From Roseospira marina (lineage in GTDB: Bacteria > Pseudomonadota > Alphaproteobacteria > Rhodospirillales > Rhodospirillaceae), in the NCBI RefSeq assembly GCF_014197855.1, contig NZ_JACIGJ010000010.1, positions 91,466 to 155,465 of the forward strand: 64,000 nucleotides of DNA. Direction: 5' to 3'. Both the position numbers and the translations under genes were made by a program. Each line of letters begins with the position of its first letter. Position 1 is the first letter of the stretch. Shown here in pieces: positions 1 through 64,000 of this stretch. The notes under the pieces are model-generated. The model saw only the letters and a program-made list of their open reading frames with translations. It was not told the origin of the DNA and made no database searches.

Positions 1-115
1 CCGGGCGGGCGAACGATGCGAGTCTAGGAAAGACCGCCTTTCGATTCAACGACCTGAGCCGCGTTCGCAAACATGTCACAAAAGGGGGCGCGCCGGGAGG
101 ACGGCCCTGTCCCCG

Positions 116-2269
116 TTACTCTGACGGGCCGTCCGTCCCACGCTGCAGGACCGCCTGGAACCGGGCCATCGACAGCCGGAGCCCCGCCACGCCCCGGTCG
201 GCGTCCGCGCTGGCCGCGATCGCCTGCCGGACCGCATCGCGGGGTGTCCAGCCGATATCGGTGGGCGCGCCGTCCTCCAGCACGAAATCAAGCTGACGGG
301 CCAACGCGCCGTACTTCTGCACCGCCGCCGTCAGGCTGGTCTCGGCGGACTCGATGATGGCCCGCACCTCGCGCAGGCCCTCGCGGCGCACGTCGCTGTC
401 CGGCAGAGCCTCCAGACGGCGCAGCAGGTCCGCGCGCACCGGGTCAACCTGATCGAGGATCTGGCGCGCCTTGTCGTGCTGCGCCGCCACGGTCCGGGCG
501 ATCCGGGCGAATTCGTCCCGGGGGCTCGCGCCATCGCCCGGGGCCGCCCCGTCCGGACGCCCGACGTCGAAAGGTTGGAGCTCGGCCGGGCGCAAAGTCT
601 CCTCCCGACGCGACGAATCGGCGGCCGGCGGTGGGGACGGCGGGACCGCGACCGCGACCACGGTACGCGCCGGGGGCGCGGGCCGCGCGGACGGGACGGG
701 AGCGGGCGGAAGGCGCGCGGGTGCCCCCGCCGAGGCCGGCGCGGAAGCAGAAGCCGATGGGGCTGCGGCAGGAGCGGCCGCCGTGTCGGCGTCCGATCCC
801 GGGGGCCGGGTCGGCGGCACGGCCCCGGCCGCTGTCGCCGACTCTGCTCCCATCTCCGCCCCCATCCCCGCCTTCGCCTCGCCAATCGGCCCAGCGTAGT
901 CCGGGTGCACCGACACCGCCGGGTCCCCCCGGGGGCGCGGCACCGGCACGGTCGCGGGGCTCCAGTCGGCCGGTCCACCCGCGCGAAACGGCCCGGTCCC
1001 GGCCGGGGGCAGCGCCGCCACACCCGTCACCAGCACGCTCGGGGGTGACGGCAGGGTCCGGCCGAGGTTGTCCACCAGCCCGTTCGAGGTGACCGGCCCC
1101 CTGCCCTCCGCGTTTCCCATCGACACTGTGCCGGGCGGGACCGGGGCCGGAACCGGTGCGGTCCGGTCGACGGCGGTCCCCCGACGCGCCACCGGCGGCA
1201 ACGGATCCAGCGCGTTCGGACGGGCGGAGACCATGGCCGTGGCGGTTGCGGTGGCCGCGCGCACGGACGCCGGCCGCATCGGTGGCGCGGGCGTGGTTGC
1301 GGGCCGGGGCGGTGCCGGAATCGGGGGCGGAGCCATGGCCGGCCCCACCAGCCGGGGCCCCGTACGCACGGGGGCCGAAGCCGCAGGTGATGCCGCGGAG
1401 GCGGTGGCTTCGGACGCAGGGGATTCGGAGGCAGGGGATTCGGAGGCAGGGGATTCGGGCGCGACCACTCCGGGCGCGGCGGATTCGGGCGGGGGCGAGT
1501 CGGGCGGCGCCGACGAGGTGTCTATGCCCTGGGGTGCGAGCGAGTCGGGCGACGTCGCGGGCGGAACGATCGCCTCCGTCGGCGCCCGCGGACTGTCGGT
1601 CCGCGCCGCATCCGTCCCCATGGATGTTGGCGTTAAGGCTGGCGTTGCGGCTGGCGCTGTGGGCACGGCCCGGGCGGCGGCTTCGCCGGGTCCGGCCTCT
1701 GCGACCGCCAGGAGGGCCTGGCCCCGCCGGGCCGCCGTCAGCGCGGCATCCGCCTCGGCCTCCAGCGCCGCGAGCGCCGCCGCGTCCAGGCGATCCCCCG
1801 CCCCGGTCAGATCCCGCACGATCCCGGCCCGCCGGGCGCGGGCATCGGACAAGGCGGAGATGGCGGCGTCCCAGGCCGGACGATGGGCGTCCGGGGCGGC
1901 GGTGCGCGCGCGCCGAGCGCTGCTTAGGACGCCGGTCAGGCGAATCACCTCGCCCTGCGCCTGACGCAACAGGATGTGCGCGCGGCGTCTCTGGTCCGGA
2001 GAGGATGCCTCGACCGATACGGGAGCCGCCGCCACGGGGGATATCGCGCGATCCGGCACGGTGGTGGACGCGGCGACCGGCCGGCCATCCTGGGCGGCCG
2101 ACGCGACGACCGGCGAACCGGGCACCACCCAGGCCGCAAGTGCCACCCCGGCGACCGGCGCCGCCACCAGACCGGCCAGCGCGAACAGTCGGTGCCGGGG
2201 CCAGCGCGCAGGCCACCGAGACCGCTGACCACGGCCGTCCGTCAGACCCAGGTGCGGGGATCGCGCCAT
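116..2269 (-). CDS. Pro/Ala-rich single-pass membrane protein of unknown function
   Basis: The 717-residue product has a basic N-terminus (about residues 1-26) followed by one hydrophobic segment (about 27-50), so it is probably anchored in the inner membrane with the rest in the periplasm. Residues about 60-580 are low-complexity Pro/Ala/Ser/Thr with short repeats (ESPAS three times). The last 130 residues look like an ordered helical domain (from DEFARIARTVAAQHDKARQI onward). It lies 196 bases downstream of the comM-like gene on the same strand, and no functional motif is recognised. Low complexity in high-GC DNA gives long open frames on every strand. The helical C-terminus, the N-terminal anchor and the position argue that this frame is the real one. 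Confidence 0.6.
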   Translation of the reverse strand: MARSPHLGLTDGRGQRSRWPARWPRHRLFALAGLVAAPVAGVALAAWVVPGSPVVASAAQDGRPVAASTTVPDRAISPVAAAPVSVEASSPDQRRRAHILLRQAQGEVIRLTGVLSSARRARTAAPDAHRPAWDAAISALSDARARRAGIVRDLTGAGDRLDAAALAALEAEADAALTAARRGQALLAVAEAGPGEAAARAVPTAPAATPALTPTSMGTDAARTDSPRAPTEAIVPPATSPDSLAPQGIDTSSAPPDSPPPESAAPGVVAPESPASESPASESPASEATASAASPAASAPVRTGPRLVGPAMAPPPIPAPPRPATTPAPPMRPASVRAATATATAMVSARPNALDPLPPVARRGTAVDRTAPVPAPVPPGTVSMGNAEGRGPVTSNGLVDNLGRTLPSPPSVLVTGVAALPPAGTGPFRAGGPADWSPATVPVPRPRGDPAVSVHPDYAGPIGEAKAGMGAEMGAESATAAGAVPPTRPPGSDADTAAAPAAAPSASASAPASAGAPARLPPAPVPSARPAPPARTVVAVAVPPSPPPAADSSRREETLRPAELQPFDVGRPDGAAPGDGASPRDEFARIARTVAAQHDKARQILDQVDPVRADLLRRLEALPDSDVRREGLREVRAIIESAETSLTAAVQKYGALARQLDFVLEDGAPTDIGWTPRDAVRQAIAASADADRGVAGLRLSMARFQAVLQRGTDGPSE
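1411..1458. repeat. 15-bp tandem repeat inside the Pro/Ala-rich gene
   Basis: About three copies of a 15-base unit (GGATTCGGAGGCAGG on the plus strand) encode the repeated ESPAS pentapeptide on the minus strand. The unit is a multiple of three, so copy-number change would keep the frame. Confidence 0.7.
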
Positions 2270-2465
2270 GGCCGCCGCTGTGCTCCGGATGGGTCGGACG
2301 GCGCACGCTCCATCGGATCCGCACCGCCCGCACCGATTGCGATATTACCTTATGAAAAGGCTCCAGGCTCTTGTTTTGCCCGATTTTCTGAACAAGTTCC
2401 AGTCTGAACTCGTCGGTCCCGACGTGCGCTCTCGGGTCCGGTCGGCCCCCGGCGAGGCCGCCGAT

Positions 2466-4052
2466 CTACACCGAAGACCGCGCGCGCCGGGGTCCGGCCC
2501 CTCGGACACGCCCGCGCGGGTCGTCCGGCATCGCCGCGCCGGCCCCCGCGACCGGCGTGGACCGGTACCCCAGGGCCTCCGCAATGTGCGCGCGCCCGAC
2601 CCCGTCCCGGCCGTCGAGGTCCGCCAGGGTGCGCGCCACCCGCAACAGCCGGTGATAGGCCCGCGCCGACAGGCGCAGCCGCTCCGCCGCCTCTGCCATC
2701 AGCGCATGGCCCGGCGCATCGGGGGCCGCAACCCGCTCCAGCGCCGCGCCTGCGAGATGCGCGTTAACCCGCGCCTCCCGCCGCCCGCCCGCCCGGTCCG
2801 CCTGGGCTTCGCGCGCCGCCCGCACCCGGGCCGCAACCGGCGCGCTGGGCTCGGCCGCGCCCCCGGGCGCCATCGCGAAGGGATCCACCGGCGGCACCGT
2901 CACATGCAGGTCGATGCGATCGAGCAACGGCCCCGACAGCCGGTTGCGATACTCGATGCCGCAGCCGGGCGCCTTGGAGCACGCCAGGGCCGGGTCGTCG
3001 AGATAGCCGCACTTGCACGGGTTCATCGCGGCGACCAGTTGCACCCGCGCTGGATAGGTCACATGGCCGTTGGCGCGGGCGATGCTGACCTGTCCGGTCT
3101 CCAGCGGCTGGCGCAGCGCCTCCAGCGCGGGGCGGGAGAACTCCGGCAGCTCATCCAGAAACAGCACCCCGTGATGGGCCAGACTGATCTCCCCCGGGCG
3201 GGCGCGCAGCCCGCCCCCCACCAGCGCCGGCATGCTGGCCGAATGGTGCGGGTCGCGGAACGGCCGTTGGGTAATCAGTCGGCCCTCCGCCAGATGCCCG
3301 GCGACGGAGTGGATCATGGAGACCTCCAGCGCCTCGTCGGGCGCCAGCGGCGGCAGGATCCCGGGCAGCCGGGCGGCCAGCATCGACTTGCCGGCCCCGG
3401 GCGGGCCGACCATCAGCAGGTTATGACCGCCGGCCGCCGCGATCTCCAGAGCCCGGCGCGCGCTCTCCTGCCCCTTCACGTCGGCGAGGTCCAGATGCGG
3501 GCCCGTGTCGGCGCGGGCCTCCGGGTGGGGCCGGCCCAAGGTCTGCGTGCCTTTATAATGGTTGATGAGGTCGAGCAGCCCGGTCGGCGCCAGCACGTCC
3601 ACGTCGCCGGCCCAGGCGGCCTCGCCACCCTGCGGGCCGGGGCAGATCAGGCCCTTGTCCGCCCGCACCGCCGCCAGCGCCGCCGGCAGCACGCCGGCCA
3701 CCGGCGCCACTGAACCGTCGAGACCAAGCTCACCCAGCACCACCACGCCGTCCATCTCCTCCAGGGGCAGCACGCCCATGGCGGTCAGCACGCCGCAGGC
3801 CACCGGCAGGTCGTAGTGGCTGCCCTCCTTCTGCAGGTCGGCGGGCGCCAGATTGACGATGATGCGCTTGGGCGGCAGGGCGAGGCCGATCGACGTCAGC
3901 GCAGCGCGCACGCGCTCCCGGCTTTCCGCCACCGCCTTATCCGGCAAGCCGACAATCGTGAACGCCGGCAGCCCCCCGGTCAGGGAGACCTGAACCTGCA
4001 CGTCCAGGACCTCGATCCCGGAAAAGGCGACGGTGTGGACGCGGGCAACCAT
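2466..4052 (-). CDS. comM: YifB/ComM family Mg-chelatase-like AAA+ ATPase
   Basis: A 528-residue protein. The N-terminal part carries the ChlI-like S5 fold typical of the family (start MVARVHTVAFSGIEVLDV, then GLPDKAVAESRERVRAAL). The AAA+ core has a Walker A (GPPGAGKSM, about residues 216-224), a Walker B (GVLFLDELPEF) and the family cysteine cluster (NPCKCGY followed by two further Cys, then SGPLLDRIDLHV). The C-terminal domain ends with RAYHRLLRVARTLADL. ComM proteins are hexameric helicases that promote branch migration during integration of transformed DNA; that role is known for the family in competent bacteria and is only inferred here. Full length; the ATG at 4052 matches family starts. 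Confidence 0.95.
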   Translation of the reverse strand: MVARVHTVAFSGIEVLDVQVQVSLTGGLPAFTIVGLPDKAVAESRERVRAALTSIGLALPPKRIIVNLAPADLQKEGSHYDLPVACGVLTAMGVLPLEEMDGVVVLGELGLDGSVAPVAGVLPAALAAVRADKGLICPGPQGGEAAWAGDVDVLAPTGLLDLINHYKGTQTLGRPHPEARADTGPHLDLADVKGQESARRALEIAAAGGHNLLMVGPPGAGKSMLAARLPGILPPLAPDEALEVSMIHSVAGHLAEGRLITQRPFRDPHHSASMPALVGGGLRARPGEISLAHHGVLFLDELPEFSRPALEALRQPLETGQVSIARANGHVTYPARVQLVAAMNPCKCGYLDDPALACSKAPGCGIEYRNRLSGPLLDRIDLHVTVPPVDPFAMAPGGAAEPSAPVAARVRAAREAQADRAGGRREARVNAHLAGAALERVAAPDAPGHALMAEAAERLRLSARAYHRLLRVARTLADLDGRDGVGRAHIAEALGYRSTPVAGAGAAMPDDPRGRVRGAGPRRARSSV

Positions 4053-4170
4053 GGACGGCGGGCCTTCGCGGCGCGACGGAAAGACCGGACCAGCTTAATG
4101 CGAGCAACACCAAAGGCGGTACACGTTTTTTATGCACCGGCGCGCGTTCCCGGAACCGGTCGGTGCACGC

Positions 4171-4198
4171 TTGCCCGGCGGAGCACTTCGCCTATACT
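4171..4198 (+). promoter_or_regulatory. Candidate sigma70-type promoter for argG
   Basis: TTGCCC and TATACT are separated by 16 bases, 44 bases before the argG ATG. The -10 box is close to consensus and the spacing is acceptable. Sequence pattern only. Confidence 0.45.
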
Positions 4199-4241
4199 CG
4201 CGACCTTTCCCGACCATCCGCGGACATAAGGGTACCAGGGC

Positions 4242-5462
4242 ATGAACAAGGGCATCGGCAAGGGTGACGTAAAGAAAGTAGTGCTGGCCTATTCGGGCGG
4301 CCTGGACACGTCGATCATCCTGCGCTGGCTTCAGGACACCTACGGCTGCGAGGTGGTGACCTTCACGGCCGACATCGGCCAGGGCGAGGAGGTGGAACCC
4401 GCCCGCAAGAAGGCCGAGATGATGGGGATCAAAGAGATCTACATCGAGGACCTGACCGAGGAGTTCGTGCGCGACTTCGTGTTCCCGATGTTCCGCGCCA
4501 ACACGCTGTACGAGGGCGTGTACCTGCTCGGCACCTCCATCGCCCGCCCGCTGATCGCCAAGCGCCTGATCGAGATCGCCGAGGAGACCGGCGCCGACGC
4601 CATCAGCCACGGCGCCACCGGCAAGGGCAACGATCAGGTCCGCTTCGAACTGACGGCCTATGCGCTCAAGCCGGACGTGAAGGTCATCGCGCCGTGGCGC
4701 GAGTGGGACCTGAACAGCCGCGCCAGCCTGATCGCCTACGCCGAGGCGCACCAGATCCCGGTGCCGAAGGACAAGCGCGGCGAGTCCCCCTACTCCATGG
4801 ACGCCAACCTTCTGCACATCTCCTATGAGGGCAAGGCGCTGGAGGATCCCTGGACGGAGCCGGACGAGGACATGTTCCGCCTGTCCGTCGCCCCCGAGGC
4901 CGCGCCGGACACGCCGGAATACGTCGAGATCGAGTTTGAGAAGGGCGATGCCGTCGCCATCAACGGCGAGCGCCTGACCCCGGGTGCCCTGCTCCGCCGC
5001 CTGAACGCGCTGGGCGGCAAGCACGGCTGCGGCCGCGTCGATCTGGTCGAGAATCGCTTCGTGGGCATGAAGTCGCGCGGCGTCTATGAAACTCCGGGGG
5101 GCACCCTGCTGCTGGCGGCGCACCGGGCGGTCGAGTCGATCACCCTGGACCGCGAGGCCATGCACCTGCGCGACGAGCTGATGCCGCGCTACGCCACGCT
5201 GATCTACAACGGCTTCTGGTTCGCGCCGGAGCGCGAGGCCCTGCAGGCCCTGATCGACAAGACCCAGGAGCGTGTCACCGGCACCGCCCGCCTGAAGCTG
5301 TACAAGGGCAATGTGATCGTGGTCGGCCGAAAGGCGCCGGTCAGCCTGTACAGCATGGACCACGTCACCTTCGAGGCGGACGAGGTCTACGACCAGCACG
5401 ACGCTGAAGGCTTCATCAAGCTGAACGCCCTGCGCCTGCGCCTGGGCCGCATGGCGGGGTAA
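4242..5462 (+). CDS. argG: Argininosuccinate synthase
   Basis: A full-length 406-residue ArgG. It joins citrulline and aspartate using ATP to make argininosuccinate, the penultimate step of arginine biosynthesis, in the cytoplasm. The PP-loop ATP pyrophosphatase motif is at residues about 16-24 (YSGGLDTSI). The second family signature is also clear ([13 protein letters not shown]), as is the downstream [16 protein letters not shown] segment. The gene stands alone with its own candidate promoter and a hairpin after the stop, so it is probably monocistronic. The ATG at 4242 follows a weak Shine-Dalgarno-like CAGGG; the short Gly/Lys N-terminus is usual in alphaproteobacterial homologues. Confidence 0.98.
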
Positions 5463-5762
5463 CCCCGCCCGCTTTGTGACACAGAATCACCAACAGCGCC
5501 GCCGCCGGGTCCCCTTGACCCGGCGGCGTAGCATTTCCATATCATTCGTGTTAGGTTTAGGGTGTTTAAAAAGAGCAACGACCCAAAGAACAACAACGGA
5601 GCGCGGGACGGTCGTCGTCTCCGATGAACCGAATCCCTCGGTCAGCCATAGGGTTTTGCAGGAGGGGGCTTCGCAGGAGGGGTCTCTCACAAGCGCGGTC
5701 AACGGCGCGTGGGGGCCCGGCGCGGTGGGAATGAGTCCCGCCCCACACAACGAGGTGCCGCC
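5463..5762. other. Intergenic region after argG
   Basis: 300 bases without a supported gene. It holds a strong hairpin just after argG (entered separately), then a slightly AT-richer stretch around 5540-5600 that may contain the promoter of the next gene. Small open frames here do not resemble known proteins. Confidence 0.5.
5501..5527 (+). terminator. Hairpin after argG
   Basis: Ten-base perfect stem (GCCGCCGGGT / ACCCGGCGGC) with a 7-base loop, 38 bases past the argG stop. No T-tract follows, so it is either a weak terminator or an mRNA 3-prime stabiliser. Confidence 0.45.
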
Positions 5763-6350
5763 ATGTTCGCAGACAAGACGCTGACCCCACGCGAGACGGT
5801 TCGCCTGTGCGCGCTGGGGACCATTGCCGACGCGAACCAGACGTACGCCGAGGTGGCCCAACAGGTGCGCGACTTCATTACGCGCATCACCGGCCCGTCG
5901 CTGGACCTGCTCGGCAGCTCCATGGAGCTGTTGCAGATCGAGGGGCTGATTCGCGCCACCGACGGCTCCTCGCTGGACGACAGCACACCGCTGGAAATCA
6001 CCGATGCCGGTCGGGAGGAATTCCGTCGGCTGATGACCGCCAATCTGCGGTCCTCCTCGGATCTCTCGAAGCTCGTCACCGCGATGAAGTTCCGCTTCCT
6101 CCACCTGCTCCCCCCGGAGGATCGCTGCGGTCAGGCGGAGCTGCTGCTGGACGCGCGCGAAACGGAACTGAACCGCCTGCTGGACATGCGCACGGCGCAC
6201 GGTGATCGCGGCGGCCCGTTCAAGGAGTGGCTGGATCACGAGATCACGCAAACGGAGCGGGCGCTGGCCTGGCTGGAGAACTTCTGCGACACCATTCCCC
6301 AGACCATCACGGACTCGGCGGCCCCCGAATCGGCGGCGGCGCCCGCATAG
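5763..6350 (+). CDS. PadR-like winged-helix protein
   Basis: A 195-residue protein. The N-terminal 90 residues fit a PadR-type winged helix: LTPRETVRLCALGTIA, then SSMELLQIEGLIRA, and the wing-end phrase LEITDAGREEF. The C-terminal half is helical, like the PadR dimerisation region (KFRFLHLLPPEDRCGQAELLLDARETELN). PadR proteins are dimeric repressors that often respond to phenolics or stress. Start at 5763 is chosen because the upstream extension is unlike the family. The gene is alone between argG and a convergent metallophosphoesterase, so no target can be named. A non-DNA-binding PadR-like protein cannot be excluded. Confidence 0.65.
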   Translation: MFADKTLTPRETVRLCALGTIADANQTYAEVAQQVRDFITRITGPSLDLLGSSMELLQIEGLIRATDGSSLDDSTPLEITDAGREEFRRLMTANLRSSSDLSKLVTAMKFRFLHLLPPEDRCGQAELLLDARETELNRLLDMRTAHGDRGGPFKEWLDHEITQTERALAWLENFCDTIPQTITDSAAPESAAAPA

Positions 6351-6390
6351 GATATCAAGGGCGCCCGAACGGGTGCGCTGCAGCATGGTC

Positions 6391-6424
6391 AACGGGCCGG
6401 GGTTCCCCTCCGGCCCGTTTTTTA
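6391..6424 (+). terminator. Rho-independent terminator of the PadR-like gene
   Basis: AACGGGCCGG pairs with CCGGCCCGTT around a short loop and is followed by a T-run (TTTTTT), 41 bases after the stop codon. This is a textbook intrinsic terminator. Confidence 0.85.
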
Positions 6425-6452
6425 TGGGGACAGGTCCCCGCCCGTCCTCGGT

Positions 6453-7397
6453 TCAGGACACCGTGATGGGGCCGGACACCCCGTCGCCGCGCCGGGCCGC
6501 CGTCCGCAAGGGCGAGGCCAGAGGCCCGGGCAAAATCTCCCGCAGCACATCGTCGAGGTCGGGGGGCGCATGGCGGCGCCGCCATTCGCGCGGATAGCCC
6601 AACGAGACCTCCTCGAACCGGGTGCCATCGCGCCAGTCCGTGCGTGGCACATGCTGGTGCCCCGTCACCACCACGGGCGCGTTGAAGCGCAGGTGCCAAT
6701 CGTGCGTCGCCACCGTGCCGCACCACGGCGCCAGCCGGGGCACCCGGTGAATGAACAGCAGGTCCTTGCGCATTGGAAAGTGATTGATAAGCACCGGCCG
6801 GCTTCCTGTGGGCAGGGCGCTCAGGCGTGCCTCCGTCTGGGCGACTCGGTCCTGGCACCACGCGACCCGATCCCGAAACGGCGCCGGGGACAGATGCTGC
6901 TCATCGGCACACAGCGCATGCTCGGCCGCCGCCCAGGCGCGCACATCGCCCAGGGCCACACCCGGCGGGCGGAAGCTGTAGTCGTACAGCAGGAACAGCG
7001 GGCACAGAATGCGCGGCCCCTTGCCGATGGCGGAGCCCTCCGCGGAGCTGGGGACCACGCCCTCCTCCGCCGCATCCGGAGGCCAGACCGGATACGGATC
7101 CTCCGGCGTCAGCACGCCATAGCCGCGCGCCAGCGCCACCAGGGCCTCGTACTTGGCGACCCCGCCCAGCGGACCGCCGGCCTCGTCGGTGGTCCACAGT
7201 TCGTGATTGCCCGGCACCCAGAGCACCTGCGCGAACCGGGGCACCAGGGCATCGAGCGCCTGGGCCAGATGCGTCAGGCTCTCGCCGACGTCCCCGGCCA
7301 GGATCAGCCAGTCGTCGCGGTGATCGGTCTCGAACTCCAGCACCGGCCGATTCTCGGCGTGCCCAAGGTGCAGGTCGCTGACGGCGAACAGGTTCAT
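6453..7397 (-). CDS. Calcineurin-like metallophosphoesterase
   Basis: A 314-residue protein with the five metallophosphoesterase motifs in order: DLHLGH (residues about 8-13), GDVGE (about 36), GNHE (about 63), NHFP, and GHQH (about 250). These bind the two catalytic metals. The N-terminus begins directly with the first motif (MNLFAVSDLHLGH), which supports the ATG at 7397. The substrate is unknown: the family includes phosphodiesterases, phosphatases and nucleases. It is the last gene of a minus-strand run after dnaA and is convergent with the PadR-like gene. Confidence 0.85.
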   Translation of the reverse strand: MNLFAVSDLHLGHAENRPVLEFETDHRDDWLILAGDVGESLTHLAQALDALVPRFAQVLWVPGNHELWTTDEAGGPLGGVAKYEALVALARGYGVLTPEDPYPVWPPDAAEEGVVPSSAEGSAIGKGPRILCPLFLLYDYSFRPPGVALGDVRAWAAAEHALCADEQHLSPAPFRDRVAWCQDRVAQTEARLSALPTGSRPVLINHFPMRKDLLFIHRVPRLAPWCGTVATHDWHLRFNAPVVVTGHQHVPRTDWRDGTRFEEVSLGYPREWRRRHAPPDLDDVLREILPGPLASPLRTAARRGDGVSGPITVS

Positions 7398-7510
7398 GAG
7401 GCTCCCGGCGCTGGCATCAAGTGTAAAACCAGTGTAGCACGCGCGAGCGATGCACGGCGCCGCGAAGGATCAATGCCGCGTTCCGGGCACTCGCCTCGCA
7501 ACAGCCCGCT

Positions 7511-7948
7511 CTACAGAAGCCCCATCTCGCGCAAGGCGTCGCGCATCTCGTCCGGCATGGCCGCGACATCGTCGCCGTCCGCCCCCGGTACGGTCCGGCG
7601 GTCGGGCGGCGCCTGCTCGGCCGCCAGATAGCGCCAGCCCTGGAACGGGCGCCACGGCCAAGCCTCCGTATCGACAACGGCGGGGTCGAGATGGATGCGG
7701 CAGGCGGAGCGCCCGGTCTCCGGGTCCGTCACCGCCTCCAGGTCCAGGATGGTCTGGCGGCACCGGATCGCGCCCTTCATCACCCAGTACAGCGCGCCGT
7801 CGGTGAGAACCTCGCTGGCGCGGCGCGGCATCATCCGGGTGGTGTGCACCAGCGCGTCGCCCACCGCCATCCGGCGGCCGTGCTGAAGCGCGCGGAGGTC
7901 GTCGGGCGTTTCGATCCCGACGCAGAGCTTAATGAGATGCAGGGTCAT
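7511..7948 (-). CDS. DUF1489 family protein
   Basis: A 145-residue protein matching the DUF1489 family, which is typical of alphaproteobacteria and has no assigned function. Family features seen: start MTLHLIKLCVGIE, the central HTTRMMPRRASEVLTDGALYWVMKG, then CRQTILDLEAV, and the C-terminal GWRYLAAEQAPPDR. The ATG at 7948 is preferred over one six codons upstream because family members begin with MTxHLIKLCVG. Its small size and conservation suggest a housekeeping role, possibly RNA or metabolite binding; that is speculation. Confidence 0.85.
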   Translation of the reverse strand: MTLHLIKLCVGIETPDDLRALQHGRRMAVGDALVHTTRMMPRRASEVLTDGALYWVMKGAIRCRQTILDLEAVTDPETGRSACRIHLDPAVVDTEAWPWRPFQGWRYLAAEQAPPDRRTVPGADGDDVAAMPDEMRDALREMGLL

Positions 7949-7981
7949 GACGGCAGGGAATGGCACGCCCGGCGCCGGGGT

Positions 7982-9076
7982 TCAAGAGGCCCGGCCGGCC
8001 TCGCCGCCCGGCGCGCGCGGCGCCTCGCGGGCGGGGTCCCAACTGCGCGCCCGCCGGGTCAGCAGCGCGAGCGGCGACCATGTGAGAGCCCGGGCCAAAT
8101 TGCGCAATGAGACCGTGCGCTCCGCCTGGATCCGCTGGCGTTGCGCCCACACCCCGGTGGGGCCACCGAGTCCCGCCAGACCATCGCGCAAGCCCCGAAA
8201 CGCATCCCGGAACAGCCCGTGCCGGGCCGCGCGCGCCAGCATCAGGGCGTGCGCGGCGATCTGAAGCGGCACCAGCGGCCAGAACCAGACCGCGGGGGTG
8301 GTGCGGACCACCGTCCACAGGGCGTTGCGGCGGTCGTGATAGACGTTGAAGGCGTGCCGCCGCGCGGTGCTGGCGCTGCCGACGTGGCGAACCCGCGCCG
8401 CCGCGACCGTCACGCAGCGGCCGCCGCGCAGCCGGTGCCGCAGAGCCAAGTCCACGTCTTCCATGTAGCAGAAAAACCGCGCCTCGAACCCGCCCAGGGC
8501 GTCGAAGTCCGCCCGCGACCACAGCGCGGCCGCCGCGCAGGGGCCGAACACGCCGACGTCCGCGGGAGGCGCGGTTTCCACCGGCGCCCGATACCCGCCG
8601 CGCCACGCGAGGCCCGCCGGGCACCAGCAGTCCCCGATGCCGTCCAGCCGCGACGGATGGCCGGCGTCAAGTTGCACCGAGCCGAACGCAGTGCCGGCCG
8701 GGTGCCGCGCCGCCGCCGCCAGCAGGGCGGACAGCCAGTCCGGATCGGGATAGGCATCGGGGTTCAGCAGCGCCAGCCAGCCGCCGCGCGCGTATTCCGC
8801 CGCGAGGTTGTTGCCGGCCGCGAAGCCCAGGTTCGCGCCCGGGTGCAGAACGGTGATGGGGAAGGCGCGGCGTTCGGCTTCGGCATAGGCCCAGTCCGCC
8901 CCGCCCCGACCGTTTTCCACCAGGATGACCTCGAAATCGTCGCGGTCCTGCACCGCCAGGTGATCGAACGCGCGGCGGGCAAGCGCCTGGCTGTCGTGCG
9001 AGACCATCAGCACACTCACCAAGGGCCACGGTCCCGGCTGGGACGCGCCCTCCTCCGAAGGGGTGGCGACGGGCAC
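7982..9076 (-). CDS. Family 2 glycosyltransferase
   Basis: A 364-residue GT2 enzyme. The GT-A fold is visible: PLVSVLMVSHDSQ at about residue 17, the nucleotide-binding region VILVENG, the GANLGFAAGNN motif, the DxD-equivalent LLNPDAYPDPDW, and the acceptor-side EARFFCYMEDVDLALR. This matches the subgroup resembling dTDP-rhamnosyl or galactofuranosyl transferases that build surface polysaccharide. The GTG start at 9076 directly abuts the dnaA stop codon, so it is probably cotranscribed with dnaA. The C-terminal 100 residues (after the VRTTPAVWFWPLVPLQIAAH segment) are helical and membrane-associated. Donor and acceptor sugars are unknown. Confidence 0.88.
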   Translation of the reverse strand: MPVATPSEEGASQPGPWPLVSVLMVSHDSQALARRAFDHLAVQDRDDFEVILVENGRGGADWAYAEAERRAFPITVLHPGANLGFAAGNNLAAEYARGGWLALLNPDAYPDPDWLSALLAAAARHPAGTAFGSVQLDAGHPSRLDGIGDCWCPAGLAWRGGYRAPVETAPPADVGVFGPCAAAALWSRADFDALGGFEARFFCYMEDVDLALRHRLRGGRCVTVAAARVRHVGSASTARRHAFNVYHDRRNALWTVVRTTPAVWFWPLVPLQIAAHALMLARAARHGLFRDAFRGLRDGLAGLGGPTGVWAQRQRIQAERTVSLRNLARALTWSPLALLTRRARSWDPAREAPRAPGGEAGRAS

Positions 9077-10579
9077 TCAGGTCTCCAGCATGCGGCGCAA
9101 CAGGTCCACGTCCTCGGCGAAGGCCGCGTCCGTGCGGCACAGGTCCTCGATCTTCTTGACCGCGTGCATGACGGTGGTGTGGTCGCGGCCGCCGAACTTA
9201 CGCCCGATCTCGGGCAGGGACCGCTGGGTGAGCTGCTTCGAGAGGTACATCGCCACCTGACGGGGCCGCGCCACCGCCCGCGACCGACGGGCCGAAGACA
9301 TGTCCGCGATACGGACCTTGTAGTGCTCGGCGACCTTCTTCTGGATTTCCTCGATGGTGATGCGTCGGTCGTGCGCCCGCAGCAGGTCGTGCAGCACCTC
9401 CCGCGTCGTCTCCAGCGTGATCGGCCGCCCGACAAGCTGGGCGTGCGCGACCAGCCGGGTCAGCGCCCCCTCCACCTCGCGGCCGTTGGACACGATCTTG
9501 TGGGCGATGAACTCCAGAACCTTGGGCGGAATCTCGACCCCGAACTGATCGGCCTTCGACGCCAGAATGGCCAGCCGCAGCTCATAGGTCGTGGGGTGCA
9601 GATCCGCCACCAGTCCCATCGACAGGCGGGAGCGCAGACGGTTGCCGATCTCCTCCAGGTCGTTGGGCGACTTGTCGGCGGACAGCACGATCTGGCGCCC
9701 CTGGTCGACCAGGGCGTTGAAGGTGTGGAAGAACTCTTCCTGGGTGGAATCCTTGCCGCTGATGAACTGCACGTCGTCGATCATCAGCACGTCCACGGAG
9801 CGGAACTGCTCCTTGAACGAAATCGTGTCGTGCATGCGCAGCGCCCGGATGAAGCTGTACATGAACTTCTCGGCCGACAGATAGGCCACGCGGCGGTCCG
9901 GGCGGATCTCGCGAATCTGGTGGGCAATGGCGTGCATCAGGTGGGTCTTGCCCAGACCGACGCCGCCGTACAGGAACAGCGGGTTAAACGGCACGTGGTC
10001 CGAATCCCCGACCCGCTTGGCGGCCGCGTAGGCGAACTCGTTCGGCTTGCCGGTCACGAAGGTCTCGAACGTGAAACGCGGGTCCAGCGGCGCCGAAAAC
10101 ACCTCGGTCCCCGCCGCGCCACTCAGGGCGCCACTCGTCGCCCCGCCCCCTGTGGACCCACTGGTCGGCGCGGCCGGCGCCCGCTCCGCCGTCGCTCGCT
10201 CGGACGCGGCGGGCCGCCCCGCCGGCGCGGCCGCATCACCGTCCGCGTTCGCGGCCACAAACACCGGTTGGCGCACGCCGTCCGCCGTGTCGCCGGCGGC
10301 CAACTCGGGCCCACCGACAGCCACCACGAAGGTCACCGTCCGTCCCTGCGGATCAAGCCCCATCCAAAGGTCCCGGATGCGGTCGGCGTAGTGTGTCATC
10401 ACCCAGTCGCGCATGAACCGGGTCGGCAACCCCAGGGCAATGTCCCGGTCGGTGCCGCCGTTCACGGTCATCGGGCGAATCCAGCTCGCATAGGCAGCGC
10501 TGCCGAATTCACGCCTCAGCTGCTGGCGAACGCGAGTCCACACGTCCTTCACGTCGAGTTCCGGCGTCGCGGCGTCCAT
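9077..10579 (-). CDS. dnaA: Chromosomal replication initiator DnaA
   Basis: A 500-residue DnaA, the AAA+ initiator that melts oriC. Domain I covers about residues 1-80 (VWTRVRQQLRREFGSAAY). A long Ala/Pro-rich linker runs to about 165. Domain III has Walker A (YGGVGLGKTHLMHA) and Walker B (VLMIDDVQFI). Domain IV has the DnaA-box binding signature (GGRDHTTVMHAVKKIE). Two ATG codons lie six bases apart. The one at 10579 is chosen because AGGAAGG sits 7 bases upstream, whereas the other ATG is almost inside the ribosome binding site. No cluster of TTATCCACA boxes is visible upstream, so oriC need not be here. Confidence 0.97.
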   Translation of the reverse strand: MDAATPELDVKDVWTRVRQQLRREFGSAAYASWIRPMTVNGGTDRDIALGLPTRFMRDWVMTHYADRIRDLWMGLDPQGRTVTFVVAVGGPELAAGDTADGVRQPVFVAANADGDAAAPAGRPAASERATAERAPAAPTSGSTGGGATSGALSGAAGTEVFSAPLDPRFTFETFVTGKPNEFAYAAAKRVGDSDHVPFNPLFLYGGVGLGKTHLMHAIAHQIREIRPDRRVAYLSAEKFMYSFIRALRMHDTISFKEQFRSVDVLMIDDVQFISGKDSTQEEFFHTFNALVDQGRQIVLSADKSPNDLEEIGNRLRSRLSMGLVADLHPTTYELRLAILASKADQFGVEIPPKVLEFIAHKIVSNGREVEGALTRLVAHAQLVGRPITLETTREVLHDLLRAHDRRITIEEIQKKVAEHYKVRIADMSSARRSRAVARPRQVAMYLSKQLTQRSLPEIGRKFGGRDHTTVMHAVKKIEDLCRTDAAFAEDVDLLRRMLET

Positions 10580-11308
10580 TCCCATCCCTTCCTGACGCAA
10601 CCCCCAAAACGCCGTGCCGCGCGGCGAGCCTGTGCCCGACGCCGTCACGCCGTAACCGATGGAAAGACCCTGCCCGGGACACCCGACGAGTCCCGCCCTA
10701 TCGACGTCCACACACACCGCTGACCCGGCCGCTCAGGGCCGATGTCAGACGCCGATCCTTCGTGAACCAGAGCGAAGGTCGCAAGATGCCCGGCTGCCGG
10801 ACGCGCGATCAAGGAAAAAGGCCGAACCCATGCAGGCCAAGCATACAACCCATCTCAGCGCGCGGCAGTGACGCCGCTCGCAAAATCAGGCCATAATATC
10901 GATTAGGCCACTCTGCAAAACGCCAAAGAAATTCTTAGCGTTGGGCGCCATTATTCCCTCCCCGGACATCAAACGCACAACTGTCACGCTTCAGCCGTGG
11001 CGTTGCACGCTGTTTCCCTTCCTCTTCGCTTCCTGCGGTAGTGCGCAAAGAGTACCCGGGGCGTCGGCGTCAGGCAATGGGGCCGAAACAGGAACATGCT
11101 TCAGCACCATGACAGGGGCACTACATCTTGAACCGCAACCCAAGTGTGGCACCATATGACGAAATGTCGGCCGCGATCGGGGAGCACGGGAGGGCGGCGG
11201 CGTGACCGATTTGCCATCGCGGATCCGATCGCCCCGCCACGCCCCACGGGGGCTTGACGCCCCCCCGGCTCCGCGCCGCCACCCCTGAAAAATGTCGCGG
11301 GGACGCCC
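10580..11308. other. Intergenic region between dnaA and the TIGR02302 gene
   Basis: About 730 bases separate the divergent genes. An AT-richer patch at 10880-10960 probably contains the dnaA promoter. A short GGGGGC-TTGAC-GCCCCC hairpin lies at 11248-11264. I see no rpsT, no tRNA and no DnaA-box array. Overlapping open frames on both strands show no recognisable protein features. Confidence 0.5.
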
Positions 11309-14116
11309 ATGGACTCGGGTTCGGACCGGCGCCATATGACCCGGATGACCAACGAACTCCCCTCGCGTGGGGCCGCGCCGGATGGTCGTTCGAGTCGCGC
11401 GATTCCGGAGCAGGCCCCCTCAGCCGAACCGCGCGCCCCTCGCCGGACCGGACGCGCAACGGGTGCTGCTCGAGTGTCATCGGCGGACGCCCCACGCGGG
11501 ATTGCTGCTCCGCCCTGGATCGCTCTCTCTTGGGTGGCGCTGGCGCTGGAGCGGCTGGCGCGGGTGGCGTGGCCAGCCCTCGCGCTGACCGGGTGCGCCT
11601 TGGCACTCATGCTCTCCGGCCTCCTGCCCCACCTTCCCGGATGGCTGCACCTCGGCGTCCTCATCCTCGGCGCCAGCCTTATCGTGGGCGCCGCCGTGCG
11701 CGGGGGGCGACGCTGGCGGCGGCCCACCCGGGCCGAGGCCGTACGGCGGCTGGAAGGCGGCCCCGGTCAGGCCCATCGCCCGCTGACGGCGGCCGGGGAT
11801 CGGCTCGGTCTGGGCGCGGACGACAGCCTGTCGCGCGCCCTGTGGCGGCGTCATCAGGCTACCATGACCGCGCGCGCCCGCGCCCTGCGTCCGCGCTTGC
11901 CCGACCCCCGCCTCGCCGGCCCGGACCCGCGCGCGTTGCGGATCGTGCCCCTGGTCCTGCTGTTTGCCGCCCTGATGGCGGCCGCCCCCGATCCCCTGGC
12001 GCGCCTGGCCGCCGCCCTGAGCCCGCGCCTGGGCCCCTCAATCCCGTCCGCCGTGGCCCAGCTCTGGATCACGCCGCCGACCTACACCGGCCGGGCGCCG
12101 GTCTATATCGAGACCACGTCGGACCCATCCTCTGAGGCCGTCGCCGCCGGAGCGTCGGGATCCGATGCCCGCGCACCCGTCAGCGCCACCCCCCTGACCG
12201 TGCCGGCGGGCAGTACGGTCCTCGCCCTGGTGCGCGGCGGCTCCGGGCCGGCCACCCTTAGCTTCGGTTCCGACCACGCGCCCGCCCCCCTGGACCCCAC
12301 CGGCGAGGGCGGGCAGCGCCGGGAGCAGGCGGTCACAAGCGGTACCCAGCTTCGCCTGACCCAGGACGGAACCACGCTGATCGACCGCCCCATGGCCGTA
12401 GCGCCGGACCGCCCGCCCCGCGTGGCGTGGCGGGCGCTGCCCGAAAGCGATTCGCGCGGCCACCTCCGCCTGGAGTACCGAGCGACGGACGATCACGGGG
12501 TGACGGACCTTGTGGCGGCGATCCGGCCGACCGGCGGGCAGGCGCTGGGCGATCCCATCGACGTGGCGCTGACCCCGCCCGTGGCGACGCCGCGTGCCAT
12601 GACGGACCGCTCCGCCGATGCCGACGCGGTGGATGGCGCGCGCACCGAAACCCGCGACCTCAGCGCTCACCCCTGGGCCGGCACCCCGGTCACGATCCAA
12701 CTGAAGGCGACGGACGCCGCCGGCCAGACCGGCGAGAGCGAGACGATCAGCCTGATTCTGCCGGATCGGCGGTTCGACCATCCTGTGGCACAGGCGGTCG
12801 CCGACCTGCGTCGGGTTCTCGTCACCCGGCCCGACCGGGCCCGCGCCGTGGCCAACGGGCTGGCGGCGCTGGCCGCCGACCGGACCGCCTATGAAGACCG
12901 GCTGGCGATTGACCTGGGTCTCTCGGCCGCCGCGGCCCGCCTTGCGCTCGACCCGGAGGGGATGGCGCAGGCGGCGGACCTCGACCTACTCTGGTCCATC
13001 GCCCTGGCGCTGGAGGATGGCACCCTGACGCTCGCCCGCCACGATGTCGAGCAGGCGCGAGAGGCCCTGCGCGACTCGTTGGAGAGGGACGCCCCCCGGG
13101 CGGAGATCCAGGAACGGCTGGCCGACCTGCGCGAGGCCCTCGACCGGCTGATGCGCGAACTGGCCGAGAGCATGCCGCTGGCCACCCTGCCGCCGATGGC
13201 CTTGCCGATGCCGGATGGTATGGAACCGTTCAGCCCGCAAGACATCGACCGCCTGATGGACCGCCTCTCCGAACTGAACGACCTGGGCGCGGACGAGGCG
13301 GCCCGCGCCATGCTCGACCAGTTGGAGTCCATGCTGCGCCAGCTTGAATCGGCCCGACCGCCGACCGCCGCTGAAATGCAGGCCATCGCGGAGGCCACGG
13401 AGATCATGCGGCGGCTGCAGGACCTCGTCCAACGGCAGCAGGCCCTCCTGGACGAGACGTTCCGCACCGGTCCCGGCGCGGCCGACCGCACCCCGCCGGA
13501 CGTCCTGCCGATCCCAGACGGCCCCCGCCCTGGGGAATCGGCCCAGGAGTGGCTGGAGCGGCAGTTCGGCGCGGATCGGACGCCGACGCCGCCAACACCG
13601 CCCTCCGAGGCCGCGCGCGCGTTGGAGGAACGGCAGCGCGCCCTGCGCGAGGCCCTCGAACAGATGATGGGCGACCTGGGCGAGATGACCGGTCAGGTGC
13701 CCGAGGCGCTGGGGCAGGCCGACATCGCAATGCGGGAGGCCGAAGAGGCGCTCGGCCAGGGCGATACCGGCGCTGCGGCGCGGGCCCAGGGGCGCGCCCT
13801 CGACGCCCTCACCCAGGGGCAGGGACAGGCCATGGGCCAGATGATGGGGCCGGGTGGGCCCGGTGGCCTGTTCGGGTTCATGCCGGGCGGCCCGGGGCGC
13901 CCCGGGCCGATGGGCCCAGGGTTCCGGCCGGGACCGGGCCGCGATCCGTTCAACCGGCCGGCCGGCTCCGGCACGGATGACTCCGTCGATGTGCCCTCGG
14001 AGCCGGACACGCGCCGCGCCCACGAGATCCTGCGGGAACTGCGTCGGCGGGCGAACGAACCCGATCGCCCGGAGCCGGAAAAGAACTACCTGGACCGGCT
14101 TATGACGCCGTTTTGA
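11309..14116 (+). CDS. TIGR02302/DUF4175 family membrane protein
   Basis: A 935-residue protein of the alphaproteobacterial TIGR02302 (DUF4175) family; function unknown. Two hydrophobic regions near the N-terminus (about 90-135 and 210-230) anchor it in the inner membrane. A periplasmic part follows, with the family phrases AVAQLWITPPTYTGRAPVYI and LRLEYRATDDHGVTDL. A long helical, coiled-coil-like region spans about 490-800, with Met/Gln/Gly-rich low complexity after it. The end (DTRRAHEILRELRRRANEPDRPEPEKNYLDRLMTPF) is highly typical of the family. Alternative in-frame ATGs lie at 11336 and 11345. Members usually sit near envelope or amino acid genes; here it is upstream of a tRNA and no operon partner is seen. 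Confidence 0.9.
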   Translation: MDSGSDRRHMTRMTNELPSRGAAPDGRSSRAIPEQAPSAEPRAPRRTGRATGAARVSSADAPRGIAAPPWIALSWVALALERLARVAWPALALTGCALALMLSGLLPHLPGWLHLGVLILGASLIVGAAVRGGRRWRRPTRAEAVRRLEGGPGQAHRPLTAAGDRLGLGADDSLSRALWRRHQATMTARARALRPRLPDPRLAGPDPRALRIVPLVLLFAALMAAAPDPLARLAAALSPRLGPSIPSAVAQLWITPPTYTGRAPVYIETTSDPSSEAVAAGASGSDARAPVSATPLTVPAGSTVLALVRGGSGPATLSFGSDHAPAPLDPTGEGGQRREQAVTSGTQLRLTQDGTTLIDRPMAVAPDRPPRVAWRALPESDSRGHLRLEYRATDDHGVTDLVAAIRPTGGQALGDPIDVALTPPVATPRAMTDRSADADAVDGARTETRDLSAHPWAGTPVTIQLKATDAAGQTGESETISLILPDRRFDHPVAQAVADLRRVLVTRPDRARAVANGLAALAADRTAYEDRLAIDLGLSAAAARLALDPEGMAQAADLDLLWSIALALEDGTLTLARHDVEQAREALRDSLERDAPRAEIQERLADLREALDRLMRELAESMPLATLPPMALPMPDGMEPFSPQDIDRLMDRLSELNDLGADEAARAMLDQLESMLRQLESARPPTAAEMQAIAEATEIMRRLQDLVQRQQALLDETFRTGPGAADRTPPDVLPIPDGPRPGESAQEWLERQFGADRTPTPPTPPSEAARALEERQRALREALEQMMGDLGEMTGQVPEALGQADIAMREAEEALGQGDTGAAARAQGRALDALTQGQGQAMGQMMGPGGPGGLFGFMPGGPGRPGPMGPGFRPGPGRDPFNRPAGSGTDDSVDVPSEPDTRRAHEILRELRRRANEPDRPEPEKNYLDRLMTPF

Positions 14117-14228
14117 GCGAGCACGCGCGGCACCACGGTCGCGGTGACATTCGAGGCTTGACTTTGGGCGGACGTCACAGCATGTTCCCGTCTCTTCGCG
14201 GCGCCCGACACATCGGCGGGCTCGCTAA

Positions 14229-14304
14229 GGGGCCGTAGCTCAGTTGGGAGAGCGCAGCAATCGCACTGCTGAGGTCAGGGGTTCGATTCCCCTCGGCTCC
14301 ACCA
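14229..14304 (+). tRNA. tRNA-Ala (anticodon CGC)
   Basis: A 76-base cloverleaf can be drawn by eye. Acceptor GGGGCCG pairs with CGGCTCC (one G-U). D arm is GCTC/GAGC. Anticodon stem CAGCA/TGCTG encloses the loop ATCGCAC with anticodon CGC. T arm is AGGGG-TTCGATT-CCCCT, and CCA is encoded. It decodes GCG alanine codons. It borders a decayed mobile region, so it may have been an integration site, although no second copy of its 3-prime end is visible in the window. Confidence 0.96.
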
Positions 14305-14312
14305 ATGAAATC

Positions 14313-14350
14313 AAGGGGTTAGCCTAGACGGGCTAGCCCCTTGTTGCTTT
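14313..14350 (+). terminator. Terminator after tRNA-Ala
   Basis: AAGGGGTTAGCC pairs with GGCTAGCCCCTT around a short loop, followed by GTTGCTTTT. It lies 9 bases after the tRNA CCA end. Confidence 0.8.
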
Positions 14351-14462
14351 TCAGCAAGGCTATAGGAAGTTTCGGACGCCGTCCTGGGTGTCGCGCGACG
14401 GCGGATTTGGCACAAATCGGCACCGGTTTGGCACACCGGACAGGCGTCCGTAGCGGCATGAT

Positions 14463-14557
14463 TTAGAGCATTTTGCGTGACATCGGGATCACGCAAAATG
14501 CTCTAACTTTTTGATATTGAAGCAAATAGTCGTCGCGATCTGTTCCAGATCGCTCGG
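14463..14557. repeat. Palindromic repeat element (alphaproteobacterial dispersed type)
   Basis: A perfect 18-bp inverted repeat (arms TTAGAGCATTTTGCGTGA and its complement, 8-base loop) occupies 14463-14506. A second small hairpin follows (GCGATCT-gttcc-AGATCGC, 14539-14557). From memory, similar AGAGCATTTTGCG palindromes followed by a GATCTGTTCCAGATC hairpin are dispersed in many alphaproteobacterial genomes. A related palindrome lies at 62815-62850. The minus-strand open frame at 14489-14731 ends inside it, so the element supplies that frame's C-terminus. Confidence 0.75.
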
Positions 14558-14731
14558 GATTTGCTCTAGCGGCCGCTGGCCCGCCTTGCGATGGGCCGTC
14601 AACAGCATCTCGTGATAGGTCTCGCCGTCGAGGGTGTAGAACGCGATCAGGTGCGACCCCAGAAACAGGACGTTCGCGGCCTGATAGACCACACTCAGCC
14701 GCCCGCACCGTTCGTCCGCGAAAGACTGCAC
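14489..14731 (-). pseudogene. 80-residue fragment ending inside the palindromic repeat
   Basis: An open frame with the C-terminus [13 protein letters not shown], the last residues of which are encoded by the palindrome. The middle ([31 protein letters not shown]) looks protein-like but I do not recognise it. It overlaps the 3-prime end of the primase relic in another frame. It is more likely the tail of a broken gene extended by a repeat insertion than an intact gene. Confidence 0.35.
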
Positions 14732-14735
14732 CCAT

Positions 14736-15473
14736 CGGACGCTCGGGCATGATTGTGCCGGGCAGGCGCAAGATGCGGTCCACGTTCCCTACCTTGTCGG
14801 CGCCGAGCCGCAGTTCCAGAAGCTGCCCAAGCTCTTCGGCGCGAAGGGTCGCGGCACCGTCCTTGCCGTCCACTTTGTGGCTATCGGCGCGACGCCACAG
14901 GATGTTGAAGCCGTTGCCTGAATCGATGACGAAGGCGGGCGGTGCCGGGCTGTCGGTGGTGATCCGCCGCGCCTGCCGTTCCAGCCGTTCACGCTCGCGG
15001 CGGAGGCCATCCGGTTGCGCCTCGACGGCGTGAGCCGGGTCCAGATCCACCCACAGGAAGGCGGACGCGGCGATGTCATCCTTGCTCGGCTTCTTGATCG
15101 ACCGGCCGTGGGTCGGGTTCGCGGTGAAGTAGAGATTTTTGCGGCCCTGGCGATCGTCGATCCACCGCGCCAGCCCGTCCGCGTCGGCTACCGCACGTTC
15201 GAGTTCTTCGACGTCTTCCTACTGGTGGCGGTGGTGTATCTGGTGCTCACCGCCCTGGCTGCGGAAGTGCTGCAAAGGGTCGAACGCCAGGTGTACGTGC
15301 CGGGCGTCACCACGGTCGGCGGAGGGGCGTGACACCGTCCGCCCAAATATCCCAGATCGTGCGCAGGGCGCGCCCACGCGGAAGGCGTATAATTTTGCGT
15401 AAAAAAAGGGTGGATCGACCGGTTTCGGCGCGGAAGTATGGGTAGACCGTCTGCCGCCCGCCTTGGTACACAT
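14736..15473 (-). pseudogene. Relic of a phage/plasmid-type primase (RepB-like primase-polymerase)
   Basis: Reading the minus strand in one frame gives RHVHLAFDPLQHF, then a TAG at 15219-15221, then ARWIDDRQGRKNLYFTANP, FLWVDLDP, FVIDSGNGFNILWR and [15 protein letters not shown]. The order of these phrases (aspartate pair in [22 protein letters not shown]) is that of primase domains of prophage and plasmid replication proteins. There is no plausible start, the frame is cut by the internal stop, and the 3-prime helicase part is missing. It is therefore a decayed mobile-element gene next to tRNA-Ala. The rest of 14351-15587 shows only unrecognised fragments. Confidence 0.65.
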
Positions 15474-15587
15474 CGTGCTTATGGTCTGTGCACAGGTCGG
15501 CGATAGCCTCTTGATTAGGCAGAAATAGGACGCTGTCTGAGCCTCCCGGCAGAATGCGCATCCCCCCTAAACGTGAAAGAGTGCCCA

Positions 15588-15710
15588 ATGGACGCGACCC
15601 TCACACCGGAAACCTGGTACTGGTTGTTGATCCCCATGCCCCTCGTGGTGCTGCTCTCCTTTTTGTCGTGGCTCATCCATGCGGTGAGCGGCAAGCACAA
15701 GGAGGGCTAA
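15588..15710 (+). CDS. 40-residue single-pass membrane peptide upstream of putP
   Basis: An ATG at 15588 opens a 40-codon frame ending 4 bases before the putP ATG. The peptide starts MDATLTPETWYW, has a hydrophobic helix (about residues 13-32, containing LLIPMPLVVLLSFLSWLIHA) and ends with SGKHKEG. The last codons (AAGGAGGGC) double as the putP ribosome binding site, so the two are probably translationally coupled. Small one-helix proteins are often paired with sodium/solute symporters, where they can act as regulators or subunits. That role is inferred from position and topology only. Confidence 0.6.
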   Translation: MDATLTPETWYWLLIPMPLVVLLSFLSWLIHAVSGKHKEG

Positions 15711-15714
15711 TGCC

Positions 15715-17172
15715 ATGGATGCGACAACAATTACATTTATTATTTATCTGCTCGGCATGATCGCGATTGGCGTCATTGCCTACCGGGTCACCGATAACCT
15801 GTCCGACTACATCCTCGGCGGCCGCTCGCTCGGCCCCGGCGTCACCGCGCTATCAGCGGGCGCTTCGGACATGTCCGGCTGGCTGCTGCTGGGGCTACCC
15901 GGCGCCCTGTTCGCCGCCGGTATGAACCAGATCTGGATCGCCATCGGGCTGGCGATCGGCGCCTATCTGAACTGGCAGCTCGTGGCGCCGCGCCTGCGCG
16001 TGTACACCGAGCAGGCCAACAACGCGCTGACGCTGCCGGACTTCCTGGAAAACCGGTTCGCCGATGACACCCGCTTGCTGCGCGTGCTGTCAGCGGTTGT
16101 CATTCTGCTGTTCTTCACCTTTTACACCTCCTCCGGTCTGGTCGCCGGCGCCAAGCTGTTCGAGGCGACCTTCGGCCTGCCCTATGCCACGGCGCTGTGG
16201 ATCGGGGCCGGGGTCATCATCTGCTACACCTTCCTGGGCGGGTTCCTGGCGGTGTCGTGGACCGACTTCATCCAAGGCATTTTGATGTTCCTGGCGCTCA
16301 TCATCGTGCCCATCGTCACCCTGATGGCGGTCGGATCCTGGGACGACGTGACTGCGGCCGTGGCCGAGAAGGACGCGAATTTCCTGGATGCCTTCCACGA
16401 TATGACGCTGCTGGGGATCATCTCGCTGGCGGCCTGGGGCCTGGGTTACTTCGGGCAGCCGCACATCCTGGCCCGGTTCATGGCCATCCGCAGCCTGCGC
16501 GACATTCCCACCGCGCGCCTGATCGGCATGGGCTGGATGGTGGCCGGCCTGTTTGGTGCGATCTTCACCGGTTTCATCGGCATCGCCTACTTCGGACCGG
16601 AGCAGATCGAGGATCCCGAGAAGGTCTTCATTCTGCTGACGCAGGTTCTGTTCCACCCGCTGGTGTCGGGAATCCTGCTGGCCGCGATCCTGGCCGCCGT
16701 GATGTCGACCATCGACAGCCAGTTGCTGGTGTCCTCCTCGGCGATCACCGAGGACTTCTACAAGCAGATCCTGCGCAAGGAGGCCTCGGACAAGGAACTG
16801 GTCTGGGTGGGTCGCCTGTCGGTGCTCATCATTGCCGTCATCGCCACGCTGCTGGCCACCGACCGCGAAAGCTCCGTGCTGTCGCTGGTGTCCTACGCCT
16901 GGGCCGGCTTCGGCGCCGCCTTCGGTCCCATCGTGCTTCTTAGCCTGCTGTGGCGGGGCCTCAGCCGCAACGGCGCCCTGTTCGGCATGATCGCCGGCGC
17001 CGTGACGGTGGTGGTCTGGAAGGCGCAGACCGGCGGCCTGTTCGACGTCTATGAAATCCTGCCCGGCTTCATCGTTTGCGGCCTGGTCGCGATCCTGGTC
17101 TCGCTGTTCGGCAAGCCCGCCAGCGAGGACACCAAGGCGGAGTACGACCGCGTCCGCGCGATGTGGCGATAA
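15715..17172 (+). CDS. putP: Sodium/proline symporter
   Basis: A 485-residue SSS-family transporter, close to the usual PutP length. It imports proline with sodium across the inner membrane. Family features include the start (YRVTDNLSDYILGGRSLGP), SALSAGASDMSGWLLLGLPG in TM2, NALTLPDFLENRF, GYFGQPHILARFMAIRS and the AAVMSTIDSQLLVSSSAITED core. About 13 hydrophobic segments are visible. It can serve proline use as a nutrient or osmoprotection; the proVWX system elsewhere in the window fits the latter. No putA or regulator lies next to it. Confidence 0.95.
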   Translation: MDATTITFIIYLLGMIAIGVIAYRVTDNLSDYILGGRSLGPGVTALSAGASDMSGWLLLGLPGALFAAGMNQIWIAIGLAIGAYLNWQLVAPRLRVYTEQANNALTLPDFLENRFADDTRLLRVLSAVVILLFFTFYTSSGLVAGAKLFEATFGLPYATALWIGAGVIICYTFLGGFLAVSWTDFIQGILMFLALIIVPIVTLMAVGSWDDVTAAVAEKDANFLDAFHDMTLLGIISLAAWGLGYFGQPHILARFMAIRSLRDIPTARLIGMGWMVAGLFGAIFTGFIGIAYFGPEQIEDPEKVFILLTQVLFHPLVSGILLAAILAAVMSTIDSQLLVSSSAITEDFYKQILRKEASDKELVWVGRLSVLIIAVIATLLATDRESSVLSLVSYAWAGFGAAFGPIVLLSLLWRGLSRNGALFGMIAGAVTVVVWKAQTGGLFDVYEILPGFIVCGLVAILVSLFGKPASEDTKAEYDRVRAMWR

Positions 17173-17185
17173 AGCGCCTACGGAA

Positions 17186-17224
17186 GTCCCGGCGGGCGGA
17201 GGCGTCCGCCGGGACCCTTCCTTT
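17186..17224 (+). terminator. Terminator after putP
   Basis: GTCCCGGCGG pairs with CCGCCGGGAC around a GC-rich loop and is followed by CCTTCCTTT, 14 bases after the putP stop. Confidence 0.75.
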
Positions 17225-17300
17225 ATTTAAGGATCGGCGGGGGAGCGGGCGAGTTCGTTCCCCTGTCTCCTGCCTCCGCCGCCTCTGGACGTGATCGGTC

Positions 17301-17729
17301 TCAGCCCTCGGGGCAGCCGGACCGAACCTCCATCAACTCTCCATCGTCGAAGAACAGCAGCCGGTCCGCCGGGCGGCCGTCCTCGGATCGGAGGGCGGCA
17401 TCGATCGCGGCGGCCGTTGGCCGTGAGCGAAAACTCAGGATCGAAAGCTGCTCAGTCCGCGCGACGAAGACCGGGCGCAAGGCCGCGGCAGCCTGACGCA
17501 GCGGGCACACCCACGCGACCCCACGCCGCGCCATTGGCACGACATCGAGCCCGCCGTCCGCCGGGACACGCTCCCAGTCCGGATCCGAGGGCGCCGGCCC
17601 CGGAAACGGGACGAAGACCACATAGCCGCCATCAGGGGCGGCCTCGCCCAACAGCACCATCACGCACGCATCGAACCGGTCTCGCTCCGCCGTCGCCGCG
17701 TCGTTCTCGGGCCATTCGAGGGGATCCAT
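17301..17729 (-). CDS. Hypothetical protein, 142 residues
   Basis: Soluble, acidic product with no signal peptide or known domain. It begins MDPLEWPENDAATAERDRFDACVMV and ends with DDGELMEVRSGCPEG. Start at 17729 is chosen because the upstream extension (to 17798) is Arg-rich and runs toward the neighbouring gene. It lies downstream of the chemoreceptor gene... on the same strand, about 95 bases from its stop, so it may be transcribed with it. Function cannot be suggested. Confidence 0.5.
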   Translation of the reverse strand: MDPLEWPENDAATAERDRFDACVMVLLGEAAPDGGYVVFVPFPGPAPSDPDWERVPADGGLDVVPMARRGVAWVCPLRQAAAALRPVFVARTEQLSILSFRSRPTAAAIDAALRSEDGRPADRLLFFDDGELMEVRSGCPEG

Positions 17730-17824
17730 GGGGCGCCTCAGAGTCCCGTGATGAAACCGTGGTGCGCCAGCGTCAGGAGCCCGCCTTCGAGAGGGCACCT
17801 CATCGCCTCCCCCTGGACGGACGC

Positions 17825-19996
17825 TCAGCCCGCGCGGACACCGGACAGGAACCGGGCCACCGTCGCGGACAGATCGGCGGCACGCTGGTTAAGATCGCTG
17901 GCCGCCGTATGCACCGCGCGCGCGGCACGGCCGGCGTCCTCCGCAGACCCGGTGACGGCGCCGATGGACGCGCTGACCGCCTGCGTGCCATTGGCGGCCT
18001 CCGCCGTGTTGCGGCTGACTTCGCTGACGGCGGCCGTCTGCTGCTCCACGGCCGCCGCCACGGCGGCAGACACCTCGCCGATACGGCCCACCGTCTCGGC
18101 GAACTGGCTGATGGCGGCGACGGTCTTTTCGGTGTTCGCCTGCACCGCGCCGATGTGGCGCCCGATTTCTTCCGTGGCGCGCGCGGTCTGACTGGCCAGA
18201 ACCTTGACCTCGTTGGCGACGATGGCGAAGCCCCGGCCGGCCTCGCCGGCGCGAGCCGCCTCGATGGACGCATTCAGGGCGAGCAGGTTGGTCTGGCTAG
18301 CGATGTCGGTGATCAGACCGATCACCTGCCCGATGTGACCGGCGGCTTCGTCGAGCGCGCGCACCTGTCCGGTGGTACGCTCGGCCTGCGCCATGGCGTC
18401 GTCCGCCGTCGTCTTGGCCTGCGTGACCTGACGCGCGATTTCGGAAATCGAGGCGGCAAGCTGCTCGGTCGCCGACGCCACGGAGTTCACGTTCGCCGAC
18501 GTATGCTCCGCCGCGCTCGCCACGGTCGCGGCCTGATCGGTGGTGTGGTCGGCGCTGCCGGTCAGGGCGTTGGCGGCCTGCTCCATCTCCCGCGCCGACG
18601 CCGTTACGGCGGTCACGACCCCGGAGACGTCCTGTTCGAACCGATCCGCCATCGCCATCAGGTCGGCGCGTCGGGCCGCCGCCGCCGCCGCGCGTTCGCG
18701 CTCCTGGTCCGCCTTCATCGTCTCCATGGCCTGGAAGTGGGACTGGAAGACCTCCATCGCGTCCGCCATGTCGCCCAGTTCGTCCGTACGCTCCCGGGCC
18801 GGGATCGCCCCCGACAGGTCGCCGTGCGCAAGCCGGTCCATGGCGGCGGTCATGGACGCCAGCGGCCGCGTAATGGTGCGCGCGAAGACCACCCCGAGGA
18901 TGCCGACCACGACCACGACCGCCACCGCGGCGATACCCATGAAGTGTCTCATATCTTCGACCGGACCGAGCACCTCCGCGACATCCGCCTCCGCGAGAAC
19001 GCCCCAGCGCACGCCATGAAAATCCACATGCCCGTAGGCCGAGATCACCGGCACATCCCGATAGTCGCGGATCTGCATCACGCCCTCGTCCCCGGCCATG
19101 GCGGCCCGCGCGGCATCGGTTTCCACCAGGATTTTCAGGATCGTGGTCGTGTCGCTGAAGCGGGAATCACTGCGCATCAACAGATCCGACCCGACCAGGT
19201 ACGCCTCGCCGGTCTCTCCCATGCCCGCGGACACCTGCATGATGTGGTCGAGGCGGCCAATCGGCATCTGATAGGCCAGCACGCCGGCATAGCGCCCCCG
19301 CTCGTCGAACACCGCGCGCGCGATGAAACTGGCCGGCGCCCCCGCCGAGGGGCCGTACGGCTCGAAGTCAACGAACGCCACGGTGTTCGGATCCGGATTG
19401 TTGGCGATGTCCCGGAACACCGTACCCAGTCCGGAGTCGGCCCAGGCCCCGGTCTTCAGGTTGGTGGCGAAGTCCAATTCCTTGAACACGGTGTAGATCA
19501 CGTCCCCGTCGGGCGAGATCAGGAAGATGTCGTAATAGCCCCGCTGCTCCTGCAGCGCGCGGAACCAGGGGTGATACACCGCGTGTTGCTCGTCGTACCA
19601 CAGACCGTCCGGTCCCGCGTCCAGACGCTGCTTCTCCCCGTCCGGGTGAGGATTGTCGGTGATGTAAATCCTTTGCAGGGCCGCGGTCACATCGTTGCCG
19701 GGCGCGTTGCGCCGGGCCGCGTCGTACCCCAGGCCGAAGTCCTTCAGCGCCCGCGCCGCCATGTCGCTGTGGGACACGATGTACAAATCGCCGTCAACGT
19801 CCTCCAGGTAGTCTGCCAGGGCGGTGGCACGGCCGATGCGAAGCACGGTCAGCTTGTCTTGCGCCTGCTCCGTCAGAGCGTGCTCCGCATAATCGTAGGC
19901 CAGCGTACCTGTCACACCGGCGGCCAGAAGAGCGACCAGGACGATCAGCACCGGCAGAACGATGGCGATGCGGAGGGACGAAAAAATCCGGGGCAT
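17825..19996 (-). CDS. Methyl-accepting chemotaxis protein with periplasmic Cache domain
   Basis: A 723-residue transmembrane chemoreceptor. TM1 spans about 10-32. The periplasmic part (about 35-375) resembles a double Cache ligand-binding domain ([26 protein letters not shown], later [15 protein letters not shown]). TM2 is at about 375-398 and HAMP follows ([22 protein letters not shown]). The cytoplasmic signalling domain has the canonical hairpin tip variant ([21 protein letters not shown], then [13 protein letters not shown]). It should bind a small extracellular ligand and regulate CheA through CheW. No che genes are adjacent, so it is an orphan receptor. Confidence 0.93.
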
Positions 19997-20398
19997 AGGG
20001 GCTCTCCGCGTGGCCGGTCCGGGCGCGATAGGGGCCAGGATTCCGGAGTGTGGCCCACCGCATTCCGTGTGTCCACCCGGTCTTTTAACGATAGCATCAC
20101 TCTGAAGGCTTGGGAAAGGATGGCCAGCGCCACGCTTGGATTCATCCGGACGGCCTTAATTCAAAATTATTTTATGCGAATGCTTCCGGATTCCAGGGCC
20201 ATGTCTTAACCGCCAAGGGGCCCGCACCCTCATTCGGCGATCGCATCCCCGGACACGATGGCACCCCACCGCCCGCGCGTCCGCCTGGGGACCCCATTCA
20301 CCTGTGTCGGGAGGTGTGAGTCTGGTAACGCGCGGGCAACTGGTGTAAGTCGGGGACCATTCCACGTCATGCACGATCAACAGGGGCCCAGAACGACC
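19997..20398. other. Intergenic region between the chemoreceptor and yebC
   Basis: About 400 bases between divergent genes. A short AT-richer patch at 20155-20175 is the only place resembling a promoter. No hairpin-plus-T terminator, RNA gene or convincing small gene is seen. Confidence 0.45.
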
Positions 20399-21160
20399 AT
20401 GGCCGGTCATTCCCAGTTCAAGAACATCATGTACCGCAAGGGCGGTCAGGACGCGAAGCGCGCCAAGCTGTTCACCAAGCTGGCACGCGAGATCACGGTC
20501 TCCTGCAAGACGGGCTCGCCGGATCCGGACGCCAACCCGCGCCTGCGCGCCGCCATTTCCGCCGCCAAGCAAGCCTCCATGCCCAAGGACAACATCGAGC
20601 GGGCGATGGCCAAGGCCACCTCGTCCGCCGATGCCGACACGCTGGAGGAGTTGCGCTATGAAGGCTATGGTCCCGGCAACGTGGCGGTCATCGTCGAGTG
20701 CCTGTCGGACAACCGCAACCGCACCGCCGCCGAGGTCCGCGCCGCCTTCAACAAGCACGGCGGGACCATGGGCGAGACCAACTCGGTCGCGTTCAACTTC
20801 GAACGGGTCGGCTATGTCCGCTACCCGGCCGAGGCCGGCGATCCCGACGCCATGCTGGAAGCGGCCATCGAAGCGGGCGCCGATGACGTCGTCAGCGACA
20901 TGAGCGAAGAGGGCGGCGGGCACGACATCTATTGCCAGCCGGACGACCTGAACGCCGTGCGCGAGGCCCTGACGGCCGCCAAGGGCGAGCCGGAGACGGC
21001 CCGTCTGGACTGGCGCCCGATGAACACCATTCCCGTCGATGAGTCCGCCGCCCAGACGCTGCTGAAGTTCCTGGACGTGCTGGACGACAACGACGACGTT
21101 CAGCGGGTCGCGGCGAACTATGAGATGGCCGACGAGATCATGCAGAAGCTGAGCGCGTAG
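20399..21160 (+). CDS. yebC: YebC/PmpR family protein
   Basis: A 253-residue YebC-type protein starting [20 protein letters not shown]; family members begin MAGHSKWxNIxxRKxxQDA, which fixes the ATG at 20399. The three-domain family pattern continues with [40 protein letters not shown] and [18 protein letters not shown]. YebC proteins were long annotated as transcriptional regulators; recent work links several to relieving ribosome stalling at proline stretches. The window encodes several very Pro-rich proteins (for example TolA). The gene heads the ruvCA cluster, as in many proteobacteria. Confidence 0.95.
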
Positions 21161-21213
21161 GCAGGACGACGATCCCCGAGGGGTCCCGACCGCTCGGCCG
21201 TGAGGGACGGAGC

Positions 21214-21714
21214 ATGCGCATCCTGGGGCTGGATCCGGGCCTGCGGGTCACGGGCTGGGGCATCGTGGAGGCGGCGGGCAACCGCCTGTCCCACATCGCC
21301 GACGGCGTCGTGACCAGCGACGAGCGGGACTCGCTGGCCGCGCGGCTGGCGCAGCTCCACGACGGCGTGATGGCGGTCATCGACCAGTTCGCCCCGGCCG
21401 AGGCGGCGGTGGAGGAAACCTTCGTCAACCGCAACCCGGTCAGCACCCTGAAGCTGGGGCAGGCGCGCGGCGTCGTGATGCTCGCTCCGGCGCGCTGCGG
21501 CCTGCCGGTGGCGGAATACACCCCGAACGCCATCAAGAAGGCCGTGGTCGGGCGCGGCCATGCCGAGAAGGCCCAGGTCGAACTGATGGTGCGCACACTG
21601 CTACCCGGAGCCGACCCGGCGCGGGCGGACGCGGCCGATGCGCTCGCCGTCGCCATCTGTCATGCGCACCTGCGGGCCAGCCAGCGGGCGCTCCTTGCGG
21701 GAACCACCCGATGA
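21214..21714 (+). CDS. ruvC: Holliday junction resolvase RuvC
   Basis: A 166-residue RuvC. The four catalytic acids are present: D7 in [13 protein letters not shown]67/E68 in AAVEETFVN, and D139 and D142 in [14 protein letters not shown]. The dimeric enzyme cuts four-way junctions held by RuvAB. The gene overlaps ruvA by four bases (ATGA), so the pair is translationally coupled. The start ATG at 21214 follows a GGGACGGAGC purine stretch. Confidence 0.97.
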
Positions 21715-22352
21715 TCGCGGCCCTGCGCGGCATCGTGCTGGAGGCCGGGGAGGACGGGCTGGTCCTGGACGTGCACGGCGTCGGCTATCTGGTGTTCTGC
21801 TCCGGGCGGACGCTGGCGCGCCTGCCCGCGCCCGGCGGCGAGGTCGCCCTGGTGGTCGAAACCCAGGTGCGCGAGGACCACATCCACCTGTATGGCTTCA
21901 TTGATGCCCTGGAGCGGGACTGCTTCCGCCTGCTGTCCACCGTGCAGGGGGTCGGGGCCAAGGTCGCGCTGGCGATCCTGTCCGTGGTGCCGGCGGAGCA
22001 GATGGGCCGTGTCTTGGCCGCGCAGGACAAGGCCATGCTGACCCGCGCGGCGGGGGTGGGGCCGAAGCTGGCCGGGCGCATCGTGGCGGAGCTGAAGGAT
22101 AAGGCCGCGCGCTTGGGCGCCCTGCCGGTGGCGAGCCCGGCCGGAGTGGCGCTGCCCGATGTGCCGGCCGCGACCAGCGCCGGACTGGCGGGCGGTGTGG
22201 TGGACGATGCGACCTCCGCCCTGGTCAACCTGGGTTATGGCCGCGCCGAGGCCTGGACCGCCGCGTCCGAAGCCGCATCCGCCCTGGGAGACGCCGCCAC
22301 CGTCGAAACGACGCTGGGGGAAGCATTGCGGGCGTTGGGACGGGGGGAATGA
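21711..22352 (+). CDS. ruvA: Holliday junction branch migration protein RuvA
   Basis: A 213-residue RuvA. Domain I begins [28 protein letters not shown]. The two helix-hairpin-helix motifs are at [18 protein letters not shown] and [21 protein letters not shown]. The C-terminal domain III ([18 protein letters not shown]) normally contacts RuvB. The gene is intact. In most relatives ruvB follows within a few bases; here an AT-rich insert of about 2.3 kb separates them. Confidence 0.97.
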
Positions 22353-22573
22353 AAGGCTATCGGATTATTCCCATTTCAAAATCAGCGCGAAACTTTAAGG
22401 AGAAATGAACCTGGAAAACCCTTATTAGGATCTGCATGCCTGAACAGAATTCGATGGCGATATCGTTGCATCAGATGTACCTTTAACATGTCAAATTAGC
22501 TCAGTGCGAGGTTATTTGGTCGACTTTGAACAGCCTCTGTCTTTCGAATTCTGAAGGCGGCCTCACTTGGGTT

Positions 22574-22579
22574 AAGGAG
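22574..22579 (+). promoter_or_regulatory. Ribosome binding site that fixes the ATPase start
   Basis: AAGGAG lies 6 bases before the ATG at 22586. This makes that ATG a better start than the in-frame TTG at 22526, which has no such site. Confidence 0.75.
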
Positions 22580-22585
22580 CGACAA

Positions 22586-24551
22586 ATGGTAACGCGACCT
22601 GGAATTAACGGAAATTTTGATTTCTCACTGTACTCGTATGCGACGTCTAGAGTAATTGAACGATTTTCAGAATATTTTTATGTGACAAGATCAAATAAAC
22701 CTATTAGTATTAATAATAGTAAATACGAATTTATTTTAATGAGAACTTCAGATGATTTAGCTCTTTCGCTCAATGTCGAACGAGAAATAGCAGTTGTTTT
22801 TGCTGATTACGAAACATTTGAAGCGCGCACCCTATCTACTTACGACTATATTTATCAAATATTTGATGATAACAGAGTCGAGAAATCACTTCGCTTTCTT
22901 GTCAGTAGAGATCAAAATATAAAAGATAGCATCAGCCTTTACTGCAGCCAGGAGCCAGAGTACCCAGTTGTTATACCGTTTAAGTATGATGATTTTGAGA
23001 TAATAAACAAAGATGTAATTTCTAGCGCAATACGAAGAAACTATCTGACGCGCGACTTATTTGGCCACCAATCGCCACTAAAGCAAGAATATTTCTTCTT
23101 CGGGAGAAATAATCTTGCAACAGAGGTAATCGATGAACATAAATCTGGTCAAAATAGTGGTTTATTTGGACTTAGAAAGAGCGGCAAAACCTCTACTATT
23201 TATGCAATACAGCGTCGCGCGAGAACATTGGGGGCAAAAACCTTATTTATCGACTGCCAAGACCCTGCGGTTTATGGAAAAAAATATAGCGAACTACTAG
23301 AATACATTGTAAGAGAATTAAGAAACGAGCTGTCTTTAAAAAAGATTAACGTATCCCTTGGAGAAAAAGAGGACGAAGTATCCGAAAAATTTAGAGAAGC
23401 AATGGCATCTCTTCTTGGACAACTTCGCTCTGATCTTCTGATAATATTTGATGAAATTGAAAACATTTCTCCAAAAACAGCGGCGTCTGAACATTGGCGC
23501 TCAGGTAATGACGCCCTACTATTTTGGCATATTTTGCGCTCATTTTTTCAGAAGCCATCTAAGTACAAAATAACTTTTTGTTTTGTTGGAACAAACCCAA
23601 ATCTATTTGAAGAACCAAAAATAAACGATATAGACAATCCCGTATATCTTTTTGCCCCGAAAACATTTATACCAATGCTCAGCATTGAAGATACAAAAAA
23701 AATGATAAAGAGGCTTTCTTATTTCATGGGCCTTATATTTGATGACAAAGTAATAACAAATATACACTCTATGTTCGGAGGGCATCCTTTTTTTTATACG
23801 ACAACTCTGTAGCAATATACATAAAACCGCACCCCACATCCGACCCGTTCACGTGTCCATAAGAATGTGTGAACAATCCAGACTATCAGCTTGGTCCGAC
23901 ATCAATACCTATGTAGGCCAAATTATTCACTCCTTAAAATCGTTTTATCCTGATGAGTACGAAATGATCTGCTATCTCGCCTCAGGCGATACATCAACAT
24001 TTAATTCCATCGCAATCTCAATGCCTCAATTTACGGAGCACCTAATCGGTTATGGTATTATTGTAAAAAGAGGCGATGATTTCGAATTTTCCTTTGAAGC
24101 TATACTCGATTCCATGAAAAATATTTTAAATTCAAATACATATTACGATGAAAAAAAAGTTCGAATAGAAATTTCCGAGCGGCGAAATTCGGTTGAGGAA
24201 AATTTCAGAACTTTTCTATACTACTGGTCTCTAAATTTAAACGATGATGTATAGATATCAATACTTAATTCTTGCCTTGACGAAAAAACCAGAAATCGAA
24301 TCAACACAAATAAGCGTAATGAATTATTTTCTAGAAACAGAAGTCCACTATATTTTGTTGATTTGATGGCGTTTGTTGACAAATGCTCGGCTCTAGATTC
24401 AACTGAATACACAAAACATGATATTAAATCCGCAATATCCATTGTCAATAAATATAGGATAGATGCCCATGCAAAAACAATAACGAAAAATGAATATGAT
24501 AAAGTAAACAAATCTCTAATCGTTCTTGAGTCGATAACGTCTCCACCATAG
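22586..24551 (+). pseudogene. Defence-type P-loop ATPase with C-terminal HEPN-like region, broken by a frameshift and an amber stop
   Basis: The first frame (22586-23812) has an unknown N-terminal domain (about 1-170), a Walker A (GLFGLRKSGKTS, about 193-203), a Walker B (LLIIFDEIE, about 284-292) and a sensor-like FCFVGTN (about 331-337). After FGGHPFF it runs into a stop. Removing one T from the T8 run at 23788-23795 restores IRQLCSNIHK, the phrase expected after GGHPF in such ATPases. This frame then runs to 24254, where a TAG interrupts it, and continues in frame to 24551. The tail contains SPLYFVDLMAFVDKC and NKYRIDAHAKTI, resembling Swt1-type HEPN domains. The restored length is about 654 residues. 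It could be a dead defence gene or one using slippage and readthrough. Confidence 0.75.
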
Positions 24552-24700
24552 GGATTTATTTCTTTGTACGCAGCCCAGAATAAATATGATTAATCAATGC
24601 AAAAAAAAATGACCGCCTCATTATACTTCCATCCGTTCTTTTTTCTCAAAAAACTTCTTTAGCTACGCCGCCGTATCGCATCCCCCCGGCACTCGGTAGT

Positions 24701-25821
<1,121 letters not shown>

Positions 25822-25825
<4 letters not shown>

Positions 25826-26334
25826 CCGCCGATATGGATCCCGCGCCCCAAGGTGGCCTGTTTCGGGGCGCCACGCATGTGATGCCGATCCGGGTGTATT
25901 ACGAGAACACCGACGCGGGCGGCATCGTCTATCACGCCGACTACCTAAACTTCGCCGAGCGCGCCCGCACCGAGATGATGCGCCGCTTCGGGCTGGCGCA
26001 CCGCGACCTGATGGAGGAGGCCGGGGTGGCCTTCGCCGTCCAGCAGGCCCACGCCACCTACCGCCGACCCGCCCGCCTGGACGACCTGCTGATGGTCGAA
26101 ACGGAGGTGCTGGAGGTCGGCGGCGCCAGCATGCGTGTGCGCCAGAACATCACGCGCGACGGCGAGCTGATGGTCGCCATCGAGCTGCGGCTGGCCATGA
26201 TCAACGCCCGGGGCCGGCCCGACCGCATCCCCGCCTCGCTGCGGCGGGCGCTGCAAGAGCACCTGCGAACCCACCCGACCGGGGGCGACGCGCCCGACGC
26301 GCGCCCTCGGCACGACCGCCCCGCCCACGTTTAG
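25822..26334 (+). CDS. ybgC: Tol-Pal system-associated acyl-CoA thioesterase
   Basis: A 170-residue hot-dog fold thioesterase. The 4HBT signature is clear: [32 protein letters not shown], with the catalytic Asp in TDAGG. YbgC hydrolyses short acyl-CoA or acyl-ACP and is normally the first gene of the tol-pal cluster. The TTG at 25822 overlaps the ruvB stop by four bases; an in-frame ATG at 25834 is an alternative start. The C-terminal 25 residues are low-complexity. Confidence 0.93.
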
Positions 26335-26357
26335 CCACGGACCGTGACGGACAGACC

Positions 26358-27308
26358 ATGGACACTGTGATCCTCGACATCGGCGCCGCGCTGAGCCATC
26401 TCGCGCACAGCCTCACCCAGGGTGCCGCCGGGTTCGCCGACCTGGTGCAGGCGCAGCCGCCGTCGCCCTCGGCCGCCCCGGTCGGCGAGGCCGCCCGCGA
26501 ACTGCTGCCCGGCGCGACCGGCGCGGCCGGCGCGGCGGGTGGCATGCCAGCGGGCGCCGCCGGCGGGCACGGCCTCGCGGCGACCAAGCTGGACCCGCTC
26601 AGCCTGTTCTGGCAGGCGGACATCATCGTCAAGGCCGTGATGCTCATGCTGATCTCGGCCTCGGTCTGGTCCTGGGCCATCATCATCGACAAGTCCATGC
26701 GCTTGAAGATGCTGTACCGGCGCGCCAATGCGTTCGAGGACCGGTTCTGGTCCGGCGGCTCGCTGGAGGATCTGTGCGACCGCATGGGGCCGAACCCGAA
26801 GGACCCGATGACGTCGCTGTTCCTCGCCGCCATGCGGGAGTGGCGCCGCGCCACCGGACGCGAGGGCGGGGCCACCCTGTCCGCCAGCCTGGGACAGCGC
26901 ATCGACCGCGTCATGCAAATCACCATGAGCCGCGAGATCGACGGGCTGGAACGGCGCCTGGGCTTCCTGGCCTCGACCGGCTCGGTCGCGCCCTTCGTTG
27001 GGCTGTTCGGCACCGTCTGGGGCATCATGAACAGCTTCCACGCCATCGGCGCGTCGAAGGACACCAGCCTCGCCACGGTCGCCCCGGGCATCGCGGAAGC
27101 CCTGTTCGCCACCGCCATCGGTCTGGTCGCGGCCATCCCGGCGGTGGTCGCCTACAACAAGCTGTCCACCGACATCGACCGCTACGCCCGCCGACTGGAG
27201 GCGTTCGCCGGTGAGTTCAGCGCCATCCTGTCCCGCCAGATTGAGGAGCGCATCCATCCGACCCCCCGGTCGGAGCGACTGCACCTCAACGGCGACCGCG
27301 ACGACTGA
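26358..27308 (+). CDS. tolQ: Tol-Pal system protein TolQ
   Basis: A 316-residue inner membrane protein of the MotA/TolQ/ExbB family. With TolR it forms the proton-driven motor that energises TolA during cell constriction. TM1 is at about 90-110 (VMLMLISASVWSWAIIIDKS); TM2 and TM3 carry VAPFVGLFGTVWGIMNSF and GIAEALFATAIGLVAAIPAVVAYN. About 75 Ala/Gly/Pro-rich residues precede the usual family start, including a TGAAGAAGGMPAG stretch. The ATG at 26358 is the first that does not overlap ybgC. It is 23 bases after ybgC and 55 before tolR. Confidence 0.95.
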   Translation: MDTVILDIGAALSHLAHSLTQGAAGFADLVQAQPPSPSAAPVGEAARELLPGATGAAGAAGGMPAGAAGGHGLAATKLDPLSLFWQADIIVKAVMLMLISASVWSWAIIIDKSMRLKMLYRRANAFEDRFWSGGSLEDLCDRMGPNPKDPMTSLFLAAMREWRRATGREGGATLSASLGQRIDRVMQITMSREIDGLERRLGFLASTGSVAPFVGLFGTVWGIMNSFHAIGASKDTSLATVAPGIAEALFATAIGLVAAIPAVVAYNKLSTDIDRYARRLEAFAGEFSAILSRQIEERIHPTPRSERLHLNGDRDD

Positions 27309-27363
27309 CCCCGACGCCGAGCCCCCAAAGCTCCCACGTCCCAAGCGGAGAGAGGCCGAAAGC

Positions 27364-27807
27364 ATGGGTGCCAGCCTGCAACCGCGCGGCGGCGGCGGAA
27401 GCCGTCCCCGGCGCCGCCCGATGAGCGAGATCAACGTCACGCCGATGGTCGACGTGATGCTGGTGCTGCTCGTCATCTTTATGGTGACCGCGCCCTTGTT
27501 GGTGACGGGCGTGGACGTGGACCTGCCGCGCGCCAGCAGCCCCAGCCTGGATCAGGACAACACCGCCCTGACGGTGACGGTGCAGGGCGACGGCCGGCTG
27601 TTCATCAATCAGACGGAGGTCCCACTGAGCGCGTTGGCGGCCCGCATGGATGCCATCACCGGCGCCAACCCCGACGCCCGCGTGTACGTGCGCGGCGACG
27701 AGGGCGTGCCCTACGGCCGCGTCATGGCGGCCATGGGCGCGCTGTACGACGCCGGCTACCGGCGCGTGGCGCTGATCACCCAACCGCCGTCCGGCGCGGC
27801 GCGATAA
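27364..27807 (+). CDS. tolR: Tol-Pal system protein TolR
   Basis: A 147-residue ExbD/TolR protein. A Gly/Arg-rich cytoplasmic start precedes [27 protein letters not shown], where the Asp in MVD is the conserved proton-path residue of the single TM helix. The periplasmic domain includes [20 protein letters not shown] and [18 protein letters not shown]. It partners TolQ. The ATG at 27364 follows GGAGAGAGG. Confidence 0.96.
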
Positions 27808-27823
27808 GGTCCCAGGTCCCATC

Positions 27824-28762
27824 ATGACCCGCGGCGTTGTTATTTCCGGTGTGGTGCATATCGCGGTCCTGCTGCTGGCGTGGCTGGGCCTGCCCCAGGT
27901 GTTGCGCGCCCCGCCGGAGCGCCAGCCACTGGTGGTCGAACTGGTGGAGATCGCCGACGAGACCACCTCGGTCACGCCGGAGCCCACACCACCGCAACCC
28001 GAGCAGAAACCCGAGCCGGAGCCGCGCCCACAGCCGACTCCGCCCCCGCAGCCGCAGCCGGTCCAGCCACCGCCCGAGCCGGAACCCGAACCCGAGCCGG
28101 AGCCGGAACCCGAACCCGTGCCGGAACCCGCACCCGAGCCCGAACCGCAGCCTGAACCTGCGCCCGAGCCCGAACCGGAGCCTGCGCCGGCCCCGCCGCC
28201 CGAGCCGGAACCCGAGCCGGAACCGGAACCCCAACCGGAGCCGGAGGCCGCCACGCCCCCGCCGCCGCTGCCCACGACAAAGCCGACGGCACCGCCGCGT
28301 CCCCAACGCGCAACACCGCCGCCGGCCGAGACGCCGCAACCGCGCGAGGACAGCGCCGACGCCGTGGTCGACGATCTGCTGCGCAATCTGCTCGATCAGC
28401 CGTCGCAGGCCACGCCGCCGCCCTCCAACAGCGGCGGCCGCCTGTCGGACCGGCAGACCATGACGGAGCTGGACGCGATCAAGAAGCGCATCGCCGATCA
28501 CGTGCGCGAAAACTGGCGATTCAACGCCGGAGGCCGCAACGTGATGGAGATGGCCGCCGAAATCCGGGTGCGCGTGCAGCCCGACGGCACCGTGACCGGC
28601 GTGCAGATCGTCGGCGGGACCGGACGCTACGGGTCGGACCCGCTTTTCACGGCGTTCGCGGAGTCCGCCCGACGGGCTGTACTCATCGCCAGCCCGCTGC
28701 CGATCCCGCGCGAGTATTATGACCAGTTGAACGACTTCACGTTCGTCTTCACACCCCAGTGA
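27824..28762 (+). CDS. tolA: TolA-like energy transducer with long Pro-Glu repeat
   Basis: A 312-residue TolA/TonB-type protein. The N-terminal TM helix is at about 5-25 ([20 protein letters not shown]). A periplasm-spanning rod of PEPEP repeats (about 55-155) replaces the usual Ala/Lys-rich helical TolA domain II. The C-terminal globular domain (about 215-312) has [35 protein letters not shown] and [14 protein letters not shown]. Its place after tolR identifies it as TolA, although the rod looks TonB-like. tolB and pal do not follow: the next gene is a chemoreceptor on the other strand. Confidence 0.88.
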
Positions 28763-28774
28763 CTCGGACCGGAT

Positions 28775-28803
28775 CCGGGCCGGCCGTCTCAAGGCCGGCC
28801 CGG
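28775..28803. terminator. Hairpin between convergent tolA and chemoreceptor genes
   Basis: An 11-bp perfect stem (CCGGGCCGGCC / GGCCGGCCCGG) with a 7-base loop lies between the two stop codons. No T-tract follows on either strand, so termination is plausible but not certain. Confidence 0.5.
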
Positions 28804-28814
28804 TCGGCGCGGGG

Positions 28815-30800
28815 TCAGGGGCCTTGGCGTCGGCCCTGTTTGACCAGCGCACGGAACGCGCCCATCTGCTCCGCCTCCACCTCCAGCCGTACGTGCGCCG
28901 AGTTTTCGGTCAGAGTGACCACGGAGCCGCTCACGGTCCCGACCTGGGGCAGAGACACCGTAAACACCTTGCCCGTTTCGAGGCCCTGTGTGCGGTCGAG
29001 GATCCCAGCGCCGCTGGAGGCAAGCGCCCGCAGAAGGCTTCGGACCGATCCCCCCCCGGTGACATCGAGGGTCACCGGCTGGTCCAAGCCGTGCAGGATG
29101 GCACCCTCCCCGCTGTCGGCGCGGGATTCGGTCACGATCCGCTTCAGGGCGGCGTGCATGCCGTCCATCAGGCTCCGCACCTCCTGGGCGCCGTCCTGCA
29201 CCCGAGAGGCCAGATCCGTCGCGACGGCGCTGCTGTCGGACACCCGGGATATGTTGGTCGAGGACACCTGCGTGCTGAGCGCCGCGGCCTGGGCGTTGTG
29301 GCTGATCTCGCCGGTGGCCGCGCTTTGCTCCTCCACCGCCCCGGAAATGGCCGTGGTGATTTCGCTGAGCCGGTCGATCACCTCGCCGATTCGCCGGATC
29401 GCCGCCACCGCCTCCTGTGTGGCCGACTGAATGCCCCCGATCTGACTCGCAATCTGATCGGTCGCATGCGCGGTCTGGTTGGCCAGGGTCTTGACCTCGT
29501 TGGCGACCACCGCGAACCCCTTCCCGGCATCACCCGCACGCGCGGCCTCAATGGTCGCGTTCAGCGCCAGCAGGTTCGTCTGCTTCGCGATGTCGCTGAT
29601 CAGGTTCACGACCTCGCCGATCTGTCCCACCGCCGTCGCAAGGCCCCCGACTTTGACGTTGGTCGTGTCGGCCTCTTGAACCGCGTCACGCGCGACCTGG
29701 GCGGCCGACGTCACCTGGTTGCTGATCTCATTGATCGAGGCGGACAGTTCTTCGGCCGCCGCCGCCACGGCATCCACGCTGGACGACGACTCCGCCGAGG
29801 CGGCTGAGGCGGCACCTGCGCCCCCGGCCGCGTCTTCAATGGCACCCGCCATCTCGGCGGACGCCTGCTTCAGGGTATCCGCTTGCCCCAGAACCTTCGC
29901 CAGGGCGCCGTTCACCTCTTCTTCCAGGGCGTTGGTGAGCGCCAGCATTTCCGCCCTCACCTGACGGTCGTTGCGTTGAGCCAGCGCGGCCTGTTCGGCG
30001 CTCAACCGCGCGACCTCGCGCGCGTTGTCACGGAAGACATGCACGGAGTCCGCCATCTCGCCGACCTCGTCGCGCCGCTCCGTGTCCGGGATGTCGATGT
30101 CCAGATCACCAGCCGCCAGCGCCTTCATCGACGCCGTCAACTCCCGCAACGGCCGGACGATGGCGCGAATGATCACCATCGCGCCCCCGGCCGCGATCAC
30201 GAGAATCACCACCGCGACCGACGCGAACTGAACCGCATTCTTGAAGGCCAGCGCATTGATGTCCGCGACGTAGGCCCCGCTGCCCACGGACCACTGCCAC
30301 GCCGGCACCGCCTTAGCCCAGGAGATCTTCATCTCAGGTTCGTCAGACCCCGGTCGCGGATACCAGTACTGGACCTCGCCCCCGCCGGACCGGGCCGCTG
30401 CCACCAATTCCCGGGTGATATACAGACCATTTGAATCCTGCGAGTCTGCCCGATCTTGCCCCTCAAGATTGGTGCGCGCGCCATGAACCAACAAGCGCCC
30501 CTCAAAGTTGTGGACAAAGATATAGTTCATGCCGCCTTCATACCGAATGGCCCGAATGGCCTCGCTCGCCCGCTGTTTCGCGGTCTCTTCGTCCATGCGA
30601 CCGGCGGCGGCCTCCTGTTGAAAGTGCTCCGCGATGCCGGCCGCGGATTCGACAACCGTTCGCACCAGATTCATCCGCTCGGTCATCAATGCGTTGCGCA
30701 TCAGGACGGTCGACACGATGACCAGCCCGACAAGGCCGAGGCCGGCCAGGCCCGTCGGGATCCAGATCTTACGACCAATTTTCATATTCTTAAGCGACAT
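28815..30800 (-). CDS. Methyl-accepting chemotaxis protein with single Cache domain and PilZ-like tail
   Basis: A 661-residue chemoreceptor. TM1 is at about 11-30. The periplasmic region has the single Cache (sCache_2) phrase [27 protein letters not shown]2 is at about 190-212, then HAMP, then the signalling domain ([34 protein letters not shown]). A tail of about 110 residues contains [20 protein letters not shown] and [19 protein letters not shown], which looks like a PilZ-type barrel without a clear RxxxR motif. Start at 30800 is chosen because AAGGAG lies 9 bases upstream. Confidence 0.92.
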
Positions 30801-30992
30801 CGGGTTTCTCCTTCTGAGAACGCGGGTGGACAGCGTCGAAACCCGACGTGTCAAATGCTCGGACATCAGCGCGTCCCATGACGCATGGGTGGCGCACTGT
30901 TATATTTTCGACCAAAGCAGAACGCTCCCAAACCATTCCCTATCCTTCCTTGTTTGTTCTGGACAGAACCATGATTCCGCACACCTTTTTAT

Positions 30993-31001
30993 TGTTATAA
31001 T
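30993..31001 (+). promoter_or_regulatory. Extended -10 promoter candidate
   Basis: TGTTATAAT matches the extended -10 consensus TGnTATAAT. No good -35 lies 16-18 bases upstream, which is tolerated for extended -10 promoters. It lies 51 bases before an intrinsic terminator, with no reading frame between. Confidence 0.45.
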
Positions 31002-31007
31002 GACGAA

Positions 31008-31093
31008 CAGTACTTTATTTTTGCCTAAGTCGCACCGTACTCCTGGGCATCGCGCGGGACGGTTCACGTCAGGCTTGAACCGTCCCGCGTTTT
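31008..31093 (+). ncRNA. Candidate small RNA (extended -10 box to orphan terminator)
   Basis: Transcription from the extended -10 box would begin near 31008 and stop at a strong terminator ending at 31093, giving an RNA of about 86 bases. The first half is AT-rich with a possible AGTAC/GTACT stem, and the terminator hairpin forms the 3-prime end. It contains no plausible coding frame, and no annotated plus-strand gene lies upstream that would need this terminator. Existence and function are inferred only from the promoter-terminator geometry. Confidence 0.4.
31053..31093 (+). terminator. Orphan intrinsic terminator
   Basis: A 14-bp perfect stem (CGCGGGACGGTTCA / TGAACCGTCCCGCG) with a 9-base loop is followed directly by TTTT. 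No plus-strand gene ends nearby; tolA, the nearest, ends 2.3 kb upstream beyond a gene on the other strand. Confidence 0.75.
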
Positions 31094-31367
31094 GAGACGC
31101 ACTTTGGAGGCACATCGGCCCGCGCTCGCGGCGCCCGGACGCGGGCAGACCCTGTCGAAGCCATCACATGCGCGGCGTCTGGCGCCAAACGCCTGGTTTC
31201 GCTACCAAGGGGCAGCGACCGGCATCACCAACCGGCGGCGTGCCGCGCTTTGAGCAAGGCCCGTGCCATGCGCGGCACCCGACGCGCCCCCGGGACGGGG
31301 ATTGAGGCCGCGATCTGGGGCCGGCATCCCGGGCCGGCGCCACCCGCTCGGTGACAGGGGGCGCGTC

Positions 31368-32258
31368 GTGATCGTATCCGCCAGCTATCGCACCGACATT
31401 CCCGCCTTCCACGCTCGCTGGTTCCAGGCCCGGCTGGCGGCGGGCGAGGCGTGGGTCACCAACCCCTACGGCGGCCGGCCGTCGCGGGTCTCCTTGGCGG
31501 CGGGGGATGTCGACGGCTGGGTGTTCTGGACCCGCAACCCGCTGCCCTTCATGGACGCTTTGGAGGCGGTGGCGGCCCGGGGCGAGCCCTTCACGGTGCA
31601 GATGACCGTGCTGGGCTATCCGCGCGCGCTGGATACGGCGGTGATCCCGCCCGACCGCGCCCTTCCCGCGATGGCGGCGCTGCGGGATCGGTTCGGCCCG
31701 CGAGCCGTGGTCTGGCGCCACGATCCCATTGTGTTCACGGACCTCACGCCGGCCGCGTGGCACCGCGAACGCTTCGCGCGGCACGCGGTGGCCCTGCGCG
31801 GCGTGGTGGACGAGGTCGTACTGTCGGTGATGCAGGTCTACGCCAAGACACGGCGCGGCCTGGACGCACGGGCGCGCCAGCATGGCTTTGCCTGGCGCGA
31901 TCCGCCGGACGACGAAAAGCGCGCCCTGCTGGCGGACCTGGCGGAGATTGGCGCCCAGGAGGGCCTACGGGTGTCGCTGTGCGGTCAGGAGGCATTGCGC
32001 GCTGGCCTGCCCGGTGTCGCGCCGGCGGCCTGCATTGATGCTGCACGCTTGGCCGACGTGGCGGGCCGGCAGATCAAAGCCCGGCCCAAACCCCATCGGA
32101 CCTGCGGCTGCGCGGAAAGCCGGGACATCGGCGCCTACGACACCTGCCCGCACGGCTGCGCCTACTGTTATGCCGTGCGAAACGTAACGCTGGCCAAGCA
32201 ACGCTATGCGGCGCACGACCCGGCGTCGCCGTTCCTGGAAAAGCCGGCGCCGGACTAA
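31368..32258 (+). CDS. DUF1848 family protein
   Basis: A 296-residue protein of the DUF1848 family. It starts at GTG (MIVSASYRTDIPAFHARWF), matching family starts; the longer upstream frame is Pro/Arg-rich and unlikely. Family phrases include VFWTRNPLPF, VVWRHDPIVFTDLT and the C-terminal cysteine cluster CGCAESRDIGAYDTCPHGC followed by AYCYA. The CxxxCxxC-like HGCAYCYA suggests an iron-sulphur or radical-SAM-like site; this has not been shown for the family as far as I know. It is a single gene between two minus-strand genes. Confidence 0.85.
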   Translation: MIVSASYRTDIPAFHARWFQARLAAGEAWVTNPYGGRPSRVSLAAGDVDGWVFWTRNPLPFMDALEAVAARGEPFTVQMTVLGYPRALDTAVIPPDRALPAMAALRDRFGPRAVVWRHDPIVFTDLTPAAWHRERFARHAVALRGVVDEVVLSVMQVYAKTRRGLDARARQHGFAWRDPPDDEKRALLADLAEIGAQEGLRVSLCGQEALRAGLPGVAPAACIDAARLADVAGRQIKARPKPHRTCGCAESRDIGAYDTCPHGCAYCYAVRNVTLAKQRYAAHDPASPFLEKPAPD

Positions 32259-32265
32259 CGCCCCG

Positions 32266-33120
32266 TCACGCCGCCTGCGACCGCCCGCCACCGTCGTTGG
32301 TGGCGGCGGGAACCTCGCCCTCCAGCCGCCACAACCGGAAGCGCAGATAGCGCCACAACGCGCCGGCAAACAAGCGGCCGACGCGCCCGTGCGGCGACAG
32401 GCCGGCGGCCTTCATCACCATGGCGCTGCTCCGGTCGATGTGCCCTATCCGATAGTGCCGGAACGCGCGCGCGGCGTAGGCCCGCCCGCTTGCGGCGCGG
32501 CTGTAGGGCCGGTCCGGCGTGTTGGCGCAGTGATAGGCGAAGGCCAGTTCGTCGTCCTCGCTCTCTTGCATACGCGACAGGGCGACCAGCAGCCGGCGGC
32601 GGCGCGAGAGGTTCTCGCGCTCCAAATAGCGTTTCAGCGTGCTGTAGAACAGCTTGAAGTGGCGGAACTCATCGCCCGCGATGCGGTGGCAAATCGCCTT
32701 GAGCACGGGTTCATCCGTCGCGTCCCGCAGGGCGGAGTAAAAGCTGGACGTGCCCGTCTCCACGATGCAGCGGGCCACCATCTCCCCGCTGCGGGAGCCC
32801 CGGATCGAGCCGGCCACCTCGGTATCGATGACGTATTCGCGCGCGAACCGATCGAAGGTGGTCGCAAAGTCGAACGTCGGATCCGCCAGTTCGGCCCAGC
32901 GGCCGAGCGCGGCGCCGTGGCGGGTTTCCTCCTCGGCCCAGGTCTCCGCCTGATCGCAGAACACGGGGTCATCGCGAAACACGTTGCAGAGATATTTGGA
33001 GTAGTGGCCGCTGTTGTGCTCGGTCAGGGCGGCGGCCTTGATGACCGGCACAAGTTCGGGGTCGATGCGCGACGGGTCGAAGGAATCCCAGGGAATATCA
33101 TCAAGGGTCCAGTGAGCCAT
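32266..33120 (-). CDS. Ferritin-like di-iron protein (acyl-ACP desaturase-like)
   Basis: A 284-residue helical protein. Its putative di-iron ligands are in the order typical of ferritin-like carboxylate proteins: E and H in TEHNSGHY, EEETRHG, then IVETGTSSFY and GDEFRHF. Such proteins include acyl-ACP desaturases, ribonucleotide reductase R2 and rubrerythrins. The overall spacing fits a desaturase-like oxidase, but the substrate is unknown. The ATG at 33120 is chosen because an AGGTGAGG Shine-Dalgarno lies just upstream; a GTG at 33129 is less likely. It converges with the DUF1848 gene, with only 7 bases between the stops. Confidence 0.75.
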   Translation of the reverse strand: MAHWTLDDIPWDSFDPSRIDPELVPVIKAAALTEHNSGHYSKYLCNVFRDDPVFCDQAETWAEEETRHGAALGRWAELADPTFDFATTFDRFAREYVIDTEVAGSIRGSRSGEMVARCIVETGTSSFYSALRDATDEPVLKAICHRIAGDEFRHFKLFYSTLKRYLERENLSRRRRLLVALSRMQESEDDELAFAYHCANTPDRPYSRAASGRAYAARAFRHYRIGHIDRSSAMVMKAAGLSPHGRVGRLFAGALWRYLRFRLWRLEGEVPAATNDGGGRSQAA

Positions 33121-33275
33121 GGTCCTCACCTTGTGAGCGGGCGTTGGGGCTGACCGGCAAACGGTACGCAGTCACTGCCGTATATAGGGATCGACGTTTG
33201 GGCGAGCCAAGAGTTCCCCCCGGCGTTTTCGGGATTTGCCGACTGATGCGCGAGCCGGAGAGACGACCAGGGCGG

Positions 33276-34199
33276 TCATGCATCCGGAACACCGGCCATG
33301 GCCCGCACGTCGGCGGGGGGGACTCCGGCCTCCCGCAGGGTGCGCACAGCCCGCGCGTTGTCGCGCTTGGCGAGCCGGCGACCGGCCGCGTCGGTCAGCA
33401 GGCCGTGGTGGTGGTACTCCGGCACCGGCAGGTCGAGCAGGGCCTGCAACAGGCGATGCACATGGGTTGCCTCGAACAGGTCTTGGCCCCGGGTCACCAG
33501 CGTCACGCCCTGCGCGGCATCGTCGAGCGTGACCGCAAGGTGGTAGCTGGTGGGAATATCCTTACGGGCCAGGACCACGTCGCCGAACAGGGATGGGCGC
33601 GCACACTGGGACCCGGCCCCGGCGTCGTGCCACGTCAGCGCGGGGCTGCCCCCGGCGTCCGCGTGGGCCTCGGCCCGGGCCATATCCAGGCGCAGGGCGT
33701 GCGGCTCTCCGGCGGCGAGGCGGTCGGCCCGCTCCGCCGGATCGAGCGCGCGGCAGGTTCCGGGATAGAGGGGGCCGTCCGGCCCGTGCGGCGCCGACGG
33801 GCTGGCGGCGATCTCGGCCTGAATGTCCTTGCGCGTGCAAAAGCACGGGTACAGCAGGCCCAGGGCGCGCAGATGATCCAGCGCCACGGCGTGTTCGGCA
33901 AGGTGGTCTGACTGGCGGCGGACCGGCTCCTCCCAGGTCAGGCCGAGCCACGCCAGATCCTCGCGCAGGCCGGCGTCGTATTCGGGCCGGCAACGCCCGG
34001 TGTCGATATCCTCGATCCGCAGCAGGAAGCGCCCTCCCGGAACCGCCGTCGCCTGCCGCGCCGCGAACAGGGCGGAATGGGCGTGGCCCAGATGCAACCA
34101 GCCTGTGGGGCTGGGCGCGAACCGGGTGACACGACCGCGTGGCGGGGGCGCGGAACGGGACGACGCGGCTCTCGGGTCGAACATGGAACAAACCGTCAT
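33276..34199 (-). CDS. gluQ: Glutamyl-Q tRNA(Asp) synthetase
   Basis: A class I synthetase-like enzyme of about 307 residues that lacks an anticodon-binding domain, as expected for GluQRS. It attaches glutamate to queuosine in tRNA(Asp). The catalytic signatures are TRFAPSPTGWLHLGHAHSAL (HIGH motif), LLRIEDIDTGRCRPEY, the zinc-type CFCTRKDI, RPSLFGDVVLARKD, and the KMSKS-like RLAKRDNAR. Start codons at 34199 and 34184 are both possible; an upstream one at 34244 is less likely. It is convergent with the ferritin-like gene's upstream region and divergent from the HNH gene. Confidence 0.93.
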   Translation of the reverse strand: MTVCSMFDPRAASSRSAPPPRGRVTRFAPSPTGWLHLGHAHSALFAARQATAVPGGRFLLRIEDIDTGRCRPEYDAGLREDLAWLGLTWEEPVRRQSDHLAEHAVALDHLRALGLLYPCFCTRKDIQAEIAASPSAPHGPDGPLYPGTCRALDPAERADRLAAGEPHALRLDMARAEAHADAGGSPALTWHDAGAGSQCARPSLFGDVVLARKDIPTSYHLAVTLDDAAQGVTLVTRGQDLFEATHVHRLLQALLDLPVPEYHHHGLLTDAAGRRLAKRDNARAVRTLREAGVPPADVRAMAGVPDA

Positions 34200-34414
34200 G
34201 AAAACGTGATGGTCTTTTTGGCGCGAGTGGGGTAAAGCTACCACATCTAGTCCGTATAGGCGTGTCCGCGACCGCCCATGCTCCCGAGGGGTCTTGCCCC
34301 GAGGGGACGTCCGGCCCGACCGGCCGGAGGACGACGCGGCGATCCGCGAGGTTCCTTTCCTCCCGGGTACCCCGGGACCCTCGACACGCCGTGACGTCCG
34401 GAGGACCGCGTGAC

Positions 34415-34978
34415 GTGGAGACGGTGCCCCCCCATGCCCCCGCCTTGGTCCTGAACGCGGACTATCGTCCGCTCAGTTACTTCCCCCTGTCGCTGGTTCC
34501 GTGGCAGGACGCGATCAAGGCGGTGTTTCTAGACCGGGTCAACGTGGTCTGCGAATACGACCGCGTCATCCACTCGCCCAGCCTCGAACTCCGCTTGCCC
34601 AGCGTGATCTCGCTGAAAGAGTTCGTGAAGACGGCGCGAACCCCGGCCTTCACCCGCTTTAATGTGTTCCTGCGCGACCGCTTCACATGCCAGTACTGCG
34701 GCCGGCGGTTCCCCACCCATGACCTGACATTCGATCATGTGGTGCCGCGCTCCTGGGGCGGGCGCACAACCTGGAGCAACGTCGTCACCGCGTGCAGCGC
34801 CTGCAACCTGCGCAAGGCCAACCGGACGCCGCGCGCCGCCTCCATGCCGCTCAAGACCCCGCCGCAGGCCCCCACGCATCAGGCCCTGCAAAACACCGGG
34901 CGGGCCTTCCCGCCCAACTATCTGCACGAAAGCTGGCGCGACTACCTGTACTGGGACACCGAACTCGATCCCTGGTAG
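34415..34978 (+). CDS. HNH endonuclease
   Basis: A 187-residue HNH protein of the chromosomally conserved type. The N-terminal part ALVLNADYRPLSYFPLSLVP plus WQDAIKAVFLDRV is shared by the family. The HNH core is FTCQYCGRRFPTHDLTFDHV then VPRSWGGRTTWSNVVTACSACN, with two zinc CxxC pairs and the catalytic His. The start is a GTG at 34415 with GGAGG 10 bases upstream; this gives the usual family N-terminus and removes an Arg-rich extension. These widespread proteins are not restriction enzymes and their cellular role is unclear. The PfkB-type gene follows after 15 bases. Confidence 0.9.
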   Translation: METVPPHAPALVLNADYRPLSYFPLSLVPWQDAIKAVFLDRVNVVCEYDRVIHSPSLELRLPSVISLKEFVKTARTPAFTRFNVFLRDRFTCQYCGRRFPTHDLTFDHVVPRSWGGRTTWSNVVTACSACNLRKANRTPRAASMPLKTPPQAPTHQALQNTGRAFPPNYLHESWRDYLYWDTELDPW

Positions 34979-34993
34979 GGCGAGGGCCGGACC

Positions 34994-35848
34994 ATGGCGC
35001 GGTTTTGGGTCATCGGCAACCTCAACGCCGACGAGGTGGTGCATGTGGACGCGCCGCCACGGCCGGGCGGTCATCTGACCGGACGGGCCGCCGGGTTGCG
35101 ACTCGGCGGCGGCGGCGCCAACATGGCCGTCGCGTTGGTGCGGGCCGGGCATGCGGTGCGGCTGTTCGCGAGCGTCGGCGACGACGCGGCGGGCGCGCGT
35201 TTGGTGTCGGAATGCCAGGACCACGGGGTGGACGTGCGCGGGGTTCACCAACTGGCCGGCCGGACCACCAGCCAGCCGCTCATTCTGATCGACCCAAGCG
35301 GAGAGCGGACGCTGATCGCGCGCCGGACCCTGACCGCCGCCGATCTGGTCGTACCGACGGATGAGGGCACGGCCGAGGGTCTGGTAGTCAAGACCTTTCA
35401 CCCCGGACTGGCGCCAATGATGGCGGTGATCGCGTCCCGCGGCCTCGTTGTTGCCCACGCCCCGCCGCCGACGATGGTCGCGTGGCCCGCCACGGTCTGG
35501 GTGACCTCTGAGCGGGAGATCACCGCCGTCGTGCCGGACGCGCCCTGGGCCTCGGCCCGGGAGCGGGCCGGGCCGGCCCTGCGCTGGGTGGTCGTCACGC
35601 GCGGGGCCTCCGGCGCCGAGGCCTTCGGACCGGACGGTGTCACCCTCAACGTCCCAGCGGTACCGCCCGGGCGCGTCGTGGACACCACCGGCGCCGGGGA
35701 CGTGTTCGCGGCTGGCCTGCTGCACGGGCTGCTGCCGAGCGGTGGCGCCGACATTGCCCACGGATTGAGCATCGCCACCCGGTGGGCAACGCGCACGATC
35801 CAGACCGAGGGCTCCATCCCGCCCCGCGATCTGTGCGCCGATGGATAA
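34994..35848 (+). CDS. PfkB family carbohydrate/nucleoside kinase
   Basis: A 284-residue ribokinase-like protein. Signature 1 is seen as GGGGANMAVALVRAGHAVRL, and the catalytic signature 2 as VDTTGAGDVFAAGLLHGL with the base Asp in GAGD. N-terminal IGNLNADEVVHVD is typical of the family. It phosphorylates a sugar or nucleoside with ATP; the substrate cannot be told from sequence. It is shorter than ribokinase (about 305), mostly in the middle. It is probably cotranscribed with the HNH gene. Confidence 0.88.
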   Translation: MARFWVIGNLNADEVVHVDAPPRPGGHLTGRAAGLRLGGGGANMAVALVRAGHAVRLFASVGDDAAGARLVSECQDHGVDVRGVHQLAGRTTSQPLILIDPSGERTLIARRTLTAADLVVPTDEGTAEGLVVKTFHPGLAPMMAVIASRGLVVAHAPPPTMVAWPATVWVTSEREITAVVPDAPWASARERAGPALRWVVVTRGASGAEAFGPDGVTLNVPAVPPGRVVDTTGAGDVFAAGLLHGLLPSGGADIAHGLSIATRWATRTIQTEGSIPPRDLCADG

Positions 35849-36273
35849 CTACCTGCCGGGGCCGGTCGAGCATTTGACCGGTATTGCGCGGATCCCGCTC
35901 CGGGCACCGCCGGCTCGCCGTCAGGAAATAAATAGGCATCCCTTGTTTTTCGGAGGAACATCGGTGCCCCTTAAAAGGCACCCTGAAGAGCTCAGACAAT
36001 GACGGCTTAATACAAATTCTTATTGCGATTAAAGGATTCTGATTTAATTGTATTTTTCACTCTTTTTTGACACGGGGTTAAGCCGGTTGACTTTGTGGAT
36101 ATCCCCGGCTACGGTTTGGGCATCAACGGGAATGTCTCAGCAATATTTCATGGTCGCTCCCATGATCGTCTGCGTACCCTAAACACGTAGACGCACTAAG
36201 GCGCCGTGTCTGGCTCGGCACGGTGCGGGGGCCTTCGAAGGGACCGCGGCCATACGAGCGAAGGGCAGAACAT
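35849..36273. other. Upstream region of the proVWX operon
   Basis: About 425 bases. A small hairpin (CCGGTC/GACCGG) lies at 35862-35881 after the kinase gene, then an AT-rich stretch (35995-36070) and a promoter-like pair (entered separately). A single DnaA-box-like TGTGGATAT overlaps that promoter spacer and is probably chance. No gene is seen. Confidence 0.5.
36087..36115 (+). promoter_or_regulatory. Candidate promoter of the proVWX operon
   Basis: TTGACT and TACGGT are separated by 17 bases, preceded by an AT-rich upstream stretch, about 160 bases before the proV start. The long leader would leave room for osmotic control elements. Confidence 0.45.
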
Positions 36274-37479
36274 TTGAACGCAACGGAAAAACTGGTCGTC
36301 CGCAACCTGTTCAAGGTGTTCGGGGACGATCCGGGGGACGCCATGGCCCTGTATCGTCAGGGTCTGGACAAGGCGGCCATCTTCGAACGGACGGGCATGA
36401 CGCTCGGCGTCGTGGATGCCAGCTTCACGGTACGCGAGGGCGAGATCTTCGTGATCATGGGCTTGTCGGGGTCCGGCAAGTCCACGCTGGTGCGCATGCT
36501 GAACCGCCTCATCGATCCAACGGCGGGTGAAATCATCGCCGATGGAACCGACATCGCGAAGATGTCGAAGCGGGAACTCCTGGAGTTCCGGCGCAAGCAC
36601 ATCAGCATGGTGTTCCAGTCCTTCGCCTTGATGCCGCACCTGACGGTGTTGCAGAACACGGCGTTCGGCCTGGAGCTGTCCCAGACGCCCAAGGCCGAAC
36701 GCGAGGCGCGCGCCCTGACCGCGTTGGAGCAGGTCGGGCTGGGGGCGCATGCACAAAGCTATCCCAACGAACTGTCCGGCGGCATGCAGCAGCGCGTCGG
36801 CCTCGCCCGCGCACTGGCCAACGATCCGTCGATCATGCTGATGGACGAGGCGTTCAGCGCCCTCGACCCGCTGATCCGCAGCGAAATGCAGGACGAACTG
36901 GTCGCGCTTCAGGAAGAGCAGAAACGCACCATCGTCTTCATCTCGCACGACCTCGACGAAGCCATGCGCATCGGCGACCGCATCGCCATCATGGAGGGCG
37001 GGCGCGTCGTTCAGGTGGGCACGCCGGACGAAATCCTGAACAACCCGGCCGACGACTACGTGAAGTCGTTCTTCCGGGGTGTGAACGTCAGCAACGTGCT
37101 CAGCGCCGGCGACGTGGCCGTCAAGCAGGACGTCACCGTGGTGGAGCGCGACGGCAACGTGCGCTCCGCCTTGCAGCGCATCGGGCGGGCCGGGCGCGAC
37201 TTCGCCTACATCGTGGACAAGCGCCAGAACTTCCACGGTGTGGTGTCCGTGGCGTCGCTGGAGGCCGAGGCCAAGGCCGCTCACCCCGAGTTGCACAACG
37301 CCATCCTGCCCGACATCGACCCGATCAAGGCCGACACCAACATCGGCGACATCATCGGAGTGGTCGCCCAGGCGCCCTGCGGACTGCCGGTCGTCGACGA
37401 AAACGGCCGCTACAAGGGTGTGATCTCACGCGCTCTGCTTCTGGAAGCGCTGAACCGGGAGGGTGCGGAGAATGGCTAG
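36274..37479 (+). CDS. proV: Glycine betaine/proline ABC transporter ATPase
   Basis: A 401-residue ATPase of the ProV/OpuAA type. Walker A is [16 protein letters not shown], signature [15 protein letters not shown], Walker [17 protein letters not shown], and H-loop [10 protein letters not shown]. Two C-terminal CBS domains follow (about 280-400), as in osmosensing members. The first residues (about [14 protein letters not shown]) are family-like. The start is a TTG at 36274 ([12 protein letters not shown] after formylation), because upstream codons extend into non-homologous sequence. With ProW and ProX it imports compatible solutes under salt stress. It overlaps proW by 8 bases. Confidence 0.95.
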
Positions 37480-38605
37480 GCAGACATCTGACATCGTGGT
37501 CGCGCAGGACAGCGGAAGCACCGATCCCTGGGCCTCTGGTGGTGCCAGCGGAAGCGCGGCGCCCGACGGCGGCGGCTCCGCCGATCCGTGGGGCGGCCGC
37601 GCAGGCGCCACGCCCGACGGCGGCGGTGCCGACTGGCTCAGTCAGGCCCCGGCGCCTCCGGCCGACCCCGGCTTCGACATCTTCCATCCGTTCCAGCATT
37701 CGGTGATCCCGCTGGAAGGCTGGGTGGAGCACTTCCTCGACTACGTGGTCGCGCAGTACCGGTTCATCTTCCAGGGGATCCGCTGGCCGGTCGACGGCGT
37801 GCTGTCGGGGGTGGAACATAGCCTGACCTCGGTCCCGGCACCGATCATGCTGCTCTTCATCGCCCTGCTGGCCTGGCAGGCGGCGGGCTGGCGCCTGGGC
37901 GTCGGTGCGCTGCTCTCGCTGACCTTCGTCGGCCTGATCGGCGCCTGGGACGAGACCATGGTCACCCTGTCCCTGGTCCTAACCTCGGTCCTGTTCTGTA
38001 TCATCATCGGCCTGCCGATGGGCGTTCTGCTGGCGGGCAGCAACACCGCCGCGCGGATCATACGCCCCATCCTGGACGCCATGCAGACCACGCCGGCCTT
38101 CGTCTATCTGGTGCCGATCGTGATGCTGTTCGGCATCGGCAACGTGCCGGGCGTGGTGGTGACCATCATCTTCGCCCTGCCGCCGGTCATCCGCCTGACC
38201 AATCTGGGCATCCGACAGGTTCCGGGCGATCTGGTCGAGGCGGCGCGAAGTTTCGGCGCCTCCGGGCCGCAGTTGCTGTTCAAGGTGCAGCTTCCCCTGG
38301 CGATGCCGACCATCATGGCCGGCGTCAACCAGACCCTCATGCTGGCGCTGTCCATGGTGGTCATCGCCTCCATGATCGCCGTGGGCGGCCTGGGCCAGAT
38401 GGTGCTGCGCGGTATCGGTCGCCTCGACATGGGGTTGGCCACGGTCGGCGGTATTGGCATCGTGCTGTTGGCCATTATCATCGACCGCATGACCCAGGCG
38501 CTGGGCATCTCCAAGCGCGACCGGGGTAACGTGGCTTGGTACGACACCGGTCCGGTCGGCCTCGTTCGCCGGCTGACGGCCGGGCGCGCCCAGACCGCGA
38601 AATAA
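37472..38605 (+). CDS. proW: Glycine betaine/proline ABC transporter permease
   Basis: A 377-residue ProW permease. The first 75 residues are Gly/Ala/Ser-rich with DPW repeats ([15 protein letters not shown]), then [19 protein letters not shown]. At least seven hydrophobic segments follow. The EAA-type loop contacting ProV is [25 protein letters not shown]. The core region [23 protein letters not shown] is typical of the family. Start at 37472 overlaps the end of proV, with GGAG nearby. Confidence 0.95.
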
Positions 38606-38776
38606 GGAGGAACGCTGGACGGGGGCGGCGTTCGTCGCCCCCGTCCACACCGTATACGCTCCGGAAGCCGGGGAACGGCACCAGCCCCCGGAGCGCGACG
38701 GACCCGGACCCCGATCGCCGCCCCGGCGGCGTGGCCCGCGGTTCGGACGCCTCTCACACAACAGGAGACTGATCGC

Positions 38777-39799
38777 ATGACCCATCTTCGCTCCCGCGTG
38801 AGCCTGCGCGGCGTCGCCGTCGCCGCCGGCCTGACCACCGCTCTGATGGCGGGATCGGCCATGGCCCAGTCCATGCCCGGCGAAGGCGTCACCGTGGTGC
38901 CGCTGAAGTCCTCCATCGCCGAGGAAACCTTCCAGACCATGCTGGTCATGAAAGCGCTTGAAGACCTCGGCTACGACGTCGAGGACATCAAGGAACTGGA
39001 ATACGCAGCCGCCTATGTGGCTGTGGGCAACGGGGACGGCACGTTCCTGGCGGACGGCTGGTTCCCGCTGCATGTCGACTTCTACGAAGCGGCCGGCGGC
39101 GACGAGAAGCTGTACCGGGAAGGCGTGTACGCCCCGGGCGCTTTGCAGGGCTACCTGATCGACAAGAAGACGGCCGAAGAGCACGACATCACCAACATCG
39201 CCCAGCTTAAGGATCCGGAGATCGCCGCGCTGTTCGACAACAACGGCGACGGCAAGGCCGACCTGACCGGCTGCACCCCGGGCTGGGGCTGCGAGAAGGT
39301 GATCGAGCATCACCTGGACGCCTACGGCCTGCGCGACACCGTCACGCACAACCAGGGCTCCTACTCGGCCATCATCGCCGACACCATCACCCGCTACCAG
39401 CAGGGTGAGCCCATCCTGTACTACACCTGGACCCCGTACTGGGTCTCCGGCGTGCTGGTGCCGGGCAAGGACGTGGTGTGGCTGCAGGTGCCGTTCTCGT
39501 CGCTGCCGGGCGCCCGTGGGGATGTCGACACCTCGCTGCCGAACGGCGCCAACTACGGCTTCCAGGCCAACGACCAGCGCATCGTCGCCAACAAGGACTT
39601 CGCCGAGGCCAACCCGGCCGCCGCGAAGCTGTTCGAGATCATGCAGATTTCGAGCAACGACATCAGCGCGCAGAACCTGAAGATGCGCGATGGCGAGGAC
39701 AGCGAGGCCGATATCGCGCGTCACGTCGAGGGCTGGATCTCCGGTCACCAGAAGACGTGGGACGGCTGGCTTGAAGAGGCGCGCGCCGCCGCCGAGTAA
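38777..39799 (+). CDS. proX: Glycine betaine/proline substrate-binding protein, copy 1
   Basis: A 340-residue periplasmic binding protein. A signal peptide covers about residues 1-31 (cleavage near SAMAQS). The mature part begins with [20 protein letters not shown]. Tryptophans expected in the aromatic ligand cage are present, for example in LADGWFP and TWTPYW, along with PGWGCEKV. It delivers betaine or proline betaine to ProVW. It is preceded by ACAGGAGACT and lies 171 bases after proW, so it may also have its own promoter. A close paralogue follows. Confidence 0.95.
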
Positions 39800-39870
39800 G
39801 CCCCTGTCCCGGATCCGCTCCACCGCCGGACGGCGCCATGCCGCCGGCGGATCGGACTCGATGCCCTCGC

Positions 39871-39923
39871 GCGGGGCTGCTATCCCGGACGGCCGGGATG
39901 GCGGCCCCGCCGGGGGATTTTTG
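39871..39923 (+). terminator. Intrinsic terminator between the two proX genes
   Basis: GCGGGGC..GC.ATCCCGG pairs with CCGGGAT.GC.GCCCCGC around ACGG, with two mismatches, and a TTTTT run follows a few bases later. It suggests that copy 2 is expressed at a lower level or from its own promoter. Confidence 0.7.
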
Positions 39924-39992
39924 TAGGCGCCGGGCGGAGCCTCGCACCAGTCCCCTTCCGGCCGGCCGCCCCCGCTCACGGGAGAACCGCCC

Positions 39993-41024
39993 ATGATTGC
40001 CTTACCCGCGCGCGCAGCGCGGCACCTCGCGCTTATCATCCCCCTGGCCGCCGCCCTGGGTCTCGCCTGCGCCGCACCGGGGGCCCTCGCCGCCGACACC
40101 CAGCCCGGTGCGGGCGTCGAGGTCGTGCCCTTGAAAAGCTCCATCGCCGAGGAAACCTTCCAGACCCTGCTGGTCATGAAGGCCCTGGAAGCGCTGGGCT
40201 ACGACGTCAAGCCCATCCAGGAGGTCGAATACGCCGCCGCCTTCATCGCCCTGGCCCACGGGGACGGCACCTTCATGGCCGACAACTGGGACCCGCAGCA
40301 GGCGGAATACTACGCGGCCGCCGGCGGCGATGCGGCGCTGTACCGCAAGGGCGTGTACGTCCCGCTCGGTCTTCAGGGCTACCTGATGGACAAGAAAACC
40401 GCCGACGCCCACGGCATCACCAGCCTCGACCAGCTCAAGGACCCGGACCTCGCGGCGCTGTTCGACCATACCGGCGACGGCAAGGCCGACCTGACCGGCT
40501 GCAATCCCGGCTGGTACTGCAAAAGCATCATCGAGCACCACATCGACACCTACGGCCTGCGCGACACCGTAAGCCAGAACAGCGGCGCCTACGCGGCGGT
40601 CATTGCGGACACCATCACGCGCTACAAGGCCGGCGAGCCGGTGCTGTACTACGGCTGGACGCCCTACTGGACGGCGGGTGTGCTGGTGCCGGGCAAGGAC
40701 GTGATCTGGCTGACCGTGCCGTTCTCCGCCATGCCGGACGACCCGGACGCCGACACCGCGCAGGCCAACGGCGCCGACTACGGCTTTATGGCCAACGATC
40801 AGCGCATCGTCGCCAACCGCGCCTGGGCCGAGGCGAATCCCGCCGCCGCCACGCTGTTCGGGATCATGCGGATTTCAAGCAACGATGTCAGCGCACAGAA
40901 CCGGCTGATGCGCCAGGGCGAGGACAGCGAGACCGATATCATGCGCCACGCCGACGCCTGGATCGCCGCCCACCAGGAGACCTGGGACGGCTGGCTGACC
41001 GAAGCGCGCGCCGCCGCCGAATAG
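39993..41024 (+). CDS. Glycine betaine/proline substrate-binding protein, copy 2
   Basis: A 343-residue paralogue of copy 1, with a signal peptide at about 1-33 (cleavage near ALAADT). Most blocks are shared ([36 protein letters not shown]). The first cage region differs (ADNWDPQQAEYYAAAGG against [17 protein letters not shown]), which hints at altered specificity. It lies behind the terminator of copy 1 and before a TetR gene on the other strand. It is either a tandem duplicate with a new ligand or a dosage copy. Confidence 0.92.
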   Translation: MIALPARAARHLALIIPLAAALGLACAAPGALAADTQPGAGVEVVPLKSSIAEETFQTLLVMKALEALGYDVKPIQEVEYAAAFIALAHGDGTFMADNWDPQQAEYYAAAGGDAALYRKGVYVPLGLQGYLMDKKTADAHGITSLDQLKDPDLAALFDHTGDGKADLTGCNPGWYCKSIIEHHIDTYGLRDTVSQNSGAYAAVIADTITRYKAGEPVLYYGWTPYWTAGVLVPGKDVIWLTVPFSAMPDDPDADTAQANGADYGFMANDQRIVANRAWAEANPAAATLFGIMRISSNDVSAQNRLMRQGEDSETDIMRHADAWIAAHQETWDGWLTEARAAAE

Positions 41025-41025
41025 C

Positions 41026-41043
41026 CCGCGCCCGTGGGCGCGG
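41026..41043. terminator. Hairpin between convergent proX copy 2 and tetR-type gene
   Basis: CCGCGCCC and GGGCGCGG form an 8-bp stem with a 2-base loop, exactly between the two stop codons. No T-tract. Confidence 0.4.
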
Positions 41044-41625
41044 TTACGGCGCGTCCACGGGCCCGACCACCCGCCATACCGCCTCGGCCAACTCGTCGGC
41101 GTAGTCGTCGAGCGGCTCCGGCAGGCGACCATACAGGATTTGCAGCGCGGTCTGCATGACCACGCCGAGGCCCATGCCGATCACCAGTTCGACAGGGCGG
41201 ACCGGGATGACACCCGCCTGCATCGCGGCCTCGACGACGTCCCGGATCAGCGCCACAGGATCGTCCTGCGGGTCGAAGGTCAGGTCGCCCAGCATCTCGT
41301 GCTGAAAGCGCAGGTGATAGGAAAAGCCCAGCCAGTCCTCCGCCGCCAGCCGACAATACGCCCGCACCAGCGCCAGGACGGTCTCCTTGAACGGCGTGTC
41401 CACGGCGACCGCGCCACGCAACCCCGTCGCCAGACGCACCATCTCGTCGTGCAGCAGTTCGCGGGCCAGCTCTTCCTTCGACGGGAAATGCCGGTAGATG
41501 TTGCCCTCCGACATGTCGCAGGCCGCCGCGATCTGGCGGGTCGTCGTTTCACTGATTCCCTGATGGACAAACAGCTCCAGCGCCCCGCGCTTCAGGCGGT
41601 GTCGGGTGCGTTCGACTTTGCGCAT
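41044..41625 (-). CDS. TetR family transcriptional regulator
   Basis: A 193-residue TetR-type repressor. The N-terminal helix-turn-helix is clear: TRHRLKRGALELFVHQGI, then TTTRQIAAACDMSEGNIYRH and FPSKEELA. The C-terminal ligand domain has no recognised effector motif. It is downstream of and on the same strand as the PspA-like and YiaA-like genes, and two matching palindromes lie in the promoter region of that cluster, so it probably represses the membrane repair genes. The proX neighbour on the other side is a less likely target. Confidence 0.9.
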   Translation of the reverse strand: MRKVERTRHRLKRGALELFVHQGISETTTRQIAAACDMSEGNIYRHFPSKEELARELLHDEMVRLATGLRGAVAVDTPFKETVLALVRAYCRLAAEDWLGFSYHLRFQHEMLGDLTFDPQDDPVALIRDVVEAAMQAGVIPVRPVELVIGMGLGVVMQTALQILYGRLPEPLDDYADELAEAVWRVVGPVDAP

Positions 41626-41690
41626 GCGGGCGTCCTAAATGAAAACCGGAAAGGGCGGCAGGGTAGCGCCGCCCTCCCGTGCCGTCCAGA

Positions 41691-41981
41691 TCAGGCGGCG
41701 TCCGCATACTTGTCGATCAGTTCGCGGGTTTTCGCGACCTCAAGGCGGTGATGCCAGGTCCGGGCCTCGTGCTGATCGCGCAGCACCTTCGACAGGGTGA
41801 AGCAATTCCCGGCCAAGAACAGCACCCCCATGAGCAGGAACCCCTGCACCCAGAAATCCACCTGCAAGCTGAGGACGCCACCCAGAACAGCCGCCAGCGA
41901 GATAGCGAACGACGTGATGGAGTGGATGATCCAGGCCTTCGACGGCTCCATGATCGCGGTCACATGCTCGGTCTGGTTCAT
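41691..41981 (-). CDS. YiaA/YiaB-type inner membrane protein
   Basis: A 96-residue protein with two hydrophobic helices (about 19-40 and 46-68). Family-like phrases are ISLAAVLGGVLSLQVDFWVQ then GFLLMGVLFLAGNCFTLSKV and LRDQHEART. YiaA/YiaB domain proteins have unknown function; in alphaproteobacteria they often lie beside pspA-like genes. Its ATG overlaps the stop codon of the PspA-like gene (ATGA), so the two are coupled. Confidence 0.8.
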   Translation of the reverse strand: MNQTEHVTAIMEPSKAWIIHSITSFAISLAAVLGGVLSLQVDFWVQGFLLMGVLFLAGNCFTLSKVLRDQHEARTWHHRLEVAKTRELIDKYADAA

Positions 41982-42715
41982 GACGACTCTCCTTCCGGCT
42001 GGGTCTGAGGCTGAGTTTGGGGTTGGGTCTGGTTCGGGGTGTGGCGAAGCCGCCGGAGCACCGCCGCCTCGCGGGCGGTCCGGTTGGGGATGATGCCGCG
42101 GGTCTCAAGGCGCTGGTCCAGGTCGCGCCCGGAGGCTTCGGCGTCGATCTGTTCGAGCGCCGACAGCCGGTCCGATTCCTCCTGTTGAAGCATCCGGATT
42201 CGCGCCAGGCTCTCCTCGGCAGCGGTCAGAGACTGCGAGACGGCCTGCGACGCCCGTGCGCCCGCGCGCTGCGCGCTGTGGACGACATGGATGTCCCGGG
42301 CCTCCATATGGTCCTGGCGCAAGCGGACCAGCCGCCCCTCGATTTTGCGCACCGCGTCTTGAAGGCGACGAACGCGCTCCTCCTGGGCGGCCAGCGCGTC
42401 CCGTTGCCGCCTCAGGGAGTCCTCCAGATCGACGATGCGCCCGGCCAGGTCATTGGCCAGCGCCTCGTCCCCCCGGTCGAGCGCCTGCCGCGCCTGTTGG
42501 GTGCGCGTGGACAGGTCGTCTTCCAGGCGCTGCACCACCCGGCGGAGTCCCATGGCGTGCGCCATCAGCGTGGCCAGATCGCCGCGAAACCGGGCCTGCA
42601 TGGCCGTGGCCTCGCGGATTTCCTGCTCCAGGATCAGCAGGCCGTTCGCATCCACCGCCGATTGCTCGGCACGGGCGACGAGTCCACGGATCGCGGTCCT
42701 CAGTTTGTTTCTCAT
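41978..42715 (-). CDS. PspA/IM30 family membrane-stress protein
   Basis: A 245-residue coiled-coil protein starting MRNKLRTAIRGLVARAEQ. Helices cover most of the chain: DLSTRTQQARQALDRGDEAL, AGRIVDLEDSLRRQRDALAA and QEERVRRLQDAVRKIEGRL. PspA/IM30 proteins form ESCRT-III-like assemblies on damaged inner membrane. The tail is a Gln/Thr/Pro repeat (TQPQTQPQTQPEG). The ATG at 42715 is used because the sequence upstream to 42799 holds the promoter and an operator. It is divergent from the Aas-like gene and heads the yiaA-like/tetR cluster. Confidence 0.85.
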   Translation of the reverse strand: MRNKLRTAIRGLVARAEQSAVDANGLLILEQEIREATAMQARFRGDLATLMAHAMGLRRVVQRLEDDLSTRTQQARQALDRGDEALANDLAGRIVDLEDSLRRQRDALAAQEERVRRLQDAVRKIEGRLVRLRQDHMEARDIHVVHSAQRAGARASQAVSQSLTAAEESLARIRMLQQEESDRLSALEQIDAEASGRDLDQRLETRGIIPNRTAREAAVLRRLRHTPNQTQPQTQPQTQPEGESS

Positions 42716-42745
42716 GTCGGTGTCCTCGGTTGCTCCGGCGAAAAC

Positions 42746-42759
42746 TGAGCGATCGCTCA
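42746..42759. promoter_or_regulatory. Operator palindrome 1 (TetR-type)
   Basis: TGAGCGATCGCTCA is a perfect 14-bp palindrome, 31 bases before the PspA-like ATG. It matches operator 2 at 11 of 14 positions if strand orientation is allowed, and the flank CACTTT is shared in mirror image. It resembles operators of AcrR/TetR-type repressors. Confidence 0.75.
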
Positions 42760-42807
42760 CTTTCATGTTGACTTTGGCGCCGCCGCGCCGCAGGGTCAAG
42801 CGGAAAG

Positions 42808-42821
42808 TGAGTGGTCGCTCA
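42808..42821. promoter_or_regulatory. Operator palindrome 2 (TetR-type)
   Basis: TGAGTGGTCGCTCA, preceded by AAAG and followed by TTTC, lies 16 bases before the Aas-like ATG. Its centre is 62 bases from that of operator 1, about six helical turns, so one repressor could control both divergent genes. Confidence 0.75.
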
Positions 42822-42837
42822 TTTCATGGAGGACGCG

Positions 42838-45800
42838 ATGACACGGACCCCCCTCATCGGCTCACGCCGGTTCCTCCCGCTGCTCGTCACGCAGAGCCTC
42901 GGGGCCTTCAACGACAACCTGTTCAAGAACGCCCTGGTGGTGCTGGTGCTCTACCAGCTCGCCGCCACGCCGCAGGCCGGCCCGATGCTGGTCACCGCCG
43001 CGATGGGTCTGTTCATCCTGCCGTGGTTGCTGTTTTCCGGTGTCGCCGGAGCCGTGGCCGACAAGGTCGAGAAGCCAGGTCTGACCCGGTGGCTCAAGGG
43101 CGCCGAGATCGCCATCATGGGCCTGGGCGCCGCCGGCTTCCTGCTCGGCAACGTGCCCATGCTGATGGTCACGCTATTCCTGATGGGAACGCAGTCCGCG
43201 CTGCTGGGCCCCGTGAAGTTCGCGCTGTTGCCCGAACTGCTGCGGCGGGACGAGCTGCTGGCCGGCAACGCCTACATCGAAGCGGCGGCCTATCTGGCGA
43301 TCCTCGGCGGCACCATCGCCGGGGGCCTGCTGGTCGTCGCCCCGGGCGGCCCCCTCATCGTCTCGGGGACGGCGCTGATGCTGGCAACCGTCGGGTTGGT
43401 CACCAGCTTGTTCATTCCGCGCGGCGTCGCCAAGCAGCCCGGGCTCGTAGTGCCGCGCAACCCCCTCGCCGCCTCCTGGCGGACCGTCGCCGCCGCGATC
43501 ACGGACCGCGAGGTGTTCCGGGCCCTGATGGCCATCGCCTGGTTCCACCTTCTGGGTGCGACCTTCCTGGCGCAGTTTCCGGCCTATGCGAAGAGCGTGT
43601 TCCACGGCGATGCCGAGGTGGTCACACTGTTCCTGACCGTCTTTTCCATCGGCGTGGCCCTGGGTGCCGCGCTGTGCAAGCCCTTGCTGCGCGGCGCCAT
43701 CTCCGCCCGGCTAGCGCCGCTCGCCCTGATCGGCGCCGGTGTGGCCGCCTTTGATCTGGTCGCGGCGTCCTACGCGGTCGTGCCGCCCACGGAGTCCGGC
43801 CTGATCGGCGCCGCCGCGTTCCTGGCCTCGCCCGCGAACTGGCGGATCCTGGTCGATCTGCTGGTGCTGTCCACGTCCGGCGGCCTGCTGATCGTGCCGC
43901 TCTACGCCCTGATCCAGGACCGCACGCCGGACGACGAGCGCGCCCGTGGCATTGCCGCCAGCAACATCCTGAACGCCTTGTTCATTGTGCTCTCGACGGC
44001 GGGCGCCGCCGGCCTTCTGGCCCTGGGCCTGACCCCGATCGACCTGTTCCTGATCGCCGCCGTCCTGAACGTGGGCGCCATCATCCTGGCCATCCGGGCG
44101 TGGCCGGAGACCATCCTGCGCGGGCTGTTCAAGACCGTGTTCAAACTCGCCTTCCGCGTCCGCGTCCAGGGCCTGGAACACTTGGAGGCCGCCCCGAAGA
44201 ACGCCGTGGTGGTGGCCAATCACCTGTCCTACCTGGACGGCCCGATCCTCGCAGCCTGGCTGCCCGGTGCGCCGATGTTCGCCGTCCACAAGCAGGTGGC
44301 GGGCAAATGGTGGGCGCGCCCGTTCATGGCCCTGATCCGCCGCGCCGAGATCGAGCCCGGCAACCCCTACGCCCTCAAGGCCTTCATCCGCGCGGCCAAG
44401 GCCGGCGAACGCTGCGTGATCTTCCCGGAAGGGCGTCTGTCGGTCACCGGCGGGCTGATGAAGGTGTACGACGGGCCGGCGGTGGTGGCCGACACGGTGG
44501 ACGTGCCGATCGTGCCCGTCCGCATCGACGGCACGCAGTACTCGCGGTTTTCCAAGCTGGGCGACAAGCTGCGCCAGCGCTGGTTCCCCCGGGTCACGGT
44601 CACCATCCTGCCCGCGCGCCGGCTGAGCTGCCCCGAGGACCTCACTGGTGCGAACCGCCGCCACGCCCTGGGACAGGCCCTGTACGACACCATGAGTGCG
44701 CTTGTGTTCGAAACCGCGCCCACCCCGACCACCCTGCCGGAGGCGCTGCGGCGGGCGGCCCGCCGGTCGGACCACCGCACCACCGTCGTCGAGGATGCGA
44801 CCGGGACCACGCTGAGCTATGGCCGCCTGCGGACGGCGGCGGTCGCCATGAGCACGGAACTGGCCCGCGCGACAGAGCCGGAGGAGACCGTCGGCGTCCT
44901 GCTGCCCACCATGGCCGCCACGCTGGTCTCGGTGTTCGGGCTGCTGGAGGCGGGCCGGGTTCCGGCCATGCTGAACTTCTCGGCGGGCCTGGGGCCGGTC
45001 ACGCAGGCCTGCACCGCCGCCGGGGTGCGCCGCATCGTCACCAGCCGGGCCTTCGTTGAACAGGCCAACCTGTCGACGTTGATCGAGGGGCTCCCGGCCC
45101 ACACGACCGTCCTCTATCTGGAGGACATCAAAGCGCGCATCGGGTGGAGCGCGAAGCTGCGCGCGGCAGCACGGGCGCGCTTTGGGCGGCCGGTCCACAC
45201 CGACCCGAACCGTCCGGCCGTGGTGCTGTTCACGTCCGGATCCGAGGGCACTCCCAAGGGCGTCGTGCTGAGCCATGCCAACCTGCTGGCCAACTGCCGC
45301 CAGTTGCAGGCTCGGATCGCCTTCTCACCGGCCGATAAAGTGTTCAACCCGCTGCCCATGTTCCATGCGTTCGGGCTGACGGGCGGTGTCCTGCTGCCGC
45401 TGCTGCACGGCGTACCGGTCTTCCTGTACCCCTCGCCGCTGCACTACCGGGCCATCCCGGAGCTGGTCTACAACAGCCGGGCCACGGTGCTGTTCGGCAC
45501 CGACACCTTCCTGGCCGGCTACGGCAAGGCCGCCGATGCGTACGATCTGAGCTCCGTCCGCCTGGTGTTCGCCGGAGCAGAGCGGGTCAAACCGACCACC
45601 CGGACGCTGTATGCCGAGAAGTTCGGGCTGCGCCTTCTGGAAGGCTACGGCGCCACCGAGTGCGGCCCGGTGATCGCCGTCAACACTCCCATGCACCACA
45701 AGCCGGGCACGGTCGGCCGCCTATTGCCCGGGCTCGACGCCCGGCTGGAGCCGGTGGACGGCGTCGAGAGCGGCGCCCGCCTGCGGGTACGGGGTCCCAA

Positions 45801-46251
45801 CGTGATGCTCGGCTACCTGCGGGTGGAACGGCCGGGTCATCTGGAAGCCCCGACCGACGGCTGGTACGACACCGGCGACATCGTGGACCGGGACGCGAAC
45901 GGCTTCCTGACGCTTGTGGACCGGGCCAAGCGGTTCGCCAAGGTGGCCGGGGAAATGGTCTCGCTGGGTGCCGTCGAGCAGGTGGCGACCGCCCGCTGGC
46001 CGGACGCCCAGCACGCCGCCATCGCCCTGCCCTGCCCCCGCAAGGGCGAGCGGATCCTGCTCGCGACCACGAGCGCCGACGTCAATTCGGCGGGCCTGCG
46101 GGAAGACGTGCGGGCGCAGGGTCGGTCAGAGCTGTCCGTGCCCAGCCGCATCGTTGTGCTGGACGCCCTGCCCCTGCTGCCGAGCGGCAAGGCGGACTAT
46201 CGGGCGCTGACCCGCATGCTGGATCCGGACGATCTGGACGCGGCAGCCTAA
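42838..46251 (+). CDS. aas: Fused MFS transporter / acyltransferase / acyl-ACP synthetase (Aas-like, LplT-Aas fusion)
   Basis: A 1137-residue three-domain protein. Residues about 1-420 are an MFS transporter like LplT (LVTQSLGAFNDNLFKNALVV). Residues about 430-620 are a PlsC-type acyltransferase with the HX4D motif (ANHLSYLDGPI, His about 462) and FPEGRLS. Residues about 640-1137 are an AMP-forming ligase (LFTSGSEGTPKGVVLSH, YGATECGPV, GWYDTGDI). In E. coli LplT flips lysophospholipids inward and Aas re-acylates them; here both are in one chain. Start at 42838 follows GGAGG. The paired operators and PspA-like neighbour suggest an envelope repair regulon. Confidence 0.93.
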   Translation: MTRTPLIGSRRFLPLLVTQSLGAFNDNLFKNALVVLVLYQLAATPQAGPMLVTAAMGLFILPWLLFSGVAGAVADKVEKPGLTRWLKGAEIAIMGLGAAGFLLGNVPMLMVTLFLMGTQSALLGPVKFALLPELLRRDELLAGNAYIEAAAYLAILGGTIAGGLLVVAPGGPLIVSGTALMLATVGLVTSLFIPRGVAKQPGLVVPRNPLAASWRTVAAAITDREVFRALMAIAWFHLLGATFLAQFPAYAKSVFHGDAEVVTLFLTVFSIGVALGAALCKPLLRGAISARLAPLALIGAGVAAFDLVAASYAVVPPTESGLIGAAAFLASPANWRILVDLLVLSTSGGLLIVPLYALIQDRTPDDERARGIAASNILNALFIVLSTAGAAGLLALGLTPIDLFLIAAVLNVGAIILAIRAWPETILRGLFKTVFKLAFRVRVQGLEHLEAAPKNAVVVANHLSYLDGPILAAWLPGAPMFAVHKQVAGKWWARPFMALIRRAEIEPGNPYALKAFIRAAKAGERCVIFPEGRLSVTGGLMKVYDGPAVVADTVDVPIVPVRIDGTQYSRFSKLGDKLRQRWFPRVTVTILPARRLSCPEDLTGANRRHALGQALYDTMSALVFETAPTPTTLPEALRRAARRSDHRTTVVEDATGTTLSYGRLRTAAVAMSTELARATEPEETVGVLLPTMAATLVSVFGLLEAGRVPAMLNFSAGLGPVTQACTAAGVRRIVTSRAFVEQANLSTLIEGLPAHTTVLYLEDIKARIGWSAKLRAAARARFGRPVHTDPNRPAVVLFTSGSEGTPKGVVLSHANLLANCRQLQARIAFSPADKVFNPLPMFHAFGLTGGVLLPLLHGVPVFLYPSPLHYRAIPELVYNSRATVLFGTDTFLAGYGKAADAYDLSSVRLVFAGAERVKPTTRTLYAEKFGLRLLEGYGATECGPVIAVNTPMHHKPGTVGRLLPGLDARLEPVDGVESGARLRVRGPNVMLGYLRVERPGHLEAPTDGWYDTGDIVDRDANGFLTLVDRAKRFAKVAGEMVSLGAVEQVATARWPDAQHAAIALPCPRKGERILLATTSADVNSAGLREDVRAQGRSELSVPSRIVVLDALPLLPSGKADYRALTRMLDPDDLDAAA

Positions 46252-46271
46252 CCCCGGGGCGGCCTTCCGAA

Positions 46272-46301
46272 GGGGCGGCGGGCGTGGTCGCCCCCCGCCC
46301 C
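46272..46301. terminator. Hairpin between convergent aas and aminotransferase genes
   Basis: GGGGCGG.GGGCG pairs with CGCCC.CCGCCCC around TGGT with one mismatch. It overlaps the aminotransferase stop codon edge. No T-tract. Confidence 0.4.
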
Positions 46302-47659
46302 TACCCCGTCGCTCCCTCAAGGGCGGCGTCGAGCGCCCCGGCCAGCCGGTCCACGATCTCCGGAATATGCTCGGGGCCCAGGATGAACGGCGGCGCCAGC
46401 ATGATGTGGTCGCCCTGCCGGCCGTCGATGGTGCCGCCCATCGGGTAGCACATCAGGCCGCGCGCCATCGCCTCCCCCTTCACCCGCGCGTGCAACCGGA
46501 CGGCCGGATCGAACGGGGCCTTGGTGGCGCGGTCCGCGACCAGCTCCAGGCCCAGGATCAGGCCACGCCCCCGGATATCGCCGACATGGGGATGATCGCC
46601 GAATGCGGCCTCCAGCGCGGCGCGCAGGGCCGCGCCCTGGGTCCGCACATTCGCCAGCAGGTCGTCGGCCTCGATCCGCCGCTGCACGGCGAGCGCCCCG
46701 GCGCAGGCCGTCACATGGCCGAGGTACGTATGCCCGTGCTGGAAAAAGCCGCTGCCGGTCACGATGGTGTCGTAGATGCGATCGCTGCACAGCATGGCAC
46801 CGATGGGCTGGTAGCCGGCCCCGAGCCCCTTGGCGATCATCAGGATGTCGGGCGACACCCCGTCCTCGGCGCAGGCGAACAGATGGCCCGTCCGGCCCAT
46901 GCCGCACATCACCTCGTCGAGGATCAGCAAGACCCCATGCCGGTCGCAGATCTCGCGGATGCGCCGCAGGTACCCGGGCACCGCCGGCACGGCGCCGCCC
47001 GTCGCGCCCACCACCGGCTCGGCGATGAAGGCGGCCACGGTCTCGGGGCCGAGCGTCCGGATTGTAGCGTCCAGGTCGTCGGCCACGCGCTGTCCATACG
47101 CCTCTTCGGTCTCGTCGTCCCGCCGGTCGCGGTAGGGGTAGCACGGCGCGATATGGGTCGCGGGCATCAGCATGGGCTCGAACGGCGCCCGGCGCCACTG
47201 GTTGCCGCCCACCGCCAGCGCGCCCAACGTGTTGCCGTGATAGCTTTGCCGACGCGCAATGATGCGATGCCGGGTCGGCTCTCCGGCTTCGAGGAAGTAC
47301 TGGCGCGCCAGCTTCAGGGCGGCCTCGGCCGCTTCCGATCCGCCGGAGACCAGATATACGCGGCTCAAACGGTTGTCCGGGATCCGCGCCGCGGCGCGCG
47401 TGATCAGGTGATCCGCGAGATCCTCGGCGGGCCGGGTGGTGAAAAAGGCCGAGTGCGCGTACGCCAGATCGTCCACCTGGGCGCGGATGGCGGCGCGCAC
47501 CATCGCGTCGCTGTGCCCCAGGCAGGACACCGCCGCCCCGCCGCAGGCATCCAGATAGCGGCGCCCGTCGGCGTCGATCAGCCAAGGGCCGTCACCGGAC
47601 ACCGCCACCGGGTACGCAGCCCCCGGCTGGCGATGAAAAATACGCGAAGACGAGGTCAT
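46301..47659 (-). CDS. Class III (PLP-dependent) aminotransferase
   Basis: A 452-residue enzyme of the acetylornithine/omega-aminotransferase fold type. Landmarks: YLDACGGAAVSCLGH, VYLVSGGSEAAEAALKLARQ, the PLP-contacting HGNTL-like SYHGNTLGALAVGG, VLLILDEVMCGMGRTG, and the catalytic lysine in ILMIAKGLGAGYQPIGA. It resembles beta-alanine/pyruvate or taurine-type transaminases that accept omega-amino groups. The start overlaps the regulator stop (ATGA). The RpiR-type neighbour suggests catabolic induction by an amine or amino acid. Substrate unknown. Confidence 0.93.
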   Translation of the reverse strand: MTSSSRIFHRQPGAAYPVAVSGDGPWLIDADGRRYLDACGGAAVSCLGHSDAMVRAAIRAQVDDLAYAHSAFFTTRPAEDLADHLITRAAARIPDNRLSRVYLVSGGSEAAEAALKLARQYFLEAGEPTRHRIIARRQSYHGNTLGALAVGGNQWRRAPFEPMLMPATHIAPCYPYRDRRDDETEEAYGQRVADDLDATIRTLGPETVAAFIAEPVVGATGGAVPAVPGYLRRIREICDRHGVLLILDEVMCGMGRTGHLFACAEDGVSPDILMIAKGLGAGYQPIGAMLCSDRIYDTIVTGSGFFQHGHTYLGHVTACAGALAVQRRIEADDLLANVRTQGAALRAALEAAFGDHPHVGDIRGRGLILGLELVADRATKAPFDPAVRLHARVKGEAMARGLMCYPMGGTIDGRQGDHIMLAPPFILGPEHIPEIVDRLAGALDAALEGATG

Positions 47660-48645
47660 GGGGTTCTCCGCCGCCTCTTGGGTTCCGTCCAGTACGCGCC
47701 GATGGCATCCAGGTCGCGTTCCATGCGGTCAATGGCGTTCAAGGCATCCTCTCCGCCCGCGGCCACGATCAAGGCCAGCAGCGCCTGGACCTGGGCCAGC
47801 GCCGGGACCAGGGACTGAAAATAGCTCGGCGACGCCGTATCGATGACGATGGTCTGGGTGGCCTCGGCCGCCAGAGGGGACACGAGGCTGTCCGTGAGCG
47901 CGACCACCCGCGCCCCCTTCGCCACCGCAAAGGCCGTCGCCTGCACCGTGCCTTCAGTGTAGGGCCGAAAGCTGATGGACAGGACCACGTCCTCGGGGCC
48001 GATCCGGGCCAACCGGTCGAACAGCGTGCCATCGGCGGCGTCGACGAGCACACTGTTATCATAAACCAGACTGTAGGCGTAGTGGAACAGATGTGCCAGG
48101 GCGTGGCAGGAGCGCAGCCCCAGGACGTATACCGTGCGGGCGGCCCGGATCCGGTCGCACGCCCGGTACAGGGCGCGCGCGTTGGCCGGATGCAGGCCCT
48201 CGCGCTGCGCGGCGACGTCCGCGCTGAGCATATCTTCCAGCAGGGCCGCGTGGGCGGCATCCCCAACGGCCCCCGCCTGGCGGGCCTGAAGCGTGCGGGC
48301 CCGCGCCAGATAGGCGCCCTCGCCGCCGCGCAGCCAGGCGCGGTACGGTTCACGCAAGGCTTCGTAGCCGTCGAAATCAAGCGCGCGCGCCAGCCGCACC
48401 ATCGTGGAGGGCTTGACCCCCGCGTGATCGGCCAGCCGACGCATGGAGGTCAGGGCCACATCCTCCGGATGCGCCAGGATGTAGCGCGCCGCCTGCCGCA
48501 ACTGTGGGCTGAGCCCCGCGTGCGCCCGCTGCACCCGGGCGGCAATATCCGCGAGCGGTCCCGTGTCGGGCATGCCCGCCGCGGTCGGGGCCTGCGCCAA
48601 CGCCCCGGCGTTGGCCTCATCCTCGGGCTTGGTGTGTTCGGTCAT
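47656..48645 (-). CDS. MurR/RpiR family transcriptional regulator
   Basis: A 329-residue regulator. The N-terminal HTH_6 domain is SPQLRQAARYILAHPEDVAL then SMRRLADHAGVKPSTMVRLA. The C-terminal SIS domain (about 150-300) has RTVYVLGLRSCHALAHLFHY and VVLSISFRPYTEGTVQA. These regulators bind phosphosugars or other metabolites. It lies directly upstream of the aminotransferase with a 4-base overlap, so it probably controls that gene and itself. Confidence 0.92.
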   Translation of the reverse strand: MTEHTKPEDEANAGALAQAPTAAGMPDTGPLADIAARVQRAHAGLSPQLRQAARYILAHPEDVALTSMRRLADHAGVKPSTMVRLARALDFDGYEALREPYRAWLRGGEGAYLARARTLQARQAGAVGDAAHAALLEDMLSADVAAQREGLHPANARALYRACDRIRAARTVYVLGLRSCHALAHLFHYAYSLVYDNSVLVDAADGTLFDRLARIGPEDVVLSISFRPYTEGTVQATAFAVAKGARVVALTDSLVSPLAAEATQTIVIDTASPSYFQSLVPALAQVQALLALIVAAGGEDALNAIDRMERDLDAIGAYWTEPKRRRRTP

Positions 48646-48856
48646 GGTGGCGCGCTGCTCCTCGACTCGAGCGTTACTGGTTCACGGCCCGGGACAAAAG
48701 TCTAGCGGTGCCCTCAATGGACCGCCATGACAATTGTTCAGAAAAAGGCTGATCTTAGATCATGTGTTTCATGAGCAGCGTTCAGGCTGCGGCGCGGATC
48801 GGGGGTCCCGATCGCGCCCCTCGGCGGCGTGTCGAGGGTGACGCGGGACCGCTTTG

Positions 48857-48865
48857 TGTTATAGT
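48857..48865 (+). promoter_or_regulatory. Extended -10 promoter for the secreted hypothetical gene
   Basis: TGTTATAGT matches the extended -10 pattern TGnTATAAT at eight of nine positions and lies 32 bases before the GTG start at 48898. Confidence 0.45.
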
Positions 48866-48897
48866 GAATCTAAAGTGCATGGATTGGGAGGGCCGCC

Positions 48898-50037
48898 GTG
48901 ACACACCCTCGCTCCGCCCCCGTCGGACCCCGCCGCACCGCCCGCATGAAAGGCGCCGCGCTCGGCGCCTCCTCCGCCCTGATGGCCGCCCTGATGGCCG
49001 CCCTAACGGCCACCGGCCCCGCCGTTGCCCAGGACCGGACCGCCCTGCATGTGCGCCCGGTGCCGGTGATGGACACCCAGGGCTTCGGCCGGCCGCTGGT
49101 GGCCTATACCGTGATGGTGCCGGTTCAGTGGCAGGAGCAAGGCGGCGTCCAATGGGACCCGGCCAACGCCTGCAACCGCTCCGGCTATAACTTCTCCTGG
49201 AAGGCCGGGTTGCCGGACGACAGCGCGGGCGTTGCGATCCTGCCCACGATCACCTGGACCAGCCAACCCGGCGGCCCCTGTCCGCAACTTCAGATCGGCT
49301 CGGCGCGGGACCTGCTGACGCAGTACGTCGGCCGCCTGATCCCGAACGCGCGGGTTCTCGACTTCCGCCCGCGCCCGGACCTGATCCGAGACCTCCAGGC
49401 CCTCGTGTACCGGGAAAACGCCTCCGGCCTGTCGTACGAGACCACCGTGGATGCGGGCGAGCTCCTCATCGCCTTCACGGACGAGCGGGGCCGGGACATG
49501 CGGGCCTCCATTGCCGCGACGGCGATGCTTTGGCGCATCACGCTGGCCGGCATGAGCGGGATGCCGGGCATGACCGTCAGCGGAGGCAGCTCCATGCCCG
49601 GCTTCGTGGCGGCGGCCCAGGCCGGGCAACTGGATCTGCGCATGGCGGAGATGATCCGTAAATCCATCCGCCCCGGCCCGGAATGGTCGCGGGAGATCGC
49701 CCGGCATCATGCCGTGCTCAATCGTCAGAACGCGCAGCATTCCAGCCGCATGGCGGAGATCACCAGCCAGACCAACCGCGAGATCAGCGAGATCATCAGC
49801 CAGGGCTACAGCGACCGCGAGGCCATCCGGGACCGCGGCCATCGCGAGCAGATCGAGGCGATCCGCGGGGTCGAAACCTACGTCGATCCCCTGAACGGGG
49901 GGACCGTCCAGCTCGACAACAGTTATGGCCATGCGTGGCAACTCAGTGACGGAACCTATGTTCTGACCGACGATGCGGCTTTCGATCCGCGCCGGGCGCT
50001 GGGGATCGACGGGCGCCCGCTTCACGCCGCCCGCTGA
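48898..50037 (+). CDS. Secreted hypothetical protein
   Basis: A 379-residue protein. A long signal sequence ends near AVAQDR (about residue 45); the hydrophobic part is SSALMAALMAALTATGPAVA. The GTG at 48898 has GGAGGG 5 bases upstream, and an ATG at 48946 (MKGAALGAS) could also serve. The mature part has VAYTVMVPVQWQEQGGVQWD, a Cys pair (NACNRS and PCPQLQ) and a Gln/Ser/Glu-rich helical tail containing MAEITSQTNREISEIISQGY. I do not recognise the family. It precedes the rhodanese-like gene by 47 bases and is probably in the same operon. Confidence 0.7.
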   Translation: MTHPRSAPVGPRRTARMKGAALGASSALMAALMAALTATGPAVAQDRTALHVRPVPVMDTQGFGRPLVAYTVMVPVQWQEQGGVQWDPANACNRSGYNFSWKAGLPDDSAGVAILPTITWTSQPGGPCPQLQIGSARDLLTQYVGRLIPNARVLDFRPRPDLIRDLQALVYRENASGLSYETTVDAGELLIAFTDERGRDMRASIAATAMLWRITLAGMSGMPGMTVSGGSSMPGFVAAAQAGQLDLRMAEMIRKSIRPGPEWSREIARHHAVLNRQNAQHSSRMAEITSQTNREISEIISQGYSDREAIRDRGHREQIEAIRGVETYVDPLNGGTVQLDNSYGHAWQLSDGTYVLTDDAAFDPRRALGIDGRPLHAAR

Positions 50038-50084
50038 CAGGACGGGCAGACGCACCACGGGTTCATACGGGAGGGGAGGGCGGT

Positions 50085-50951
50085 ATGACGGAACCACTGC
50101 GCATTCTGTGGGCATCGGTCCTGGTCCTGACGGCATCCGGTGCAATCCATGCCAGTGTCGCACAGGACAGTTTCGGGCAGGCCCAGTCACCGAGCTATGG
50201 CCAGCAAACACCCGGGTATGGCCAGCAACAGCCGGGCTATGGGCAACAACAGCCCGGATACGGACAGCAACAACCCGGGTACGGCCAGCAACAACCCGGA
50301 TACGGACAGCAACAGCCCGGTTACGGCCAGTCACCGCCGGTCGACGGCGGGGGCGGCGCGGGACAGGGCATGGATCCCCAGGTGGTCCAGGTCCTCCAGC
50401 AACTGGCGCAGTACGAGACCCAGAACCTGGGCGTGCCCCCGACGCAGAGCCTGCACACCGGCCCCATGCACGGGCCGACGCCAAGCAGCATCCCCGGGGG
50501 GCAGGTCATCACCACGCTCGGTCTGGTGCAGTTGGTCCAGGGCCAGCAGGTGCCCTATCTGCTGTTCGACGTCCTGGGCGCCAACGAAACCCTGCCGGGC
50601 GCGATTCCGGCGGTCCCGGCCAGCCAGCCGGGCCAGTTCGGCGATGGCGTCTCACAGCAGATGGACCGCTTCCTGCGGCAGGCCACCCGGGGCAACATCC
50701 AGACACCGCTTATCTTCTATTGCGCATCGCGCGAGTGCTGGATGTCGTACAATGCGGCCCTGCGCGCGATCAACCTCGGCTACAGCAATGTGCTCTGGTA
50801 CCGGGGCGGCCTGGAGGCCTGGAAACAGGCCGGCGGCCCGACCGTCCCGCCCGGTGGCAGCTACAGTGGATCGCAGCCGCCACCCGGCGGCGGGTATAGC
50901 GGCCAACCGGGTGGCTACGGCGGCCAGCAGGGAAGTGGAGGCTTCCAATAA
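50085..50951 (+). CDS. Secreted rhodanese-like protein with YGQQQPG repeats
   Basis: A 288-residue exported protein. A signal peptide covers about 1-26 (cleavage near SVAQDS). Seven heptads (mostly GYGQQQP) follow at about 37-85, then a rhodanese domain (about 130-255). The active-site loop is CASRECWMSYNAA with the nucleophile Cys, followed by LGYSNVLWYRGGLEAWKQAG, the usual rhodanese end. The CxxxxCW pattern resembles the secreted rhodaneses associated with PQQ-dependent catabolism. The C-terminus is Gly/Gln/Pro-rich again (SGQPGGYGGQQGSGGFQ). Sulphurtransferase activity is inferred. Confidence 0.85.
   Translation: MTEPLRILWASVLVLTASGAIHASVAQDSFGQAQSPSYGQQTPGYGQQQPGYGQQQPGYGQQQPGYGQQQPGYGQQQPGYGQSPPVDGGGGAGQGMDPQVVQVLQQLAQYETQNLGVPPTQSLHTGPMHGPTPSSIPGGQVITTLGLVQLVQGQQVPYLLFDVLGANETLPGAIPAVPASQPGQFGDGVSQQMDRFLRQATRGNIQTPLIFYCASRECWMSYNAALRAINLGYSNVLWYRGGLEAWKQAGGPTVPPGGSYSGSQPPPGGGYSGQPGGYGGQQGSGGFQ
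50193..50339 (+). repeat. 21-bp tandem repeat encoding GYGQQQP heptads
   Basis: Seven units of 21 bases (outer two slightly degenerate). The third-base differences between units show that it is not a very recent expansion. Copy-number change would stay in frame. Confidence 0.85.
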
Positions 50952-50968
50952 AGCATCCCCCACGGATA

Positions 50969-50990
50969 AGCGGCCATGGAAACGGCCGCT
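50969..50990. terminator. Hairpin between convergent rhodanese-like and rlmN genes
   Basis: AGCGGCC and GGCCGCT form a 7-bp stem with an 8-base loop, 18 bases after the rhodanese-like stop and 23 before the rlmN stop. No T-tract. Confidence 0.4.
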
Positions 50991-51012
50991 CCCCTGCCGG
51001 GGCCGGGCGCCG

Positions 51013-52161
51013 TCAGAGCGTACCGGTGCCGATCGCCCGCCCGTGCTCGGCCTCGGCGGCGGCGCGCTCCTCCGCGGTCATGGTCGCCAGCCGCGCCCGA
51101 TAGCCTTGCAGGCGTTCGCGCTCCGACTCGCTCTTGAGCTGTCCACAGGCGGCCAGGATGTCGCGCCCGCGCGGCATGCGGATCGGCGCCGTCAACCCGG
51201 CGTTGGCAAGGATATCGGCGAACCGTTCGATCTGGCGCATCGGCGTGCATTCATAAGGCGCGCCGGGCCAGGGGTTGAAGGGAATCAGGTTGAATTTGCA
51301 CGGCAGACCCTGCACCAACCGGATCAACGCCCGGGCATCCGCGTCCGAATCATTGACACCTTTCAGCATCACGTATTCCAGCGTGATGCGCCGCGCGTTC
51401 GACACCCCCGGGTAGGCCCGCAAGGCGGCCATAAGTTGGTCGAGCGGGTATTTCCGGTTGATTGGCATGATCTCGGAGCGCACCTCGTCGGTCGCCGCAT
51501 GCAGACTGACCGCAAGGTTGATCCCCATCTCGCGGCCGCACCGCTCGATCATCGGCACCACCCCCGACGTGGACAGCGTAATGCGCCGACGCGACAGGGC
51601 GAGTCCCTCGCCGTCCGACAGGATGGATACGGCCTTCGCGACGTTGTCGACGTTGAACAGCGGCTCGCCCATGCCCATCAGGACGACATTGGACAGCCGT
51701 CGAGTCTCGTCAGTAGGCGTCGGCCACTCGCCGTAACTGTCGCGTGCGACCATGAACTGGCCGACCACCTCGGCCGGGTCGAGGTTGCGAACCAGCATTT
51801 GCGTCCCGGTGTGGCAAAAACGGCACGTCAGGGTGCACCCAACCTGCGAGGAGACACAGACCGCGCCCCGGCCGTCTTCTGGAATATGAACGGCTTCCGC
51901 CTCCTTGCCGTCCGCGAACCGCAGCAGCCACTTTCGCGTGCCATCCTGCGCCGTCTGCTCTCGGCTGACGGTGGGGCGACCAAGGGTGTGTTCGGCCGCC
52001 AGACGGCCCCTCAAATCCTTGGAAAGGGTCGACATCTGGTCGAAGTCGGTGGCCCCTCGGAAATAGATCCAATGCCAGACCTGTCTGGCACGGAAGGGTT
52101 TCTCTCCCATATGAGAGAGGACGGTCGTCAGCTCGGACCGCGTAAGACCGATCAAGTTCAT
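51013..52161 (-). CDS. rlmN: Dual-specificity rRNA/tRNA adenine C2 methyltransferase RlmN
   Basis: A 382-residue radical SAM enzyme that methylates A2503 of 23S rRNA and A37 of some tRNAs. The iron-sulphur motif [13 protein letters not shown] (CxxxCxxC) follows CVSSQVG. Other landmarks are [14 protein letters not shown] near the N-terminus, [15 protein letters not shown], the [20 protein letters not shown] block and the C-terminal reactive Cys in AACGQLKSE. The ATG at 52161 gives the typical [11 protein letters not shown] start. Single gene. Confidence 0.97.
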
Positions 52162-52466
52162 GGGATATCGCCTTTCCAGGACCGGTCAACACGGGGGTCG
52201 TGCCGGGGAGCCGCCATTCCACGGCCCCATCTGATCCGGTTCCGATTTCATGTACCAATACGGTGTGAATTTCGCTATACCGGGTGTCTCAGATGCCGCA
52301 TGATCGGGGGTGTGCGGCAATATGGTCACGGCGCGGCGCAACGCGGTGCTCCCCCCGGGTCGCCCGTTGACGCTGCGAGCGAGTATATGTTTGTCATTTT
52401 ATGGAGAGCGGTCGCAACCTACCAAATGCGGCTGCCCATCTGATCAGGTGATGGAGGAGTGCCTAA
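52162..52466. other. Intergenic region between rlmN and the OmpA-like lipoprotein gene
   Basis: 305 bases between divergent genes. A GGAGG site precedes the next gene by 9 bases. An AT-richer patch at 52380-52440 may contain its promoter. No other feature recognised. Confidence 0.45.
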
Positions 52467-53282
52467 ATGTTCAAGAAGGTGATCGTCGCAGTTGCTGCGG
52501 CCGGCCTCCTGTCCGCTTGTGCGAACAAGTGGGACGTGGAAGGCGCCCAGAGCATGGAAAGCATGGGCTCGCCGTTCCAGGCGGCCCTGCAGAGCGAATA
52601 TGCCGCCCTGGCCGCGCACGAGCGAGGCTATGGCGATTGGCCGGACACCGCTTACTACGTGGCGAAGGCGAAGGCCGCCGCCATGGGTGAGGCCGTGTCT
52701 CCGACCTCTCTGGACGAGCGTGACCTGCCGGCCAAGTACGCCGACGAGTTGGCTGCGGCCCGTCAGGACCTCATGACCGTTCTCGGCCAGGGCGCCGCGG
52801 ACGCGAATCCGCCGGTGGCGGCCCGCGCCCAGGCAATGTTCGATTGCTGGATGGAAGAGGCCGAGGAAGACCGGCAGCCCACCCACATTGCGGAATGCAA
52901 GCAGAACTTCACCATTGCCATGAACGAACTCGCTTCGCCGGCCATGCCGGGGACGCCGTTCGTGGTGTACTTCGACCTCGATTCGTCCGCTCTGGACGGC
53001 GAGGCTCTGGCGACCCTGAACACCGTGGCCGCCGAATACCAGCAGGTCGTGCCGCCGCGCGTTCTGGTCGTCGGCCACACCGACACCAGCGGCCCGAGCG
53101 ACTACAACGTCGTGCTGTCCCAGCGTCGTTCCGAGAGCGTGTCGCAGGCCCTCGCCGCCCGCGGTATCGCGTCGGAAGTCATGCAGCTTGAGGCCTACGG
53201 CGAAGAGCGGCTGGCGGTTCCGACCGGTGACGGCACCGTCGAGCGGATGAACCGTCGTGTGGAGATCATGTTCCAGAACTAA
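52467..53282 (+). CDS. OmpA-family lipoprotein
   Basis: A 271-residue lipoprotein. The signal sequence ends in the lipobox LLSAC, so Cys18 should be lipidated. Residues about 150-271 are an OmpA-type peptidoglycan-binding domain: VVYFDLDSSALDGEALATLN, VLVVGHTDTSGPSDYNVVLS, QRRSESVSQALAARGI and NRRVEI. The middle part (about 20-145) is family-specific. It resembles Pal but is longer, and there is no tolB next to it. Because tolB and pal are absent from the tol cluster at 26-28.8 kb, a Pal-like role is possible but not shown. Confidence 0.88.
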   Translation: MFKKVIVAVAAAGLLSACANKWDVEGAQSMESMGSPFQAALQSEYAALAAHERGYGDWPDTAYYVAKAKAAAMGEAVSPTSLDERDLPAKYADELAAARQDLMTVLGQGAADANPPVAARAQAMFDCWMEEAEEDRQPTHIAECKQNFTIAMNELASPAMPGTPFVVYFDLDSSALDGEALATLNTVAAEYQQVVPPRVLVVGHTDTSGPSDYNVVLSQRRSESVSQALAARGIASEVMQLEAYGEERLAVPTGDGTVERMNRRVEIMFQN

Positions 53283-53335
53283 GCCTTCGGGCCTGGATCT
53301 GGAGCCCTCCGCACACGGAGAGCCCTGTTGAAGGC

Positions 53336-53366
53336 GGCGCGTCGGGTTTTCCCGGCGCGCCGTTTT
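53336..53366 (+). terminator. Intrinsic terminator after the lipoprotein gene
   Basis: GGCGCG.CGGG pairs with CCCG.CGCGCC around TTTT and is followed by GTTTTC, 53 bases after the stop. Confidence 0.7.
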
Positions 53367-53579
53367 CATGTCTGGCCCGTGCAGGCGCGCGGCCGAATTA
53401 ATGCGTCAGCGGACCTTTGCGGTGGATCCCCCGAACGGCAGGCCTTGTCGCCCCTCGGCGGATCCGATACGCCTTATAGGTGGTCTCACATCGACGCAGG
53501 ACCGGAGCCCGGGCGCGACGGCGCCCCGCCCTCACGATCCCGTCCCTATCCCTGACCCGACCGAGCGGAGGATGCCGCG

Positions 53580-55478
53580 TTGGATTTTCTGGTCGCGCAA
53601 TTCCTGAACGGGTTGGCCAGTGCCTCTTCGCTGTTCCTGGTCGCAAGCGGCCTGTCGATCATCTTCGGCGTCACGCGGATCGTGAATTTTGCCCATGGCG
53701 CGTTTTACATGCTGGGGGCCTACCTCGCGTACACGCTCGCCACCCACCTGCCCGGGCCGTTCGGGTTCTGGGTGGCGTTGCCGCTCTCGGCGCTGGCGGT
53801 GGCGGGCCTGGGCGCCCTGGTGGAGATGACCATCCTGCGCCGCATCTATGCCGCGCCCGAGCTGTTCCAGCTTCTGGCGACCTTCGGCCTCACGCTGATG
53901 GTCGAGGACCTGGTGGTCATGATCTGGGGGCCGGAGGACCTGCTGGGGCCGCGCGCCCCCGGCCTGGACGGCGCCATTCCCATTTTCGGGCAGTTGTTCC
54001 CGACCTACGACCTGCTGGTCATCGCCATGGGGCCGCTGGTGCTGTTGGGGCTGTGGCTGCTGTTCCGCCGCACCCGGTGGGGCGTGCTGGTCCGCGCCGC
54101 GACCGAGGACCGGACCATGGTGGCCGCGCTGGGCGTGAACCAGAAATGGTTGTTCACCTCCGTGTTCACCCTGGGCATCTTCCTGGCCGCGCTGGGCGGC
54201 GCCCTGCAGATCCCGCGCGAGGCGGTGCATCACGCGCTCGACCTTCAGGTCATCGTCGAGGCCTTCGTGATCGTCGTGGTGGGCGGCCTGGGCAACGTTC
54301 TGGGCGCGTTCCTGGCCGCCGTGATGATCGCGGAGCTGAACGCCTTCGGCATCCTGCTGTTCCCCAAGATCAGCCTCGTGCTGGTGTTCCTGGTCATGGC
54401 GGCGGTGCTGGTGGTGCGGCCCTGGGGCCTGCTTGGCCGGCCGGAGGCCCACCCGCGCGCCTCGGTCGGGCAGGCGGTGGAGCCCCTGCGCCGGCTCGGT
54501 CCGGCCGGCCTGGCGGCGTCGCTGCTTCTGGCCGGGGCGCTGGCGCTGCTGCCGCTGGTGGCCGGCCCCTACCTGCTGACCGTCGTGACGGAGCTGCTGA
54601 TCTTCGCCCTGTTCGCGGCCAGCCTGCACCTGATGATGGGCGTGGGCGGCATGGTCAGCTTCGGGCATGCGGCCTACTTCGGGCTCGGAGCCTACGGCGC
54701 CGCGCTGCTGGTCCGCTTCATCGGTGCGCCGATGGAACTCGGAATCCTGCTCGGGCCGCTGCTGGCGCTGGCGGGCGGCCTGCTGTTCGGCTGGTTCTGC
54801 GTGCGGCTGTCCGGCGTCTATCTGGCGATGCTGACCCTGGCCTTCGCGCAGATCGTCTGGTCGATCATCTTCCAGTGGTACGAGGTGACGGGCGGGGACA
54901 ACGGCATTCTCGGCATCTGGCCGTCCAAGTGGGCCGCCGATCCGCAGGTGTACTATTATCTCGTCCTCGGGCTGTGCGGGCTGGGGCTGGTGGCGATCCG
55001 GCGCGTGATCTTCTCGCCCTTCGGCTACGCGCTGCGGGCCTGCCGGGACAGCGTGCTGCGCGCCGAAGCCATCGGCATCCACCGCCAGCGCGTGCAATGG
55101 ATGGGCTTCGCCTTGGCGGGCGCGTTCGCCGGGGTCGGCGGCACCCTGTACGCCTATTTGAAGGGCAGCGTGTTCCCCGATGTGATCTCCATCGCCACCT
55201 CGGTGGACGGTCTGGTCATGGTGCTGCTGGGCGGGATCCAGACGGTCTCCGGTCCCATCGTGGGCGCGGCGACCTACAAGGCGCTGTCGATCTACATGAC
55301 CAGCCAGATCGCCTATTGGCAGCTCGTGCTGGGCGGCCTGATCGTGGTGCTGGTGGTCGCCTTCCCCGAGGGCATCGCCGGGTTCTGGCAGCGACAGGTG
55401 GGGCCACGGCTGCGCGCGCGTCTGGGCGCGCGAAGAGCCGGGGAGCACACGCCCGAGGACTGGGAGGCGGCGCCATGA
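53580..55478 (+). CDS. Fused LivH-LivM branched-chain amino acid ABC permease
   Basis: A 632-residue membrane protein containing two permeases normally encoded separately. The N-terminal half (about 1-290) is LivH-like (GLSIIFGVTRIVNFAHGAFY, VVVGGLGNVLGAFLAA). The C-terminal half (about 310-632) is LivM-like (LHLMMGVGGMVSFGHAAYFG, RACRDSVLRAEAIGI, VMVLLGGIQTVSGPIVGAA). The start is a TTG at 53580 with GGAGG 8 bases upstream. It overlaps livG by four bases. The substrates are branched-chain amino acids, amides or urea by family knowledge. No periplasmic binding protein gene lies within the operon. Confidence 0.92.
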   Translation: MDFLVAQFLNGLASASSLFLVASGLSIIFGVTRIVNFAHGAFYMLGAYLAYTLATHLPGPFGFWVALPLSALAVAGLGALVEMTILRRIYAAPELFQLLATFGLTLMVEDLVVMIWGPEDLLGPRAPGLDGAIPIFGQLFPTYDLLVIAMGPLVLLGLWLLFRRTRWGVLVRAATEDRTMVAALGVNQKWLFTSVFTLGIFLAALGGALQIPREAVHHALDLQVIVEAFVIVVVGGLGNVLGAFLAAVMIAELNAFGILLFPKISLVLVFLVMAAVLVVRPWGLLGRPEAHPRASVGQAVEPLRRLGPAGLAASLLLAGALALLPLVAGPYLLTVVTELLIFALFAASLHLMMGVGGMVSFGHAAYFGLGAYGAALLVRFIGAPMELGILLGPLLALAGGLLFGWFCVRLSGVYLAMLTLAFAQIVWSIIFQWYEVTGGDNGILGIWPSKWAADPQVYYYLVLGLCGLGLVAIRRVIFSPFGYALRACRDSVLRAEAIGIHRQRVQWMGFALAGAFAGVGGTLYAYLKGSVFPDVISIATSVDGLVMVLLGGIQTVSGPIVGAATYKALSIYMTSQIAYWQLVLGGLIVVLVVAFPEGIAGFWQRQVGPRLRARLGARRAGEHTPEDWEAAP

Positions 55479-56242
55479 GTGCGCTGGTCGTGGAGGCCCT
55501 GTGCAAGTCGTTCGGCGGGCTCCGGGCCGTGGACGACGTGTCGTTCTCCCTGGGAGAAACCGAGCTGCTGGCGCTGATCGGCCCGAACGGAGCCGGCAAG
55601 AGCACCTGCTTCAACATGCTCAATGGGCAGATCCAGCCCGACGTCGGCTCGATCCGCCTGTACGGCGACGAAATCGTTGGTTGCCCGCCCCGCACGGTCT
55701 GGCGCATGGGCGTCGGGCGCACGTTCCAGATCACCGCGACCTTCTCCTCGATGACGGTGATGGAGAACGTGCAGATGGCGTTGCTGTCGCATCACCGACG
55801 GCTGCGCGCCCTGCTGCCGTTCGCCGGCGGGCAGTATCGGGACGAGGCCATGGCGCTGCTCGACCGGGTCGGGATGGCGAGCCAGGCCGGGCGAGCTTGC
55901 GGCACGCTGGCCTACGGGGACCTGAAGCGCCTCGAACTGGCGATCGCACTGGCCAACGAGCCCCGTGTCCTGCTGATGGACGAGCCGACCGCCGGCATGG
56001 CCCCGCGCGAGCGCCTCCAGCTCATGCGACTGACGGCCGACATCGTCCGCGACAAGGGGGTGAGCGTGCTGTTCACCGAACACGATATGGACGTCGTGTT
56101 CGGCCACGCCGACCGGATTCTCGTGATGAACCGGGGCCGGCTGGTGGCGGCGGGCTCACCGGCTGAGGTCCGCGCGAACACCGAGGTTCAGGCGATCTAC
56201 CTGGGGTCGGGCGCGCTCTATGCGCCGGAAGGAGCGGCATGA
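55475..56242 (+). CDS. livG: Branched-chain amino acid-type ABC transporter ATPase LivG
   Basis: A 255-residue ATPase. Walker A is LIGPNGAGKSTCFNMLNG, the signature is LAYGDLKRLELAIAL (LivG-type, lacking the LSGGQ form), and Walker B is VLLMDEPTAGMAPRER. RMGVGRTFQITATFSSMTV is typical of LivG. The ATG at 55475 overlaps the permease stop and its own stop overlaps livF, so the three genes form one translational unit. Confidence 0.94.
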   Translation: MSALVVEALCKSFGGLRAVDDVSFSLGETELLALIGPNGAGKSTCFNMLNGQIQPDVGSIRLYGDEIVGCPPRTVWRMGVGRTFQITATFSSMTVMENVQMALLSHHRRLRALLPFAGGQYRDEAMALLDRVGMASQAGRACGTLAYGDLKRLELAIALANEPRVLLMDEPTAGMAPRERLQLMRLTADIVRDKGVSVLFTEHDMDVVFGHADRILVMNRGRLVAAGSPAEVRANTEVQAIYLGSGALYAPEGAA

Positions 56243-56952
56243 CCGAGGCGGTGCTGGAGGTCCGGGGGCTAAACGCATGGTATGGCCGCGCCCACATCCT
56301 CTTCGACGTCGACCTGACGGTGCGGCGCGGCGAAGTTGTCGCGCTGCTCGGCCGCAACGGCGCCGGCAAGACGACCACCTTCGCCAGCCTCATGGGTCTC
56401 GTGCCATCGGTAACAGGGTCCGCGACGTTCGACGGCGCCGCGATCCTGGGGCGCCCCACCCACGAGATCGCCGGGCGCGGCCTCGGCTACGTTCCCGAAG
56501 ACCGGCGGATCTTCACCGACCTGACCGTGGATGAGAACCTGATGGTCGGGGAACGGCCGCCACGCGACGGCGTGCCGCACTGGACGCCTGCGATCCTCTA
56601 CGATCTGTTCCCGAATCTGGCGGAGCTGCGGCGACGCCCAGGGGGGCACATGTCGGGCGGTGAACAGCAGATGCTGACGATCGCGCGCACGCTGATGGGA
56701 AACCCTTCGCTTGTTCTCCTCGACGAACCCTCGGAAGGGTTGGCCCCGCGGATCGTCGAGCAGATGGCCAACGCCCTGAACGCGATGAAACGGGAAGGCG
56801 TGACCCTGATCCTTTCGGAACAGAACCTGCACTTCTCCCGTCTCATTTCCGACCGCGCGACCATCATTGAAGGCGGCCGGATCCGGTTCGACGGCACGTT
56901 CGCGGAGTTGGATGCGCAGCCGGCCATCAGCGCCACCTACCTGGCCGTTTAA
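56239..56952 (+). CDS. livF: Branched-chain amino acid-type ABC transporter ATPase LivF
   Basis: A 237-residue ATPase. Walker A is LLGRNGAGKTTTFASLMG, the signature MSGGEQQMLTIARTLMG, and Walker B LVLLDEPSEGLAPRI, in the usual LivF context (GLGYVPEDRRIFTDLTVDEN). It dimerises with LivG. It is the last gene of the operon. Confidence 0.95.
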   Translation: MTEAVLEVRGLNAWYGRAHILFDVDLTVRRGEVVALLGRNGAGKTTTFASLMGLVPSVTGSATFDGAAILGRPTHEIAGRGLGYVPEDRRIFTDLTVDENLMVGERPPRDGVPHWTPAILYDLFPNLAELRRRPGGHMSGGEQQMLTIARTLMGNPSLVLLDEPSEGLAPRIVEQMANALNAMKREGVTLILSEQNLHFSRLISDRATIIEGGRIRFDGTFAELDAQPAISATYLAV

Positions 56953-57690
56953 ACCACCCGACGACGGACAACGCAGCGGCGCCGAGGCCGGATCGTGGAC
57001 CGACCCCGGTGCCGCCGACCGGCATACCCCTTTGATTCTGAGGGGGCCGATGCACCAGCCGGCCCGAACAAGACCTACCGAAAGATGTGCGCCCCCGTAC
57101 TCTGGCGCTCCCATAAAAAGATGCCTGTCGGCACCCAAAAGTAATAAAACCATGAAGTGAAAATATTAATTTTCTTATGAGTGTTATAACGCAGGACAGC
57201 GAAGCATTTCATAGACATGCCGTTCCGGGCGTCCAGAATCATACAAACCCCTAGGGTTTATTTGGCCCTTTAATTTGATGAACGCCGCTGATAGCATCTT
57301 CTGGTTCGTGCACCTGTTCAATCCAGGCTCAGCATGGGCATGGCGCCATCTCGATCTTATTGGTTGCAGGCGCTGAATTCGAATTGAGTGCGGCTCTTGA
57401 CCGGGGCGTCACCCGGACCACCGCCGTAGGGCGTCTAGGCCGGTATGGCTTGGCCGCGTGGCGCGCGGGCCCGAGCACCGGCTCGGGACGGGCAGATGAT
57501 CGTCTCGGATCAGCACCACACCAGGGGCGCGGCCTCCGGGACTGCAGCCTGATCCGTAACGCCACCGACGCCGTTGGAGAGGGGAGAGGGGGAAGGCCAG
57601 CGGTCGACACCGGGCAGGAGGGCCCCGGCGCCGGCAGAGCGCTGCAAAGTCAGGGGTGGGGCAGAAGCACCGCCCGGAGGATTCAAAACC
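56953..57690. other. Intergenic region upstream of the signalling operon
   Basis: About 740 bases. The part at 57140-57290 is AT-rich and holds a possible extended -10 box (TGTTATAAC, 57182-57190) and the palindrome AAACCC-CTA-GGGTTT-like sequence near 57246. The rest is GC-rich. A GGAGG 10 bases before the kinase ATG is the only translational signal. A strong promoter would imply a long leader of about 490 bases. Confidence 0.45.
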
Positions 57691-60600
57691 ATGGCCACAT
57701 CCGCGTTGGGTTTCGGAGCACTGCGGCATCTCAGTCTGGGAACGAAGACCGCCAGTGTTTTCGTGGCGTATTCCCTTATCATGCTCACGGTCATCGTGTT
57801 CCTGGTTCAGCGCCACATGGCTTGGGAGACGGAAAGCCTCACGCGGGAGCGTCTGACCGGCCTGACCACCGCCAGCGAAACCTATATCCACAGCTTCATC
57901 GCCACCGTTGATCGGGATATCCGCTTCCTGGCCCGCAGCCAGCCGATCCAGGCGCTCGCCAACGCCTCGACGGGAACCGGGCCAGCGCCCGAGTCCATCC
58001 GCCACGATGCCGAGCGTCTCCTTCTGGACTTCGTACCGACCCGGAACCTGATCTATCAGGCGCGCGTGCTCGAAGCCCGCAGCGGCGAGGAACTGGTGCG
58101 CGTGCAACGCGATGCCCTGTTTGGTCTCGTCGCGCCCGGCCAGCTCCAGACGAAGGCGCACCGCGACTATGTGCAGGAGCTGTCCACCTTGCCGCCAGGG
58201 GTCCTGTACATCTCCGCCGTCAACCTGAACCGCGAGAACGGAGTGATCGAGCAGCCGGACCGACCGACCGTGCGGTTCGGGCACGTTCTGACCGACGCCA
58301 ACGGCAGCCCCGCCCTGTTCATCGTCCTCAACGTGGCGTTCCGGGCGCTGGCCTTCGGGCTGGAGGGGGTCATCGGGGACCTGGGCGAGGCGATGCTCTT
58401 CAACAGCCAGGGCTACGTTCTGAGCCATCCGAACGCGGCGCTCGCCATGGATTTCGAACACGGCGACGGCACGACAATCACCGACCTGTTCGGGCCGGAC
58501 GCCGCGATTCCTCCCCCGTCCGAGTTGACCCCGCGATGGGTGGTTGAAACCGCGTCCGGCCCCGTGCACTTCACCCGCGTGATGCTGCACCAGGAGGCCG
58601 ACAACGCGCTGATCCTGGGCATCGCCTCGACCAGTGCGACCCTCGCGCACAACAGCGCCGATATGTCGCGCTACCAGGTCATCTGGCTGTCCTTCGCCCT
58701 CCTGGCGATTGGCGTGGTCCTGTTCATTGTGTTCGGCCGCATTCTGGTCACGCCCATGCGGCGGCTGATCGACCAACTGAACGGCTATCAGCTCGGGTCC
58801 CATGCGAGCGTGCGGCCGGGCCGGGGCTTGCTCGACCGCCGTGACGAGTTCGGCGCCCTGGCGCGCGGACTCATGGCCATGACGGCGCGGGCCGAGACCC
58901 AAATGACGGCAACGCAGGTCGCCCGCGAGGAAAGCCAGCGCGTCTTCGACAGCGCCGTGGACGCCATGATCATCACAACGGATCAAGGCGTCATCGAGGG
59001 GTTCAATCAGGCGGCCGAAACGATGTTCGGCTGGCGGTTCAAAGACATTGTCGGGCGGCGCTGGTCCGCCCTGCTGATGGCGGCCGACGCCGGCGAGTTG
59101 ACGGACGCGCTCTGGGCGGATGCACAGCAGACGGACGGCCGAACACCGTCCGCAAGCCTGCGGTCGGTGCAGGCCATGCGTCGGGACGGCACGTCCTTTC
59201 CGGCGGCCCTGGGAATCAGCGATCTGGGTCAGGCCGTGCGACGGCGCTATCTCGTCATCATCCGCGATATGAGCCACGAGGTCGCGCTGGAACTGGCACG
59301 GTCGGAAAGCGCGGCCAAGTCCCGCTTCCTGGCAAACATGAGCCACGAACTGCGCACGCCGCTCAACGCGGTGACCCTTCATGCCGAGATGATCGCCGAC
59401 CAAGCCGAGGACATCGGCAACACGGAACTGATGGACGATGCGCGCCATATCCAGAGCGCGGCCAACCATCTGCTCGATCTCATCAACGGCATTCTGGACC
59501 TCGCCCGAATCGAGTCCGGGCGCCTGGAACTGGCGCCGGCGCCGATCGATCTGGACGAGTTCGTGGACGATCTGCAGGCCATCGCCGACACGCTCGCGCG
59601 CAAGCAGGGCAACGTGCTGGATATCGAGACCGAGGGTCTGCCGGCCACGGTCACCCTGGACCGGGTGCGCTTGCGTCAGTGCATCCTCAATCTGATCTCG
59701 AACTCCGCCAAGTTCACCCGGGGCGGCACCATCACCCTCTCGGTTCTCTGCCGCCCGCATGAACTGATCCTGAAGGTCCGCGACACCGGGGTCGGCATGT
59801 CGAACGACGAACTGAGCCGCATCTTCCGCATGTTCGAGCAGGCCAACAGCTACGTCCACAGCACCCACGGTGGATCGGGCGTGGGGCTCGCCCTGACCCG
59901 CACCATCATCGAACTGATGGACGGGGACATCGCGGTCGAGAGCGAGCCGGGGAAAGGCACCTGTTTCACCATAACGGTGCCGCTCGCGGCGACGCCCGAT
60001 CAGGAGGCCCGTGCCGAGGACACGCCCGGCGCCGCGGCACCACCCGCGACGGCGGTGGCGACGCCGTTGACGGGAGGGACCGCACGAGCCGAACCGGTGG
60101 CCCACGCTGCGCGCGGTGGGCGCGCGCTCGCGTTGAGCGCGCCGAGCCCGCTGCCCGAAACCCTGTTCGACGATCCGATCGAATCGGTGCCATGCCCGGC
60201 GGCGGACGCCCTTTCGGGGCGAACGGACGCCGCAAACGCCGCGCGCCTGTGTTCCAAAGCGGGCTGCGCCGTCCTGATCGTCGAGGACGATGTCGTTCTC
60301 TTGAACGCCATCGGTCGGGCCATTGGCCGCTTTGGCCTCGCGCCCATCAAGCTGGACAACGGCGCCGACGCGCTGGCGTTCATGGCCGAGGCGGAACCCT
60401 CCATCGTCATCCTGGATCTCGCGCTGCCCGGACTGAGCGGCCAGGACGTCGTGCGGGCCATGAAAGAGGATTCCCGTCTGCAGTCCGTTCCGATCATCGT
60501 GATCACCGCGCTGGACCTGTCCCGGTACGAGACCGTCTGGCTGAAGGAGCAATGCCTGACGATCATGCGCAAGGGAGACTTCGATCTGGATGAACTGGCC

Positions 60601-60714
60601 ACGCGAATCCTCGAAACCGTGGGTCCGCGCCTGCCCGAATCGGGGGCTGGGTGTGCGCCGGATTGCGCCCCCGAGCGGACCCAGGCGTTGAAGGCACAGG
60701 AGGGACGGGGATGA
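57691..60714 (+). CDS. Hybrid sensor histidine kinase (Cache-HAMP-PAS-HisKA-HATPase-REC)
   Basis: A 1007-residue hybrid kinase. TM1 is at about 20-40 and TM2 at about 330-353, enclosing a large periplasmic Cache-like sensor. HAMP and a PAS domain follow (VFDSAVDAMIITTDQGVIEG). The H-box is FLANMSHELRTPLNAV with the phosphoacceptor at about His552. N, G1 and G2 boxes are LNLISNSAKFT, VRDTGVGMS and GGSGVGLALT. After an Ala/Pro linker (about 770-860) comes a receiver (LIVEDDVVLL, Asp about 909 in VILDLALPG). Its stop overlaps the next gene. It heads a four-gene signalling operon. Confidence 0.94.
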   Translation: MATSALGFGALRHLSLGTKTASVFVAYSLIMLTVIVFLVQRHMAWETESLTRERLTGLTTASETYIHSFIATVDRDIRFLARSQPIQALANASTGTGPAPESIRHDAERLLLDFVPTRNLIYQARVLEARSGEELVRVQRDALFGLVAPGQLQTKAHRDYVQELSTLPPGVLYISAVNLNRENGVIEQPDRPTVRFGHVLTDANGSPALFIVLNVAFRALAFGLEGVIGDLGEAMLFNSQGYVLSHPNAALAMDFEHGDGTTITDLFGPDAAIPPPSELTPRWVVETASGPVHFTRVMLHQEADNALILGIASTSATLAHNSADMSRYQVIWLSFALLAIGVVLFIVFGRILVTPMRRLIDQLNGYQLGSHASVRPGRGLLDRRDEFGALARGLMAMTARAETQMTATQVAREESQRVFDSAVDAMIITTDQGVIEGFNQAAETMFGWRFKDIVGRRWSALLMAADAGELTDALWADAQQTDGRTPSASLRSVQAMRRDGTSFPAALGISDLGQAVRRRYLVIIRDMSHEVALELARSESAAKSRFLANMSHELRTPLNAVTLHAEMIADQAEDIGNTELMDDARHIQSAANHLLDLINGILDLARIESGRLELAPAPIDLDEFVDDLQAIADTLARKQGNVLDIETEGLPATVTLDRVRLRQCILNLISNSAKFTRGGTITLSVLCRPHELILKVRDTGVGMSNDELSRIFRMFEQANSYVHSTHGGSGVGLALTRTIIELMDGDIAVESEPGKGTCFTITVPLAATPDQEARAEDTPGAAAPPATAVATPLTGGTARAEPVAHAARGGRALALSAPSPLPETLFDDPIESVPCPAADALSGRTDAANAARLCSKAGCAVLIVEDDVVLLNAIGRAIGRFGLAPIKLDNGADALAFMAEAEPSIVILDLALPGLSGQDVVRAMKEDSRLQSVPIIVITALDLSRYETVWLKEQCLTIMRKGDFDLDELATRILETVGPRLPESGAGCAPDCAPERTQALKAQEGRG

Positions 60715-61100
60715 GGCGGGTTCTTCTGGTCGAGGACAATGAGGACAATGCCCGGGCGCTCACCCGCCTCCTGGCCCGACGCGGGTACGACATGGTGACC
60801 GCCGGAACCGGCGCGGACGCGGTGCGCCTGGCGTTCGAGGCAAAGCCGGACGTGATTCTGATGGATATCGGCCTGCCCGATTTCGACGGACTGGAAGCCA
60901 CGCGCCGGATCAAAGCCAATCCGGAATGCGCGGCCATTCCCGTCATTGCGCTGACGGCCCACGCCTTGATCGAGGATCAGCGGGCCGCGTTGGGCGCCGG
61001 GTGCGTCAATTTTTCACCCAAACCGGTTAACCTTCCATCGCTCCTATCCTTGATTAGCGCTGCGTTAGAGAGCCAAAGGGAACAGCATGATGGGAACTGA
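60711..61100 (+). CDS. Single-domain response regulator
   Basis: A 129-residue CheY/DivK-like receiver. The acidic pocket is LLVEDNEDNA, the phosphoacceptor Asp52 is in VILMDIGLPDFDG, then the Thr in ALTAHAL and the Lys in FSPKPV. No output domain. It overlaps the kinase stop by four bases and the following gene by 14 bases. It could shuttle phosphate between the kinase and the downstream DHp-like protein. Confidence 0.94.
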   Translation: MRRVLLVEDNEDNARALTRLLARRGYDMVTAGTGADAVRLAFEAKPDVILMDIGLPDFDGLEATRRIKANPECAAIPVIALTAHALIEDQRAALGAGCVNFSPKPVNLPSLLSLISAALESQREQHDGN

Positions 61101-62289
61101 GATGGCGGCCTCTCGACACGGTCTTCGCGTTATGGTCGTGGATGACGACATCACGTTCCGATCGTTCTTCCTGCGCGCCTGTGCGCGGACCGGGTGGGTT
61201 CCCCTGGCGGTCGACAGCCCGGAACGTGCCCTGGCGGCGATGGAATCGTTCGCCCCGCACCTTCTCTTCCTTGATCTGTCGTTCCCGGACATGGACGGTC
61301 TGACCGTGCTGTCCGAACTGGTGCCGCGCACCGGCGAGGTGAGCGTGGTTCTGAGCAGCGGCTGCGACCCCGAGGTGCTGCGCTCCGCGAAACGAATCGG
61401 GGAACGGTTGGGGCTGCGGATGCTTCAGCCCCTGACCAAACCCGTGACCGGCGAGGAGATCCGCGCCGTGCTGTCGACCTTCGAGACCGAGGGCCACAGC
61501 ATAACCCCCGCCGTGATCGAGCAGGCCTTGGACGACGAAGTCATGCGCCTGCATTACCAGCCGAAACTCTGCCTTAAAACCCGGCGCTATCTGGGCGCCG
61601 AAGCCCTGATCCGCTGGCCAATCGGGGGCGGCATGATCAGCCCGGCGAGGTTCATTCCCGTGGTGGAGCGGGACGAGCGACTGTCGCTGCGCCTTTTGAC
61701 CTACGTCCTGGAGCGCGCCGTGGCGGACGCCGACGCATGGAAGCAGGGTAAGACGCGCTGCGCGATCAACATGTCGGCGCTGTGTCTGGCGGAGGAGCGG
61801 CTTGCCGATACGCTGTCGAACATTCTGCGGGACTCGCCGCTGACCCCCTCGGACTTCACGCTGGAGCTGACCGAAACGGCCTCCATGAAGGACCCGGATC
61901 GGGTAGAGCGGGTGCTGACGGCCCTGCGCATCCGGGGCTTCGCCGTGTCGCTCGACGACTTTGGAACCGGTCATTCGTCGCTGCTGCACCTGCTCCGGAT
62001 GCCGTTCAACGAAATCAAGATCGATCAGCAGTTCGTCGCCACCCTTTTGAGCAATCCGCGCTCGCGCCAGATCGTCCGGCTGGTGGTCAATCTGGGCCAA
62101 ACCCTCGGGGCCAGCACCGTGGCCGAGGGGATCGAAGCCGAGGCCGAGGCCGAGGAACTCAAGGACATGGCGTGCGACGTCGGGCAGGGATACCACTTCG
62201 CGCGGCCCATGCCGCCCGATGCGTTGCAGGACTGGAGAGCGCAATGGAAGAGTTCAGTATCGGACAGCAATTTGTCGTCGACCGCCTGA
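61087..62289 (+). CDS. Receiver-EAL domain protein (c-di-GMP phosphodiesterase)
   Basis: A 400-residue protein. The receiver (about 14-130) has the acidic pair VMVVDDDITF, Asp63 in LLFLDLSFPDMDG, and Lys in PLTKPV. The EAL domain (about 150-390) keeps the catalytic set: AEALIRW, NMSA, LELTETASM, SLDDFGTGHSS, EIKIDQ, VAEGIEAE and GQGYHFARPM. It should therefore hydrolyse c-di-GMP when phosphorylated or released. No GGDEF domain is present. It overlaps its neighbours on both sides. Confidence 0.94.
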   Translation: MMGTEMAASRHGLRVMVVDDDITFRSFFLRACARTGWVPLAVDSPERALAAMESFAPHLLFLDLSFPDMDGLTVLSELVPRTGEVSVVLSSGCDPEVLRSAKRIGERLGLRMLQPLTKPVTGEEIRAVLSTFETEGHSITPAVIEQALDDEVMRLHYQPKLCLKTRRYLGAEALIRWPIGGGMISPARFIPVVERDERLSLRLLTYVLERAVADADAWKQGKTRCAINMSALCLAEERLADTLSNILRDSPLTPSDFTLELTETASMKDPDRVERVLTALRIRGFAVSLDDFGTGHSSLLHLLRMPFNEIKIDQQFVATLLSNPRSRQIVRLVVNLGQTLGASTVAEGIEAEAEAEELKDMACDVGQGYHFARPMPPDALQDWRAQWKSSVSDSNLSSTA

Positions 62290-62642
62290 CCGCCTCCACC
62301 GAGGGCCTCGTGCGGGCCGTGGCGCACCTTCGCCAGGCGGCCACCGGCAAGGCGGCGGACGAGGATATTGAGGTGATCGTCCGGCGGCTGGCCGACGCCG
62401 AGACCATCCTGGCCGCCATGAACGGAAGCGCCCAGGGGGACCATACGGCCCCCCGCCCCGATGCCGAACACCGGCAGAGCCTGCGCCATGACCTCATGAA
62501 CGCCCTTGGCGCCATCGACAATTACGCCGAATTGATCGCCGACCACGACGCAACGCTGAGCGAGCCGGCCAACGCGGTGCGCACCGCCACCCACGATGTC
62601 GTGCAGGCGGTCCGGGAAACCGGCGCCAACGCCCCCAAGTGA
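62244..62642 (+). CDS. Orphan DHp-like phosphotransfer protein
   Basis: A 132-residue helical protein overlapping the EAL gene by 46 bases in another frame; GGAGAG lies 6 bases before the ATG. The region QSLRHDLMNALGAIDNYAEL looks like the H-box of a histidine kinase DHp domain, with a candidate phosphoacceptor at His82, but no ATPase domain follows. The N-terminal 60 residues are predicted to be helical (TASTEGLVRAVAHLRQAATG). It may be a phosphotransfer partner or a docking inhibitor for the operon's receivers. This is inferred from the motif and position. Confidence 0.65.
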   Translation: MEEFSIGQQFVVDRLTASTEGLVRAVAHLRQAATGKAADEDIEVIVRRLADAETILAAMNGSAQGDHTAPRPDAEHRQSLRHDLMNALGAIDNYAELIADHDATLSEPANAVRTATHDVVQAVRETGANAPK

Positions 62643-62710
62643 CGGGCCCCTACGTGACGGCCGCTTCGTGACGGCCGCTTCGTGACGGCCGCTTCGTGAT
62701 GGCCCCTACA
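62639..62710. repeat. 14-bp tandem repeat after the signalling operon
   Basis: Five units beginning GTGACGG or GTGATGG: three identical copies of GTGACGGCCGCTTC, flanked by two related units ending CCCCTAC. The first unit contains the stop codon of the DHp-like gene. The unit length is not a multiple of three. Confidence 0.85.
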
Positions 62711-62814
62711 AAACCCGCCGCGGCGTTCACGGGGTTCTTTATGGCCGCGGATCCGGCGCATCCCCCGACCAGCGGCTCAATCTTGCCGATCGAGCCGACC
62801 CGAACCCTAAGACA

Positions 62815-62850
62815 AGCGTTTTGCGTGCCCCATATGGCGTGCAAAACGCT
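62815..62850. repeat. Palindromic repeat related to the 14463 element
   Basis: AGCGTTTTGC and GCAAAACGCT form a perfect 10-bp stem, with an inner CCATATGG palindrome. It shares the AGC.TTTTGCGTG core with the element at 14463. It abuts the stop codon of the transglycosylase-like gene and could also work as a terminator. Confidence 0.6.
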
Positions 62851-62853
62851 CTA

Positions 62854-63519
62854 TCAGGACGACGGTTGACATCCCTCAAGCCAAACATCACGCAAACCAA
62901 GGGGCGCGCACGTGCCCGCCACCAAACGCTCGATCCGCCCCACACGCTCGTCAAGTCGTGCGTCACGCCTTGTAAGATCGTAGGACGCGGGTGCAATCAG
63001 AACAGCGACAAAGCGAATGAATTCAGCCTGGCTCAATTCAGCCGGAGGGCGACCATATATTTTGGAACTTGCTGTAAAGAAGCCGACCATCCATCCGTCG
63101 GGCCCCTTTCCCATCTCTAATGTATCGAGCCACAGCGCAAGGATCTGGTCCTTGGAAAGACGGCTCTCCAGTCCAAGCGCGTAGCCAGTCTGGCGGATCT
63201 TACCGAGACCGGGATGGAATGCCTCGAAGGCGAGGCGCTTGGCTGCCGATTGAGTGATCGTGGTCAACCCGGCGCCTGGCGTCGAGACATCGACGCCCCA
63301 ATGCTCGAGATAATTCGGGTCTTGGACGGCGAGTAAAATAGCGCGATGGTTCCCTCCCAACGAGTCTCCACCGCGACCTTGAGCAATCAATTCATTGGCG
63401 CGGGCGCGCAGCCCCTCCGCATCCGACAAGGCATCCCAATATCCCTTGCCGCCATACCCCAAGAGCCCTACAAGCACGAGAGCAACGATAGCGCCCATAT
63501 ATTTGAATATTTGCATCAT
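62854..63519 (-). CDS. Monofunctional transglycosylase-like (GT51) membrane protein
   Basis: A 221-residue protein with an N-terminal TM helix (about 7-27) and a GT51-like domain. The donor-site motif reads AVQDPNYLEHWGVD where the family has an EDxxFxxHxG, so the catalytic Glu position is Gln (codon CAA). Then PGAGLTTITQSAAKRLAF and IRQTGYALGLESRLSKDQIL correspond to the family STITQQ and LExxxSKxxIL blocks. It may therefore be inactive or work differently. It resembles a group of small GT51-like proteins with KIRQTGYA. Upstream it has 100 bases to the cobW-like stop and no clear partner. Confidence 0.8.
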   Translation of the reverse strand: MMQIFKYMGAIVALVLVGLLGYGGKGYWDALSDAEGLRARANELIAQGRGGDSLGGNHRAILLAVQDPNYLEHWGVDVSTPGAGLTTITQSAAKRLAFEAFHPGLGKIRQTGYALGLESRLSKDQILALWLDTLEMGKGPDGWMVGFFTASSKIYGRPPAELSQAEFIRFVAVLIAPASYDLTRRDARLDERVGRIERLVAGTCAPLGLRDVWLEGCQPSS

Positions 63520-63619
63520 TCTATCTGGTTATCCTTGTTGCCTTTCCAGAAATAAATCCCAAAATTTCAATCGCGGCCTTCATTACGGCGCGCAGCCGCG
63601 CCATACCGCCCCTTGGGGC

Positions 63620-64000
63620 CTACTCGGCGGCCGAGGACGCCGGCTGGTCTGGTCCCGCGACGACCTCGCCCAGACGTTCGCGTAGGCCCTCCGCATCCAG
63701 GCCCTTGAGCCCGATGACGACCAGAGTGCCCGCGCGCGGTTCATCGGTGCGCCACGGCCGGTCATAGTGCGCCTGGATCCGAGGCCCCACGCCCTGCACC
63801 AGGAGGCGCATGGGCTTGCCGGGCACGTCCAGCGTTCCCTTGATCCGCAGCACCCGCCCCGCCTGGACCACCGGGGCCAGCGCATCGGCCAGCGCCTGGG
63901 GCCCGTCGAACCCGCCACCCACGGCCGGCATCGGCAGGGCATGGCTTTCGAAATCGTCGTGGTCGTGACCCTCGGGGCCGTCGTGATGAGTCGGCCGCGC
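63620..64000 (-). CDS. cobW: CobW/ZNG-type GTPase, C-terminal part (cut by the window edge)
   Basis: The visible 126 residues are the C-terminal end of a CobW-like protein. A His/Asp-rich stretch (HHDGPEGHDHDDFESH) precedes the CobW_C domain (ALADALAPVVQAGRVLRIKG, PMRLLVQGVGPRIQAHYD, TLVVIGLKGLDAE). The G domain lies beyond base 64000. CobW proteins insert or deliver metal, often cobalt for cobalamin, or zinc in the ZNG subgroup. The His-rich segment fits metal handling. Confidence 0.85.
   Translation of the reverse strand, partial: ARPTHHDGPEGHDHDDFESHALPMPAVGGGFDGPQALADALAPVVQAGRVLRIKGTLDVPGKPMRLLVQGVGPRIQAHYDRPWRTDEPRAGTLVVIGLKGLDAEGLRERLGEVVAGPDQPASSAAE

What the first reader, a model, noticed from the sequence alone, without database searches (positions are those of the whole stretch)
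22353..24700. AT-rich insert splits ruvA from ruvB and carries a defence-type ATPase
Composition switches sharply exactly after ruvA and back at ruvB. The one gene inside has a P-loop ATPase fold and a HEPN-like tail, the kind of domain pair found in abortive-infection systems. ruvCAB is normally contiguous, so a house-keeping recombination operon appears to have been used as an insertion point. There is no integrase or repeat to explain entry.
Basis: partly seen in the sequence, partly recalled or inferred. Interest (0 to 1): 0.75.

Follow-up and report, generated by a model that had tools for sequence, protein, structure and literature searches.

The report
Broken phage-defence-like gene splitting ruvA from ruvB
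Between ruvA and ruvB, two DNA-repair genes that normally sit side by side, this bacterium carries a likely foreign and now broken gene whose intact relatives are predicted to be infection-triggered suicide enzymes, and in all five species of its genus that could be checked this gene pair is split, each time with different neighbours.

Summary
Confirmed: 22353 to about 24665 is the only AT-rich patch of the 64-kb window (36.5% G+C against about 70%) and it separates ruvA from ruvB. It holds one gene, no integrase and no repeat of 10+ nt that pairs its borders. The gene is a broken copy (one frame change, one in-frame stop) of an uncharacterised ~655-residue family: N-terminal alpha/beta domain, STAND/Orc-type ATPase, C-terminal HEPN-like domain. 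Relatives are sparse (0 of 39 other relatives, 1 of 384 other class genomes searched), AT-rich against their flanks in 31 of 31 loci, and occur on prophages, plasmids and integrase islands, a few beside restriction genes. A phage-triggered sensor-nuclease is the likeliest function; I found no test of it.

New here: ruvA and ruvB are adjacent in 53 of 57 genomes of other genera of the family, but in 0 of 5 of this genus, with a different arrangement each time (this gene; a DUF4160-DUF2442 pair; a PAS-GGDEF gene; two cases on separate contigs, one with mazEF upstream of ruvB). Relatives of the gene are next to uvrA or uvrB in 6 of 31 loci, far above chance, reason unknown. A new variant of a known kind (STAND-HEPN defence) in an unusual place.

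The parts
21214..21714 (+). ruvC (left flank)
   Evidence: Pfam RuvC 4.7e-49
21711..22352 (+). ruvA (left border of the insert)
   Evidence: Pfam RuvA_N, HHH_5, RuvA_C; DNA homology with genus relatives ends at 22306-22346
22353..24665 (+). AT-rich insert; right end uncertain, 24655-24700
   Evidence: G+C 0.365 for 22353-24700 against about 0.70; only such patch of the window
22353..22585 (+). AT-rich leader of the cassette, no gene of its own assigned
   Evidence: 50-nt G+C 0.42-0.50
22586..23812 (+). piece 1 of the broken gene: N-terminal alpha/beta domain and STAND/Orc-type ATPase (408 residues)
   Evidence: Pfam AAA_22 29.4 bits, cut-off 27 (with 20 residues upstream of the ATG included); 70% identical to P0002
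23168..23191 (+). Walker A (GLRKSGKT)
   Evidence: sequence; invariant in 28 homologues
23435..23455 (+). Walker B (LLIIFDE)
   Evidence: sequence; D289 E290 invariant in 28 homologues
23788..23795 (+). run of eight T at which the reading frame changes (first lesion)
23796..24254 (+). piece 2: end of the ATPase module and start of the C-terminal domain; ends in an in-frame stop at 24252-24254 (second lesion)
   Evidence: start set at the end of the T run
24255..24551 (+). piece 3: rest of the HEPN-like domain and the gene's own stop
24447..24470 (+). HEPN-like motif N-K-Y-R-I-D-A-H (R-x3-H)
   Evidence: sequence; N, R and H invariant in 27 homologues
24701..25825 (+). ruvB (right flank)
   Evidence: Pfam RuvB_N 4.8e-79, AAA_lid_4, RuvB_C

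Best explanation
The AT-rich stretch between ruvA and ruvB is a single-gene cassette, likely acquired by horizontal transfer, that carries a broken copy of a gene whose intact relatives are predicted to be a STAND-type ATPase joined to a HEPN-like nuclease domain and likely abort phage infection. Shown: the insert, its composition, the two lesions, the absence of the gene from the other relatives searched, the lack of ruvA-ruvB adjacency in the five checkable species of the genus, and carriage of relatives by prophages, plasmids and integrase-bearing islands. Inferred: in intact copies the N-terminal and ATPase modules hold the protein off until an infection signal binds, ATP-driven assembly brings the HEPN-like tails together, and these cut RNA (tRNA or mRNA) and stop the cell. 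Inferred: adjacency of ruvA and ruvB is no longer selected in this genus, so accessory modules settle and turn over at the junction, and this one is decaying.
Against: No PADLOC or NCBIfam model is matched well (best E about 0.002 in PADLOC, 0.007 in NCBIfam). No paper in the listings was seen to describe the family, which has no name to search by. The HEPN match is of middling strength and Foldseek alone is not significant; the motif spacing is R-x3-H, not Rx4-6H. Many relatives sit alone among housekeeping genes, not in defence islands. No phage record of 50,697 carries it. Two lesions in a draft assembly could in part be sequence errors.
Confidence: 0.68

Rival explanations
1. The gene family is not antiviral: it is a STAND-type regulator or DNA-repair accessory that works with Uvr or Ruv proteins and so lives next to their genes.
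For: The nearest ORF of 100+ residues on one side is uvrA in L050, L051, L055 and uvrB in L047, L054, L074; uvrB lies about 2 kb away in L048. 7 of 31 loci hold uvrA or uvrB against 1 of 46 distant loci of the same scan (p 0.006; adjacent only, 6 of 31 against 0 of 46, p 0.003); the uvrB cases need at least three separate origins on the tree. The window copy lies in ruvCAB.
Against: In five of the six the two genes converge, and in L047 the gene follows uvrB on the same strand after 563 nt, so no shared operon is evident. 24 of 31 loci have no uvr gene in the fetched flanks (some cut short). The gene is rare and mobile, found on prophages and plasmids, which a repair factor need not be. The pattern was noticed after the fact.
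Confidence: 0.15
2. The insert is the remnant of an integrative element or prophage that used the 3' end of ruvA as attachment site and lost its integrase, leaving only its cargo gene.
For: Some relatives sit next to integrases of islands and prophages. The insert starts directly after the ruvA stop.
Against: No repeat of 10+ nt pairs the borders and no other phage gene is seen in the insert. The fillings of G001 and G004 at the same place are unlike it and show no integrase.
Confidence: 0.25
3. The gene works in this strain, either because the two lesions are sequence errors or because they are bypassed (slippage on the T run, stop read-through).
For: Only two lesions, all motifs kept; the T run is a plausible slippage or error site.
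Against: The two lesions are of different kinds; 29 of 29 full-length or near full-length copies translated from other loci have no internal stop.
Confidence: 0.15

Closest known systems
STAND-ATPase fused to HEPN (Abi2/Swt1 group in the HEPN survey PMC3710099; passages seen)
   Same: A STAND-type ATPase joined to a HEPN or HEPN-like domain in one bacterial protein
   Different: Those listed there carry TPR and S1 as well; no such repeat was matched here, and the R-H spacing is 3, not 4-6
RloC / PrrC (ABC-ATPase with HEPN; passages in PMC3710099)
   Same: An ATPase module that holds a HEPN nuclease off; RloC is described there as activated by virus-induced DNA damage
   Different: ABC-type ATPase, not STAND/Orc-type
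Avs3 / Avs4 (AVAST; Foldseek rows 8dgc, 8dgf)
   Same: STAND ATPase core in a single large protein
   Different: 2004 and 1541 residues in these entries; here 655 residues with the effector-like domain at the C terminus
Archaeal ATPases 2qen, 2fna
   Same: ATPase plus winged-helix core, model residues 165-512
   Different: No HEPN-like tail in the aligned part

Membership tests
STAND / AAA-type P-loop ATPases | Walker A and Walker B in a P-loop ATPase fold | tested here: met
STAND / AAA-type P-loop ATPases | Match to a curated nSTAND model | tested here: not met
   nSTAND1 and nSTAND6 below cut-off (12.7 and 13.3 bits for the window piece; at best 19.0 and 18.4 in 5 homologues). So 'STAND-type' is by fold only
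HEPN superfamily | All-helical HEPN bundle | tested here: inconclusive
HEPN superfamily | Rx4-6H motif (PMC3710099) | tested here: not met
   Invariant R and H are spaced R-x3-H in 27 of 27 rows
HEPN superfamily | Second acidic residue in an Ex3[KR] motif (PMC3710099: many families) | tested here: met
   E27 and R31 invariant, E-x3-R
HEPN superfamily | RNase activity | not testable with these tools
   needs the bench
Avs (AVAST) | N-terminal effector, STAND core and large C-terminal sensor (recalled, and described for Avs2 in PMC12724215) | tested here: not met
   655 residues; C-terminal 145 residues are HEPN-like; no PADLOC Avs model among the matches of 7 homologues
Known anti-phage systems in PADLOC and NCBIfam | Curated model match | tested here: not met
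   Best E 0.002 in PADLOC and 0.007 in NCBIfam
Transposon or insertion sequence | Terminal inverted repeats, target duplication, transposase | tested here: inconclusive
   No border-pairing repeat of 10+ nt listed and no ORF large enough for a transposase besides the gene's pieces; shorter repeats not tested

The most novel reading that the evidence does not exclude
This is a roaming STAND-HEPN suicide enzyme that settles by preference beside DNA-repair genes (uvrA, uvrB, ruvAB) and guards them: it senses phage attack on, or overload of, the repair machinery and answers with RNA cleavage. The ruvA-ruvB junction of this genus would be one of its docking sites.
Probability: 0.1. Interest if true: 0.85.

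Novelty: new variant of a known kind. Interest (0 to 1): 0.52.

Why it matters
It adds an unannotated candidate defence family that the PADLOC and NCBIfam models scanned here do not describe, and that in several loci sits alone among housekeeping genes, where island-based searches would miss it. It shows a conserved recombination operon that has come apart in every checkable species of a genus, with a different arrangement each time: a natural test of whether ruvA-ruvB coupling matters. The repeated placement next to uvrA and uvrB, if it holds in a full survey, would link an abortive-infection type of gene to DNA repair.

Tried and rejected
LexA-type boxes (GTTC-N7-GTTC, up to one mismatch): 45 in the window against 40.6 expected; the only perfect one is at 54297, far from the ruv genes. 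Promoter and terminator scan of 22300-24800: 10 promoter-like sites against 7.5 expected, no terminator. The C-terminal 141 residues of P0002 as a region query found only P0002 itself, not even the known homologues, so that search was too insensitive to say anything about other architectures. No solved structure by sequence. No phage record of 50,697. The class-wide search gave one further copy in 384 other genomes at E 1e-60; its family has none in the two others held. Foldseek on the tail alone gave nothing significant; only the second-look aligner ranked HEPN first. The N-terminal domain (about residues 1-160) was not searched by itself and stays unassigned. GiPD474 of a Gifsy prophage (PMC12724215, passages) is described as a ParA-like AAA ATPase; I did not compare sequences. 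From paper searches I saw listings and starts of abstracts; beyond that, passages of PMC13092281, PMC3710099 and PMC12724215 and the outline with abstract of PMC12931631. Of 77 loci from the genome scan I counted L045-L075 as family (31) and L076-L121 as distant (46); L052, L053, L072 and L073 are at contig ends. Neighbours were picked mechanically (nearest ORF of 100+ residues), so smaller genes are passed over: in L047 the 563 nt between uvrB and the gene can hold one. In the family adjacency count, 11 of 73 genomes lacked a match for one or both genes and were dropped; G005 of this genus is among them (no ruvA match, ruvB cut by a contig end). Of the 4 non-adjacent among 57, G010 has the genes well inside two contigs; G046, G054 and G066 are unresolved because a match is partial.

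Full report
What is there. ruvC (21214-21714) and ruvA (21711-22352) are followed, 2348 nt later, by ruvB (24701-25825). The stretch between is 36.5% G+C, the only 1-kb patch of the window below 50%, and its codon usage is foreign to the neighbours (0.17-0.22 against 0.70-0.75 on a window-based adaptation score). None of the listed repeats of 10+ nt pairs its borders; shorter ones were not tested.

The gene. The longest ORF (22586-23812 from its ATG) is 70% identical to a 655-residue protein of Azospirillum brasilense (P0002); the search gave 502 hits at E 1e-3, itself included, of which 120 were listed. Two further pieces in another frame (to the stop at 24252-24254, then to 24551) align with the rest of that family, so the window holds one gene broken by a frame change at a run of eight T (23788-23795) and by an in-frame stop. 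Intact copies exist in other genomes. I put nothing back.

Mobility. Searched with the ATPase piece, 39 of 39 other relatives have no copy; with P0002, 1 of 384 other genomes of the class does at E 1e-60. In 31 of 31 related loci the gene is poorer in G+C than its flank, by 0.15 on average; 23 of 31 by 0.10 or more, against 0 of 66 other mechanically picked long ORFs in the same loci. It lies beside a phage integrase in L045 and L046, with an Mrr or GmrSD restriction gene on the other side; after an N6-methylase (HsdM-type) gene in L061; 97 nt from a tyrosine recombinase among decayed phage genes in both E. coli genomes that carry a relative (2 of 5,426); in two viral contigs that also hold tail or replication genes; and on 21 of 72,556 plasmids, 16 over at least 80% of the query. 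No phage record of 50,697 has it. This fits a mobile accessory gene, and with the architecture a defence gene, but function is inferred.

The junction. In the family, 62 of 73 genomes gave both ruvA and ruvB. Outside the genus they are under 200 nt apart in 53 of 57; one of the other four (G010) has them well inside two contigs, three are unresolved. Within the genus 0 of 5 are adjacent (Fisher p 2e-5; the species are related, so these are not five independent trials). Arrangements: this gene; a DUF4160 and a DUF2442 gene in 910 nt (G001); a PAS-GGDEF gene in 1596 nt of 67% G+C (G004); ruvA and ruvB on different contigs, with different neighbours, in G002 and G003, the latter with mazE and mazF about 0.4 kb upstream of ruvB on the other strand. 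DNA homology to the window stops near the end of ruvA (22306-22346) and resumes near the start of ruvB (24730-24748) in these relatives. So the junction is a recurrent breakpoint of this genus, not an event of this gene alone. That DUF4160-DUF2442 pairs resemble toxin-antitoxin modules is recalled, not tested.

An unexpected pattern. Among the 31 loci the nearest ORF of 100+ residues on one side is uvrA in three and uvrB in three (the L047 piece scanned was a part of uvrB), and uvrB lies about 2 kb off in a seventh, L048. In all six the gene is at the 3' end of the uvr gene: convergent in five, on the same strand in L047, where a small gene may lie between. Expected by gene density is about 0.2 loci (assuming 4.5-Mb genomes); among 46 distant loci of the same scan one holds uvrA (p 0.006). 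The uvrB cases need at least three origins on the tree, the uvrA cases one or two. I noticed this after looking, so it needs an independent survey.

Mechanism, shown and inferred. Shown: insertion, decay, mobility of relatives, domain folds as models. Inferred: in intact copies a STAND-type switch senses infection and releases a HEPN-like nuclease. In the window the gene is most likely dead cargo. No paper in the listings was seen to describe the family, which has no name to search by; PMC3710099 lists STAND-ATPase-HEPN fusions of another make-up.

Noticed in passing
L047, L050, L051, L054, L055, L074 (and L048): Relatives of the insert gene lie at the 3' end of uvrB (L047, L054, L074) or uvrA (L050, L051, L055), and about 2 kb from uvrB in L048, far above chance and with several separate origins.
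   Followed up: partly
L032 4243-5152; L035 4622-6217; L034 14634-15213; L033 and L042: Four other species of the genus also lack ruvA-ruvB adjacency: DUF4160-DUF2442 pair, PAS-GGDEF gene, and two with the genes on different contigs, one of them with mazEF upstream of ruvB.
   Followed up: partly
L127 and L128 (genome G010): In one genome of another genus of the family ruvA and ruvB also lie on different contigs, well inside both.
   Followed up: no
L129 4885-6909; L130 4983-6983: Two viral contigs carry the gene at lower G+C than the contig stretch, one about 3 kb from baseplate genes, one between a DNA methyltransferase and an antiterminator-Q-like gene.
   Followed up: partly
L131 12001-14001; L132 6001-8001: The two E. 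coli genomes with a relative carry it 97 nt from a tyrosine recombinase among decayed phage genes next to yjjG (between prfC and yjjG in L131).
   Followed up: partly
L057 1226-3835 and 6172-6872: In a Chloroflexi genome bin the gene follows the 3' end of gyrA, and a small nucleotidyltransferase-HEPN-like gene pair (own reading of the sequences, not tested) lies on its other side.
   Followed up: no
L047 7438-8000: Between uvrB and the gene lies a stretch that may hold a small toxin-antitoxin-like gene (own reading of the DNA, not tested).
   Followed up: no
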